Below, one piece after another: positions 1 through 64,000 of a DNA stretch of 64,000 nt. The position numbers and the translations under genes are program-made. Each line of letters starts with the position of its first letter. Within the stretch, counting starts at the first letter, position 1. The notes beneath the pieces are model-generated. The model worked only from the letters and a program-made list of their open reading frames with translations. It was not told where the DNA came from and made no database searches. The stretch covers positions 12,194,819 through 12,258,818 of the forward strand of contig NW_024881316.1 of assembly GCF_018691265.1 (NCBI RefSeq), written 5' to 3'. This stretch comes from Tyto alba. Taxonomy: Eukaryota; Chordata; Aves; Strigiformes; Tytonidae.

Positions 1-3000
1 AAGGCATCATCTTTTATTAATCAGCTTATCCACAACAGAGTCCAAAGAGACTGGAAATGGGTTCAGACAGATGTTGATAAATGTCTTAAGTTTCTTATAA
101 ACTAAATCAAGGCCAGCCATGTTTTATTAATAAGCTAACCTTCAAACATACTTTGCCCTCTGTATACTGTATCACACTTTATATGCCATCCTGTTTACAC
201 TGCTTGTCCCAATTTTATTCAAGGCTGTTAACATCCCTTACTTAAAAAGGCAAACCCCAATGTATATGTATAGCGCTGTCATAAAGGGTAAATGTTATCA
301 TCTGCAAAAGTACATGCTACATACCAGGTGTGGTAAGAATTTGGAAAGACTTATTCCTTTATTGTTACATCTTCTTTCCTTTAATTTTATTTCTTTTATA
401 CCCACTGCTGGCTGAAAATATTTAACCAGCATGCAGCTCAGCTGATACTATCGCCTTGCCTTGGAAAATAGACTTCTATCGTGTCCCTGAAGCTTCTCCC
501 CTGTCTCGAGCAGCAATGCTGTGGAATGGATGCTAGGATCTCACTATCCCGCTTCCGAGAGCCTGTTCTCAGCCAAGACAGACTAGAAAACCCCAGACCA
601 TTACAGACCAGAAAAAAAGACAACATTCAGTCTCTTTGGGTCCCAAATCCTTCAGCTGTTGACAAGCACGAAGTGGACACTTGAACATGCCTTTTGGTTC
701 TATAGATGATTAACATCCTTCATATAAATGATAAGCATTTAGAGTAATGACTCCATAGAAGAATTGCATGGATCCATGAATGACTGGGTGAGCCCTATGA
801 CCTGTAATCTGTGAAACCAGAGGACCTGTATAGTATTTCCAATGGAAAATTTGATGATGGGGACAGATGACAGCCCAAGGAAAATGTTTAGGGAGGTGGG
901 GAGAGCATGGACAGTGGTCTCTGACTTAAAGTGTTAGGGAAATGTTGATTTGGATGTCCCCCAATGACCAGAACTGTGAATGTGATCGGTGACATTATCA
1001 CTTTCAAAAAAGCTTAAATTATTTTAGAAGAGGAAGGAAACAAAAATCCCTCCAAATAGTTTTTGACAACTCATTTTTTTAACCTATCCCTAGATGTTAG
1101 CATTTTAAAGGCATGACAACATTACTGAAAGAAACGTTACTGCAATTACAAGAACATGTCTGGTTAAAGGTGTCCTGCAATATGCCTTACAGCGTGACAT
1201 CTATAGGGGGGTGGTTGTGTTCCTTGAGTTCAAGCATAGAATGTTTTGCAGGATCAGCCCTCATTAGAAAGCAGATCACACAGAGAACATATTTTCAAGG
1301 GGTACTTTTTGCTTTGTGGGGATGTTTAATGGAATTTTAGCTTCTGCAAGCTAATTTTTTAGGGATGCTGAGCATTTTAACTTTCATTAGAGTATTTTAG
1401 GGGCTGAGAGAGCTCATAATTTTGAAAAAGAAAAATCCAATACCTTGGGCAAAACCCTGGCTGTATGGTCATTGATTACAATTTTATCATTGACTTAAAA
1501 AATAAAAGGCAGGGGGTTTGTTTGTTTGTTTGGTTGTTTTTTTTAAAAATCATTTATAAAGATTACACTATCTCCACTAAAGTCAGAAATTAACTTTATA
1601 TATGTAAAACAAAGCACCAAGAAAAAAGCATGAAGAGTTGGAGGCCCCTCTTGCAAATATGACTCTGGGATACGCAGCTGAGAACAGGATGTTCACACAG
1701 GCACAAAATCCCAAGTAACACATATCATGAAACACTTCCCATTAGGTCAGAGTTAGAGTGCTGATTCATTAAAACGCAAACCATTGCACTCAGACTTCAA
1801 CTTTCAAACAAAATGTTCTGAAAAATGTACCTTTGTGGCTGAAATAACGTGAAGTCCTATCCTGTCTTCTCTTCTCCTCTCCCCTCCCAAGTTTCCTACA
1901 AAATCTTCCTATGGGAAAAGTCATGAGAAGATAAGCAGAATTCAAGTGGAGGAGCTTGAAACACAGCAAATAATTTATCTCAGTGAAAGGGGTATCCATG
2001 AGAGATCTGAAAAGGCCATTGGATGATTAAAATGATACATGATTGGAAAACTATTTCTGACTTTGTCAATTAGGCATCTGTTAAAGGTTTTAGCAGAAAC
2101 TAATGAAACTGTGGAGAAAAGAGGAAAAAAAATCAGAAAGATGTCTCAAATTTGCTAGATCTATTGTTTCATAAATGTATTTTCCATTGTATCTTAGTGT
2201 GCTAAAACACTTTAAACGTCTTGCTCTCATCGGGTTCTTGCATAAAGGATCCCCTCCGCTCTTTAGGTGCTTTCTGACAAGTGCAAGATTCCTCTTTGCT
2301 GACCAGCCTCAAATCTCACTGAAGCTAATGGGAAATCAGGAAGGTCCTTTGCTGCACAGATTTGGGCCCAGAAGCACAAATGAAAATATTTTCAATGTCT
2401 TTATCGTGTCCAAGAGATGAAAGGAGAAATTTCGGTAGTGCTTAACACTAGCCTTGTAGGCTCCATATTCTGAGCCTTTTTCAGGACACAGAAATCCCAT
2501 GTGCCAATTCTTCTTATTTTTAATGTAGCTGATGAAAGTTCCCAGCATGGGTAATCATGAGAGCCTAACTTCCACAATCCCCTTGCAAAAACCCAGCCTC
2601 TAAAAATGTCAGCTTTCCCTCCAGAAAGAACAGTCCACACAGTTCATGACTACTCAGTGCAGTGTGTCCTGCCGAACACCAGGTCCAAGGACTTTCTTGT
2701 ATGTTCTTCATACAAAGTTGCAGCATTACCTCCTGCCAGGCTGGTCTGCAGTGGTAGCTACATTTCACTGAGGTTTAAATAAGAAAAACTTATAAGTTGT
2801 CTTTCTCTGTAAAAACCAAGTGAGCTGCAAGTTTAAATAGCTATCTGATCTGTGAAAAGAGGGACATGTACTGTCAGTGGGTGCACTAAAGCTTGAGATG
2901 CCTTACTTTTTAAAATCAGTAATTTTTTAACCTATCAGCTATATTTATATGTAGCAGCAGACAGGCCGAAGCCCACTTGATCTGGACAAGAAACTTCTTA

Positions 3001-3479
3001 TGTTAAAGTCGCCAAAATCCTCCTAGTCGTCCCAGTGGCATCAATGGAAACATTAGGCAGGACCATGCCAACCCTAGCAAAACAAACAAGGTCAAGACAC
3101 AGGCAGGGGCTTTCAGCATGGGCCAGCTATCATTCTCCCAAGCACAGCTCAAGTAAAGTAAAAAGAGTAAAAAAATTCCTTGGGATGTCCTCCGAGAAGA
3201 CGTTCACTGCAGTTTGTATTTCTCATTCTGTGGGCTTTGCTGAAAAATCCCAGCTGTACATCTTCAAGACAGTTATCTTGAAAGACCAATTGCTCTTAAC
3301 GGGTGAGCTGCTCTTCCTGCTCCATGCAGGGTGTAGGTACAGGGCAGGAACCCCTTAAACACTCCCCGACCACCACCTCTACCCGGGGAGCCACCCCAAC
3401 CCTGCCGCAGCAGCAGCACGCACACACCGTGCTCAAAAAGGGGCCCTTGCATGGTCTTCTACTGCCTCAGCACTTCGCA
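1..3479. other. Intergenic or intronic sequence, no gene recognised
   Basis: AT-rich single-copy-looking DNA. Short open frames on both strands show no recognisable domain and no convincing splice structure. The only internal structure I can point to is a T/G-rich simple stretch near 1,517-1,544 and one ancient repeat-like piece near 2,296-2,378, listed separately. Confidence 0.6.
2296..2378. repeat. Ancient amniote interspersed-repeat fragment (tentative)
   Basis: The segment reads like a family of old repeats common in turtle, crocodile and bird DNA. Its marks are a run close to 'ctcactgaagctaatggga' followed about 40 bases later by 'gatttgggccca'. The copy is short and diverged, so I cannot name its class or its true ends. 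Confidence 0.35.
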
Positions 3480-3792
3480 CAGACACAGCAGCCAAGCGCT
3501 GGGCTTTGGTGCCCGTGGCGGCACTGGGGCCTTATCGCCGCCCTCTCCGCCTGGGCCAGCGCAGAAGCGTAAAGCCCCCGAGAGCTGCTGTGCAGCACGC
3601 AGCGAGCGAGCAGCTCCTGCTCGCAGACGTGGGGCCAAGCGTAAAAGTTCCAGCTGCTGGCCTGGAAGGTGTAACCCTAACCCCCCTGCCAGAGAGCGGC
3701 TGCAGGGCCCGGCGGGCGGCGAACCGCGCCGCTGAGAGGCTGTGCGTGTGTGCACGCGTGAGCGTGAGCCGGGGTGTGTTTTGAAAAGCATT
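3480..3792. promoter_or_regulatory. Isolated CpG island upstream of the Gag-like relic
   Basis: By hand count there are about 28 CpG dinucleotides in 3,481-3,780. GC content is well above the flanks, and CpG is close to the expected number, whereas DNA on both sides is CpG-poor. That is the signature of an unmethylated CpG-island promoter rather than of an ordinary GC-rich patch. The island ends abruptly just before a start codon at 3,796 whose context is favourable (A at -3, G at +4). That start opens a Gag-like reading frame. The island may be the promoter and 5' untranslated region of that relic, a first exon of an unrelated transcript, or a regulatory island in a gene desert. Strand is undetermined. 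Confidence 0.6.
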
Positions 3793-3795
3793 AAA

Positions 3796-4290
3796 ATGGC
3801 TGGCTGTTGGCGGGAAAATGACTCCTTTAATTGCTCAGTGGAGGCCTGGCCCACCTATAGTGAGACTGGAGCAGTGCATAATCACAGAGAGTGTAACTGA
3901 TGGGAAAAATGTGCCGGTTTTACTGAGTGTAATAGATGCTAAAAGGTATAACCTGCTGTGTAGTTTAACAGCTCCTATTAAACCCCCAGACAAAGCATTT
4001 GCTGGGATTGTGGAAATTCTACAAAACTGCCTGTCCCAAAAGTCACCAGAGAACACAGAGCATTTCTCTTCTTATAAACTGAATCATAAAAATAAAAAAT
4101 AGAAAGAGCAGTTTCTGAATATGTAGCTGGATTAATGAAATTAACAGAGCAGTGCCAGTTTAAAAGAGTTTAATGATGCTCTGAGGGAAATCCAGAGTGA
4201 AGGCATTCAACAACCAGAAACTGAATGAAGCTGACTTGATCCCTTCTGTGCTACAAATTGTTCCAGCGATGAAGACAACTGCTAAAATGC
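3796..4290 (+). pseudogene. Decayed Gag (capsid-type) reading frame, Ty3/gypsy-like
   Basis: The frame opens at the ATG at 3,796 and is broken several times. The first block (3,796 to about 3,862) contains DSFNCSVEAWPTY. A shift of frame near 3,860-3,864 leads into a second block, from about 3,863 to the TAG at 4,100. That block contains RLEQ, LLSVIDAKRYNLL and APIKPPDKAF. The first frame then resumes at about 4,108-4,170 with VSEYVAGLMKLTEQCQF. Further shifts give NDALRE near 4,172 and LNEADL near 4,218. The order of these blocks fits the amino-to-carboxy order of the capsid-like Gag of Ty3/gypsy elements and of host genes derived from them (family knowledge, matched by eye). The relic sits directly downstream of a CpG island. 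At least four frame changes and a stop make it non-functional. It may be a fossil insertion or a dead domesticated gene. No protease, reverse transcriptase or LTR of this element was recognised nearby. Confidence 0.62.
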
Positions 4291-4692
4291 CAGGGAGCTC
4301 CAACAGCATCTGGTAATCTTTACGACAGATAAACTGGTGGTGAGGCAGACAGCACAGGCGGCACTTGGACTGGTTTTTTTTCCTCTTCTTGTAGTAAATA
4401 ATCTTCAAAGCATGCTCAAGCACAAGCAAAACACTGAAAAAAAAATGTCACAAAGTGCCGTCTCACAAGGGGAAGAGTAAAGGACCTGGAGTCCTTGGAG
4501 AACACTGCAGCAGCTCTACACTCAATTAAGCAGCATTTGGACTTCTTTACAATTAAAGGAACAAGACTTATTACAAGGCTCGTTTCACAGTCTGCTGCTT
4601 GTAACTGCAATAAGGCCGTCAGGAACTGCTCAGAAGTGTATCTGGATGTGACTTCAGCACTGCTAAGTCATGCACAGAGGAAATCCTTGCTG
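4291..4692 (+). other. Possible degenerate continuation of the Gag-like relic
   Basis: Just downstream of the capsid-like part, about 4,340-4,440 has spacing vaguely like a zinc-knuckle segment, but the expected Cys/His pattern is not intact. A 72-codon plus frame starts at 4,495 and stops at 4,711-4,713, just before an A-run. I do not recognise its product. The segment may belong to the same element or be unrelated DNA. Confidence 0.25.
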
Positions 4693-4735
4693 CATTCACT
4701 GTTGCTACAGTGAATGTAAAAAAAAAAAAAAAAAA
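4693..4735 (+). repeat. Nine-bp-stem hairpin followed by an 18-base A-run
   Basis: The bases cattcactg (4,693-4,701) and cagtgaatg (4,708-4,716) are perfectly complementary across a 6-base loop. A run of 18 A follows at 4,718-4,735. A hairpin next to a terminal A-run can mark the 3' end of a retroposed RNA. No flanking target duplication was found, so this remains a description. Confidence 0.6.
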
Positions 4736-5147
4736 TGCAGAATATGCTAAATACCTGAGAAACGAGAGGGTAACATCCAGCTCTGCAAGTGGGTCAATGG
4801 TTTGGTACTGAGGGAGCCAGTACTCTCACAGAGGTAGAGCAGCCCATAGGGGTGTCCTGCTCTGAGGTTCCCCCCTGCAGGCATCAGTCCTGGCACTGGG
4901 ACAAGGCTGCACCTCCTGCAGGCAGCGCAGGCAGCCCGCGCTAGGCAAGTTGCCTCCATCCACTGCTCCCAGTGAGGCAAGAGCTTGCAGCTCCTGTGGA
5001 TGAAGGATGGCAGAGAGGAGGCATTTTCAACATGCGGGATTGCAAGGAGAATTTCATAACCACCTCACCAGGAACTGACAGAATCTAATAGTGCAGAAGT
5101 TACGCTTGTGCGCTGTGGTGGTGAAAGAATCTATGCTAGCTGTATTT
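4736..5147. other. Intergenic sequence, nothing recognised
   Basis: A moderately GC-rich stretch between the A-run at 4,735 and the A-run at 5,148. Its open frames show no known domain, and I recognise no repeat family in it. Confidence 0.5.
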
Positions 5148-5170
5148 AAAAAAAAAAAAAAAAAAAAAAA
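5148..5170. repeat. Poly-A run (23 bases)
   Basis: An uninterrupted run of A ends one base before the left target duplication of the solo LTR. It probably predates the insertion, or it is a simple repeat that has since expanded. Confidence 0.9.
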
Positions 5171-5171
5171 T

Positions 5172-5176
5172 CCAGG
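5172..5176. repeat. Left target-site duplication (CCAGG) of the LTR
   Basis: The five bases CCAGG stand directly before the TG that opens the LTR. They are repeated exactly after the closing CA, at 6,183-6,187. A 5-bp duplication is usual for ERVL-type (class III) avian elements. Confidence 0.75.
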
Positions 5177-5304
5177 TGTGTTGGGTTTGTGTGTGTGGCA
5201 GGATTTTTTGGTAGTGGGAAAGGGGGTTACAGCAGTGGACCCTGTGAGAAGCTTCTTGAAGCTCCCCTGGCTCCAAGTCAGACCTGCCTCTGGCCAAGGC
5301 CGAA

Positions 5305-5354
5305 CCAATCAGCGACGGTGGCTGCACCACATATTTAAGGATAACATATTTAAG
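5305..5354 (+). promoter_or_regulatory. LTR core promoter: CCAAT box and two TATA-type boxes
   Basis: CCAAT lies at 5,305-5,309. The decamer 'atatttaagg' at 5,331-5,340 is followed by a near copy, 'catatttaag', at 5,345-5,354. This order and spacing match the U3 promoter of a retroviral LTR. The doubled TATA-type motif suggests a small local duplication. Whether any activity survives cannot be judged from sequence. Confidence 0.55.
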
Positions 5355-5984
5355 AAGGGGAACCCGGGAAGATGAGTGAGAGTTATGAGGACGAGTTGTG
5401 AAGGAGACAGCTATGCAAACACCACGGTCAGGGATAAAAATGAGGAGGACGAGGGGGAGGTGCGCTGGAGCAGAGGCTCCCCTGCAGCCCGTGGTGAGAG
5501 GGCAGGCAGTGCCCCTGCAACCCATGGAGGTCCATGGTGGAGCAGATCTCCACCTGCAGCCTGTGGAGGACCCCACACCAGAGCAGGTACCTGTGCACAA
5601 AGAAGGATGGGACTGAGAGAAGCCTGTGCTGCTGTAGTTTGGCACTGGATTAAAACATGTGGGAGGGACCCACTCCAGAGCAGCTCAGGAAGGGCTCATG
5701 TCAGAGAAAGTCCATGGAGGGCTGTCTCCCATGAGAGGGACCCCACATTGGAACAGGGGAAGAAAGTGAGGAGTCGTCCCCTGAGGAGGAAGGAGCAGTG
5801 GAACTGACCTCACACCCCAACCCATGCACCCCTGTGCTGCTGAAGCTGAGGAGGTGGAGAAATCATCAGCAAAGCTGAGCCCAGGAAGAAGGGAAGGGTG
5901 GGAGGAAGGTGTTTTTAAGATGCAGTTATACTTCTTATTGTCCTACTCTGTTTGTCAAGTGTTGTCACTGTTGTTAGTGTTTGA

Positions 5985-5990
5985 ATTAAA
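5985..5990 (+). terminator. LTR polyadenylation signal (ATTAAA)
   Basis: ATTAAA is followed within 10-20 bases by a T/GT-rich stretch, the arrangement expected of a polyadenylation signal near the R/U5 part of an LTR. It is the common single-base variant of AATAAA. Confidence 0.45.
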
Positions 5991-6182
5991 TTGATGTTCT
6001 GTTTCTTTCCCTAACAAGTCTGTCTTTTGCCTGTGACCATAATGGGTGAGTCATCCTTCCCTGTCCTTATCTCTATATTCCCAAGACTTTTGCTTTATTT
6101 TCTTCTTCCCATTCCAGAGGTGGCAGGGGGTGAGCAAGTGGCTGTGTGGTGCTCAGTTGCCCTCTGGGCTCAAACCATTACA

Positions 6183-6187
6183 CCAGG
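6183..6187. repeat. Right target-site duplication (CCAGG) of the LTR
   Basis: An exact copy of the five bases at 5,172-5,176 directly follows the terminal CA of the LTR. The next bases differ on the two sides, so the duplication is five bases and no longer. Confidence 0.75.
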
Positions 6188-8891
6188 GTAAGCAGCTAAT
6201 GAACAGATGAACAGAAAATTTTGACCATCAGCCGGTCTTGGGATGACTGACTAGCTTGTGGCTATGAGTCCAAATGTGTCCAGAGGGTCTATTACAGTGG
6301 CCATTTGAGTATCCCATGAAGTGCTGGTGCTATCAAGCAAGGAATGTTCTGACAGACCCACCAAGACTACTGCTCTGTGCTGCTGATGGCTGCTTTTAAC
6401 AAAGCTCTAAGGCTCTAGTGAACTGACGACTTTTCTCCAGTTACCCTTCTGAAGCCAAGTGCCTCAGCTGTTCTCAGAAATTTTAAATGACTCAGATCAT
6501 TCAGTTCAGTCTCTCTGATGTCACATCCATAATGAACCCACTCTCATTACTCAGCAAAGTAAGTCTGAAAGAACATCCCCTTTGTGTGAACCATTACTGA
6601 GGCAGTCAGTCTTTATGATGGACAAGTCGGATCATGTCACTGTAGGAAAACATGCTCTCTAGTCACAGGAACTAAATCTACTGGTGCTTGCAGCTTTTCA
6701 TGGGTTTGTGTGTAGCCATTGCTTGAATATGCAAAGAGAAGGAGTGTGCACCCCTCAGATACCTCAAAGTTCCTCAAATTGTAGCTTGGCTACTAAGCAG
6801 CTGAAAACTAACTGAATTTATACTGTTCCTGATACCATCTACTTGAAGAACAAGTGTCCTCTCCAACCCCTCTGATCTCTCCTGTTTTCTGCTGTTTCCA
6901 CAGACAAAAAGCTAGTGATACATGCCACTTCTCTTACATTGTAGATACTGAGTATTGTTTAATCAACCAGATCCTAGAAAGCTCTTTAATCTCAATGGAG
7001 CCTTACAAAAAGCTCTTCCCTCAAAATCCTATTGCTCACAGAAAGTCCTGAGCTTTGTTGTAAATTAGAGTTTGCATGAATTTGGTTGCGAAACAAGATT
7101 TCACAGCCCTGATGCACATTTTTATTACTATGAAGACATCAACGAATCCACTTCAGTTAAATTCCAAGAATTACCCCAGGCTGAATTTAAGCTCTCATAT
7201 TTTCTCCTCGATGCCTGGAAGCCCTGACTCACTAAGAAATCTTGTTCTTCAGTCCTTTATCTGTTTTCGTTGTGGTTTTATCCACACGTGCAGAAAACAG
7301 TCAACAGTACGTAATATTCTAGCCTCTTCTGTATTTGTACACTGAGGCAATATTCTTCCCTTTGTTTAAGGGTCAGATTACATTAGCAGTTCACATTCCT
7401 GGTTAAACATGCAGGCAGATGTTTTCTTCAGGGGGCAGATCATGTAGGAGGAGGCATCCTTCTCTCCTCCGGTCTTCAGTCAAACTAGACTTATCCTCAG
7501 CTGTGTAAATGTGCATCTTAACTGAATGGCATATGCTTCATTTTGGACTAACATTTCAATGAGCTTAAAACCATTTGAGGGTCTGTTATCTCTTTGCTTA
7601 AATCCTGGGACACTGAAATTAATGGCAGGTCTGCTGTTGACTTCAGGAAATGGTACTGGGACTCCTGCCTCCCCCTCATCCAAAATGTGGTTCAGTCATG
7701 AAAAATGGAAATATATTTCACTCTACTTAGCAAGGACACATTCTGAAATGCAATTTGGCACTGAGGAAATAAGTCTGGTTCATAAAACAGCTACGTATGC
7801 AGAAAAGAAATGACTTTTGCAAAGCCTCCGGCTTCTCTTTAATTAGACTAATAACCCAAGACTGTGACAGGTATTCTGCAGAGCTGGAGGTCCTTGTGGA
7901 CCCAGACTCCAACTGCACATGTACATTTGAGTTCTACTAATTTTCTATTACGTTCTGTGAAATTTGCAGCTCCCAGCCTGAATTTTCCAGGCCCATTTGA
8001 ACATGCCAGGCCCTGTACAAGGAACTTATTAATGCAAGTGTTTCAGAGTGAGGAGACCATAGCACAAAAGCAGCTTTCTGAAATATCTGCTTTTAATTCA
8101 TGGCAAAGAGAAGTTTGAAATGATGAAAAAGAGTGTAAGTAAGGCAGTGCTCCCTCCAGATAATACTCCTACAATGTCACAGGCTCTGAAAGCTGATTTT
8201 TCGAAGATTGGGGATTCAGGGTTCACCTGTGCTGCTCTAGTAGGGGACTCCATTGTGTCGAGGCTGTGAGGAGGTAGAGATTGTCTCCGGTACTGCCCCA
8301 TCATCTCCTCACTGGGTGTTAGAAGAAGCCTTCACTCATACGTGAAATTACCAGCAGGGTCTCCTGGTGGCTTCTTTTGGTCTAGTCCCATGTAGCACAG
8401 TTGACATATATCACTTCCACAGCAGACTGAGAGGAAGTTTGGGGTTTTGAGCCAGTGCTTAGAGTCAGACTGACTCTATGTGTAGGCTGAGTTTTAGGGT
8501 GATATTGCAAGGCTACGCATACTACCATTTGCTAAGACTGTTGACATAACCTGATAGAAGATTGTGTTTTCAGTTGTTAACAACCCTGCAAAACTGTGAT
8601 TTGTATACTCCAAGTGGTCCTTTGTGGTTGGGTGAATCTTTTAAGAAGCAGATGAACAATATGGCAAAAGAAAATGTATGAACACACCCAAGGTTAGACT
8701 AGAAAAAAAAATAAACGGCTTTGCCTCTCTTGAGGAAATTGATGTCACTTTTTCTTTTAAAAAAGAAAGCTCAAGTACAACCATACTGGAGGATGCAGCC
8801 CTTCTTATATGAGCTTTCTACCAGGGATAGGTCTTCTCCTTTAAAAACCCGCCCAGACTAGCTAAACTCTGGGAAAAACTTGTTCCCACAG
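6188..8891. other. Intergenic or intronic sequence, no gene recognised
   Basis: Single-copy-looking DNA without a recognisable repeat. Frames of up to about 95 codons occur on both strands, none with a known motif. If the exon-like segments at 8,892 and 9,630 are real, this stretch would be intron. Confidence 0.5.
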
Positions 8892-8984
8892 GCAGGAGCC
8901 TTCTACTGGATCAATCAGAAGAGTGCAATGCTGCTGAGCATACTCACCTCGCTATCAGCCCGCACAGGCGTCGCCACTCAGGCG
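8892..8984 (+). CDS. Candidate internal coding exon (tentative)
   Basis: A possible 3' splice site (tgttcccacag, with a branch-like ctaaac upstream) precedes 93 open bases, 31 codons in phase 0. They end at a good donor, GCG|GTGAGC. The reading includes GAFYWINQKSAMLLSILTSL. The phase matches the second candidate exon at 9,630. I do not recognise the protein. The polypyrimidine tract is weak, and the frame stays open past the donor to about 9,167, so this could be a chance frame. It is listed because the two segments are mutually compatible. Confidence 0.2.
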
Positions 8985-9629
8985 GTGAGCGTGTCCCAGC
9001 TCAGCCCTGTTCCCCTGGCTCCTTCTGTGCTCCCGCAGCCTCCCTCCTCCAGGGAAGCCCTCCGGAAGAGGAGGAGGAAGCCATCTGATCTGAACCTAGC
9101 ACAGGACGAAAGCAAAGCCGTGTGGAAAGGAAAGAGCCACATTATGGCAGCAAGATGTTTCCTGTAGGATCACTGGCAAGTGGAAAGGAAATGTGGGACT
9201 ACTTAGGCAATGAGGCATGGCCTGAGAGATGGAAGCAAGGAAGGAAGGATAGATCAGAAGAGGATTTAAGAGGGAGAATTGGATGTGGGTGGAAAGGCAG
9301 TCTTGGCTGGAAGGTGAAATCTGAGGAACAGATCCTGGGGTAGTTAGGTAACGAGGAGAAACTTCCCTTTCTCAGCTGCAGCTCTTTTCCCAGTCTCAGA
9401 GTCAATCAGTCAAAAATTAGGGACTTGGAAAGAAGGTTATCCTGCAAAGGAGGAGATTGCAATCCTGTGGGGAAAAATACTATGCGATCATGTAATTAAA
9501 GTCTGCATGATGATGCATATGCAAAAGTAGGCCAAATTTAAATTGTGCAGACAGTAAATATTATTTTTTAATTAAATTGTAGAAACATTTTATGACCTGA
9601 TGATATTTTTTCTTTGTTGTTTTATTTAG

Positions 9630-9722
9630 GGGGAAGAGAATTATGGAAATATGTACAGCAGCCAAAACAATGAGATAGAGAACACTAATACTGGAAAATA
9701 TTCAAGCACTCTATTGAAGTGA
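9630..9722 (+). CDS. Candidate 3'-terminal coding exon (tentative)
   Basis: A strong-looking acceptor precedes the segment: a branch-like cctgat, then a T-rich tract, then tttatttag. It opens in phase 0 with GGG GAA GAG and runs 30 codons to a TGA at 9,720-9,722. The reading includes ENYGNMYSSQNNEIENTNTG and ends in lysine. It is polar and could be the cytoplasmic tail of some membrane protein, but I recognise no family. AATAAA, a possible polyadenylation signal, occurs at 10,387-10,392. An open run of 30 codons is common by chance, so the splice-site quality is the main argument. Confidence 0.28.
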   Translation, partial: GEENYGNMYSSQNNEIENTNTGKYSSTLLK

Positions 9723-9801
9723 CAAGAAATTATCTCAAGAGAACCACAGGCTACAAAAATTTATTTCTCCTTCACTTGCAAGTTCATATGATTTTTGTTA
9801 C

Positions 9802-9816
9802 TTTTTTTTTTTTTTT
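9802..9816. repeat. Poly-T run (15 bases)
   Basis: An uninterrupted T tract followed by CCCC. On the minus strand it reads as an A-run. No retroposed body was recognised next to it. Confidence 0.85.
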
Positions 9817-10974
9817 CCCCTGGAAACTGATCAAATATCTATGGGGATAAATTTTTAGTCACAACACTGCATTTCAGTGACTAAATACTGCTGATGTCTC
9901 TCTTAGTGACTCAGTTTTCTGTTATTTCAAGAGGAAGTATGTCTACTCCTTCATGATAAGGGAAGAAGCCTGAATTCTGCAGAAATTTCTCAAGTCTATG
10001 GAGTGCCATTACGTCTGGTCACAGACTAAACAAACACACCCAACAACATATGGAATTAAGGGCTAAGGAGAAAGTCCACCAATATGAAAGGAACTGTTTC
10101 TTCAAATGTTTTGGATCAAGCCTCACATTTCCACTGGAAAAACCTTCACAGCTCATTGTATTAGGAATAAGTAAAGTGAGGGTGTTGCTTCATGAACACG
10201 CGTGCTTTAAATTCTCTGTAAATGATGTATATCAGAGATGGCTTTTGTCGCCATCAGACAATGTTTCTTTGGCTGCCAAAATGGAAAATGGACAAGTTCC
10301 CTGATTTCTACAAGAGCCAGTCAGTCAGTCCACCATGGAAGACTTGAGACGCAGCGGCTCAGCCCTCACCTTGCTCTTCCCATGGAAATAAAAGGGACTT
10401 TTATGGCTTTTACTTCAAGGAAAGAGAATGACAATGTTCCTGAGGGTCTGTAAGAATCGCACCCTCTGCCTAGCACTCCTAGAAGGGCTAAACCCACACC
10501 ACCAAGGCTGTGCTTTCCCATTTCCTTACAAATGTACCTCTTTATGACTTAATACTATTATTAAGGTTCGTGGGGTTTCATATTCAGGGCCAAATTATGT
10601 TTGATTTATACTTTGTGCTTTTCCAGGAAGAAGCTCACCACGTTGAGAAGCACCTGCCTCAGTGGGTGAGCTCCTCTAAGCAAGAAGCCCTGATCTTCCA
10701 GAAGGATGGAGCACTGGACTGCAGTGCTCCCCAGTGAATCAGCCGCTGGGAACCTCAGTGGCGCGTTTTTCTGTGATGGGAGGCGTCAGCATTTGGCCAA
10801 GAATCTCTCCGTCCCTTAACAGTGCACTGTCAGATACAGCAATCTTGTGGTTTTTATCTACAGCACCATTATTTTCCCTTTCTTTGTGTTTGCTCAGTGA
10901 ATTAAGTTATTTTGGAGCAGAGCCAGCATGCTTCTTGGACTCTATCTGAATATATTCCCATACACTTTCATTGT

Positions 10975-11235
10975 AGCTTGAGGAAAAACTAGACCAAATC
11001 TGCCGCTTTTTATTCCTTTCATTATTAGTTTAAAGCAGAGGCTATCTTGCCGCGCACTTTGATAAATGAAGTTTAGACATGTCAGTGGGAGTTTGGCTCT
11101 CCTGTCCACTGAGATTTTTTTTTAAATTAATGTATTTTCTTTTAATTCATGGATTTGGTTTCTGTCATCAGGCCCAAAAGCATGCATTCTCCTCCAAATT
11201 ATGGCATTTGCCTTGATTTTAATTCACGTGATGAG
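10975..11235. promoter_or_regulatory. Possible conserved regulatory element (tentative)
   Basis: AT-rich, low-repeat sequence with several homeodomain-type TAAT/ATTA cores, for example around 'ttaaattaatgtattttcttttaattcatgg', and a CACGTG E-box near 11,225. This composition is typical of vertebrate developmental enhancers but not specific to them. No alignment could be made. Confidence 0.18.
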
Positions 11236-14160
11236 GGATTAGAGGAACCAGACCTTTGTTTTGCTACGTCTGATAGTCTTTTGCGTTGAAGGAAGCGGTG
11301 AGCCTCTTTGAGTGTGGGCACAGGAAGGGGGACCCTATACAGCCCCATACACCTGAGCCAGGAGCGGCTGCTGCACCGGCTGCTGCAACACCGGGCTCTG
11401 CCTCTGCACATGGGCTGCTGCAGGAGCAACCCCTTCAAGCCTGGAGACCAAGCCCCTCCTCATCGAAGGACTTCAGCATCATTTATGTCTGTTTCTTGTA
11501 AACACGCGTTGCAAACATTATATGTCATTTTTTGTGTTGCAGTTGATAGCTTTAGTGAGCAATTATTCTGTAAGAGAAGCTATTCTTTGAAGTCAGGGCT
11601 TGAGACCACAAACGGAGGATGTGTGCCCAGTCACTCGCAGGAAAATAAACAGAGAGGCCCATTCTGCTGTGCCACCTTTAACAAACATGCAGCACTATTC
11701 AGGGCTTTTAAAAGAAAACAACACAGTTCCTCCTGCCACCCAGTAAAAAATGTACATTTGCAATCGCGTCTTGTTTTGCATATGATTGGTAGCATACTTT
11801 TAAACTGCTGTAAGTAATAAAAATATATATGTGCAAGTTGGCTATAAGAAATGCCAAAGTTTCACCTAATAAAATTTTGGTATGCCTCAATTTTCAAAGT
11901 AAATTTGATTTATTTGAGCCACCAGCCATCTGATGACAGCCTTGTGTTTTTTATATGAGTCATGTCCCAAGGGGTCTAGAATATGCCAATAGTGTACCTT
12001 GGATCGGATCCAGTGTCCGCAAACAGGTTTTCATTAGACTTTGATGCCAGTTGCATTGGGGAGCAGAGAGGCTGCTGAAAACCAGCTTTACTTTGGGATC
12101 ATTTCTTTCTTTTAGAAAAAATAACAAAGATCTTTTTTAGAGAAGCTTTACGCCTCCACATTGTAGGTGTATGGCAATATTTTAGGGAACAGTAATCTGT
12201 TATTGCAGGTGGTCATGCTTCAAGCACTTCCGTATTTTGAGAATAGATCAGACAAAGTGCAACAACTTTTATTGAAAAATTGCCGAATTTGTAAATTAGA
12301 AACACATTTTTCTGTGGCTAAGATTAAGTTAGCATGTATTACAGTCACTGGGACTTCTCTGAAGCACTAAGGGGAATATAATTACATAGATTATTCCACA
12401 TATCCTGGGTTGGGATCATGAGTACACTAAGAGCACCTCAGTCACCCGGTTCTAGATCCGGATGTTTAATATCTGTGGCAACACCATGGTGTCTTTGGAC
12501 TGGAGGTCTTTGACAGGAAATGCGTACCTCCCTTCCCCTCATTCCCCCAGTGTGGGCATTGCTGCCTCCCAGTTGGCGATGTGGGAAGGCAGCAGGAACT
12601 GGATTTCAGATTCTGGGAAGAGCCAGTGCTGCATATTGCCTTACTGCGGTCATAGTAATAGATTCAGAGGTATCACATTCGGCCTAAAAATGGACCCAGG
12701 CCTGCCCTCCCCTTCCTGTAAGGTTACCACACTTAGAAATTTTGAATAGGACAGGACAGTAAATGGCAGCAGAGGAAACTCTAAAAGACACTTGGAGATG
12801 CTGGTGGGTGCATACTCCAGTCCAGTAAAATAACGCCTTTGAGGCAGCCAGATTTGCATTCACCATTGATAATGCTGTATGAATACACAGAGCCTTTGGC
12901 CTATATCTCTCATTGGTAGCAGGCAAAATACTGAAAAAAAAAGAGTGCTTAATTGGGAATCTTTTTCTTTCATAATCCCAGAGCACTTCAGACCCTTTTT
13001 TGCCTAAAGTTGTCATGGGAAGAAAGGTCTTGTGCCTCTTTAGCTGGACACTGCTGTTGACAAGTAGAGGGAATGGGGAGAAATCCATCCTCCCTGTAGC
13101 ACTGCTGGCCACATGGTGCAGTCAGGCAGCAGGATGGACGGACAGAGGGATGGAGTCAGGCTTGTGCCCCGTGGGCTGTATCCCTAGCAAGGATGGCAGG
13201 GCGAGCCAGTGCTGTGCGTGGCCATGCACCAGTGCCAGTTCCCACCATGCAAAATATCATCCCTCCTCACTGTGCAGGCTTCTCCTCTCCCTGCTTCAGG
13301 TTTGAAGGCTGAATTACACTGATGCTGGAGATCCAGCATCCCTGAGTTGGAAAACTGCATTCCTTTCCCACAGAGAAGGATGGAGAGGGAAAGAGCAGCC
13401 CTCCTCTTCCTGAGTGGAGCCCTGCCGCACAGCAACATAGACTTGGGGTGAGGCTGAGCCCTTCTCAGACAAAGGGTTACATGCAACTTCAAGTCTGACC
13501 CAACTACTAGACTACAGACACTTCTGGAGAGCCTCCAGTTGCTCCTGAATTGGATTTTCTGAATCGGATTGGATTTTCTGAAGGCAGCACTGCACAGGGA
13601 AAGGAAGGAGGTGCGGGGCTTGCAGTGGCAGAGAGCCGAGCTCAGCTTCCCTGCAAGGCTGTGAGCAAGCACTCTGGGCTGGAGTTGTCTATGAACCATT
13701 TATCCCAGCATCTCTGCTGTTGCCAGAGAGAGACAGGCCTCCCCAGCAAGCCACTCCTCGCTCCCTCCTGTCCCTGCTGGATTCAATACCTCCATCTCTT
13801 ACCCCCAGCGACAAGCAGCCCCCGAAATCATCAGTCTCCCCTCCTCAGGGAAGTACAGAAAGACAAATGCATCACAGCTTGAGAGTCACGTAGATGTGGG
13901 GTTGATGAAGGCTGTACGCGTACATACTATAGACAGGAGCAAGAAGCTCACAGTTTCCTCCTAGCAGCTCTCTAAAGACACCCCTGCAACTGAGTTCAGT
14001 CCACAGCAGTAGCTGAGCACCTCTCTTCCCACTGACTCCAACCAGATGTGAGGCGTCACACAGCTGCTCAGTGTGTGAAAGCCTGCCTAGACTCTGGAAT
14101 TTGTATTTTATGATGCATAGCACTTACGGTAGAGGGAAGATTGGAGCACTGAGCAACACA

Positions 14161-14335
14161 CATTGAATAATTTTTGGTGAGCTACATTATCTTCCAATGA
14201 AATAACTAACTCTCATAATCCAGGTTACTGCCCAATACTAATTTTCTAATTCACAGACAGCATTACTACCCTGTTAATTATCTGCTTCCTTCTGCTCCTC
14301 GGTTTCTAATTAATGAACATCAATCCCTGCAGGTA
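14161..14335. promoter_or_regulatory. Cluster of homeodomain-type TAATTA cores (tentative element)
   Basis: TAATTA occurs at 14,275-14,280 and 14,307-14,312, with further CTAATT and ATAAT cores just upstream, in AT-rich non-repetitive DNA. Clusters like this are seen in conserved enhancers, but the motif is short and the DNA AT-rich, so chance is a real alternative. Confidence 0.2.
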
Positions 14336-15191
14336 AACAACGTATCCTCCCTCTCACTGGATGCAGCTGGGTAGCTGCCCAGTATCAGGAGGCACTGGTT
14401 GTGTAGCTGTGATTGTCCTCCACCACAGCAGCCTTTTAATTTCTGTCTGCATTCCTGCATGTGCTGCTTATGTTCCTCCTCAAATGATCCAGTTTCACAC
14501 ACTTGATGCTTGCAAACAGAATCCATGAAAATACCCCACGCCATGCAGTCATTAGTCACGCTTGGTTACACTTTTCAACAACTTCTCAGTGTGAACCCTG
14601 AAAAGGCCCTGCTCTGTTTTGCAGTTTTTAAAGTTTGCAACCGGCAGAGGTAAAGGACCAGTGTCTGGGGTGGGTTTATTTGGCTTTTTAATTCCACTAC
14701 ATTTCTGTAGGAAAGAAATATTTCTGTGAACTCACGGACACCTACAGAGTGGGACACTTAATTCATTTTGATGTTCAAAATAAAAGAAATTGGGATGACC
14801 AAGCTTTATTTTCATATATAAGGTTTTCCTTCCGGCTGTGGCAAAAGCCTTTGAAAAGCAGCCCCAAGGAGATGCAAGAATTCCTCTTGGATGGACACAC
14901 TTCGCAAAAATTTCTGAGCCTGGAAACTTTAGCAGCATCTGCAAGGGGAGAGGGGCCAGGGTGTGAGGCTCATCAGACCGGTTTAGGAAAAACACTGTTT
15001 CCAAAAACTGAGGAAGCTATGCTCAAAAGTGAGGTGACTACAGTGCCGGCCGCACCCAGCCAAAATTTACACTCTGAAGAGACTCTGGTGCCCTTACAAT
15101 ATGCTAGATTTTCTTACACACTTGCAAAGGGACTGATGCCAAACTGGTATAAATCAGTCATATAAAACCCAAAGAAGATTCAGTTCAAGTG

Positions 15192-15203
15192 CCCCCCCCC
15201 CCC
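15192..15203. repeat. Poly-C run (12 bases)
   Basis: Twelve consecutive C between G and GTG. A run of this length is prone to slippage and to sequencing length error. Confidence 0.9.
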
Positions 15204-16569
15204 GTGTAAATACAAAGTACCCTCCAGGAGGAGGTCTCTCAGAGTGCCTGGAGTGCATGTTGGGCCAGCTTACTCCCGGTTTGCACATTAGTAGATGTGA
15301 TGCAAGTAGGCTTAAGACTGTTTGAGTGTGACCAAAGCTGATCTAAAGCACAGCACACCATGCGTTGATTCTGAACATGATCCAGTCTCTACCCGCAGAA
15401 GCTGTGCGTGAAAAGCAGCTGCAGGTTCCAGTGTTGGGCACGCTGGATGTTGCGGCAACATTTTGCTGTAACGTGATGAAGCATTAAAAAAAAAAAAAGC
15501 ACATGTACACTGTGTGTGTATATATATGGTGTATGTTCCCATGTACAATACTCCTCAATTTATCGTCCCCTTTGTAGCAAACACTGCCCCATCCATGCAG
15601 CTGAAATCATCTTCCAACACCAGTCCCACTGGTGGCCCTGGGACCTCCACCAGTGTTACTCCCCACTCACGTCTCCTTCCCTGCTCGCTCAGACTCTGTC
15701 AGTTCTGCCTTTTTCTCCATTCCTCACTCTCAGGAAAGAAAAGGGGAACTTGAGAAGGTTTCTTTGTCATAAGCCATTTTCGTCTGTCCAGAGCAGCCAC
15801 ATCATGAAATTATCTGCCCAGCTATTGCCACCTGGCTGCTGCCTCTTTCTGTTCCAGCTTGCCACAGCCACCTCCTCTGCTCCCAGCTAGGCTAATGAGG
15901 GGTTACAGCTCTGCTTCTGGAGTCAAATACCCTCTACACCTCTCAGCTTTGCACTCTTTCATTCTTGCAGCCCGGGCTTTATAGAAATCAGAGAGGGAGG
16001 GATGTTGATGTTTCTTAATCTTGAAACGTATTTTCCAGTAAAATACACTGTGTATTATGAATAATTTCAACTTTTCTTATAGATCTCAGTGTAAGCTGAA
16101 GTCCTTAAGGTTTCTGTTGATAGATTATACTTTTCGTTTTTATTCTTTGAAATTTTTTTTCAGTCAACATTGATTTATGCTACCCTTTGCAAAAGCATTG
16201 CCTCCCTTTCCTAAAGTGAACCATGCACCTGTGAAATTTGTGCTTGCAGGGTTCGCTGGGATTTGTATTGTACTCACAAACATACTCTGCTCCATGCTCA
16301 GTGGATTCCAGAAACAAGTGTTAACACAAGGTCGGCTCACCAACTTGCTTTTCAACAAGACATATAATGGCCACAGGAAAGGGTAGTATAAAATGCATCT
16401 ATGTAAGAAAAACTGCTTGAAGGATAACTTAAAACTCTAATTTCCTTCTCCTGCCTAAATCAATGTGAATTATATATTTTTTAAAAACAATCAAACTCCA
16501 AAAGAAGAAAGGAAACCTTTTCCCTCCATTGCTCTTCTGATTCTTGTTCTCCAAAACATAACAAACCAT

Positions 16570-16995
16570 AAGACAGGCAAGGGCTATGTTGCTAGGAGTG
16601 TTACAAGGAGAATCTTCCAGACCTGGGTGTGTTCAGCCTTAAGAAGAGAAGATGAAGGTGGTCTGCAACCACCTACTGGAGAATAGAGAGAAGGCTGAAC
16701 CAGACTTGTCTCAGCAGTGTGCAGCACAAGGCTGAGAGGCAATGGGCACAAGTTGCAATACGGCAAATTCCCATTAGATATTAGGAGAATTTGCTCACAC
16801 TGAGGGTGGTAAAACAGTGCAAAAGGTTGATCAATATCCTCTTCAAGATACTCAGAACTCAGTGATCTGACTCTAGGCAACTTGATCCAATTTTGGAATT
16901 GGACCTAACCTCAAAGTTTTTCCTTCTTTGTGCAGGGGTTCGGACTAGATGATGTCCAGAAATTTCTTCCAATCCAAACTAATCTATGACCCTGT
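16570..16995 (+). mobile_element. CR1 LINE fragment, 3' end
   Basis: The sequence follows the 3' portion of avian CR1 in sense orientation. Its landmarks in order are 'gttcagccttaagaagagaag', 'gaggcaatgggcacaagttg', 'ttagatattaggagaa', 'gagggtggtaaaacagtg', and a terminal 'gggttcggactagatgatgtccag' leading to 'ctatgac'. CR1 elements are usually 5'-truncated, as here, and end in a short octamer-type repeat rather than a poly-A tail; only a degenerate ctatga unit remains. All reading frames are interrupted, so the copy is dead. The divergence suggests an old subfamily. Confidence 0.9.
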
Positions 16996-19900
16996 TACAA
17001 CTGGAAGACTGTAGAAAAGTCATAAATGAATATCTGTTTCTCTCGTGAACATTTCAATTGTAAATCTGGACATGGATTTAAATTCTTGGGTGCAAAGACA
17101 GCTCAAAGGTTTTTAGAAGTGCAAATTTCACTGCATTGTTACTGCCCTGTGGACAGGGGAGTGTCCAGGCAAGAATCGACCACTTCAGACAATGAAATTA
17201 TGTGGTGTGGGTGTGGGAAGGAAAAGAACTAGTCCTAGGACAGAGAAGCAGGAGGAGAGCTCTGGAGAATTAGCTCATGGTACTGCCTGCTGTCAGGGGA
17301 AGTGAAGGATGGGGAGTCAGAAAATTTACCATCTCTTCCAGCAGTATTTACCTCCTTATATATACTCCCAGGCAGACAGCTTGGCTTTAAAGGGCTGTGT
17401 CATAGCCAACAGAGACAACAGAAGCATATGAACTTTTGTCATACTCAACCTGGAAGCAACAACAAGCTATTTCTTGTGCTTGAAGCTGGCCCTCACTTAT
17501 TTGATATTATTCTACACTACCTCTTTTTTCCTAGGGATGAATTGTCTGTGAAACTCTGTCATCCTGTTAAGTGAAGATTTATTGATTTATGAAGCTCTTA
17601 TTGGTATAGGTCTAATTTTGAGTGCCATTTTCCTCCCGTTCTTGTATCAGCTCAGAAGTACAGAAGCAAAGAGGTGCTACTAGAAGACTCCCTGGTGGAC
17701 CTACTTCTGAAAGCCCTCTGCTTCCCTTTCCCCATGCTTGTTCTGAAATAGACTGAGTCTGGTGACATTCAAATGTGCTACAAACTCTATGTCTCCCTTT
17801 CCTAGTGTTCAAGAAGGCAAAAGAACTGCAAAAGAGAGTATGTGGCAGAAAAAAAAGAAATTGCCATTTTTGCTGCCAGGACACCACAGAAGGTGGGACT
17901 TAAGTGGATCTGGTACAATTGAGATAGTTATCCTGAGGCGAAAGAGGGCATTTAAATATTCCTTTTCCTTGTAGAAGACTCCAGTGAGTTTTCAGACTTC
18001 AGCACAGAATGTCATGATAGTCCAATAAAAAACAACATTTTGAAAAATTATTTGATCTTCAATGTGGAAAGACCCAAATTTCCAGAAAGATGGAGTGTCA
18101 AAATGAGAGTCTTCTAAATCAATTGGGTAAGCTAGCCATAAACTGAAATCTCTTGACTCAAGCCTCCAAAGTTAGTTGATGTTTTGTATTATTCAGAATG
18201 AGCTTCAGACATTAAGCATCATGGCCACAGCAGTGATTTACTGCTTTGACTCCAAGAGACTGGTTCAATTGTGTTAAATTTCTCTGAAACAAAAGTAACT
18301 GGTTGCCCTAATTGTACTTTGTTTTCAATAATTGGGTATAAAAATGGAGAAATCTGAGCCTCGATCTAAGATATCTTGTTTATATGATAAAAACAATGTC
18401 TGTGCATTTGTGTTGGCCTGGAAGCAAGCACTGACATGAGAACCTTTTCCCATACAACAACTTATTTATTTTGAGGTTATTTTTAAACAACCACAGCATT
18501 CATTCTCTATCCAAGGATAAGACAAAAATCACCCCAAAATTTTTTCTAGATGATGTCTGCCTTAGCAGTTTGTTACAGGGTATTTCTTAGAAAGAACTGA
18601 TATCTATTTCAAATAAATGTCCCACAAAAGGAAACAGATTGATAATTTGGAAAAATAAGAATATTTAATTCACCTTAACTTGATAAAAGTCTCAACATTT
18701 TTACTTTTAATTAATAAAAAGTATATTAAAAGCTGTGTATTATCTCTACAACAACATCAGTTTCCAATATTGCTGGCTTTCATGCAAGTCTCTTAACACC
18801 CAGGCCCTTCTATAGCTGTGTTTCCTCCTACAGACCCCCTTGTGTGAGGTACAGTCCTATCTGAAAATGTTTTGGGTTTTTTTTAATGTCTTCTACTTTT
18901 ACTTCTTGAATACGGGAAAAGAGGAAATACATTCTACTCTGCAACAGTTCATGAGATGATTCTTCATTTTTTTCAGCAGGATTAATACCCAGACTCTCAT
19001 TACTTATGTCTTTATGAATCAACTTATTGGAAGAAAGCTTCAATACATGATCTGGCACAACAGAAAAAAACATTAATTGGAGTAATGCTAATGGGTACAG
19101 AGGCAAGCCAGAGTGGCTGTGTAAAACGGTAAAATGTAGGAATAAACTGAAACCCAATGTCTGCCTTAAAAGACAAAGGTGAATTTTTTTATATCAGTCT
19201 GAAATACTCTATCTAGCAGCTTATTCGTTGAATATATTTCCACTGGTCACTTTAAATAGAGGGCCTTGGATTCTGGTCTTTAAACTCATATCATGGCTGC
19301 AGAAAACTGAGATGAAGTTTGAAAGACCTAATTTAGGTAGATGACTCCCAGCAGAATAATATTATCCTGTGCTTTGAGCCCCTGTGAAAGTGCCTGGGAT
19401 GCATGCACACAGTTAAAATTAATTTTTCCATCCAATCTTGATTCATGACATAGGTGTTCTCTCCAAAGTCATATAGGGATTTTGGAAGAGCCTTCACCCA
19501 ACTCTTGCTGCATTTCTCAGCCAGTATGCTTGACTTTCTAAGTCTAAGGTCATAGCTTTCACCTTTGGGAGACCCAGGACTTCTCAGAGAAAATTTGCTT
19601 ATTTCTGAGGAAACATTCTTCTTTCTCTTGATCTCTACAGCTGCCTCTTGTAAGAAAAATGTTTGACCAAAATAAAATAACTTCCTTGAGTATAAATCAG
19701 CTGTCTGGTTTTTGTCTTGCTGCTCGTGGGCATTTGAGTCTTTTTTTATTTTCTGTAAGTCAGAGACTCCTCTTCACCTAGTACTTTGGAAGGATGGCAG
19801 GCTTTTTCTCTAGTAGCACTGCTTTTAGCCATGAGCTTAGATCCCTCCATGTTATGAACTGCAATTCCCCTTGGCAAGTGCTTCCCCTAGAAGTGATCAC

Positions 19901-22005
19901 CTTCTTGTCCATGCAGGAGTCAGAAATGGAGGACAGTTCTTAAGCAACAGGACCCTTGCGCAGGTGTCCTCTCAGCTGAAAAAGTGACATACACTCAAGA
20001 CCAGGGAGCGGAGCACTTTCACCATGTTCAGTGGAAAGGACATAAGAGGTCAAATTTTGCCTTATTACAGTGGTGAAATGCCACAGACCTCAGTAGAATA
20101 ACTCTGAATTTAAATGTATACTTGTGCAACAAAGCTGGCCCATGTCCTCCTCAATCAAAAATTGGCTGGTGACCCCTATTGCATCACCCAAACAAAATAC
20201 ATCAGGGGATGGAGCTCCTGGTTTTGTTTTGGGAATGAGAAGATAAAACACTTTCCTGTCACCATGGAAATATGCAGTAAAACACAGTTAAAAGCTAAAA
20301 AAATGAACAAAACTCAAATGGCTGAAATGAGGAGCTTTTACATCATTTTTCGACATAAGGACATGCTTTTATTTTTTTTTTTCCATTGATACAACTGTGT
20401 AAATAATAAATAAAGACCTAAATAATGTACACAGAAGTCACCATTCATTTTTCCAAATTGCCACTGGAATTGCTTCAGGCTGTCATCATTTTCAGTACTT
20501 GAGCAAAGATTGTGGTCTGCAAGCAGTTGTACAACCACTCACATCTGCTGTTTTGCTCTACAGAATTAGAAAACCTTCTAGTGCAGACCATAAACATGAC
20601 TCCAGAAAGGCAGTCTGGGAAGTGCTGAATGAAGTACAGTCTGGGGAGCCAAAGGCTGCACTGGCCTGCAAGCCAGGCTGCTGCTCTGCCCTGCTCTCAG
20701 GCTGCACAGAACTCAGGGCCAGGAGTCCCACCAGCCCAAAAAGACAGTCTCATCCCTGGAGGCACTTTCCTTCAATCATACTATACCTTTTTCTAGATGA
20801 ATTGCAGAGGGATGAGCATGTTTAAATGTAAGATGAATCACTCCTACACTCAGCCAATTTAGTACAGTAGAAAATATGAATGAAACAGCCCTTTTAATAG
20901 CTTTGGCTGGTTCTGCAGAGGGATTTAAAAATCAGGAGTGAAGCATCAGGCTTGGCATCCAACTGGTAACCAGCAACATATGGAACAGGGCACCTGGATG
21001 ATGTGCTCCTGGCAACCTGAAATGGGGCATTTGCTTTTTGATCCATCTGGAGCCTCTCCCTAAGGTCAGTGATTTCATTACTTAGCAATCTCAGTGATTC
21101 ATCTGCAGTTCATAGCTGCAGGTAGGTCAAAGCTGATGAGCTGGAATGAGTTCCTCTGCCAATACTGGTTGTTTCTGAATCTAGCAGCAGGAAAGTGGGG
21201 AGGGCACCAAGACTATGGGACCTTTGAGAGCTGGCCCTTTGATGCACTGGGGCACCAGGATTAGAGATACTTACATTCCTAACTCCTGTTTGACATCCAC
21301 AGGAGTTAAGAAGCCAAAATAACTGCCTGGATCTGATCCAAATGTCTCTGAAGCATTTCCTCTGCTCATGACATCTACCCTTGTTAGCCTAACAATAATC
21401 TTTGAGGATGGATAGCTGATATATGTACCATGCTAGTGTTAATTGAAGAAATCACATGCCAGGGAAGATTCACAAGGAGGTGTTAGCCTGTAGACTAGGA
21501 TGAAACCAGACAAATGTTCCCTGCAATATCCCAGAGCACAGCACACCTCATAACCTCAAATTACATCTGAGAATAGAATGGCAGGAAGGAATTGGTAAGG
21601 CTCAAGTCTGACTTTCCACAGCTGGCTCTTCAATTTAAGCCTGTACCACAAGCATAAACTTCCTTGGAAAGCACCTCAGCTCAAGATGGATAGCTGTAAA
21701 GAACAACGGGAGATGATGGGCAGGAAAGCAGAACCTTTTGCTTAAATATTTTCATGCACAAGGCAGAGGTAGACATCTTTTGTCAGACTCTTTTTAGCCT
21801 TTTCATAGCATAATGTAAGCCTTGAAGAAATATTCTGGGATAAAAATCAGTAGATTGTAACACATACTATGCATCATATAGCCACATGTTCTTAACGTTC
21901 ATTTCTTGAATGTGAACTGAAGAACTTAAATTACCAGTCAAAGGCCTGGGCCCATATTCTGTGATCTCAGATAGGGCATTTTTAAGGGATAAATTTCCAG
22001 ATGAG
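16996..22005. other. Intergenic sequence, no gene recognised
   Basis: AT-rich DNA. A 109-codon minus frame at 18,828-19,157 and a 108-codon plus frame at 20,499-20,825 have no recognisable motif. One ancient repeat piece at 20,047-20,105 is listed separately. A sequence similar to the start of the same old repeat type appears near 21,945-21,975, just before the next CR1. Confidence 0.55.
20047..20105. repeat. Ancient amniote interspersed-repeat fragment (tentative)
   Basis: The run 'gtcaaattttgccttattacagtgg' followed by 'cacagacctcagtagaataactctga' matches the general form of an old repeat frequent in reptile and bird DNA. The piece is too short for a class assignment. Confidence 0.4.
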
Positions 22006-22009
22006 TAAG

Positions 22010-22740
22010 AGGACCCTCCTCAGTAGAGGGAGATCAGATTAATGAAAAATTGGACATACAAAAGTCCATGGTACCCAATGGGATACACACGAGTGCTGAG
22101 AGAGCTGGCCAGTGTCATTGTGAGGCCGCTCTTTATCATCACTGAAAGATTATAGCAAATGGGAGAGGTTTCTGAGGAATGGAATAAATATATGTCACTG
22201 CTATCTTCAAGAAAGACAAAAAAGAGGATCTGGGGAATGAGGCTAGTCAGTCTCATCTGTATCCCAGGGAAAGGATAGAGCAAATAATCCTGGAAACATT
22301 TCCAAAGATATTAAGGGCAAAAAAGGTTACTAGGAATAGTCAGCATAGATATACAATGGACAAATCATGCTTGACCAATCTGACAGCCTTCTATGATGAT
22401 TTGACTAGTCTGATGGATGAAAAGAGAGCAGTGAATGTAATTTATCTTGATTGTAAAAAGGCCTTTGACATTGTCTTTCATAATATCCTCACTGACAAGG
22501 AGGGTGAAGTACATCCTGTTTAAGTGGACAGTGAGGCGGATTGAAAACAGTCTGAATTGACTAGCTCAATGGGCTGGTGAACAGTGGCAAAGAGTCCAGT
22601 TAGAGGCCATGCACTACTGGTGTGCACGAAGGGTTGATACTGGAGCCAGCCGACATATGGGGGTAGTCTGAGAGATCTGGCACTGTTCAGCACAAACATT
22701 AACATAATTTTACAGACCATACAAAATTATTGGCCCTATG
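22010..22740 (+). mobile_element. CR1 LINE fragment, reverse-transcriptase region
   Basis: Sense-strand CR1 open reading frame 2 sequence. Landmarks are 'acaaaagtccatggtacccaatg', 'ctagtcagtctcatctgtatccc', 'aatcatgcttgaccaatctgac' and 'gtggacagtgaggcggattgaaaac'. At about 22,433-22,491 the frame reads AVNVIYLDCKKAFDIVFHNI. That is the reverse-transcriptase motif block containing the first catalytic aspartate region of CR1-type enzymes. The frame is interrupted elsewhere, so the copy is inactive. It covers an internal part of the element, without the 3' end, and lies 5 kb downstream of the separate CR1 3' end at 16.6 kb. Confidence 0.9.
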
Positions 22741-22744
22741 TTAA

Positions 22745-25170
22745 TGCCCTTCTGTCAACCCTCTGTTTTATTTTGAAAAGACTTAAAATCACAGTGTGTA
22801 AAATATATAAGGTTATGTAAACTAAGTAGGCTACAATGAAGACAATTATTGTTAAAGAAAAGAATGAGATTTTAGGATTTGAGAAAAGGGAGGAGTTGAT
22901 TCGTCCTGGGGAATACAGGACTTCCCACTTTCTGCTTTAATTTAATCCCATCTGTTTCATGACCAATTACTTATGAGCATTATCTTTCCCAGGAACACAT
23001 AATGTTGTCTGCATGACTTCAAGTTTGGACAGAAGGGCCATAAGGGTGGAGAGGCTTGTTTTGCTTTCTAGTTTTGGATGGAGGAGGCCACTAACTCCAG
23101 CTGAAGGAGTTAATCCCTCATTGGTTTAGGTCTCTAAGAACTGGCTGTTCTGAACAACACATACCTCTGAGTGCAGTCATAGTTGGGTTAAACCATGTCA
23201 CTTCTCACTTAGCACAGACACTGAAGTACTGAGAAAGCTGGTATGAGTCTTTCAACGGTAGAATTTTTTGGAAGGTATTTTTCCACTAGTCACTTAGTAA
23301 AACCCAAGTAGTGCTTCAAGCTGATTTATATGCTAGAGATGTTGAGAAGGGTTGACCAACCTTTTATTTAACTTTCAGGCCTGTCAGAAACTGGGATCTT
23401 ATAACCATAATTTATTCACTGGACAAGGGTTTGCATGCCTGGTTTCTTTCCCTCAAACATCCCTAAAAAAATCCTGACATATTGAATTGATTTTAGAATT
23501 AGCAAATGGCTAATTATACTTTGTCTTTAGTGGTCCACACATTGTGATAAATCTCTGAGTTTTTAAAAATATTTTCTGTACTAGCAGAAGAATCCCAGCT
23601 CACTTTCCACAATCTCCATTACTCATTTTGTATTACATGTGATAAAACCAAAAATAACTTGCACAAGAAAATCAGTGGCATTAAAAGCAGGAGCAAAAGT
23701 TACGCACAAGACGTGCTTGAAGTAATCCCAGTGTCAGTATGGAAAATTACTCCTTTTTCCGAATGCTAGCAATGAAAACTTAAAGAGAGGAAAATTATGC
23801 ATCTTTATATTTATTGTTATCCCATGTGAGAATATGCTGTCATTACCCAACAGATAAGTATTTGGTGTAAACAACATGGAGCCTGTATGAAATCCAACAT
23901 TGCATTTCACTGGAGCAAGAATCTGACACTTGTACTTTATAAGGAGAAACAGAAATCATGAAGCTTTCCCTGCTGTTGTAAAAAAGGATGGTCATGTTAC
24001 TGTGTGAACAGGTATTTGCTAAGTATAACCATACCTTCATTCATACCTCCCCCACTCACAAAGAGAAAAACCCATCAGCAACCAACAAAACAATTTTCCC
24101 AAATATATTCCTCTTGTATCTGCCTGAGACTGAACAATCTCCATTCCTGGTAAAAAGTAAAAGTGAAGCTTTTAAGCTGTTTAACTTGATGGATGTAATT
24201 TGTCACGGACTACAAAATTCTAGTGATTTTGCATAGTAAATGTAAACAGCAAGGAGAAGACAAATGTTTGGGTGAGAAATATCACCTAGCTGAAATATGG
24301 CCTTCATGGGCTTCACAAAAAATGATGGAAGTAATGGAGAGAAAGTAGCATATATCATAGGGAACAATTATTGTTGTCCATCTACATAATACCACCATCT
24401 TGCTGGATTTCTTTTCTACCCTCTTGGTACTGGCAAGGCGAGTGACTAATATATTTAGTGTTATGAGAACTCCACAAGGCAATGACATCACATTACTCAA
24501 TTCGTCTCCTGTGTCCTCCAAAGAGTCAAAGGTCTCGTGTACACTCAAAAGAAAATCAAGTGACCTAGTCTGAAATGAAACCACTTTCCAACATAAACAA
24601 AACCAAAGATCCAGTATTTTTGCAGTTATGACAAACTAATTTGAAACTTAATGGTTTGGCCCTCACTTTGAATTAGTCATTTTTTATTTTATTTTTTTGT
24701 TAAGTGAAAGAAAAATGCCAAATGTTGTCAGACCATGAAACTTATTGGTATGAGATTTCTCTGTTAGATGATGTTTCCTACACTGATCTTATGCTGCCAA
24801 CAACTAAAATACCTTTTAATGTGTTCTGGCTTTTAATGTATAGCACTGCCTGCATTCCATATGTTTACCATTATCCATAGGCTCATCAGTCCCCTTTATT
24901 TTCAATAGAGGCAGTTGTGGAAGGAGGCCAGATTGTGCAGCAACACAGTTCCGGTAGTGAAATTAGCAACTGCACAATATTCCCAGAGAAGTAGTCCTGT
25001 TTGATTCTGGCCATAAGCCTATTTCTGACACAAATAATGTCCATAGGAAAGAAATGGTATCTGTATGTACGTTTGTAAGAGCATTCGTGTACAATATGGC
25101 ATACAGTATGCACATTCACAGGGCACATTTCATGTGCAGCTCAGATCTTCACCAGGGTCAATAACCATTG
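22745..25170. other. Intergenic sequence, no gene recognised
   Basis: AT-rich DNA. Small imperfect features only, such as a 7-bp stem around 23,091-23,111 (taactcc / ggagtta). A 100-codon minus frame at 24,282-24,584 has no recognisable motif. Confidence 0.55.
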
Positions 25171-25175
25171 GTGAC

Positions 25176-25310
25176 TCCATTTTATAATGTAAGAAATCAA
25201 GGTATTGAGGTGCAGGGATGCCAAGTAACTTTCCCAGAGTCCTGCCATGAGTGTGAGCCAAGCTAGAAGCAGAATGTAAGGCTGCAGCTCTGCAATGTCC
25301 TGTCCCTGGT
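25176..25310 (-). mobile_element. MIR-like ancient SINE fragment
   Basis: Read on the minus strand, the segment has the order of a MIR-type SINE. The plus-strand text runs 'ttttataatgtaagaaatcaagg', 'gccaagtaactttcccagagtcc', then 'agctagaagcagaatgtaaggc'. These correspond to the reverse complement of the MIR tail and core (family knowledge). Divergence is high, as expected for a repeat that predates birds. Confidence 0.65.
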
Positions 25311-25314
25311 GGCA

Positions 25315-28195
25315 GTAATGGCCAGAGGTATTTCTGTGTCTCACTCCATCCCCCTGCTCTTCTCCTGGTCTCTGAGATGCAGTATAATTCTCCTGCGGCT
25401 CTGCCACAGCAGCTGTTTGTGGGGAAAGGCTGTGAAACAGGTCAGGAAAACGGCTTTAAGAAAAACTTTTTTTTATTTTTTTTTTTAAAGGAGAGAAGGC
25501 TTTTTTCAAATTCAGACCTTTCGCCTTATCAGGGTCACTGCATTGCTGCAAGAGCCATTTTGTCAGCATAGTCTGAAAGGAGGAAGGGGTGATAGGCAAG
25601 AGAGGGCAAAAAGACAGGGATGCCATAAGCCATCATTAGCACATCCATGGCCTAAGTTATCCATACATGCTGATGACATCCATGTGGTACTCTGCAGAAC
25701 AAGGCAGTAAATTGAAATTATCACGTGCCTTTCACTTACCTCACTCCCAATTCCCTGTCTGCTCTACAACATACCCTTCCTGTACTTCACTTTCTCGTAA
25801 TGAACTATTACTAAAAAACCCATAAACTCCTCCTATTCCCTGAACATTGAATATTTATCCTCAGCTTACCCTGTGTTTGGTCTTTGCATAAGCAATATTT
25901 AGATGTGGACTGGTAGCACTTAGAGATGAAACTAGGAGTTTTCTCAGTGGAAGAAAAAGCACCCATGGCATAAATGGTAGTTGCTGGTTTTAGGTGTGCC
26001 AAAGTTCCAGTGTTTATAGGAAGGTAATTGAAGGTCACTTTTTCAGGTGCTACCCAGGTAGGAGTTACAGTTCATTCATCCATTCATCCTTCCTCCCTAA
26101 AAGAAGCAAAACCACCATTTTGGGATAGCTGAGGCATGTGGTTTGACAGAAGAGCCAAGAAGAAAGCCCATTAGATGTGCAATCCATTCATAATTGAAGG
26201 TAAGCTCACATCACCAAATTTCACTTACATCTAAACTGGGCTAATACCCACCTCCCATATACACCCAGCAATCAAATATACCCACAGCTTTTACTGTCTT
26301 CACCATGAGTGCTGCTCAACCTTATGGGATCACAGGGAAGTTTTTGGACATGGAGAGGTGGTATTGTCCTGGGATGGTTGTCACTGACTCACCCCAGACG
26401 GGTACCAGCACCACACTGCACAGATGCAAGCCTGCAGAAAAACATGTGTCACAGATGGCTCCCGGACATGTCCCATGGGTGCCTCTGCCACTGGGTGCTG
26501 TAAGGTGGGGTGATGGCGTGGCCTCCAGCCACCCAGCCATGGTGTAAGGCATCTCCTTGACATCCCGCCAACACAGGAGTGGTCAAGCCCAGAACTGCTC
26601 TGTTCTGCATCTCCCCGCCACGCTCCTTGCTCCCCAACAGGCACATGGCTTCCACCACCTCCTGCAGCCCAGGAGTCGCCGAAAGCTTAAGGTACTTTAC
26701 CAGCCATTACAAGCCAGTTAAAGTCCACATCTAAGTACTCTAATAATTGGGGATGGGGACTCCAGTATAAGCCTACTGTAACCTCCATGCTTTAATCTAG
26801 CCCCTAGTATCATCGCTTTTCTCAAGCAGAATGAAAATACATTATCTACCATTACCTTTTCAAAACTGTGCCTTGGCTTGGTTTGCTTCTTTTCAGTTTC
26901 TTCTCTGGATCTGTCTTTATCACATTAAGCTTGAATTTCGCAAAGTTCCCGTCATATTCCTGCGTACTTTTGCCTTTTCCTACTTAGTTTATCTGGGGAG
27001 CTATACTCATAGTATTGTAGGGAAAGACGGTTTTAAGATGTGCTGGCTGCTCCTGTGCTGGTCATTTGGAGCTTGGAGCATGTATAGAACAAACTTCTGC
27101 CAGCTTATGTGGTTGTGCTTGTTTTCTGAATAACATGGTTGTCAAGTGGGCTTTTAATACCTCTTCTCCACTGGTCACCTCAGACAGGCCTATCTCCTGC
27201 CTCCTGGCAATGCAAGGAATGCTCCTTCTGCTTCACTGTGCTCATACACAATAGTTGGACCTGGTGTTATGAGCATGATGTTGACATTTCCCAGAAAATC
27301 AGCCTGGAGGATCATGACTGCTTCCATCTGGCCTCAAAATCTAGGGGAGTATTAAAGTTTTTTCTTAGATGAATGTAGCCAAGTTGCCTGTTCTGTCTGC
27401 CATTTTTTAAATCCTTTCTAGGGTAGAAATTGGGTAATTTGACTTTGTTTATCAAACATTCAAAATAAATGTCCATTAAATATATATTCAGCACATATTC
27501 AACATATAGTGAACATATACTCAGAGGTGCAAATATAGATTTATATGTGCATGTCTACATGAATGTATTTAAATACATAGCAGACTAAATTCTCATTTAA
27601 TATAGGTCTATGTATACAAGCCAGCATTCTGAAGTTACTTGACAGGTGAAACCAAGCAAAGAACATTCTTATCTGCCCTATAAATAAGCATGTGTGAAGG
27701 CTACTCACGGAAACCAGAGATTAAATACTTGATAGAGTGCTCCGACAGTTTTCCAGCCCTCCCAGTGTCATGTTGCTTTTAAGCACGCAACACTGCAACC
27801 ACACCAAGATCCAGGATTACAGAGTTGGTGGAAAAGGAAGGTGCACACGGGCCAGTGGAGGTCCTATTTAATTCCTTATCCACAAGTTCACACTATTTGT
27901 GCTATGCCACTGCATTCTCTTGTGCATGCTCAAGGACATGAGATTAAAAGAGCAGAGGCTGGGTGAAGGATGCATGGAAATAGGAACAGAATCAGAGTGG
28001 AGAAGAGGTGTTTGTTACATCGTGTCTGCTTTGGTCCTTCTCTGTCTGCATGAAGCCTGAGTGCTGCCACTGATCCAAAAAGCTCCCATCTACTCTGTCC
28101 TTTTACTCTATGCTTGTAGGCACAGCTGGACAGTCTCGGCTCCCCAGCACCAGGAATGAAAATCTGAAGAGAGAAGTCTTCAACCTTCTGGAAAA

Positions 28196-28226
<31 letters not shown>

Positions 28227-31200
28227 CAGAATTTTGTAGAACAAATTAAGTGGATGGAAACCTCCTCTCTCTGCCATACTAGACCTGATCAAAGAAACTC
28301 CATGCAACTTAAGACAGCAAGTGGCATGGCAGAAATGTCACTTGAATTCTTGAATTCCCAAGAACTTTGGATGTGTCACTACTATTGTATGCAGTGAAGA
28401 AGCCACGCGTGACACCCTGCGAGGTGATCCAAACACTAACCAGACCTTTCATCTGCTTGCGAATGGTCTCAGCTGGGTGTGTTTGCTGGAAATGTGTCCT
28501 TTGGAGTTTGGCCACCCTTTTTCCCTTGCTCCAAGTGCTGCTGGTGTGTTTGCTGGTAGTCGCGGTATTTATGTTAGAGAAAGAAAAAGTAACAGAAATA
28601 ACCCCTTCATGGTAAAAGTTGGAATTGCTAGGAAGTAGAAGATTCATTTATTTCTCTTTTTTTTTCTCCACATGCCGTTCCAGCGATGATGGCAGTGGCT
28701 TTGCACTGAGTTATACAGATATCACATAGGACACAGCTGCGGTGAAGGGGGACAAGTAATGTTTATGAGGGAACACATATCCCTAGCATCCTTAGAGACC
28801 CTTAGAGTTCCTATGTGTTGTGTTTACAACCAGGGCAACTGCCCTTTGTCTTCGTGTAGGAAGGACAACTGAAGTATGTCTGCCTTCACTTGGGAAACCC
28901 CTGCATGAAGAGAGCGATAGTGAATGCACAAGTGCAAGTATCCACCTTAGGTAAGAGAAGCTGCTCCATTACAGTGCAACATCTTCCTCCATCCCCAAGT
29001 AGTTCTTCACTGTTGAGGTGAGCTCATGGAGGACTGATCAGTGTCAGGGTGCCCAAAGCAGGCTCACTGGAGAAGGGTGGTTCAGATATTTGCTATCATT
29101 GAGCAGCCATTCAGCTACATCTGGTACAGGTTTATAGATCTTTCTGAGTAGGATCTTGCTGAACAAGACTGGTCAAAAAAACAAACTTCTCAAAACATGC
29201 AATAGGCTAAGAATACTAAACCTCATATATATTTGATGGATGATATATAGCAGCACAAGGAATGGTACTGAGTACACCAGTTGAATTTTTTACCCCAAAA
29301 GGTGATACCATATGAAAAGTGTGTACATATAATTCCCAGTTATTTGGCTTTTGTGCATGCCATCACATGCTGATCAACAAGACACTGATAAAAATGATTC
29401 CCCTTTGCTAAGCAATGGGCAGAGGAGCCAAAGCAGACTAAAATTCTTGAGATGCTTGCTTCTGTTCTTTACTTTGAACTTGTTTTTTCTTTGGGGCTGA
29501 CAGTGAAATAACAGTCATGGTTATGGCACAAATTCAGTTCTACTGTGAACTTTTCAAGATACTATATTGTATCCCAGGGCATCATCATCTAGGTCACTAA
29601 ATGTAACGACACTTCGCTGGTAGAGGGGTCATAGTGATAGTTTGCAGAAGGACACCTGAGGAAGAAGGAAAGATGAGGACAAATAGGCCAGCTCAAACTT
29701 TCTCTTGCAACTCTTCTGCTTTGTATTTGTCAAACTCTATGCAGAGCTCTTTTGCATCATTTTGAGGATTTGGGGGGCTTTGGCATACATTTGCTTCAGT
29801 TGGAGGAAAATAAAAATATCCCTCATCATCTAGAAGTGTATTAGTGGTTTCCTTCCATATTCTATCTCATTCTGTGGAAAGCTATTTCAACTTAGAGTGT
29901 ATTACAAGGAAATCTTGAAGAAGCTAAGTCTTATTTTGAAACTGTTTGTTGAGTCTCAATGCTGTTGAGAACATATTCAATAATGCTGATTAAATCCAAC
30001 ACTTATTGACAAATGAGAGCACCTATGACACGAACACTGGTGCATACACATAATCATAACTCTAGCACAGACAAAAAAGTACTCAGTAACAAAGACCAAA
30101 GATGTGTAGGAAAAACGTGCTATGCCAAAAAGCAAGGAGATATAACTTAAACATATTTTCTGTGAGCTTCTGATAAAACTGATAAAAAAGTTGCTGATTT
30201 GCCACCCTTTACATCTCACTTCTAATCCCAAAATTAAATTAATTAAAGTTATCTACATTTGTCCTAAACATGCCTGGAACATTATATATTTGAGTCATGA
30301 TTATATGATGAATATTTGATTTATGTTCATTGTATACTTGGGGAAAGTATTACAGACTCAAAATGTGCCTAATAACAATTTAACTTATTGAAGACTTAAA
30401 TAAGAGTGCCAGGAATTTGAAATATGACCTAATGGTGGCCAAAGGGAAAATTCAAAGACTTAAGACATAACATAAAGTACTATGATTTTAAAAATGAATG
30501 GACTGGAGAACTTTGCTCAGAAAATTGAATTTTGCAGGACTTAATTAGCTGGGTTCATTCTTTTGAAAACTACTATTTCATTTTTTTTAATGAGGGCTTT
30601 CAGTTCCCTTGTGTATTCTGGGACTATTTGTTTACCCAGAGACGATCATGTGCTTGGCACGAAGAGTTAGTTGCAATACAAATGGGCAAGTAAAGCAATA
30701 TACATCAATAACACGGAATGTAACCGTCAGCGGGAAGTATTACTAGTTGCTCTGGCTTGAGCTTGTGCTGGCAGAAATAAAAACAATACCATAATTTAGA
30801 AAGGATTGAAGTTGGTGGATTCCATGGAAGGCATATGAAGAAGAATATTTAGTAGAGAAGTTAAAGGCAGACTTTTCCTCATGCTGAAATAGAACGAGCA
30901 GCGCATATATGTGAATTAGAAGGCGAAGAAAAGCAATTAGATGTGACCAAGCAGTGACTGGCTGAAGATGATGGTGTGTATTAGCAGAACAAGACCTACA
31001 TTATGTAGCTTTCAAAGCAGAATTAACTTAGAAACAAAGCAGGAGGGCATGTATCCACCTTGATAACAAGCTAGATCAATTCTTGAGATTGTATTTTTGT
31101 ATGCAAGGAAGGAGGTAAGATAGAAGTTGCTACAAAAGAGAGAAGATTATCAGATCTTGGATACTCTGAATGAGAGGACAAAATGTGGGTTAATGTGGAG

Positions 31201-32999
31201 AGAATTTGGCAAGAACTGACCAGAGTGAGACAGAGAGGGGAAAAAATTACAAAAACTAGACCAGAAAAACTATATCAAAATTAAGAGCTATAGTTTCTGT
31301 AGATTCATTTACTTTTCAGGACATTTTTCCTTGTTTTCTAACATCAAAAATCTCATCCAAATGGGTCTTCAGGAATTGCTGTATCTGTATGACAGCTACT
31401 TCTTGATTGAAATGGGGGCTTTGGTGTGGGTTTGGGCATTGATGGAAGGATCCAAATTCTAATTTTAGTTTCTAGGCTTTCCTGAAGGCTGACAGAGTCT
31501 GGATCCACTCAACCTCTTGGGGAAGGTTGTCCCACTTGGAAAAGCTTACAGCATTTCTGAATATAGTGAGGAGGATGCAGCCGTGGTCATGTGCACAAAG
31601 CACATAGCAACTGCCTCAAACTTTGATTAAAATATGTATCCTTCAGTTCGTTATCATGCCTTAGCTGTAGCTTTTGTAAGGCAGAAGAAACTATACGATG
31701 ACTCACTTTGTTCTCATGGGTGCTCAAGGCAATTCAGATAACTGCATGTGTTTTGCTCAAAGACTGACACACTTCAGGCTTCAAGACATTATTGAAGGCA
31801 GAGAACAAAAATCAGCCAGGAAGTCCCTGTACTGTGCAAACATGACTAGGCAGGATATGTCTAAATTATTCCGGTAGGTAAACCAGTACCACAAAGAAGA
31901 TAAAAAGATAAAGTATCTCTAGAGTCCCTACCAATCTGATGGAAAGGAAAATCCCTTCCTCACCCAAGTGCACAGAGGAGCCCAATCCTGTGAGCTGAGT
32001 AGCTAAATTTTTCCCAAAGGTTTGCTACACCAGTTTAGTGTGCTGATCTGTCCTGTCCCAGCATGTTCCTTTCTAGCTCTGAACAAAGCTTGCACTAACC
32101 AGGTATTTACCCAGTTTCCCAAAATCTTTCCTAGGCACAGTGCTGTTGCAGCCTTGGAGCTAAACTGAGGGTAATTTAGGTTGACACAAGACAAGGTCAC
32201 TACAGTGAGACGCCACACCCTTTGCTTCTTTAGAGGAAAGCAAAAACAAAATCACAGCATTCCCAGGTTTCATCCAGATTATAACCCCTCAGGCAGTCTT
32301 TTGCTGTCTGTTGCTCAGAAACATAAGATTAATTTCAAAAGTTGTCTTAATGAAGAAAGGCAAGTGTTGTGACACTACTCCTCTTCCTCCTCACAATGAC
32401 CATGGAAGAATGGCATGACCAGAGGAACCCATCGGCTCCCAGAGTCCAAGACCACCAAAGGCCATCATGATCATGCAGGCCAGCCTCCTCCCTCCCTTTG
32501 CAAATCCAGACCTAACCCATTTTGTTGCAGAGGTGCCAGACAGACATGCTTTTCAGAAACATACCTAAGTTTACTGAAGTCTGCAGTCTTCTGTGGTGAA
32601 GTTCTCACATGTTTAATTACCTTCATAACTAGGAAATTGCTTCTTATACAGGTTAGGTTGACTGTTGAACTCTGACTCCTTGCTACTGGATATTGTTACA
32701 CTTTTGTCAGTAAATCTGAAAGTCCGTTGTCCCAGAGGAGTGCAGCTCTCACAGTCATTTACAGATCAAAGCCCGGTCCTTGACGTAGCTGGGACCTAAG
32801 ACATAATTTTTTTCAGAAATTGGGATTTCCTTCACAGACTGCCTCTGGAAGCTGATGGGAAGCCACCAGAAGGATTTAAATATAGAATGATGTGCATATG
32901 GTGGCCTGATCTATAGACATGGCAGATGCCTCCTTTTTGTAGCAGCTGGAGCCTGTGTATCACCTGTGCATTTAGCTCAAGACACACAAACCACAGTAA
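25315..32999. other. Intergenic sequence, no gene recognised
   Basis: Mostly AT-rich, with a GC-rich patch at about 26,300-26,690 that has overlapping open frames on both strands but no known motif. Contains T-rich tracts near 25,468-25,488 and an AAAAC simple repeat at 28,192-28,228. The stretch 29-32 kb is plain AT-rich DNA in which I see nothing. Confidence 0.55.
28192..28228 (+). repeat. (AAAAC)n simple repeat
   Basis: An A-run of about ten bases passes into five tandem ACAAA units. No SINE or LINE body was recognised beside it, so it is called a microsatellite. Confidence 0.9.
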
Positions 33000-33003
33000 T
33001 CCA

Positions 33004-33041
33004 GATGGGGGGTTGGGGGGTGGAGGGTGAGGGGTGGGGCT
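33004..33041 (+). other. G-rich tract with G-quadruplex potential
   Basis: Five G-runs of three to six bases are separated by loops of one to four bases (GGGGGG-TT-GGGGGG-TGGA-GGG-TGA-GGGG-T-GGGG). This satisfies the usual four-run quadruplex pattern on the plus strand. It lies in a GC-rich patch with no recognised gene. Confidence 0.75.
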
Positions 33042-34814
33042 GAACCTCAAAAGGAGTAGGGGCTTTGTTCCCAGCTGGAAAGAAGGGATTACTTCCCTAG
33101 CAAGCAGGAAGGGGCAGGGTCTGACACTAACAGCACCTGGTCCTTCCATGTCCAGGGCACCCAGAGTTAAAAACAGTTTGGATTCTGCTTCAGTCCATTG
33201 TTTCTCCTCCAGGAGGTTGTCTGCATGTGTCTTCCACTGTAAGAGCAGCCACCACTGCAGAGGTGGAACCTCTGACTTGCCCACAGGACGATCAGAGTGG
33301 AGTGCAAAGTCAAACCTTAACTCCCTAAACCCCAGATCGTTCCTTCAGAAGGACTTTTCCTCCTCAGTGTTGGCCCAGCTGAGCTGACCCTGAGCATGGT
33401 CATCCAGAGGAGTGAGAGTGAGCAGAAAAGAGGGCAGGAACTGACATGCAAAAGACAGTAGAGCAGAGAGAGTGTTGATGAAATTTCAGCACCAAGACAG
33501 TAAAAAAAAGGCATGTGATCATTTTACAGTATTAAGGAATAGTGAGTAAAAGAAAATGTTGCCGTAGAGAGAACCCACAGGGACATCAAGAGAGTGAGAG
33601 AGGAGGGAAGAAACCACAAAATAGCCTGAAGGCTGGGGGTGGCTGCTGACAGCTGACCTCTCTCAACAGTCTCTGAGTTAGGCTCCTATGTGAGGATTGC
33701 AGTTTTTGACTCCAAGGTCCTCTTCACTTCTAAATCCTAAACTGCTGTGGTTGCCGCATGGATCCAAATAGTGAAAAAGGGTCTTAGTCCCTCTCTTACT
33801 GCAAGTGTATCAATTGCTGTGCTGAAAAATCAGTTCCTTAATCCAAAAACCACCCTCTTCTGGCAAGAATATGAGCAGAGGAACAGAGATCAGTGACTCC
33901 AAAATGGCTGGGATACCAAGAGCTTTCTGAGAAACAGATTAACAAAGCACTTCAGTAAAAAGGATTAAAAAAAAAAAAAAAACCTCAGTAAACTAGATAA
34001 AAGCGAGAAAATATTGACTCTAGAAAGTTATTAGTAAGCAGGAGATGCTTAGAATATGTGATCACACAAGGAACTTGCTATCTGCTAGACATGAGTGTTG
34101 AGGGATGTGAGGGGATTAAAAAGGAAACTTATTGCAGCACATGGAATCTATTTTTGATTTCCAGGAATATTGGGAGGTATGGGAAATTTTGAGGGGAAAA
34201 AAAAAAAAACAAAACCAAAAACAAAAACCAAATACGGTACTACTCATCCAAAAAGGAAGAATGACTCTGACTATTATTGTCGCATGGGAAAACTTTTTAA
34301 ATGGCTATAGATAATGGACTCCTGAGCAATACCAGAGCTCATTGTACACAACAGCTTTTACTAGATATGCTCAACTATTAGAGGAAGGAAAAGCAGTAGC
34401 AATCATACTTGGAAATATGTGTTTGGCCCCCATGTTTTGCAAAGTAATAAAGCTGTCTCTGGCATGTCTAGTTCTCATGGAGACCGAGGACTTGACAAAG
34501 GGCAGCAGATAAAGAAATGCAGTAAAATGGCAAAATATAGAACATAAGAGTCTAAACGTTCAAATCCAAAGAAGTACTTTCGATTAGCTTATTTGTACAG
34601 TTCATGTGCACACTCACAGCATGCAGCAAAGAAAAAAGGTGAGTAATGCAGTTTAGCATCAACTGCAATGAACATGAAGGTCCTACCATGAATGATGATA
34701 GATCCAGACCCATTCAATACTTTTCTTTGTGATTTAGGGGAGTGAGATACAAATATTTTATAAGAAAGGACTGAAAAGGTTATGACTGCATGAGGCTCTC
34801 TGCAGTATTGATGT
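33042..34814. other. Intergenic sequence, no gene recognised
   Basis: A 150-codon minus frame (32,832-33,284) and a 117-codon plus frame (33,034-33,387) overlap in a GC-rich patch. Neither shows a domain. Further right are a purine-rich stretch (about 33,585-33,615) and A-runs at 33,967-33,982 and 34,197-34,209. Confidence 0.5.
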
Positions 34815-34960
34815 AAAGAAAACAGGAGAAGAGAGCAGATGTTTGGAGGTCAAGGAAATTTCTGGGAATCAGATATCTGTAGAGGTAGCCACCAGGCAAG
34901 GAAAACTGAGCTCCTGTTAATGACCTCCAAACATCTGCTCTGCTCACTCCCCTGTTTAGT
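34815..34960. repeat. Inverted repeat with perfect 21-bp arms and 68-bp spacer
   Basis: The left core arm is 34,832-34,852 (agagcagatg...gaggtca). The right core arm is 34,921-34,941, its exact reverse complement. Beyond the cores the pairing continues imperfectly outward: aacagg at 34,821-34,826 faces cctgtt at about 34,951-34,956. The whole could fold into a long hairpin. A perfect local 21-bp inverted pair is very unlikely by chance. It could be a remnant of a small foldback transposon, a local inverted duplication or a structured RNA. No open frame or known family is associated. Confidence 0.85.
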
Positions 34961-34969
34961 TTCTACTAT

Positions 34970-37900
34970 GATTTGAGGGATATCTGATGCAACCATGATT
35001 TGTCGTCGGCAGTTTAGGGGGTTTGGCTGACTTCCAGTCTCTGTTTCAAGTGGATGTTTCTGCTATGAAGTTTTTGCTGTATCCTTTGCAAATGATTATC
35101 AATATCCAGCCTCATCTTTCTTGAAATAACATTGAATTGTGCTTCTGCCTCTGCTTCCTTCTCATTATATTACAACTTATTTTCTAAAAATGTTTTCCTA
35201 ATGTGTCAATCTGGTGAAGCAGCATAGTTTTCAGATGGCAGATTTTGCTGTTAAAAGGTAGACAAACCTCACTGAAATCTGAGCCAAAGCTTGTTTCACT
35301 ACATTGACCACCAGCCAAAGTCAGAAATTACCTCGGAGTGCCCTCTTGTACTGGTCAGTCACCTGAATGTAACGAAGTTTTACATTATAATGCCGTATAA
35401 GACTCAGTGTCCGCAGCCAATTATGTGCCCTCTGTATCTTTGTTGCAGGAAAAAGCAAAAAACCCTCAATTTTCTAAATGTGTAAAATTTAATTTTATAC
35501 TGTTAGAGATGAGTAAACCAATGGAAGGGAGGTGGTTTTTCTTTAGTGGTTTAGTAAAACCTCATCAGTCAAAGAATTGGCTTTGTAAAATATTGGAAGA
35601 GCTTGTTTGAATAAAATGTCCCCAGGCTGGCTGGGAATGGGTGGGCAGCTTTGGTAAAATGGTCTGGTTCTGTTGCAAGCTTGGATTTTTTTTTCCCTCT
35701 CTGTTACATAAAAAAAGAAACAAAACTTCAAAACTTCAACCATGTCTGTTTTTAGCATAGATGACTTTATATGACTAAAGAAGCAGGAAAGTAAATAGCA
35801 CTCAGATGGAGAAGATGAGATGTGATGAGAATATCATATAAAACTAAGGAGACAATCAAGGATGCATAAAGCAACAAGTAACAGCTTTTCAGAAGAGACA
35901 ATTACAGTAAACATGTTTGTTCCATGAAAGTAGAGCTAAACAAACTTGATTTCCCACAGTTCTGCCCTATGTCCCTTAATATATTTTCCCGCATCCTCAA
36001 CTCCTTGTCCTCTACCATTCAATAGCCCTCTTATATCTACTTGTTTTCCTAGCAAAGTGACAGCAGGTACTGTGGCAGGTCCAGTGCTGATGGATCAGGC
36101 ACCACGTGGCCACAACAGGCTGATTTCTCTTACATGTGTCTTGGTGGAGGTACTAAGTAAGATCTTCCTCCTCTGTTTAGGTAGCTACATTTGCAATGGT
36201 TTAAGGTTTTGAGTATCGCTGAGCCATTCAACCATCTCTTCAATTCCTTTGAAACTGATCTGCTCTTTTAGGGGGACTGACAGTTGTGGAGACTCTATCA
36301 ATTGACAGGCACAAATAGATGTTGAGAATGACATGTAGGTAGGCATAATACTCCATCACACAAACATCTTAGGCAGTTCATCTAAATATGTATGTATGTT
36401 CAGTGAGAGAATATGCATAGACAGAGAAGACAGAGAAGACACAGAGATCCAAATCTTGAGGAAGCAAAAAGTAATTTGCATTGTTGCAGAGATCAGATAA
36501 CAGGCAACAGAAAAAGATTGACTACTTCTAATAAGCAAACTAAATGAAATTTAAGTTTCATCTAACTTCATGATTGATAGGTTATTTAAAACAAGAAGTT
36601 GTGGCATAAGGTTCCACATCAAAATAAAAGATACGGTATAAATGGCTGACAACAAAGCTGACGGTTCTATGTATGCTATAAACTGCCATAAAGCAGAAGA
36701 CTGATATTTGGGAGGACTTGGAAAGTAAAAAGTGAAGGACTTAGACTGAGCAGATGGAGGAAAAGAGATAGGACAACAACGTGGAAAAAAGGATGGGAAA
36801 GTTCTGCTGAAAAATGAAGGTTTTGGCTGCCCTGTTTACAGCAGCAGGTGCTCAGGGAAGAGGCACTGCAGTTCTGCAGGACTTCATGGGTCCAAAGGTT
36901 TTGACATCCAATTTAAAACACTTCAAAGATATCATTAGAAAGTTGTCAGATAGCTCATAATTATCAAAACAGGTGAGAAGAGCTGTGGGAACTGAATGTG
37001 GTTGAAAGTTATCTGTCTGTCTCCTTACAACTGGGCTTGCCCAAGCACTATCTTCATCCTGATTTTGCTCATGGAATTGAAGTTGAAGGCTGTTTAAATT
37101 AGTCTCTTGAACTTTGCTCGGCAGGAAGTTCCTTCACAATCATAAACTGGGGAAATTCACTACAGCGTAATGCTCCACAGAGTTTTTATTTTCCTCATAT
37201 AAGTCCTTGAAAAGGAATATTTTCTGTTTGAATTTTTATAGTTTAAGAGGTTTTGTAGATTTGAATGTATGTCTTTGGAAAACATGTTCTCTTAGTAATG
37301 TCTTCTTTGACATAGTGAAATTTTGAACTGTTTTCGGATTGGATTTTTTTTTTTTTCAGATGCCAGTGTTGACACCACTGAAGATATTCCAGTGTCTGTC
37401 TTCTACTGGTGTCAGCATAGTGTTGTCTCTGTGTGGAAGTAATAGTCATTAGGGTTTGAAGTCAAGAAATAGAGTTACAGCAAGAAAGGTCAGAGAAGTT
37501 ACTCATTTTAGGCTCTGGATAGTCCATCTGAAATAAAATTATTGACTTACTGTCTCATGGAAGAGCTGCATTTTATGATGGATTAAGATGGTGATAAAGG
37601 CTGATTAATCTGAACCATGAAGACATCATTTCCTTCGCAGCATTTGAGGTTATAACCCTCATCATCTCCCAGTGAAGAGACAACCATGAAGAGAGACTTC
37701 TTGCAGGAACTTGGTATGGCAGTCCCTCACTCAAGTTTGGCCATTCCATTTACTGTAGGAAGAGCTTGCTTAGACTAAACACTTAAATTTGATACAGCTA
37801 GAATTAGGCAAAATGAATCTCACTGTTAAAATGTGCAACAGTTTTGCTGAGGAAGGTACCCTGTTTTATAAAATGTTGCTATTTGCTGCAAGGACTTTAG

Positions 37901-40900
37901 AGAATATGACACTGAAGGCACTAGGCAGTGCTGGGTTAAATAAAATCTATAAAACATCATGAAAAGCAAAGGATTGTTTCTGAATGAGAGATTCAGATCT
38001 CCTTGGCACTGGGTCAGTCACCTTTCAATATAATCTTTTAGGTGAAATATCATGCTATAGTTTTTTAAGAGAAGTGCCAGATTTGATACTCTTTGAAGGC
38101 TAGATAGCATGGCCAATCTCCTCTTCTTCATTAACAATTTCAGGTCTTGCCAGAAATAACTCTGTGCAAAGGGAGAACACTCTTCAATATGTTAAAATTA
38201 GCTAGAATAGGGTGTCTCCTAATCAAATTTTGTCCTGAATTGCCAAATGATGTATAGTTGTTTGTGTTGTAGATAACGCTCCAGTGGGGACTACACTAAA
38301 ATCCCTGAAAACTCATATTATGCAAGACCTCTGGCTGAACTTTAACTCTGTGCTTAGAAGTGAAAGACTGGTGCTATAAGCCACCCAGATCTACATCAAA
38401 TACTGTAATTTTAATTGTACACTTAGCTAAAAAAGATCGGCTTAGATTAAATGAGCAATAAATTCCCACCTCTACAAGATGAACAAAACAGCATTTCAGA
38501 GTAGCGTAATATGCATTTGAGGCCACCCTCAGAGGTAATGATGGCAGAAAAGGGACAAAGTGGACATCTAAACATTGGTAGGATCCTAGTACTTTTTTCC
38601 TTTGCGTGCAACAGATGTTTCGCTGAGTTGGTCAGTTGTATCATATAAGCTATAAAATAAAGACAGAAGGCTTAACGAATAATTGGCACAGACCCAACAC
38701 TTAAATAAGATTCAAGTAGTATGAGAAATGATGCTGCTTTGAGGGCAACTATAAGGAAAATCTGTTCTGATGGAGTGTACCTATCCAGTTTTGGCTGATT
38801 GCTGTTTGAACTCCCCCTGCTTACTAGTACATTAGGGAGTATATATTTCAAAAAAACATTGCACAGCATTGTTAAGCACTCTGCATATATTTATCCTGTC
38901 GAAATGTTTGAAGTTACAAGCCACATATAAGTTTCTAATTTCTTTCCATTTTTAATATGCCCCATTGGAAAACGTCAGTGCATCCACATATTGCACTTGT
39001 AGTGCCATTCCAAACGTTTGCAATATTTGCATTAAGTAATGGAGAGTCAAAGGCTGGAGCAGACATGTCCAGAGCTGAATGTCTGTGCAAAATTCCCTTT
39101 ATCTTCTTTGTTCTTTTCTGAGATCTACAAAGCCTCTTTTACCATGCTTTTGCTCAGTCCTGGCTCGTTTCTATTCTTAGATTGGCCAAAGTGGACTCTC
39201 CAGACTTGAAGTTTCAGAGGATTCCTGTAATGGAGACCTGTATGAAGGGTTTTACAGTTGGATCTAAGCTGACTTATACTGATTCCCTCCAGCTGTTTGG
39301 TCATCTGGAGAGGGAGAAATACCAAAGGTCTCCTCATGCATTTCAAAATGTATCTTTTCCTTCTGATGAGGAGAGGCCCTAGTACCCAGTAGTGCTTCCA
39401 TTCTTGGGACTATTTCAGGGGAAGCCTCTTCCTTAAGCCCCCTGAACCCACTCAGCCTGGGTTGTCTTCTGACTTTAAGGGCAGGCATAGCATCTGTGGT
39501 ACTGTGATGGAGTTACACCTCCTAAGAGCTCTGCTGATCTCATCACTTTAATTTATAAAGGTGATTTGAGACTTAATGTCATGCACATGTTCAATCCCCC
39601 ATCACATCCCACACTCAAACTTCTGCCATTTTTATGGCATGTTTGCAGGCACCCCCTCAGGCCCCTGTCTATGCTCGCACCAGAGAAGAAATTTTAGGCA
39701 GACAGAAAAAAAATTAATATTGGAATACGACATCAGACTACCCCAGTTAGATCTCATGTATGTTCACAACATGATTTTTTTTCTTTGAATGAGAACCATC
39801 AGCCTTCAGATCTGGGGTTTAACACAACAGCAATGGTGAGCCTCTAGGCCCTGAAGACTACAGCATCTCTCTACTGTAATGATATAAGTCATCATAGGGT
39901 CTACCTTCCTGTGATCTGATTCTGTCATTCACTACTGCTTTTGCTATTAACTATTTGCTATATTATTTGTTATCAGCTTTTACTGTTGCTATTCTGCTTT
40001 TATTTTAAGTTGTCCAAGAACCATTAAGATAGCACTATTGAAGGTCAATACAGCTACCAAAACCCAAAACAGTGGAAGAAGTAGCTTTCATGGTCAAGAG
40101 ACCATTCTGTGGAAGTAGTTTACTGCAGGACGTTAAAGGTAAACAGAGACTGGCCACTTTTAGAACATGTTGCAAGACTACTTCTCTTTCAAAATATGGA
40201 TGTATGAAAATTCAAGTGCATGGAGCATGAGAACAGAGGTGGGTGACAGATAACTGTCTATTGATATTTCAGCCAAGACCTGTTCCTGCATCAAGAGAAG
40301 AAAAAGAGCAAATGACACTGTGAAATATATTAGGCACTGTTCCTTTCATCCTGGAAGACTCTGAGAAGCTACAGAGGTGAATGGAAAAAGATCTAGAGCA
40401 GACAAATTGAGTAGTGTTTTAGCTTGAATTGGCTTTAATGATTGAGTTATATATTTCCTTCCTTATGAGCAAAAATAAAAAAGCCTTCACTTTTGCCCAA
40501 TACGCGAAATCGTTTCCTTGTTAAACTCCAAATGAGGAAATGCAAGCCTTCCCTGGTGGATGCCTGTAACCTCACAAAATGCCCCAGATGATGAAGATCT
40601 CTTTCTGAACCACTCTGATAATAATTTCTTCACCCACAAAAAGCATCAAAGTCACCCTTTTTCAGCAGAGATCCATCTGCATAAGTGGGGTTGCCACATA
40701 CTCCTGACTGTGTGAGGCACATCTGGCAGTTCCTTCCAGAACATCATGCATGAGTGCACTGTAAGGTTGATGTGTGTGTGACTCGTTGGACAACTGTCTG
40801 TACAGAGCACATGTAGCAACGTTGGCTCTTCCAAAAACATTGGATTTATTTATGCATCTACCATGGAATTGGTCAACACTTACACATTAGAAATGTCGAG

Positions 40901-42610
40901 TAATTCCTGATATTCAACAGCTTGGTCTGAGATACTGCTGCTGCCGTGACTAGATAGAGACAATTCCAAAAACCCTAGATGTATGTGGAAGCTGGTCTAT
41001 ACACTTGGATGCCATCCTGGGGGAAAAAAGAAATATAAAATAAAAAGGAAATATGTGAGGAAACCTGGATTTCTCTACCTGCTCAATTTGAGATACAGGT
41101 CTGATACCACAAGAAACAGTGGCAGAGCTCCCAACACCTTTGTTAAAGTCAGGATTTAACCTCTGACATTCACTTGCTAGCTCTTATCTCTTAGCCTTAG
41201 AATATGCTGAAAGCATTTAGAGCTGGAGCTAGCAAAACTGAAAGGGACAGGGCTGGTGAGACATAAGGAGTGAGAATTTCCTGGTCAGTCATGCACATGC
41301 ACAAGGACAAAGCCACCTTGGTTGGAAGCTCTTGGGCAACTGCAGCATGCTTCAAAAGATCATAGAAATGTCACAAATGTAGGGTGATAGTGAATGCAAC
41401 AGATGCTAACACCTCCGTATAATTCTGTTGCTGTAATTCAAAAGGATCATGGATGATAAGGCCAGAAAAAGCTGGTTTATCCACAAGTCCCATGTTCTTC
41501 TGCATAACTTCAGACACAGAACTTCAAATTCAGCCCTGACATAAGTGACTGATATAACTGGGTGCATTTGCACTGTGGCTTTTACAAATTCATTGGTGAT
41601 TTCTTGTCACTACAGTGAAAGGATGGTAACATGAAACCAAGGGTATGGTGGCAGTACGGGGTTAAGAGACCTCGCTGTGTGTCCAAAAGCATGTGGAAAA
41701 CCTGGCTACAGATTGGCAACCAAGGCCACCACCAATCATCTCTGCTTTAAATCAGTTCCTGCTCACCAGGATTGGGAAATCGAAGATAGTGGTATAGGAT
41801 GCTAGCCATGCTAGTCCCCTGTTGGCCACAGAAAACAGGGTTCCTTCTACGGCCTTGCCTGTCAAGACAATTGGTCTCAGATGGGTCCTGGATACAGGGT
41901 AGGTGAAACTGATTTCCAACATTTCAAAAGTGCCTTAAAATCCAAGGTGCATGATATACTACAACTGCATTGTGATTAGAAGAGCCTCAGTGCAAAATGC
42001 TCTTACTCCTGTATCATCAGAGATCTTTGACTGTTCTCAAACTTAAAGTATTTGCATTTATGTCCTGAAATAAACAAGAAAATATTTTTAAAAGAAAGGG
42101 TATGTGTATGTTATTACTTAAATATAAGTAATATAAATTTATCATCTCCTTATGACTCTTGCACTGATTCATTCTTCATTTGCTCCACAAATATATAATA
42201 TTGAGTATATTAGTTTCCTGCAAATGTCTGGAAAAGGAGGAGTTAATGCATCATGGAAAATAACTTTGTGTGGAAGACATTTATTTTTATGAATCTGGCT
42301 CTAAGACTCTCTCTCTCTAGTTTTAAAATTACTATCACAGCCAGATTGTGCATCAAAAAAATCCCACTTAGCAGAATATATGGTCTCAAAAATGAATATC
42401 TGTTAGATTGTTCATACAGTGTGCTTTGAGAAATAACTTCTCACAGATGGAAAACTATAAAAATGGTGTTCTGCTATCTTGTAGCTTGAACCACAATCTC
42501 AGAACATATGAAATATTGATATTGACTCAAGCTGTACCTGTTTCCCCTTGAATGAATTCTTCCAAGTTCTTGACCTCTGTTCTAGTGCTGTTTCATTTTA
42601 GGCTGGAGTC
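34970..42610. other. Intergenic sequence, no gene recognised
   Basis: Long AT-rich stretch without a recognised repeat. Small simple repeats include a doubled acagagaag unit near 36,420-36,440. The stretch 38,900-39,060 is AT-rich with an octamer-like atttgcat core and might be a regulatory element, but nothing proves it. No convincing exon was seen. Confidence 0.55.
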
Positions 42611-42616
42611 CAATGG

Positions 42617-42617
42617 A

Positions 42618-42648
<31 letters not shown>
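42617..42648. repeat. Poly-A run (20 A, one G, 11 A)
   Basis: Interrupted A tract followed by an A/C-rich tail. No retroposed body is recognisable upstream. Confidence 0.9.
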
Positions 42649-42649
42649 C

Positions 42650-43518
42650 CACAACAAAAACATGCCCCAAACCCCTCAACCTTTTGTCCATGAGCAAAGG
42701 CAAGTCAGGAATGACATACTGTTTTCTAGCCAGCCTATTTGATATTATATGCAATCTTTGAAGAGGATCTTTATAATAAAGTATAATGACATGAACGGTC
42801 ACACATATGAACATTTACTTGGTGTGAAGTGTTTTCACTGCTCTCCCTACAGAATAGATATGTCTTGACAAAGAGACATGGTATAGAAAACGCTGCTGAC
42901 ATTTTTAGGTGATGGAATAATGAAAATAAATGTTTGTTACTGCAGCCTTTTTCTGGAGAAGATTCTCTACTGACAGTTCCATTCTCAGTGAAAAATGCCG
43001 ACATCATCAGTAGAGAAGTCTATCTGTGAGTAGGGAATTTTGCTCTTGGAGTCTCTTTCTTTATGTACCAGTTCAGACTTGGCACAGTTTTCAGAGTGTA
43101 CTGCAAGGATGCTTTCAAGCACATTGCCTTTAAATCACTTCTGAGGCCACACCAAAAGTACCAGTATAACCATTTCCTGGAAAGTTTTCAGTGCTCTCTC
43201 TAAGTGTTCCTTACTTTCTTCATAACAGTAATTCACAGTGTCAAGGTCCCATCCACCAGATGGATCATTTAACCACTCACAGAAAGCATCCAGCATTGAC
43301 CTCAGCGATCTGTTTCCCAATCTGAGTCTGCTGCCTCGTGCTTTTTGATCTTGAGCTGCAGTATGATCGTAGCTTGTGAACAACAGCACAAATGCCGACA
43401 CCTAACACCTCAAAGTCCTCTTTTAAGCTAACAGAGACCCTGGAGAAGAAAAGCATCAATGGTCAGAAATTGCTGCTCTCTACCATAGACCTTATGTGGG
43501 GTCATTATATTCTGCTCC
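42650..43518. other. Intergenic sequence with an unassigned minus-strand frame
   Basis: On the minus strand an 88-codon frame (43,135-43,401, GTG start) reads MLDAFCEWLNDPSGGWDLD and continues to FQEM. It overlaps a second frame (43,277-43,459) that follows an acceptor-like cttttcttctccag. Only the second frame is open from that acceptor, and it stops at 43,277. I recognise neither. They may be a frameshifted gene fragment or chance. Confidence 0.3.

Positions 43519-43544
<26 letters not shown>
43519..43544. repeat. Poly-T run (26 bases)
   Basis: The longest mononucleotide run in the window, followed by aattttttaataaataa. On the minus strand it reads as an A-run, but no SINE or processed pseudogene body was recognised next to it. 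Confidence 0.9.
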
Positions 43545-43549
<5 letters not shown>

Positions 43550-45120
43550 TTTAATAAATAACTAGTATGGAGAAACTTGTCCCAGTCAAGCTCTTATTTA
43601 GTTCAGCTCAGCACAGCACACCATTTACAGGTATATTACTTTCATTTTCCATACCTTTCTTTTCTACATATTTATTAACCCTCACCTAATAAATCTTTTA
43701 TCAAGTTATACATAAAGCTTGGATTGATTTAGAAAAGGGTCTGTGGCGGGTTTTACAGATGAACATCTCAAAAGTGCTATTTTATTTTCCATATAAATAC
43801 TAATAACTGCTGGTCCCTTTCTGCTGCCCAGCGGCTAGCTGAAGCATGCTCTTTGAGGGCACACCAACTGCTTCTCCCAGTACAGCCACTCCTTGCCCAG
43901 TTCAGGACTCAGCAGCTTGATCGATGCTCATAAAACTTGATGCTAAAACTGGTGCTAAAGGCTGTTCTTCAGGAAGCATTTGTTTGACAGGTGATGCTCC
44001 CGCAGCTCTCCACAACAGCAGCAGTAGAGCTGGGAATTGAATGTCCAGGTAGCTCAGGTTGGGCTGAGGGCCATTAGGAGCAAAATCTGGCCACCTTTCC
44101 TTGCAGAAGGTGGTCACAAGAGATCGCAGGAGGCACCAGACCCCCACCCTCTGGAGCAGCCTACCCCTCTGCTGTGAGTGATCCCAGGGCACTCCTCCTG
44201 GGCAAAATTCAGTGTCTAAATTCAGACAGGTTAGTATTTGCAAGGCAAGAAGCCAAGGTGCCATTTGACTGTGGGATGGGTCTCAGTCCATGGATCCACT
44301 GGAAGTAGTACACTACTCTGAAAGGGCCTGGAAATTGTAACTGAGACAGGCAACCTCCTGCTGCCAGAAGGCTTATGTTTGTGGTGAAGGGCACATTCCC
44401 TGAAGAATTAGAAAGGGCGATGTGGGCTGAAAAGAGTTCACTGCTGCTGGATGATATGTACACCTGAGACATCACGCAAGTTGTGAAGTCAAACTTCCCC
44501 AATGTTTAGAAGTACTCAGCCCTCAAACACTGTTCTATAAGCTGCATGCGAACAGCCTTGCACTACAAATGAGAGGTAACATTTTTTTAAAAGCTCATTG
44601 AAAAATAATTAGGCTCTCAGAGGAGGTTAGAGGGATTGGACTCCTTTAGATCTACATTAACATCTTTCCTCTGTGTCCAGCCAGATATCACTGATCCATC
44701 ACAGCTTTCAACTTTAGGGGAAGCTGAATTCCCTCTGCTACATCTTGCCAAGGGACCACAAGAGAGACCAAAACCCAGTCCTTGGGCTCTGCCACGCAGC
44801 CATGGGGTCACACTGGAGAACCATGCACAGTGCATGGGTGCTCAGCCTGGTCACAACCCCCTTGATGCCTTTTATGACCATACAACAAGGGGAAAACAAA
44901 GGCAAAGTAAAACAAAACAGGGAGTCAAGTGCAATGATTCCCTTCTCTTTCTGTTTTTTTTCTTCCTGTGGAAATACAAGGGAAAAGTTAGGAACAACAG
45001 GCAGGGAACATTCAGTCTTGGTTTCTTATTCACTTCATTAATTTTTTGTATTACTGTTTGTTTCAACAAAACACCTCTTGTCATGCTATGGCACCTTCAC
45101 ATCATAGGTTTGCTGTTTTG

Positions 45121-45141
45121 AGCAAGCAAGCAAGCAAGCAG
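45121..45141 (+). repeat. (AGCA)n tetranucleotide repeat
   Basis: Five tandem copies of AGCA, a short microsatellite. Confidence 0.9.
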
Positions 45142-46140
45142 CCTTTGGGACTGATGCTCCAGGTTTGCCCCACTGAACCTCAGGAACCACGAGTTGCACC
45201 TGGGCTAGGAACATACTTCCCTGGAGACAGTGAAGAGTGAGAGATCTCTCCAGAGGTGATTAGTTCTCAGATGGACTGACTTGCCCCCTGGAGATGTTTT
45301 ACTGAATTTCCTGAGGATACACAGAGAACAGCAGAATAACGTGCTTCAGTCAAGTGCCCAGAGTTGGCATTTGTTCCCCCAGTGTTTTTTTCATCAGATG
45401 CTACTTTAAAATTAATCTCTTTCAAAATGTTAGAGGAGACCTGTGATGCCTCTTCTCTCAACAGGTGAGGCATTGAGCTGGAAATAGGGAGGAAACTCCC
45501 AATCAGGAAGGTAGTGTCAACTACCTACCAAGATCATGCCAGGACAACTGAGCAGGGAGAAAGGAGGAGGAGGGAGGGAAGGAGAGGGAAATATCAGGTG
45601 GCTCTTCCGCGGCTGATCAATGCTTAGTAGTCCTGGAAAATTAGGAAATGTATCTCCTCACTCTCCCCGAGTATCTGCAGCTGCCAAGGCTGTTACTTGC
45701 TCTGATGCTGCTGAGGGAGCCAGGGACATGCCCCGGGAGCCCATGGTGGCTTTTGGCTCCCCAAGGCTGCAAGTTCACATCCACTTGACCAGAAGAGGAT
45801 GTGAAATCCAGCCTCATCGAGCTGCTTGGAAACAGAGCTGTCTGGAAGAGCATTAAGGAAGTGCCTTAAAACCTGTCCACTGCAGCAGGTTTAGATTAAA
45901 ACAAGTCTGTTTCAGGCAAACACAAACCCACTCAAATGGCTGGAGCCCCCACCTCCCATTCAGCTTGCACACTGATCAACTTCATGCTAAAAACCAATGC
46001 CAGTGATGCTGGACTCTCATCTCCACTATAGATCCCACCAGGGCTCCTGTTAGCAGGTGGTAGCCATTTGCTTTGCAAAGCAATATCTGTGTTGAGCCTG
46101 TTAATTGATGGATGATACAGAGCCATAGGTATTCCTTTTA

Positions 46141-46158
46141 TTTTTTTTTTTTTTTTTT
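46141..46158. repeat. Poly-T run (18 bases)
   Basis: Uninterrupted T tract directly after 'ccttttatt'-type T-rich sequence. No retroposed body was recognised. Confidence 0.85.
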
Positions 46159-48805
46159 CCTGATTGCATGCAGCAGCACCATGGCAGGAGCATTGGTGTG
46201 CCCAGCTGACCTCATGGTAGCACTTGCAGAGAACCTCTTCCCACCCACACATTAAAAATTGCCCCGTGTAGACATTTCCACACACTCTTGTGAACACTTT
46301 GCTTTTGTTCTTTCTTGTTTTGTTTCCCTTAATCTAAAAGAAGTTACTCAAACTGAGAACATATTGTTGCTCTTTGTGTGTGGAAAAGCATAACATAGCA
46401 ACTTGTCTTAGCTTTCTAATAGTTTCACGATGTGCTTTTAAACAATGTCAAACTTGTTCAAGACTCGTGACATTTGAAGTTGGCAAGTAAATCAATGTTT
46501 ATTTTTTTTTTCAAAAGCAAAACTTTTAGAAATAAAATGGTTACATTTATTTCAAAGGAAAATATTCATCCCTGTTTTTTCTGTTTTCTTTTTTTTTTAG
46601 ACATAAAGTGCTGTGTATGCAGGATTATTTTTATTTTGTATGTATGTTGCAGTGCTCAACATTTTAATTGCCACTTCCTCAATAAAACTATTGGAAATCT
46701 TCCATCTTGCCATTAGCACTTACAAAATAACTGTTAACAATATGTTATCCAGACACAGAAACTTTATAATTAACATTGGACTAGTCTTCAAAGTCTAGTG
46801 ACTAAAATATATCCTATAAAATTACTGGACTTCATTCAATGCTATTCTGCTGTTTTAATGTTCAATAAATGTGTTGAGGGGAGATATTTGGCAGCATGCT
46901 TTAGTCTCTCTGGCAGAGAGAGTGACTACAATGGGGTTTGCTCTCTGCTGTATGGCAAGAGCACCAAGGCTCTACTGGGCTGCCGCGCAAACACTGAAAG
47001 GTTGCTGCTGGTGTGAAATAACATAGCTCCCAGACACACTGCTGTGCAATCCTTCAATGCAACGCTCCTCCCTTGTCAACTGACAAGGAATTGGACAGTT
47101 TTCACATAAGCAATAAAACACAACAGGCAGTGTATTTCTGGACCATTATAGCACAACTGGGGTAGTGTCAGAAGTCAGAAGGCTGAAGGCCAAGCGTCTC
47201 AACTAAGAGAGAAATACAAGATTGGCTCTGAAGCGCCTTAATGTTATCCCAAAATGGAATTTCTACAGTACATTAAATAAGGAGGAACACTTAGACCTGT
47301 GCCTTTAACACAGACATGGACATGACATCATTGGCAGCTAATTAAGAATTATTCCAGCCAGAATTGTGCTGTAGCCATAGCAGGCCATTGCACTGGTAAA
47401 GAGTTTGGAGGACAGGATGAAAAGGATTGGAATGCACTTTCGGATTAAAACATGAGCGAGGTATAATAATGGATTAAAAAAAAAAAAAATAGTTTTGCAA
47501 GACCAGGGTCATTTAAAGCAGTATCTCCAGATAATGTGGCCACACGAAGCTCTTTCCCCATGGGAAACATCTGAAAAAAACCTTCTGCCTAGCTTCGGAG
47601 ACAAACAAGATTAATGGACCAAGAGGCATGTGGATATAGTTCTGGAAGTTATTTTTACTGGGGTATAGCTCTGAGTTAAGCCAACGGTATTGCTGTGTTT
47701 AATACTCTAGATGCTCATAGGGAGAAGCAGTCACTGTCCAAGTATACTTTCAGTCCTTTATAAGTATGAAAAGCTTCACATGCCTGGTTGTATCTATGCA
47801 AGAGTCTGTCTGCCCAGGGCTCCCACCTAGCAAGAAAAGGTGAGGAGTCAGAAGCAAAATCCTTAGCCTTAGAGTCACGGACTCCATGGGACACTGAGGA
47901 AAGGCACACCTGAGGTGTGAGAGGAAGCCATGTACAGCTCTCTCGGCCCTGCAGGTTTTAACCTAGGTGGATCGGATTGTATAAAATAAAAAAGAAATGC
48001 ATAACTATTCAATATAAATATTAATACGGAGTTTTGCTGTATCCAAAAAGCAAAATTCCTTGATTTTCAAGACCACTTTATTAACTTCTTACAGATTTTT
48101 AGGAGGCAATATGAAAGATTAAACAACATCTCAAGCAGTCTTTCCCTCTGAAAAGAAACCTTAGTAGAAACTATTTTCTTATACTTTCCCTGTTCTCTGG
48201 TCACAGGTCATCTGGTAAGGCCACAGGTCAGAGTAAGGGCTTCAGTGGAAGAAGAGTGCCAGGGAAGGGCTTTCATCTTTCATGATTATTACACACATGA
48301 ACATTTCCTTTCTGTCAACAATTCAGACACCTGGTCAGACAAGCTATTTTCAAAATGTTTGTCATTATATAAGCAAGTTTGGTCTCTTTGCAAAATGGGT
48401 TTTTTCAGATCTGTCACAAGCAGGAACTGACATTTGACCAAGTGGTTGTGTTGCTGAGGGGAATTGTTTGCACTCAGATATATCTACCAGGATGCAGTGC
48501 AAGCCCCTATCATCTGGCTGTTTCTCTGCACCGAGTCAGTGGGCTCTTTCTGTTCAGCTATCTGCTAATATTGTAAGCTAGTAATGCACTTGTGAAATTA
48601 AGTTACAGATCATTGCGAAGGTGGCTGAGTTGTGCTAGTATAACATTGCCATGTCATGACAATCAGGTCTCAGATGAAAAACACTGACAATTTTTTAGGG
48701 AAAAAATCCTTTGTTGGTTCACTGTCAAGCACTCAAACTGAAGAGAGCCAAAGGATTTTGAAGGACATCGTTTCTGTGCTTTTTTTTGACATCATCATAT
48801 AGTTA

Positions 48806-49320
48806 TCAATCATAAGATCAGAGAAAAGAGATCTATAAGGGACACTAAGTTATCTAGCTGATTCACCTCTGCCATGGTAGAGCATATAACTATATGCACA
48901 CCATTCCTACCATTTGCTTTTGTAACCTGTTCTTGAGTACCTTTGTTGATTTGTCTTCACAGTTTCCCTAGACAATCTATTTCAGTGCTTGTTTATTTGT
49001 TACAATAGAGATGATATTCTTACTGTTCTGGTACCTAAGAGAATTATTCTTTGTTTAAATTACCTGCTTTTTTATGAACAAAGGGCAGAGGAATTTTTTT
49101 TTTCACTCTTCTTGATGCTACCCTCATGTATCTGAAGGCTATTATCACAATTCATTTTTATTCTTCTGCAGACTAAACAATCTAAATTCCTTCAACAATT
49201 ACTTGTAAGATCTAATTTTAGACCTTTGACCACGGTCGTTACCCTCCTCAGATCTTCATCCACCATGTCTTTTTGGTGTGCAACACCCAGGGTTTACCCA
49301 CACTGAATAGAAGGAACAAG
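48806..49320 (-). mobile_element. Old CR1 LINE fragment, minus strand
   Basis: Read on the plus strand, the text is the reverse complement of a CR1 3' portion in its usual order. The first landmark is the tail 'caatcataagatcagagaaaagag'. Next come 'cacctctgccatgg', 'ctatttcagtgcttg' and 'tctgaaggctattatcac'. The last are 'cttctgcagactaaacaatctaaattcc' and 'gaccacggtcgttaccctcctcagatcttcatcc'. All are clearly diverged from young avian CR1, and some blocks resemble the older CR1 groups shared with turtles and crocodiles. It is 5'-truncated and has no open frame. Confidence 0.8.
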
Positions 49321-49805
49321 TCTTAAGTCTTATGGGTGATATCCCAGTATAACTGCCTCCTTCTGAGCTCTGGGATTGGGAGGCAGAGATAAGAACTGGG
49401 AATCTTTCACATTGTGACCAGGGTAGGTATTTTAAGACAAAACATTTCTGTGATCATTATCCAATAAAACCATTTTCATCTTAAAGTTCATTTATTTTCA
49501 TGAACATTTGTTTGAATACTCACAGAAGATGAATGCAATTGAGGACACAAAGGCAGCTGTAACAAATTCAGACATATATTCCTAAAATAAGAGTAAATGT
49601 AGTCTCATTCTGATTTAATAGAGATACCCTTCCTTAGGACAACCCAAGATAATAAATTGTTCTGCAAGTTTGGTAAGAGTAATGGTAGATACTCATTAAA
49701 CTGGTAATAGATGTACATCATGTTGTAGTTTTAATGATTTAAGAAAAATGAGGCAATACTTACCAAGAAAACACAATACCTCTTATGCTCTAGCTAGGGG
49801 AGAGG

Positions 49806-49862
49806 AAAACAACAAACAAAACAAAGCAAACAAAAAAACCACACAAACAAACAAACAAAAAA
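49806..49862 (+). repeat. (CAAA)n-type simple repeat
   Basis: Imperfect tandem CAAA/ACAA units interrupted by AAGCAAA and CCACAC. A simple repeat; the short plus frame across it is an artefact. Confidence 0.85.
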
Positions 49863-50927
49863 CCCCAAGCCTTCATCCACACAAGCTGTTTTCAAGATAT
49901 GCTTCTATCTTGGACCTGAAAAAGTGTTTTTGACCCAAATGTTTGTCTCTTTTTTTCCAACTATATTAGTCAGACTAATAGAAGAGACTGTCTATAAACC
50001 TTGTTTCTATGCTGGTTGTCACTATAATATTTGCTGACATAAGCCCCTTATCAGAGATCACTCTCTCTGTCTCAAAAAGAGAAAAAGGTCAGATGAATCC
50101 CCATCCCACTGCAGGGCCGTATTCCTGTGCTAAACAGCAGTGTCAGGGATTGCCATGTTAGCCTTGGGCAAGCTGACAGGCGGTGCAGCAGAGTACGGTG
50201 CCATGGAGAAATGTGACCTTGCATCTCAAAACCATGAGGCCACCAGGGCTCAGCTCTGCATGGGTGCAGTTTTGGAGGGCTCATCCAAACTGTCGCAAGC
50301 TACAGATGTGTCCCAAACCGCTGGCGAGACTTCAGTTCCTTGGGTGCATGTTGGCTTTGGAAAAAACGCAATCTCTCTTCGCAAGCAGGAGAAAATCACC
50401 AAGTGATTTGTTACAAATTATTCACCATGGTCTAAGAATAACCAACTTATTTCATTTAAAAAGAGGGCAGAAAGGTTCTCTTCAAGCACGTGAGCTTTTT
50501 TCCCCAAGGAAAATTTCATAATGGTTAATATAAGCAGAACTACAGTAGTGCATATGGTTAACAGCTGCTTTAACATGATATGGCATAACAACTGTCTGGA
50601 AATCATTAGCCTAACTTTTCTTTAGTATTTGGATAATTAACCAACAGACAGAGCTATTTCAGTTTATCAGATAATACATAGATATATATTTTTTCTGTAT
50701 TATTTACAGTACATGTAGTCCTGTTTCTCAAAATAATACATGAAAAGTTTGTTGAGTGGATGAAAAAAAAAAAAAATCATAGGTCTCAATAGATATTTAA
50801 CAGATATTTAGATCTTTCCAAAACACTGAAACATTAATGGGTTCCAAAGAAGACTTTCCTTTAAGGAAATTAAAACATAAAACTCTATTACTGTTAAGGT
50901 TGCAAAGAGACTAACAAAAGCCTGGAA

Positions 50928-50953
50928 TATAAATATTTATATATATATATAAA
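50928..50953. repeat. (AT)n palindromic stretch
   Basis: Alternating AT core flanked by aaatattta / taaattt, making a short self-complementary sequence. Confidence 0.75.
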
Positions 50954-52084
50954 TTTTGTTAAATATATTAAACCATAAAGCAGAATTCTCAGGGACTTTG
51001 ATAATGTAAATCACCTTTTGGTACAAAGATTTTGTAGCAGGCCTTTATTACTCTTCACAACTGCCACCTTCCCCCTCTTTTATCTGCCTATAATAATTTT
51101 GTTGGAAGTACAGCTATTCTTTAGCTTAAACAGTATCAGGAAAAGTTTTAGTTCTTGTAATATTAAGCAGAGCCAAACTGAAGAGGAAGAGAGATCAGCA
51201 CCACATGTGAAGGGGAAAATAATCTTCCTGACTTTGTGTTGATCTACAGAAGGCTAGAAGCCATTGTCATCTTGCATGAAAATGTATATAAACATGCACA
51301 GTCAAGCAATTATCAGAAGGCAGCTTGAAAAACGGAGTAGTTTAACCAGCCAACAACTCTATAATTTGTTAACATTCCTGATCCAGAAGTTTTGTTGAAT
51401 ATTCAAACTTTATTCATTCTCCAGAATTAAATTATAACAATAATATCCTTTACAAAAACTTCTTTAGGAAATAAATATGATCAAAGGGGCAACCTAAAAT
51501 TTAGACTGTACATAAGCATCAGAAATAAATGTTTAAAATTGTAAAGCTGAATTCTTGTCAATTTCCCGTGAGTCCAGGTAGTGGGGAGGTATGGAATAAC
51601 GTTGTAAAGTTTTCCTTTCTGCTTCCCAGGCTGTTGGCATATGTGTGTCTGTGCACCTGTCCTTCCTCAAGGACAGCTCAGAATTCATGTCTAATACCCA
51701 CAGAAAGCTAAACTTGTCCTCTCATACAGGTGCATCCATCTTCTTTCAAGTGGGAAAGTGAAATGATATTCATAGTTTGGTTATAATGAAGTCAAAGAGG
51801 AGGTATATGACTAAAATACAAGTGGTTACTCCTCTAACAGAGAATAAGGCAGAGAATAATTTGACCCAATTGACTTTTCTTTTGGATGCCACTAAATGCA
51901 GCCTTCACTCTAGCTGCTCCACAGAACATAGCTTACTTTCCCCTTTCAGACCTCCTGCATACCAAAGCATACATTTCTTTACAGAACACATCTGAAAACA
52001 CAGTGATAAATGCTAATCCCGCAATGGACTCTGAAGCACAGGTGTGTTTATGCTTGTTAAAGATAGATTCCATTTCAACAGTAG

Positions 52085-52265
52085 CCATTTAGTAAGAAAT
52101 ATGTGTAATGCACTGCTGCCTGAATCTGATATATCGTGCTTCTGATAATACACGACATCATAGACACCAGAGACAAAAGACTTATTAAACATCAGTAGCT
52201 TTTCCACAAACTCACCACCGCTATTAATTAACTGCCTGTTAATGAGTGCAGCATGCTTTCTAAAG
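52085..52265. promoter_or_regulatory. AT-rich element with TTAATTAA core (tentative)
   Basis: Non-repetitive AT-rich DNA with a perfect TTAATTAA palindrome at 52,224-52,231, further TAAT cores, and 'gcagcatgc' to the right. It resembles vertebrate enhancer sequence in composition only; conservation could not be tested. Confidence 0.18.
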
Positions 52266-55200
52266 TCTAAATCTGGTGATTTGGATGGAGTTCAACAATA
52301 ATCCCACCATAATGATAGGCTTTGACAAACTACCAAAATACCTATTTGCGGTCTTCATGGGACAGTATAGTCAGTAAAGATATCTAGTGGTTATTTCCAC
52401 ATGTGTATGACTTCTATATGATTCATGGTCCCACATGAGTAATGACTGTAATTCATGTAAGGTCATGGAGTAGACGTATCTGATCACTCTTTGTCAATGG
52501 AAGTTGTCGCAACACAGATCAAGATCTCTAACTCAGAAAGCTAAATTTTGGGAGTAGATACAGCATCAAATCTGCTCCTAGTTTTCATTCCACTGGAGAC
52601 AAAGAACTGAAAAATTCACATTTCCTCAGAAATGTCATGAATTGAGCTATTTCTCCTAGATCTCAATATAGCAGAGAATGCTTGTGGGCTGACAGTCTTG
52701 CACAATATTTAGTACTTGGCACTTAAATCTCAGAACAGTTAATTGCATTTTGTCTTCTTCAAGTTTGACCCAGAATCCTGCTAAAGGCAGAAGAAGTGTC
52801 ACCTCCTGGCTGAGAGGGACCTTTTGAGATGCAGGAGTGGAAGTCCCACCATCTTCCAGCTGAGCATTCCCTTCCTAGCAGAGAGCACCGGGATACTTTT
52901 GGCATACCTTCCACAAACTGCCATACACAAGCACATTTTGATGACAGCATCTGAGCCAGATTCCCAGCCTCCCCAAGGAGTTTACAGGAGTGTGATGTGC
53001 ACTTTTAGTTGTGTTATTATTGCTACCATATTTGCGCAAATATAGGCATACAGCCATTCAGGTACAACAGGTCACTGGAGTAAACAACCACATAGGGGTC
53101 TTGTGAGCATGGGTGAAAAGTAATTTTTATTGAGGGAAAAGGGTTTTTACCTCACTTGCCCTTTTTTGCTCTTATAGGACAATAGCTAGAGTAAATCTGC
53201 ACAATAGAGTCAGTTTTTAATCACAAACTAATGTCTCCATTCTCAGCACATCAGATGGGGAAAAAATTCTGTTCCTTTTCCCATTGTTGGCCTCCAACCA
53301 AGTTCCATGTGGGTCTAATACTGCAATCTTCATTCAAATAAGAAGAGATTTATCAAAGTGAGGATCAGGACTTTTGTCTATAAAATCAGCTGGTTCCCGT
53401 TAGAAGATTCATTCAATCATGATGACATTTGTGATATCTCCACCAAAAATCAGCAAAACTCATTCCTTTTGCTTTGCAATATTCGTCTCATTGTATCTTA
53501 TCAAAGTCTTTTTGTTACTCAGACCAGTGACTGTAAAGAATTATCAGAAGAAAAATTCTGGAACTGCTTAAGACTACTGATTTCATGAGGGGGATGGGAT
53601 GACTGCATAGAAATTCCCTTCCAAATTAATAGCATTTGAATCCTGCAACAAATGTAACACAATAAAATTGTCTTCAATATTACAATAAATTCAATGAGCC
53701 TTAGAGCAATTCAGTCACAATACCAAAATACAGATTCATGCAAATAACACTAATAGTAACAGACAAATTCTAAGAACAAGTATTACATCTATCTGACAGT
53801 AATAATAATAGTAAGAAGATGAGAAACTAAATCAAATCAGAAAACAAATGTCAGAAAGCTTCCTATCCAGTCATTTTATAACTTAAAATATGTCTAAAGT
53901 AAAAGCAGCAAGAAAATGTTAAGTATCCTAATATACTATTAGTATTTTTTTGTTTTTCAGTTTTATATCTTCCATCTCTGTTTTCGATATTTAGGGAAAG
54001 TTTCCTGGGAGTGTTTTTCACAGTTAGATTCCTATTTATCATTTCTCTTCTGTTATCTGGTCCTAGGAGGTAAGAAATGACAGTAAAAGAAAAATAATGG
54101 GTCAGTGAAAGAAAAGGAGAGAAAAAATTATCGAGCTTTAGTCCCATTTTCTGTAATATTATAAGTACTTTTCATTTGTAAACAATGGGAAATATCAGAT
54201 TGTAGTTCCTAGATGCTGTTAAATCCTGAATCTACCAGTCCACATTCAAAAAGTGCCAACAACGTTTTTGAAAGGACTACTGCCAAAGAGCAAATAATAT
54301 CTACACTTCAAGGAACAGAATTTGTGTCCTAAAACTTTCTCCAAGAAAAGGGAGAACGTTACTCCCCATGTTTATGGGTTTCTGAAGACACATTTCATCC
54401 ATGAGCTAATAGATTTATTTTGGCAGGAGAGCTGTCCTTTTCTCTTTCTCTTTTTTCTTTTATTTTTTTTCCCGTGAAACAAGCAGGCTATCAGGACAGC
54501 TTTTTAAAATGTGAAGATCTGCTTAATAAACTCCTTCAAGAGTAGTTGGGACACAGATGTTTCTTATAATTATTAGTTAAAGCTTAAGATAAAATGATGA
54601 TGGCAAATTAGAAGTCTGAGTTTTATACTGTGTACCTATTAAATCTCTGTTAGTGACCTTATCCAGCAGTACGCCACAAATGTATAACTGCAAAGCATGC
54701 ATTAACTCTACCACACGTATGTAGCCAGATAGTTGGATGACATATAAATAATGCAGGCATTTGCACTCTTCTTCCAAGAGGGAAGCATTTACTTCTGTAA
54801 CGTAGAGCATTCAACCATTTAATATCTCAAAGTTCATGATGTTTCTTCTTTTTCATAGAAAATATGTAAAACTTTCCCTGTGGATATTTTCCTATAAGGC
54901 ATAGCAGCAAAGCTTATGTCGCTCAGCCCTCTTGCTACAGAAATAGGACAGCACTCTGATGTCAACCAGCACAACTGGCCATGTCAGTCCTTGCCCTTCG
55001 GAAACAGATCTTCAGTATTAGCCACCTTGCGGGCGCTTAGGGATTTCTATTAGTGATCAGGACCTGGCTCTTCCAGGTACCTCACACACATATAAGAACA
55101 AAATTTTTGCTGCCCTGAAGAGTTCACAGGCTTGAGAGAGTAATTTTTCCCTCAGCCAGCCCGCAGCGGCTGGTGCAAGCTCCTCACCAAAAGCAGGCGG

Positions 55201-56724
55201 ACACCTCCCAGCTGTGAGCAAGGGCACGCAGGCTTTGGTTCCTCTCCAGGATGTGTTCTTAACTGCTGGCCACAAATAAGTCTCGTTTTCTCCATTTTTG
55301 CCATGTCAAAGCTCTGTAGCTGTTTCTCCTTGGTTCTTCTGTTTTGTTTTGGTTTGGTTTTTTTCCTCATTTCCTTTCGAATCCACTGCTTTGTCCCCAC
55401 AGAACTCATTTAAGGCATCAGAGTTTTAAATTTAGCTCTGGCAGAAGTCAGAGGGTAGGTTTCCATGCCCACCTCTGATGATGTAAGGCTAATCTCGGGG
55501 TCCACACTTCCAGGAGAGCCCAGTGCTCAGCACAGGAAAGCGAAGCACACTGGTTTTCCCGTGCCCTTAGACTTTGCCTGCCGAGATGCCCTTATGCGTC
55601 AGGGGCCCAAGCTCCAGCCAGCATGAGCCAGGGCAACCCAGGCAAGGCTCTGCCAGGTTATGTCACCTGAGGACCTGGCCCCTGGTCTCAGGAGCCTCCC
55701 TTGAAGTTCACCAGAAGGTTTTCAGCCAAAAAGCTTCACATCCCCTTTCCAATAGTGGCTGATTTTTCCATGCTGAGAGCAAAGTTCTCATAAAACATGT
55801 ACTCTTGTTATTATTATGGGACAGTAATGCTAATGTTATAGTAGTACCCAGAGGCCTGGAACAAGGTCCCATCACGGTGTATGTTAAACAAACATAGCCG
55901 TGGGTTTTGGCCAAGGCACCAGCCCTGCCACAGCAGCAATCACTGCCATGTGCTGGCAGGGGAGCTGGAGGTACCAAGCAGGAGGAGACCCCCACAGCTG
56001 CCAGGTAGGTGCACACCAGCCATGCCTGTCTTCAAATACGCACCCTTTTGTGCCCTGACGGTGGGTTTTCACCCACTCCTTTTCACAACCTAAAGAAACC
56101 TGCCAGAAACAAACCTTACAGGATGCAACATAAGACAGAGGGTATGATAGGATGGTCGTCATGAACCTCTCAAAAGAAACAAGACAATATCTGATCTGTG
56201 CACTGCCAAATTGATTTGTTTTTCGAGATAAATATTCCAGTCATGAGCTGGCCCTTACAGAGAGACTTTTAATGGCTTAGGGTAACCAATAACTGGTTTA
56301 CGCTTCCTCCTGCGGTGCTGAGATCACCCTTTCATATCCAAAAGGGAGCAAGAAGGCACACGCTCCCAGCTGCTGGCTCTCAGACATGCCTTGAAAAATT
56401 CTACAGTGCCCTACAAGCAGGAGGATGACAGGGGAGATGTCACCAAACAGAGCCTGTCTAAAGGAAGCTTTCCATGGGTTCAGATACATGATCTACTGGG
56501 GAGACATGGGATCCCACAGTTCATTCGTTTGTTCATTTATGTCAAGAATTAAAAAAAATACGTATTTCATTAGCCTCACCATATTTCATTAAATATTTAA
56601 CTATGTCAGCATCAGAAAACTAGTTACTGTGCCAGGTGGTTTACTGAAATAATTATTGATTGACACATGCTATTTATCGGTAGTGTCTAAAGACTGCATA
56701 TTATCTGATGTAACATTCCTCAAC

Positions 56725-56800
56725 CAAAATTTGAATCCTAGTACTGCCATTTATTGTCTGTCCTGGGGTACCTGAAAGCTGTCCCCATGCTTTGCCGTTC
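56725..56800 (+). mobile_element. MIR-like SINE core fragment (tentative)
   Basis: The run 'aatttgaatcctagtactgccatttattgtctg' followed by 'cctggggtacctgaaag' matches the order of the MIR core in sense orientation. It is short and diverged. A further old-repeat-like piece with 'gcactgacttcagtggaagtc' follows at about 56,893-56,965 and may be a separate element. Confidence 0.45.
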
Positions 56801-56892
56801 TGCAAGATACTCTACAGGCGCATAATGTTTCGCAGACCCTATTTCAAAGACTTAAAATTACGTTCATGGTTTCTGGACTGGATTCTCTGTTA

Positions 56893-56965
56893 GTTTAGAT
56901 TGGCAATCCTGCACTGACTTCAGTGGAAGTCTGGTAATTTACACCAACTGCGAATTTGGATCTTT
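56893..56965. repeat. Ancient amniote interspersed-repeat fragment (tentative)
   Basis: The sequence 'cctgcactgacttcagtggaagtc' with 'atttacaccaactgcg' about 10 bases later resembles an old reptile/bird repeat. Class and ends are uncertain. Confidence 0.4.
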
Positions 56966-56969
56966 ATTT

Positions 56970-59190
56970 CTTCTTCTTTTTATTTCTGAGGACAGACTGG
57001 TTTATTTTAAAAGCTGGCTGCTGAGTAGAAATGTGTGAAATAACTTTTTTTGCTGCATAAATATTTTTAAACAGTATTTTCAAAGATTTTGCAATGAGTT
57101 ACATGAAGCTGGCAAAGCTCTGGTACCCCCTTTATCTTGTGCAAACAGAATTATGTAAAGAACAGGCCTTTGGGACATTAACATGTTGGAGCAAAAAGAA
57201 CATTAAAAAGTGACTTTTTTCCCATAGACCCTTAACCTTTACCCATCCTGGCCTCTAGAGTGACATTCCACTATCCAGAGATGTTACCTGATTTATCCTG
57301 ATGACCCCCCACTAGATTTTTTTTTATACCCCAGATAGGACCAACTGGCCAGTTCACTGCTTGCTTTACCATAACTGCAATGAATAATTAATCTCATGCT
57401 GTGAGTCCTTCAGTCTATAAAGCCTACTCCAAATTCAATTCAATTTCTAAGTGTAGGCACAAGGCCATCTAAAAGTTGTTTTTCCCTTGAATTTAATAGG
57501 TTTTGGCCTAGCAAGTTGGTCCTCTGGCCTGGTAGTTTTTCCCACATAAGGGAAGCCTTTCTCTTTCTTCATTATTTAGAATTACCTCAAGATCTTCTTA
57601 GCAGTAAGCACTCACTTAGTCATACACCTCACAAAATATTTTAATGTGATGAAGCCACTGAACATCTCTAGACATGGACACAAATATTTATGACTGTACT
57701 GTAAATGGTTCCTGCATCCCTTCAAGCACTATCTGAGGCCAAAACTCATAGCCAAGGAATCAAGTTTAAAACCTTGACATGAAAATCAGGACTTGGCATC
57801 TGGTCCTCAAAGGAGGGCTGCACCCCTGCTGAGTCTGCAGGGATGCCTTGCCTTCTCCAGGGCTGCCTCTCACCCAGCTCTCTGCGTATGCCTCGGCATC
57901 CTTTCTCACATCCAGGGTTTTTGTTCCCTTCTCACTAGTGTTTTGAGGAAGCCAGTCCTACTCTGTGCAATATCCAGCCTCTTTCCTGCTGATGAAGCAA
58001 TTTGTCTCCTCAGCTCTAACCACTCTTATTCCAGGCTCCCAGTTAGTTACACACTGGTATTGCCAAAGTAAAAAGATAACTTTTTGAGCAACAGCAAGAC
58101 ACGGACGCTGACAGACAGCTACATGTATGTGGGATGTCTTTGATCCCTCCCTTGAGGTTGAACTCCTTTTGCTTCTTCATCTCCAAAGGCTGTGGTGGGC
58201 ACAGTGGTGCAAGGCTGCGTGCGGATGGGTGAGAGCTGCCCAGCCTGCTCCAGCCCCAGCCCCAACACAGAGACCTGTCACAGCCCTTTGGGCATTAGGG
58301 TGTCGATGGCTTCTCCTGGCCTTTGCTTCATTTGAGGACCTGCATGCCTTGCATCGGTGCACCCCTCCATCTGAGAGCAGCAGATGCTGCTGCCTGACCC
58401 TCTCCACCCACCCCAGATCTCCCCCCCCGCTTGCCCCCCCCATCTCGCTTTGCGCTCCCAGTCCCAAGGGGCTGCTTCCCCAACTACACACTGGTTCCTC
58501 ACTCTTGCACTCCCATCACACACATGCACACAAATACATCTGCTTCTGCAGAGATTTCCTCAGCTCTCTGCCCACCCTTCTGCTCCCAATTCCCCTGTTC
58601 CCAGCCTGGAGCAGGGGCTAGATGGGAAGAAGTGTGCAGAAAGCCCGTGAATGTTCATTTACCTGAGCTTCTCCCTTCTCCTGGAGGTGGAGGCAAGGCG
58701 CAAGGGGCCAGGCAAGGAGGGCTTCCTCCCAAAGGCAGAGCTGAAATTTGTAAGAGGGCTGGAGTTCTACCTTTAGATCTTTTCTGGCTCTGCTCCTGAG
58801 AAAATCATGTCAGTGAGAAGAGCTGGCAGCATCACTGGCTCCCCCCTGGCTCCTTAGCCCTGGACGACCTGCTCAGTGCTCAGCCCTCCGGCTTCTGAAT
58901 CGTGGCTGAGCTGCACATGGAGCTGGCTGTCTCTTCCAGCCTTTGCTCTGCCCCTCCATGTGCCGCTTCTATGAATCACAGGTGTTGTGCATTTCCCTTG
59001 GAGGACTGAAAGGAGTTTTCAAGAGCTCCAGAATCACTCAAAAGTTAATGGGAGCTGGGAGCCCAAAGTGCCCCTGAGGAGCTGCACTGCCCCAGTGCTG
59101 CTCAAGCCCTGATGTGTGCTGGAACTGGGATTCCTAAGTCACAGGATGCTCTTAAAAATGTGTTTCGCTTTCTCGCACAAGTGGGAGCCA
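56970..59190. other. Intergenic sequence with GC-rich patch, no gene recognised
   Basis: AT-rich to about 57,780, then a GC-rich, C-rich patch to about 59,000. The patch contains two C-runs near 58,424-58,440 and overlapping frames on both strands (164 codons plus at 58,127-58,621; 104 minus at 58,177-58,491). CpG is not enriched as in the two islands, and no protein motif is recognisable. Confidence 0.5.
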
Positions 59191-59191
59191 A

Positions 59192-59412
59192 GAGTCTGAG
59201 AATTCTGGTCTTGCTTCTGCAATTAAAAAGTTCTGAGGCTTTTAGGCATGTCACAATCCTACCGAGCCTCTTTCACCATCTGTAAAAGGGAGATAACAAT
59301 ATTTAACATCCTTCCAAAGTAAATGTTAGTAAGACTTCAGCAGCTTATGTCTGCATAGGGTCTTGAAGATACAAGGCACTGGGAGAGCATTATGTGTTGT
59401 TGTTGCTAATTG
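59192..59412 (+). mobile_element. MIR-like ancient SINE
   Basis: In sense orientation the segment shows the order of MIR: 'gagaattctggtcttgcttctg', 'ggcttttaggcatgtcacaatcc', 'gagcctctttcaccatctgtaaaagggagataac', then 'aaggcactgggagagcattatg'. The block around 'ccatctgtaaaaggg' is the most telling. The length of about 220 bases is near a full element of this family. It is heavily diverged, as expected for an element older than birds. Confidence 0.75.
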
Positions 59413-59414
59413 TG

Positions 59415-62400
59415 AATATCCTTCACTTTAGTTTGTTGTCAATTATTATTAAAAGTGAGAATTTGTGATCCAATGTAATATTACTCTGAAAAGATTTAGT
59501 ATCTTTCACAGCCTGTAAATAACTTGGTTGTATTTGTCTGATGCAGAGATGGTAATAGGAAACAGATTTCAAAAGTGGTGCAAAAAGGAATGTGTGGTTA
59601 TTCTGACAATATAGTTTTCTTAAATTTAAACCTGATAAATCAGCTTTGGGCTCATATTTTCTCTGAGGAGAATATTTTTAAGTGAGACAACATAAATGAA
59701 TTCCTTAATTGGAACATAAACATTAGCACTATGTTTCTACCCTTCTGTTCATTCTAATGAATAAACAGACACATGTCGGGGCTTTAAACGACATTTGGCA
59801 AGGCAGTATAGGGAATTTGTTCACAAATTGCAGAAGGAATCCGATGAAGGTCTTCCCACTACCAACTTTTTCACCCCCAGCAAGTGAAAAGTGGCCCATG
59901 CATTGCAAGGCTAGACACACTGATGTCACAGAGGGCATCGTGATGTATCAACTATTTACCAGAAAAAGTTGTCTTCATTACCATGAAGTACTTATCTGAA
60001 ACCATCTAAAATTTGGCAAATGAAATCTAATTGAGCTGCGATGAAGATATTAGATCAGCTGACCCCCTTGTATGGGAAGTTACTCAGGCACAGGAAAGCT
60101 CTGCTCAGTTTCCTTCATCTTGTTCCTTTATTTTTTTCCTCAGGAACTGTAGGACACTAGATACATCCACTCAGGCTCCTCATCTCCAGTATGAATGATG
60201 TTTTTCCTCCCCTATCCTGCTCATTCCTATGGATTCACACTACCATGGTCTTCCCTCTAGTGGGGGGTAGCCCTAAAAATCAAGCTTAGTGTAAAGTGTG
60301 GAGTAGCACTTGGCTGTTGTGCCACGAAGAAGTCAATTCAGGAGATGCAGAAATTTTCTCAGGGATGTGGGATTTCCATTCTCAGTTGACCGAGTCTCCA
60401 TCTCCTAGCACCAAAACGTTCCCAACCCTTCCGGGTCACGGTGAACTGAAGGACTGTTGATGTCACTACTCTTCTTCCTTTTCACAGGAGCAAGTAAGCA
60501 CACGAGTATGGGTCACTGATGCAAAGCAGCCAATTTGTCTGCAGAAAATGAAGTTGGGACTCTTTCTTCCATGGCTGAGGTTTCTTTCATGCTCTCAAGA
60601 CTTGTAAAGCCACTGTGTAGCTACAGGTGTATGCATGGTTTTGTGTGCTTTTAATGTAGCTTCTTAGATCCTTTAGATTAAAATCCATAATATTTTTCTA
60701 ATATAATAGTTTTGGAAGAGTCAGCTCTAATGAGTTTTATTATAGTTGGTAGCAGCACTCAGCGTATACAGATCTTTAATGGAATCTCAACTTCCGTGGA
60801 GCTGAAGCAGATAGGAATTTCTCAGAAGAACAGAAAGGAGTGAGAATGCTAGTCTTTTCCATATTTCTAAGCAGCCAGTTATTTTGGAATCTCTTGCAGA
60901 TGTATCCCATTAACTGTCAAGTTACTTAGTAAACCCACCAAATTACTGCACACTCACTCAATAAAAGTGCTAGATATATAAAAGAGCAAGGAAGTTCTCA
61001 AGGTTTTTCTTAAACCTCACCAGGAAAAAAAAAAAATTGTTTGTTCTTTTTTTTTTTTTTTTTTCAAACAAGGAGTACTGCCAGGGAAAATGAATGTTAA
61101 AAAACAAGCAGCACAAAATGAGGGCTTACATTTCCAAACCTCGACATACCACATGTGCCTATAAAATACAGGAAATGGGTACAAATGTGAAGCTGCACAC
61201 AGGATTAGAGGCACATGAACACGTTTAAAGCAGGTGGAAATAATGTCAGCTGGAGCTGTAATGTTAGGTTTGTACCAGGGGGCAAAGAGTAGATGGGGCT
61301 ATATTACTATTAAAGTACTCTTGATACGATTTTCTGAGAAGAAATCATAAACACAAACAATTTCTGTCATTCTTAAACAAATGTACAGATGTTAGTTGCA
61401 TCTCTTCCCATTGCTTTTAAAACAGGAAAGCCTCCAGGCCTTCAGCTCAACTGCAAAGCCTTCCAAATCCAGAGAGCTACTTTGTCAACAAAAGGAGCCT
61501 CGGGGAACATCACTGAAGTGACTTTTTCTGTCAACTGACATTAAAATATCATGCAAGGCCAACACATGACATCAAGCTATTGGGAAATCTGAGGCCTGGT
61601 GCTAAGTTACCCTCAAATAAGTGTGTCATGCATTAAAACAATGATGGGATGCACACAGGACAAGTAATAAGATGGCCTCTACTGCCCCCACAGACTCATG
61701 TCTGCAAGATTGGCAAGGACGGGCGTAATCCTCCGCTAAAACGTCTCCGTTTTCCCCTACCAATTCCCAGTTAGGACACTTTTGGGTATGCCATATGAGT
61801 AAGAGCCTGGCAGGATCAGTGTAAGGTCTCCAGAGGAAACAAACTTTTCATCTCTTTTTCAGATAATCCTACCAGCAGCGAGGGTAAAAATAACTCATCA
61901 TTAGCTATGCCCACGGCTACGGTCTCCTCTCGGAAGATCCTGAGGGTAGCTGGAGCTGACAGAGCCTGGCAGCAGGGGGAAAGGGCTCAGAGCTGGCACA
62001 GAGGCACAGTAGAGGATGGTCCTGACCCTGTCTGCATCCCCTGGGATATGAGCCGCTCTGTGTGCACAGTTGGTAAAGTTTACTGCATCCTGTGCCTCTC
62101 CTGCCAAACTCTCCCTCACAGTGAGGATCCAAATCAAAGGCTCTCCTGCCTCTACAGCCCTGCCTCCTCATAGCAGCTTAGATTACACATTTTCCACGGA
62201 CTAGAGGAGCACCCATATCCTACAGCTTAAAAGCAAAAACTGAAGAATCGCCTGGGTCCAAAGAAATTTGTGTTTCCAAAAAAGACAAAACGTGAATGAT
62301 TTCAGAGTCTGGAATCCCTTCAATCGATGCCTTCCAAAAGTAACCCTAGCCCCGCATCCAAAATCTACTGAGGGAGAGAAAACAAGCAAACCTTTCCCAC

Positions 62401-63539
62401 TTCTGAAGATATGGCATACTTGTTTCAGTGCCCATTAAGTGAGATAGTAAGTTTTCCTCCTCTTTGCCAGGTTAAACTACAGATATTCCTTCCCATTCTC
62501 TTGTACTGTCTTCCAGAGCACAAATAAAGCACCATCTGGCCCTTCATTAACTCTATTTGATTTCCTTTGATCTCATGTAAACGATGAGAAAAAGATCTAA
62601 GACTCCCTTCTCCTCTTTAGACATGTGCATAACTCACACCAGTGTCAATGGGAGTTAAACATGCCTATGGAGAGGAAGAAATAGAAACCACTGTGTGTTT
62701 CACTGTAGCATCTTTGCATTTGCAAAATGGAAACAAAATGGTCCAAAACCTAATTCCCAGATCACATTCCTCTAAGTCTGAAAGTGGACCTTAGAGAGGA
62801 TGTAGAAATACCAGGATACTGTGACAGGACACAATAGGGTAGTTGATGTTCTTATTCATAAAGCAAACCATCTCAGTTGCCATGAATTCAAGTGTCTGCA
62901 GCTCAAAGGAAGAGAAAAACAATAACATTTAAAATGTATTTTGAAGTTTTCCACAGTTTACTTTATCTTCTCTCTATATACAAGACAAAAATTGCTGTAA
63001 ATTAAAGCCTTAGGTCACAGAGCCTTCCAAGGTCCCTCTTTTATTTGCTCCCCTCCCTTTCCCAAACAGCACCATCATTCCCCAGCTGAAGCGAGCAAGT
63101 TCAGCATTATCTTCTTCCACTGCTGGTCCAGTTTGTAAGGGCAAAAGATACTCTCTCAGTTTTGCATTGGCCAAAGAAGCAATGGATCTGGAGAGCGGGC
63201 AGTTGCTAGTTACCACTCCACACTTCCTAAGGCATGTGGGGAAGATTGTGCCTATAAACCAGCACTGGGGGTGAAGGCCAGGGGTAGGTGCACCCCCAGG
63301 AGAGCCACCGCCACCCAGGCAGTCGTGGTCAGTCAGGGGGGCAGGGATGCTGCGAACCCCCTTACATCCCCTCGAATGGGGTGCTTGGGGCCAATGCTAA
63401 CCCAGACCTTCACCCTGTCCTGCACCACAACCCTGGCGCTGAGGTTCCGGCTTTGCCCTGCTGCCAGAGGGGTCCTCAGCCCCCGTCCCACCCCTCAGCA
63501 TCCCCTGCTGCCCCTTTAGTGAGGCTTTTCACGGATCAA
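59415..63539. other. Intergenic sequence approaching the right-hand CpG island
   Basis: AT-rich to about 61.7 kb, then rising GC. Contains the A12/T18 pair at 61,025-61,064 and a tentative old repeat piece near 62,625-62,665 ('ctcacaccagtgtcaatgggagttaa'). No convincing exon was seen on either strand. Confidence 0.5.
61025..61064. repeat. A12 - 10 bases - T18 snap-back simple repeat
   Basis: An A-run (61,025-61,036), then ttgtttgttc, then a T-run (61,047-61,064). The two runs are complementary and could pair. Confidence 0.85.
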
Positions 63540-64000
63540 GTGATGGATTTAGGGGTGCGTGAGCGTGGCGAGAATCGACAAGCGCGACCAAGAGCTAAAT
63601 ACACGGCCGCTTCCGCCCAGATGAAGCCCTATATATGCGTGTGTGTACATTTGTATATATACCCTTACACGCACATTCGTAAGGTCTGTTTCTGCGGTCC
63701 GTCCCATCCCGGGGTTCCCAACCCGAGCACCGACTGCACAGTCCGGAGCTGTTGCAGGTCCCCCGGGCCGCTTTGCTGCCGCACCGGGACGGAAGATAAA
63801 CCGCGGGAGAGGGGCTGGGGGGAGAGCCGGGCTCCGCGGGGCTCCGCGGGCGCGCAGGCGGGCACGGCCCCCGCCCGCCGGGCTTTAAGCCGTTTCCCGG
63901 CACGGCTGCGAGCGGCTTGTCCCGCCCTCCGCGGGTGCGCAGCCCTGCGCCGGGGAGCGGCGTGGCCAGCGGAGCCGCGGGTGGGAGCCGGGCCCTCCCA
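63540..64000. promoter_or_regulatory. CpG island, probable promoter of a gene beyond the right edge
   Basis: Hand count gives about 54 CpG in 460 bases, rising toward the edge, and the island is cut by the window end. It has GC-box sequence (for example ggcccccgcccgccgg at about 63,866-63,881 and tcccgccctcc near 63,920). It also holds TATA-like ctatatatg near 63,629 and tgtatatatacc near 63,652, and a perfect 10-bp tandem copy (gctccgcggg at 63,831-63,850). Such islands usually cover a promoter and first exon. Direction cannot be told: a plus-strand gene would lie outside the window, while a minus-strand gene would run back into it. The open frames inside are not recognisable and are expected in GC-rich DNA. 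Confidence 0.75.

What the first reader, a model, noticed from the sequence alone, without database searches (positions are those of the whole stretch)
3796..4290. Ty3/gypsy-type Gag relic in an avian-looking genome
Blocks of a capsid-like Gag appear in correct order across several broken frames, beginning at a well-placed ATG. Birds are generally reported to carry very little Ty3/gypsy sequence. This is therefore either a very old fossil from before bird origins or the remains of a host gene domesticated from such an element. The preserved start context and the adjoining CpG island favour a former host gene (inference).
Basis: partly seen in the sequence, partly recalled or inferred. Interest (0 to 1): 0.75.

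Follow-up and report, generated by a model that had tools for sequence, protein, structure and literature searches.

The report
Dead Ty3/gypsy element, probably bird genome
The stretch is the rotted front end of a very old jumping element of the Ty3/gypsy kind, one of at least seven dead copies scattered over this bird-like genome, and there is no good evidence that it was ever a working host gene.

Summary
In detail: Gag blocks lie in order across all three + frames from window 3784, and the remnant runs further than reported, to about 4820. 'Very old fossil' is supported; 'former host gene' is not. All 7 places from one own-genome search (query and window included) are homologous at DNA level, on 7 contigs. 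The CpG island is not detectably shared. The copies form a near-star tree, K2P 0.44-0.79, with no codon-position signal as a set. One copy keeps an RNase H piece over two Pfam cut-offs, with a DAS motif that 27 of the 30 best RNase-H-profile loci here lack, and shares a probable integrase block with another copy: a Ty3/gypsy-like order. Eight database proteins all match the window copy best; the four that reach its frameshift share it. Age is roughly 85-200 million years at a published bird rate. Against: no significant profile hit to Gag itself, no LTRs found, and the window copy is the slowest of seven with a weak, non-significant third-position excess.

The parts
3331..3790 (.). CpG-rich flank (CpG island by GC and o/e), apparently host flank
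   Evidence: GC 0.66, CpG o/e 0.69; no homology to other copies found upstream of 3784, though C61 and C69 share about 52 more bases there with each other; 3620-3679 resembles the flank in database protein P0004 (tblastn E 1.2e-4; 30.8 bits against at most 25.8 in 100 shuffles)
3784..4820 (+). whole recognisable remnant of the element: gag into the protease region, decayed, no open gag
   Evidence: DNA homology to six other loci; local alignments to C18, C61 and C69 start at 3784; conservation among 7 copies falls to background after about 4820; controls
3796..3864 (+). Gag N-terminal piece from the ATG, frame 3784 (MAGCWREN...AWPTYSE)
   Evidence: translation; DNA homology from 3784 to C18, C61 and C69, from 3826 to C66 and from 3827 to C16
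3863..4075 (+). capsid-like piece, frame 3785, inside an accidental open frame 3785-4102
   Evidence: tblastn with C66, C18, C53 and C61 pieces: E 8e-18, 2e-10, 2e-8, 2e-4 against 2 kb; 2.6e-16, 7e-9, 7e-7, 0.006 against the whole window; 8 database proteins in this frame
4129..4213 (+). C-terminal capsid pieces: GLMKLTEQCQF (4129-4161, frame 3784) and FNDALREIQSEGIQQ (4169-4213, frame 3785)
   Evidence: tblastn with the C53 piece, E 0.008 and 0.06 against 2 kb, not at E<=0.01 against the whole window; DNA homology to C18 (to 4334) and, up to 4189, to C53 covers it
4215..4316 (+). probable end of the Gag core (EADLI..AMKTTAK in frame 3786, NARELQ in frame 3785)
   Evidence: read by eye against recalled Gag features; DNA homology to C18 runs to 4334
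4578..4752 (+). protease-region remnant (piece 4650-4706 in frame 3786)
   Evidence: DNA homology to C61, E 5e-7; tblastn with a C61 piece, E 6e-4 against 2 kb, not at E<=0.01 against the whole window. That this region is protease is read by eye from C61; Pfam gave no hit

Best explanation
Window 3784-4820 is the decayed gag and protease-region part of one copy of a Ty3/gypsy-type LTR retrotransposon. In its time the element made Gag particles, copied its RNA with its own reverse transcriptase and RNase H, and inserted copies elsewhere (inferred from its relatives). Copies landed at several places in an ancestor's genome, stopped moving, and have since collected frameshifts, stops and deletions; as a set they show no sign of selection. 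The window copy was already frameshifted before the sources of at least four of the eight related database proteins diverged. It has no function today that I can see, and the CpG island is most likely neighbouring host DNA.
For: 7 of 7 places from the own-genome search with the C66 piece (query and window included) are homologous at DNA level. Copies differ in their deletions and breaks, and their flanks are unrelated apart from common repeats. Near-star tree, terminal branches 0.22-0.48, internal 0.01-0.07. Codon-position identity 0.576/0.625/0.602, permutation p 0.52. C66 RNase H piece over both Pfam cut-offs when scored alone: PF17919 31.6 bits, PF17917 29.7 bits; in the longer frame 27.4 (below) and 25.1 (above). 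It keeps a DAS motif, found in 3 of the 30 best RNase-H-profile loci, each of the three with stops. Probable integrase block shared by C66 and C69 (71% over 108 bp; rve_3 E 0.096 in C69). 8 of 8 database proteins are closest to the window copy; the 4 that reach the frameshift (P0001-P0004) share it.
Against: No significant Pfam or PDB hit for the Gag, nucleocapsid or protease pieces. No LTRs found. No credible pol hit in the strand tested of the window, C18, C53, C61 or C16 flanks, nor an integrase hit in C66 downstream. Reverse transcriptase itself was not found. Both RNase H profiles also ring over cut-off for ERV-like loci, so Ty3 against retrovirus rests on the DAS motif and the lack of similarity to the 30 loci. 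The window copy is slower than its sisters.
Confidence: 0.85

Rival explanations
1. Former host gene: the window copy of gag was domesticated, kept under selection for a time, then lost before its present carriers split. The other copies are ordinary relics.
For: Window copy has the shortest branch (0.225) and is slower in 12 of 30 and faster in 0 of 30 relative-rate tests at p<0.01. Its private changes fall 4/9/13 on codon positions 1/2/3 (of 53/60/61 sites). It stands next to a CpG island.
Against: Third-position excess p=0.084 one-sided, not corrected for 7 copies. The window was picked because it is well preserved and the columns are taken on it (bias). Position 2 is not the slowest position, as expected in a gene. 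None of the 8 related proteins is an open Gag (75-166 residues), and searches with longer candidate lengths added none. Frame ends vary: 4 of 8 start downstream of the ATG at 3818, P0003 and P0008 read past the stop at 4100, P0004 ends before it.
Confidence: 0.08
2. Remnant of an endogenous retrovirus rather than a Ty3/gypsy element.
For: The RNase H profiles hit ERV-like loci too, retroviruses share the order gag-pro-pol, and the genome is rich in ERV-like loci.
Against: The C66 RNase H piece keeps Asp-Ala-Ser where 27 of the 30 best RNase-H-profile loci do not (several of the 27 are near-identical to each other). By established knowledge (recalled) retroviruses have a degenerate domain at that place. 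The best of the 30 loci scores only 24.6 bits against the C66 piece.
Confidence: 0.06
3. The 105-residue open frame 3785-4102 is itself a small conserved protein today.
For: Eight protein clusters, 79-94% identical to it.
Against: The database lists only open frames, so openness is selected. Starts and stops differ among the eight, its first quarter is out of the gag frame, and the partner gag pieces lie in other frames.
Confidence: 0.01

Closest known systems
Ty3/gypsy LTR retrotransposons (Metaviridae) of vertebrates, such as those of turtle, alligator and lizard
   Same: Gag blocks followed by protease region, RNase H with Asp-Ala-Ser and a probable integrase block in sister copies; dispersed copies
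   Different: All seven copies seen are dead and little or no pol is recognised; no LTR recognised. PMC11011659 (passages) counts 1 metaviral capsid-like ORF in chicken, 13 in alligator and 32 in painted turtle.
Domesticated metaviral capsid genes (ARC, PNMA, RTL/PEG10)
   Same: Derived from the same part of the same kind of element
   Different: Those are working genes (ARC orthologues in all tetrapods, PMC11011659). The window copy is frameshifted and one of a dispersed set.
Very old repeats and virus fossils still readable in sauropsid genomes
   Same: Old relics that have decayed without function
   Different: PMC4316615 (passages) describes >200 My old relics as recognisable in the slow genomes of crocodilians and turtles and proposes that birds purged old copies; here several survive in a bird-like genome.

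Membership tests
Ty3/gypsy (Metaviridae) retrotransposon | Gag with capsid and nucleocapsid recognised by a profile | tested here: inconclusive
   No Pfam family at significant E for window or sister pieces; motif reading is by eye and recalled
Ty3/gypsy (Metaviridae) retrotransposon | Reverse transcriptase followed by a catalytic-type RNase H with the Asp-Ala-Ser motif | tested here: inconclusive
   RNase H part met in sister copy C66: PF17919 and PF17917 over cut-off when scored alone, DAS present, absent in 27 of the 30 best RNase-H-profile loci. Reverse transcriptase itself not found, and nothing in the window copy
Ty3/gypsy (Metaviridae) retrotransposon | Order gag, protease, RT, RNase H, integrase | tested here: inconclusive
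   Relative positions fit in C66 and C69, but the integrase profile E is 0.096 in C69 and absent in C66, and protease is read by eye
Ty3/gypsy (Metaviridae) retrotransposon | Flanking long terminal repeats | tested here: inconclusive
   None found by up-against-down comparison at 6 of 7 loci; at C16 one repeat pair (66%, 202 bp) far from the element's edges; old LTRs may be lost
Ty3/gypsy (Metaviridae) retrotransposon | Dispersed copies at unrelated sites | tested here: met
   7 places on 7 contigs, flanks unrelated apart from common repeats
Domesticated gag host gene | Open, conserved gag frame at one locus | tested here: not met
   Gag in three frames with stops; the frameshift is shared by the 4 of 8 relatives that reach it and none of the 8 is an open Gag
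Domesticated gag host gene | Signature of purifying selection on the protein | tested here: inconclusive
   None in the set of copies; weak non-significant hint in the window lineage
Domesticated gag host gene | Intact orthologue at the same site in turtles, crocodiles or other birds | not testable with these tools
   No vertebrate genome besides G000 could be searched; the source organisms of P0001-P0008 are not named

The most novel reading that the evidence does not exclude
The window copy served its host for a while: a sauropsid gag gene (or a conserved regulatory stretch) taken from this Ty3/gypsy family, under selection for part of its life and lost before the living carriers split. That would explain why it decays more slowly than its six sisters and alone leans towards third-position changes.
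Probability: 0.1. Interest if true: 0.6.

Novelty: new member of a known kind. Interest (0 to 1): 0.36.

Why it matters
Birds are often described as holding very little Ty3/gypsy sequence (one capsid-like ORF in chicken in PMC11011659; the duck paper PMC10989122, uses the name more widely). This genome keeps at least seven relics of one family, plus three further loci with Ty3-like RNase H pieces. Such relics can show when this lineage of elements died out on the way to birds, and they give fixed markers to look for in crocodiles and turtles. The case also shows that a preserved start context and a nearby CpG island are weak evidence for a former host gene.

Tried and rejected
Direct recognition of Gag by Pfam and PDB sequences: no significant hit; DUF7083 E 0.11 and others are chance level. 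Protein database with longer candidate lengths, to reach full Gag or Gag-Pol: 53 candidates, none at E<=0.01; 63 candidates, only P0004 at E<=1. Viral contigs by protein and by alignment: no relative. A protease-motif pattern hit one phage-like contig (ORFs), chance. Structure prediction: switched off. LTR search: nothing usable. dN/dS between window and C66: dS 0.48, dN 0.29 over 57 codons, differences 15/13/17 by codon position, no excess. A dinucleotide-shuffle test of the stretch downstream of 4035 against C66 alone was weak (12 of 200 shuffles as good) and upstream of 3825 it was nil (69 of 200). I first took the copies to be gag-only and dropped that after the RNase H hit. PF17919 as a Ty3-specific marker was rejected: 736 candidates, 150 scored; I inspected the best 30, and 27 look like ERVs. 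Duck paper PMC10989122 (passages) counts 467 'Gypsy' in duck and 165 in chicken, but also 1586 in mouse; I take that label to include ERVs (inference).

Full report
WHAT WAS CHECKED. The finding says that blocks of a capsid-like Gag appear in order across broken frames at 3796-4290. Translation shows this directly: the start from ATG 3796 is in frame 3784, the capsid piece 3863-4075 in frame 3785, GLMKLTEQCQF in frame 3784, FNDALRE in frame 3785, and later pieces in frames 3786 and 3785. The genome holding the window has 1.25 Gb in 70 contigs. It is not named, and a bird is an inference.

SISTER COPIES. A search of the own genome with the window piece found one other place, C66, 57% identical over 58 residues. 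A search with the C66 piece gave 7 rows at E<=1: C66 itself, the window, C18, C53, C16, C61 and C69. The last three had E of only 0.12 to 0.29. DNA comparison then supported all of them: window 3784-4820 hits the six other loci with E between 2e-47 and 3e-20, nothing at E<=1e-3 in nine flank loci (89,019 bases), and 0 of 50 shuffled queries hit. The number is a lower bound, since only the best candidates are scored. Alignments of the window to C18, C61 and C69 start at window 3784; C61 and C69 share about 52 further bases upstream with each other, which the window does not detectably have. C18 has AAAAGCATTA followed by an ATG in the same alignment columns as the window's ATG, so the well-placed ATG is the element's own. 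The CpG island upstream is not detectably shared. Shared conservation fades near window 4820. At protein level only the 3863-4075 block is significant against the whole window; the other blocks are significant or near it only against the 2 kb around, and lean on the DNA alignments.

WHAT KIND OF ELEMENT. No Gag, nucleocapsid or protease piece reaches significance with Pfam or PDB sequences. The identification comes from pol pieces in sister copies. In C66, about 2 kb downstream of gag on the same strand, a 62-residue piece scored alone is over the curated cut-offs of PF17919 (31.6 bits) and PF17917 (29.7 bits); in the longer frame it had 27.4 and 25.1 bits, the first below its cut-off. Those profiles also detect ERV-like loci. 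Of the 30 best loci among 150 places scored by PF17919 in this genome, 27 lack the Asp-Ala-Ser motif and three have it, each with stops; several of the 27 are near-identical to each other. The C66 piece has it. C66 and C69 share a block of 108 bp (71%), which in C69 overlaps a weak rve_3 integrase match, E 0.096, and reads like an integrase core by eye; C66 itself gave no integrase profile hit. The order is gag, protease region, RNase H, integrase. The window copy, C18, C53, C61 and C16 gave no credible pol hit on the strand tested. In C61 the downstream frames read by eye as nucleocapsid and protease; this is recalled knowledge, not a profile result.

HOST GENE OR DEAD ELEMENT. Over window 3826-4235 the 21 pairs of copies have K2P distances of 0.443-0.787, mean 0.613. 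Identity by codon position over 3863-4099 is 0.576, 0.625 and 0.602, permutation p 0.52. Window against C66 differs at 45 of 171 sites, 15/13/17 by codon position. The tree is close to a star. This is what neutral decay after a burst looks like. Results the other way: the window copy has the shortest branch, is slower in 12 of 30 and faster in 0 of 30 relative-rate tests at p<0.01, and its private changes fall 4/9/13 on codon positions 1/2/3 (one-sided p 0.084, one of seven copies tested). The window was noticed for being readable and the alignment columns were taken on it, so bias is expected. I leave this open.

OTHER ORGANISMS. The protein database gave 8 clusters at E<=0.001 among 9 candidates, mostly from unnamed assemblies, 79-94% identical to the window piece. 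All 8 are closer to the window copy than to any sister. P0001-P0004 reach the frameshift and share it; P0005-P0008 start downstream of it and do not bear on it. So the frameshift is older than the split of at least those four sources. P0004 also carries flank resembling window 3620-3679 (E 1.2e-4; 30.8 bits against a maximum of 25.8 in 100 shuffles) with no significant match to the loci of the other copies, which supports the same chromosomal site. Frame ends differ: five end at the same stop, P0003 and P0008 run past it and P0004 ends before it. That argues against a small protein in use. The database lists only open frames, so it cannot show how many relatives are closed.

AGE. With 1.91e-9 substitutions per site per year, a rate printed in PMC10989122 (passage), T=K/2r (my arithmetic) gives 85 My for window-C66 over the ungapped 171 sites (JC 0.324 from the 45 differences), 116 My for the smallest and 206 My for the largest of the 21 K2P values, and 160 My for their mean. 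Alignment noise, uneven rates and divergence before insertion make this rough.

LITERATURE. Ten searches were answered; of papers only listings and passages were seen. PMC11011659 reports one metaviral capsid-like ORF in chicken against 13 in alligator and 32 in painted turtle. PMC4316615 describes slow crocodilian and turtle genomes as keeping relics >200 My old and proposes that birds purged old copies. PMC5486457 finds low diversity of retrotransposons in five bird genomes; PMC5753468 says that BEL and DIRS were not detected in birds. I found no paper in these searches that describes this family; absence from these listings proves little.

Noticed in passing
L026 (G000:C70:27112951), L028 (C36:23901789), L030 (C58:31104066): Three further decayed RNase H pieces with the Asp-Ala-Ser motif, each with 1-2 stops, look like other Ty3/gypsy relics in the same genome; not shown to be the same family.
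   Followed up: partly
window 5166-5613 (possibly on to about 6190): A dispersed repeat that also lies near the C66 copy (65%) and, in part, the C53 copy (66%); looks like an avian ERV LTR (LTR label recalled).
   Followed up: no
window 22188-22523, + strand: CR1-like reverse transcriptase fragment; Pfam RVT_1 E 0.0037, below cut-off (CR1 label recalled).
   Followed up: no
window 3331-3790: CpG island with no gene identified; P0004 reads an open frame from flank resembling it into the gag piece.
   Followed up: partly
window 10188-10271, + strand: Weak tblastn match (36%, E 0.004 within the whole window) to the C53 gag piece, better than that piece's match in the relic itself; chance or another scrap, not examined.
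   Followed up: no
G000, whole genome: PF17919 scored 150 of 736 candidate places, many in open frames of several hundred to over 1000 codons and several in tight groups (for example C66 22.45-22.77 Mb): probably young ERVs.
   Followed up: no
C16 locus, about 2.3 kb upstream and 4.9 kb downstream of the gag start: A pair of direct repeats, 202 bp at 66%, flanking the copy at a distance; not at its edge.
   Followed up: no
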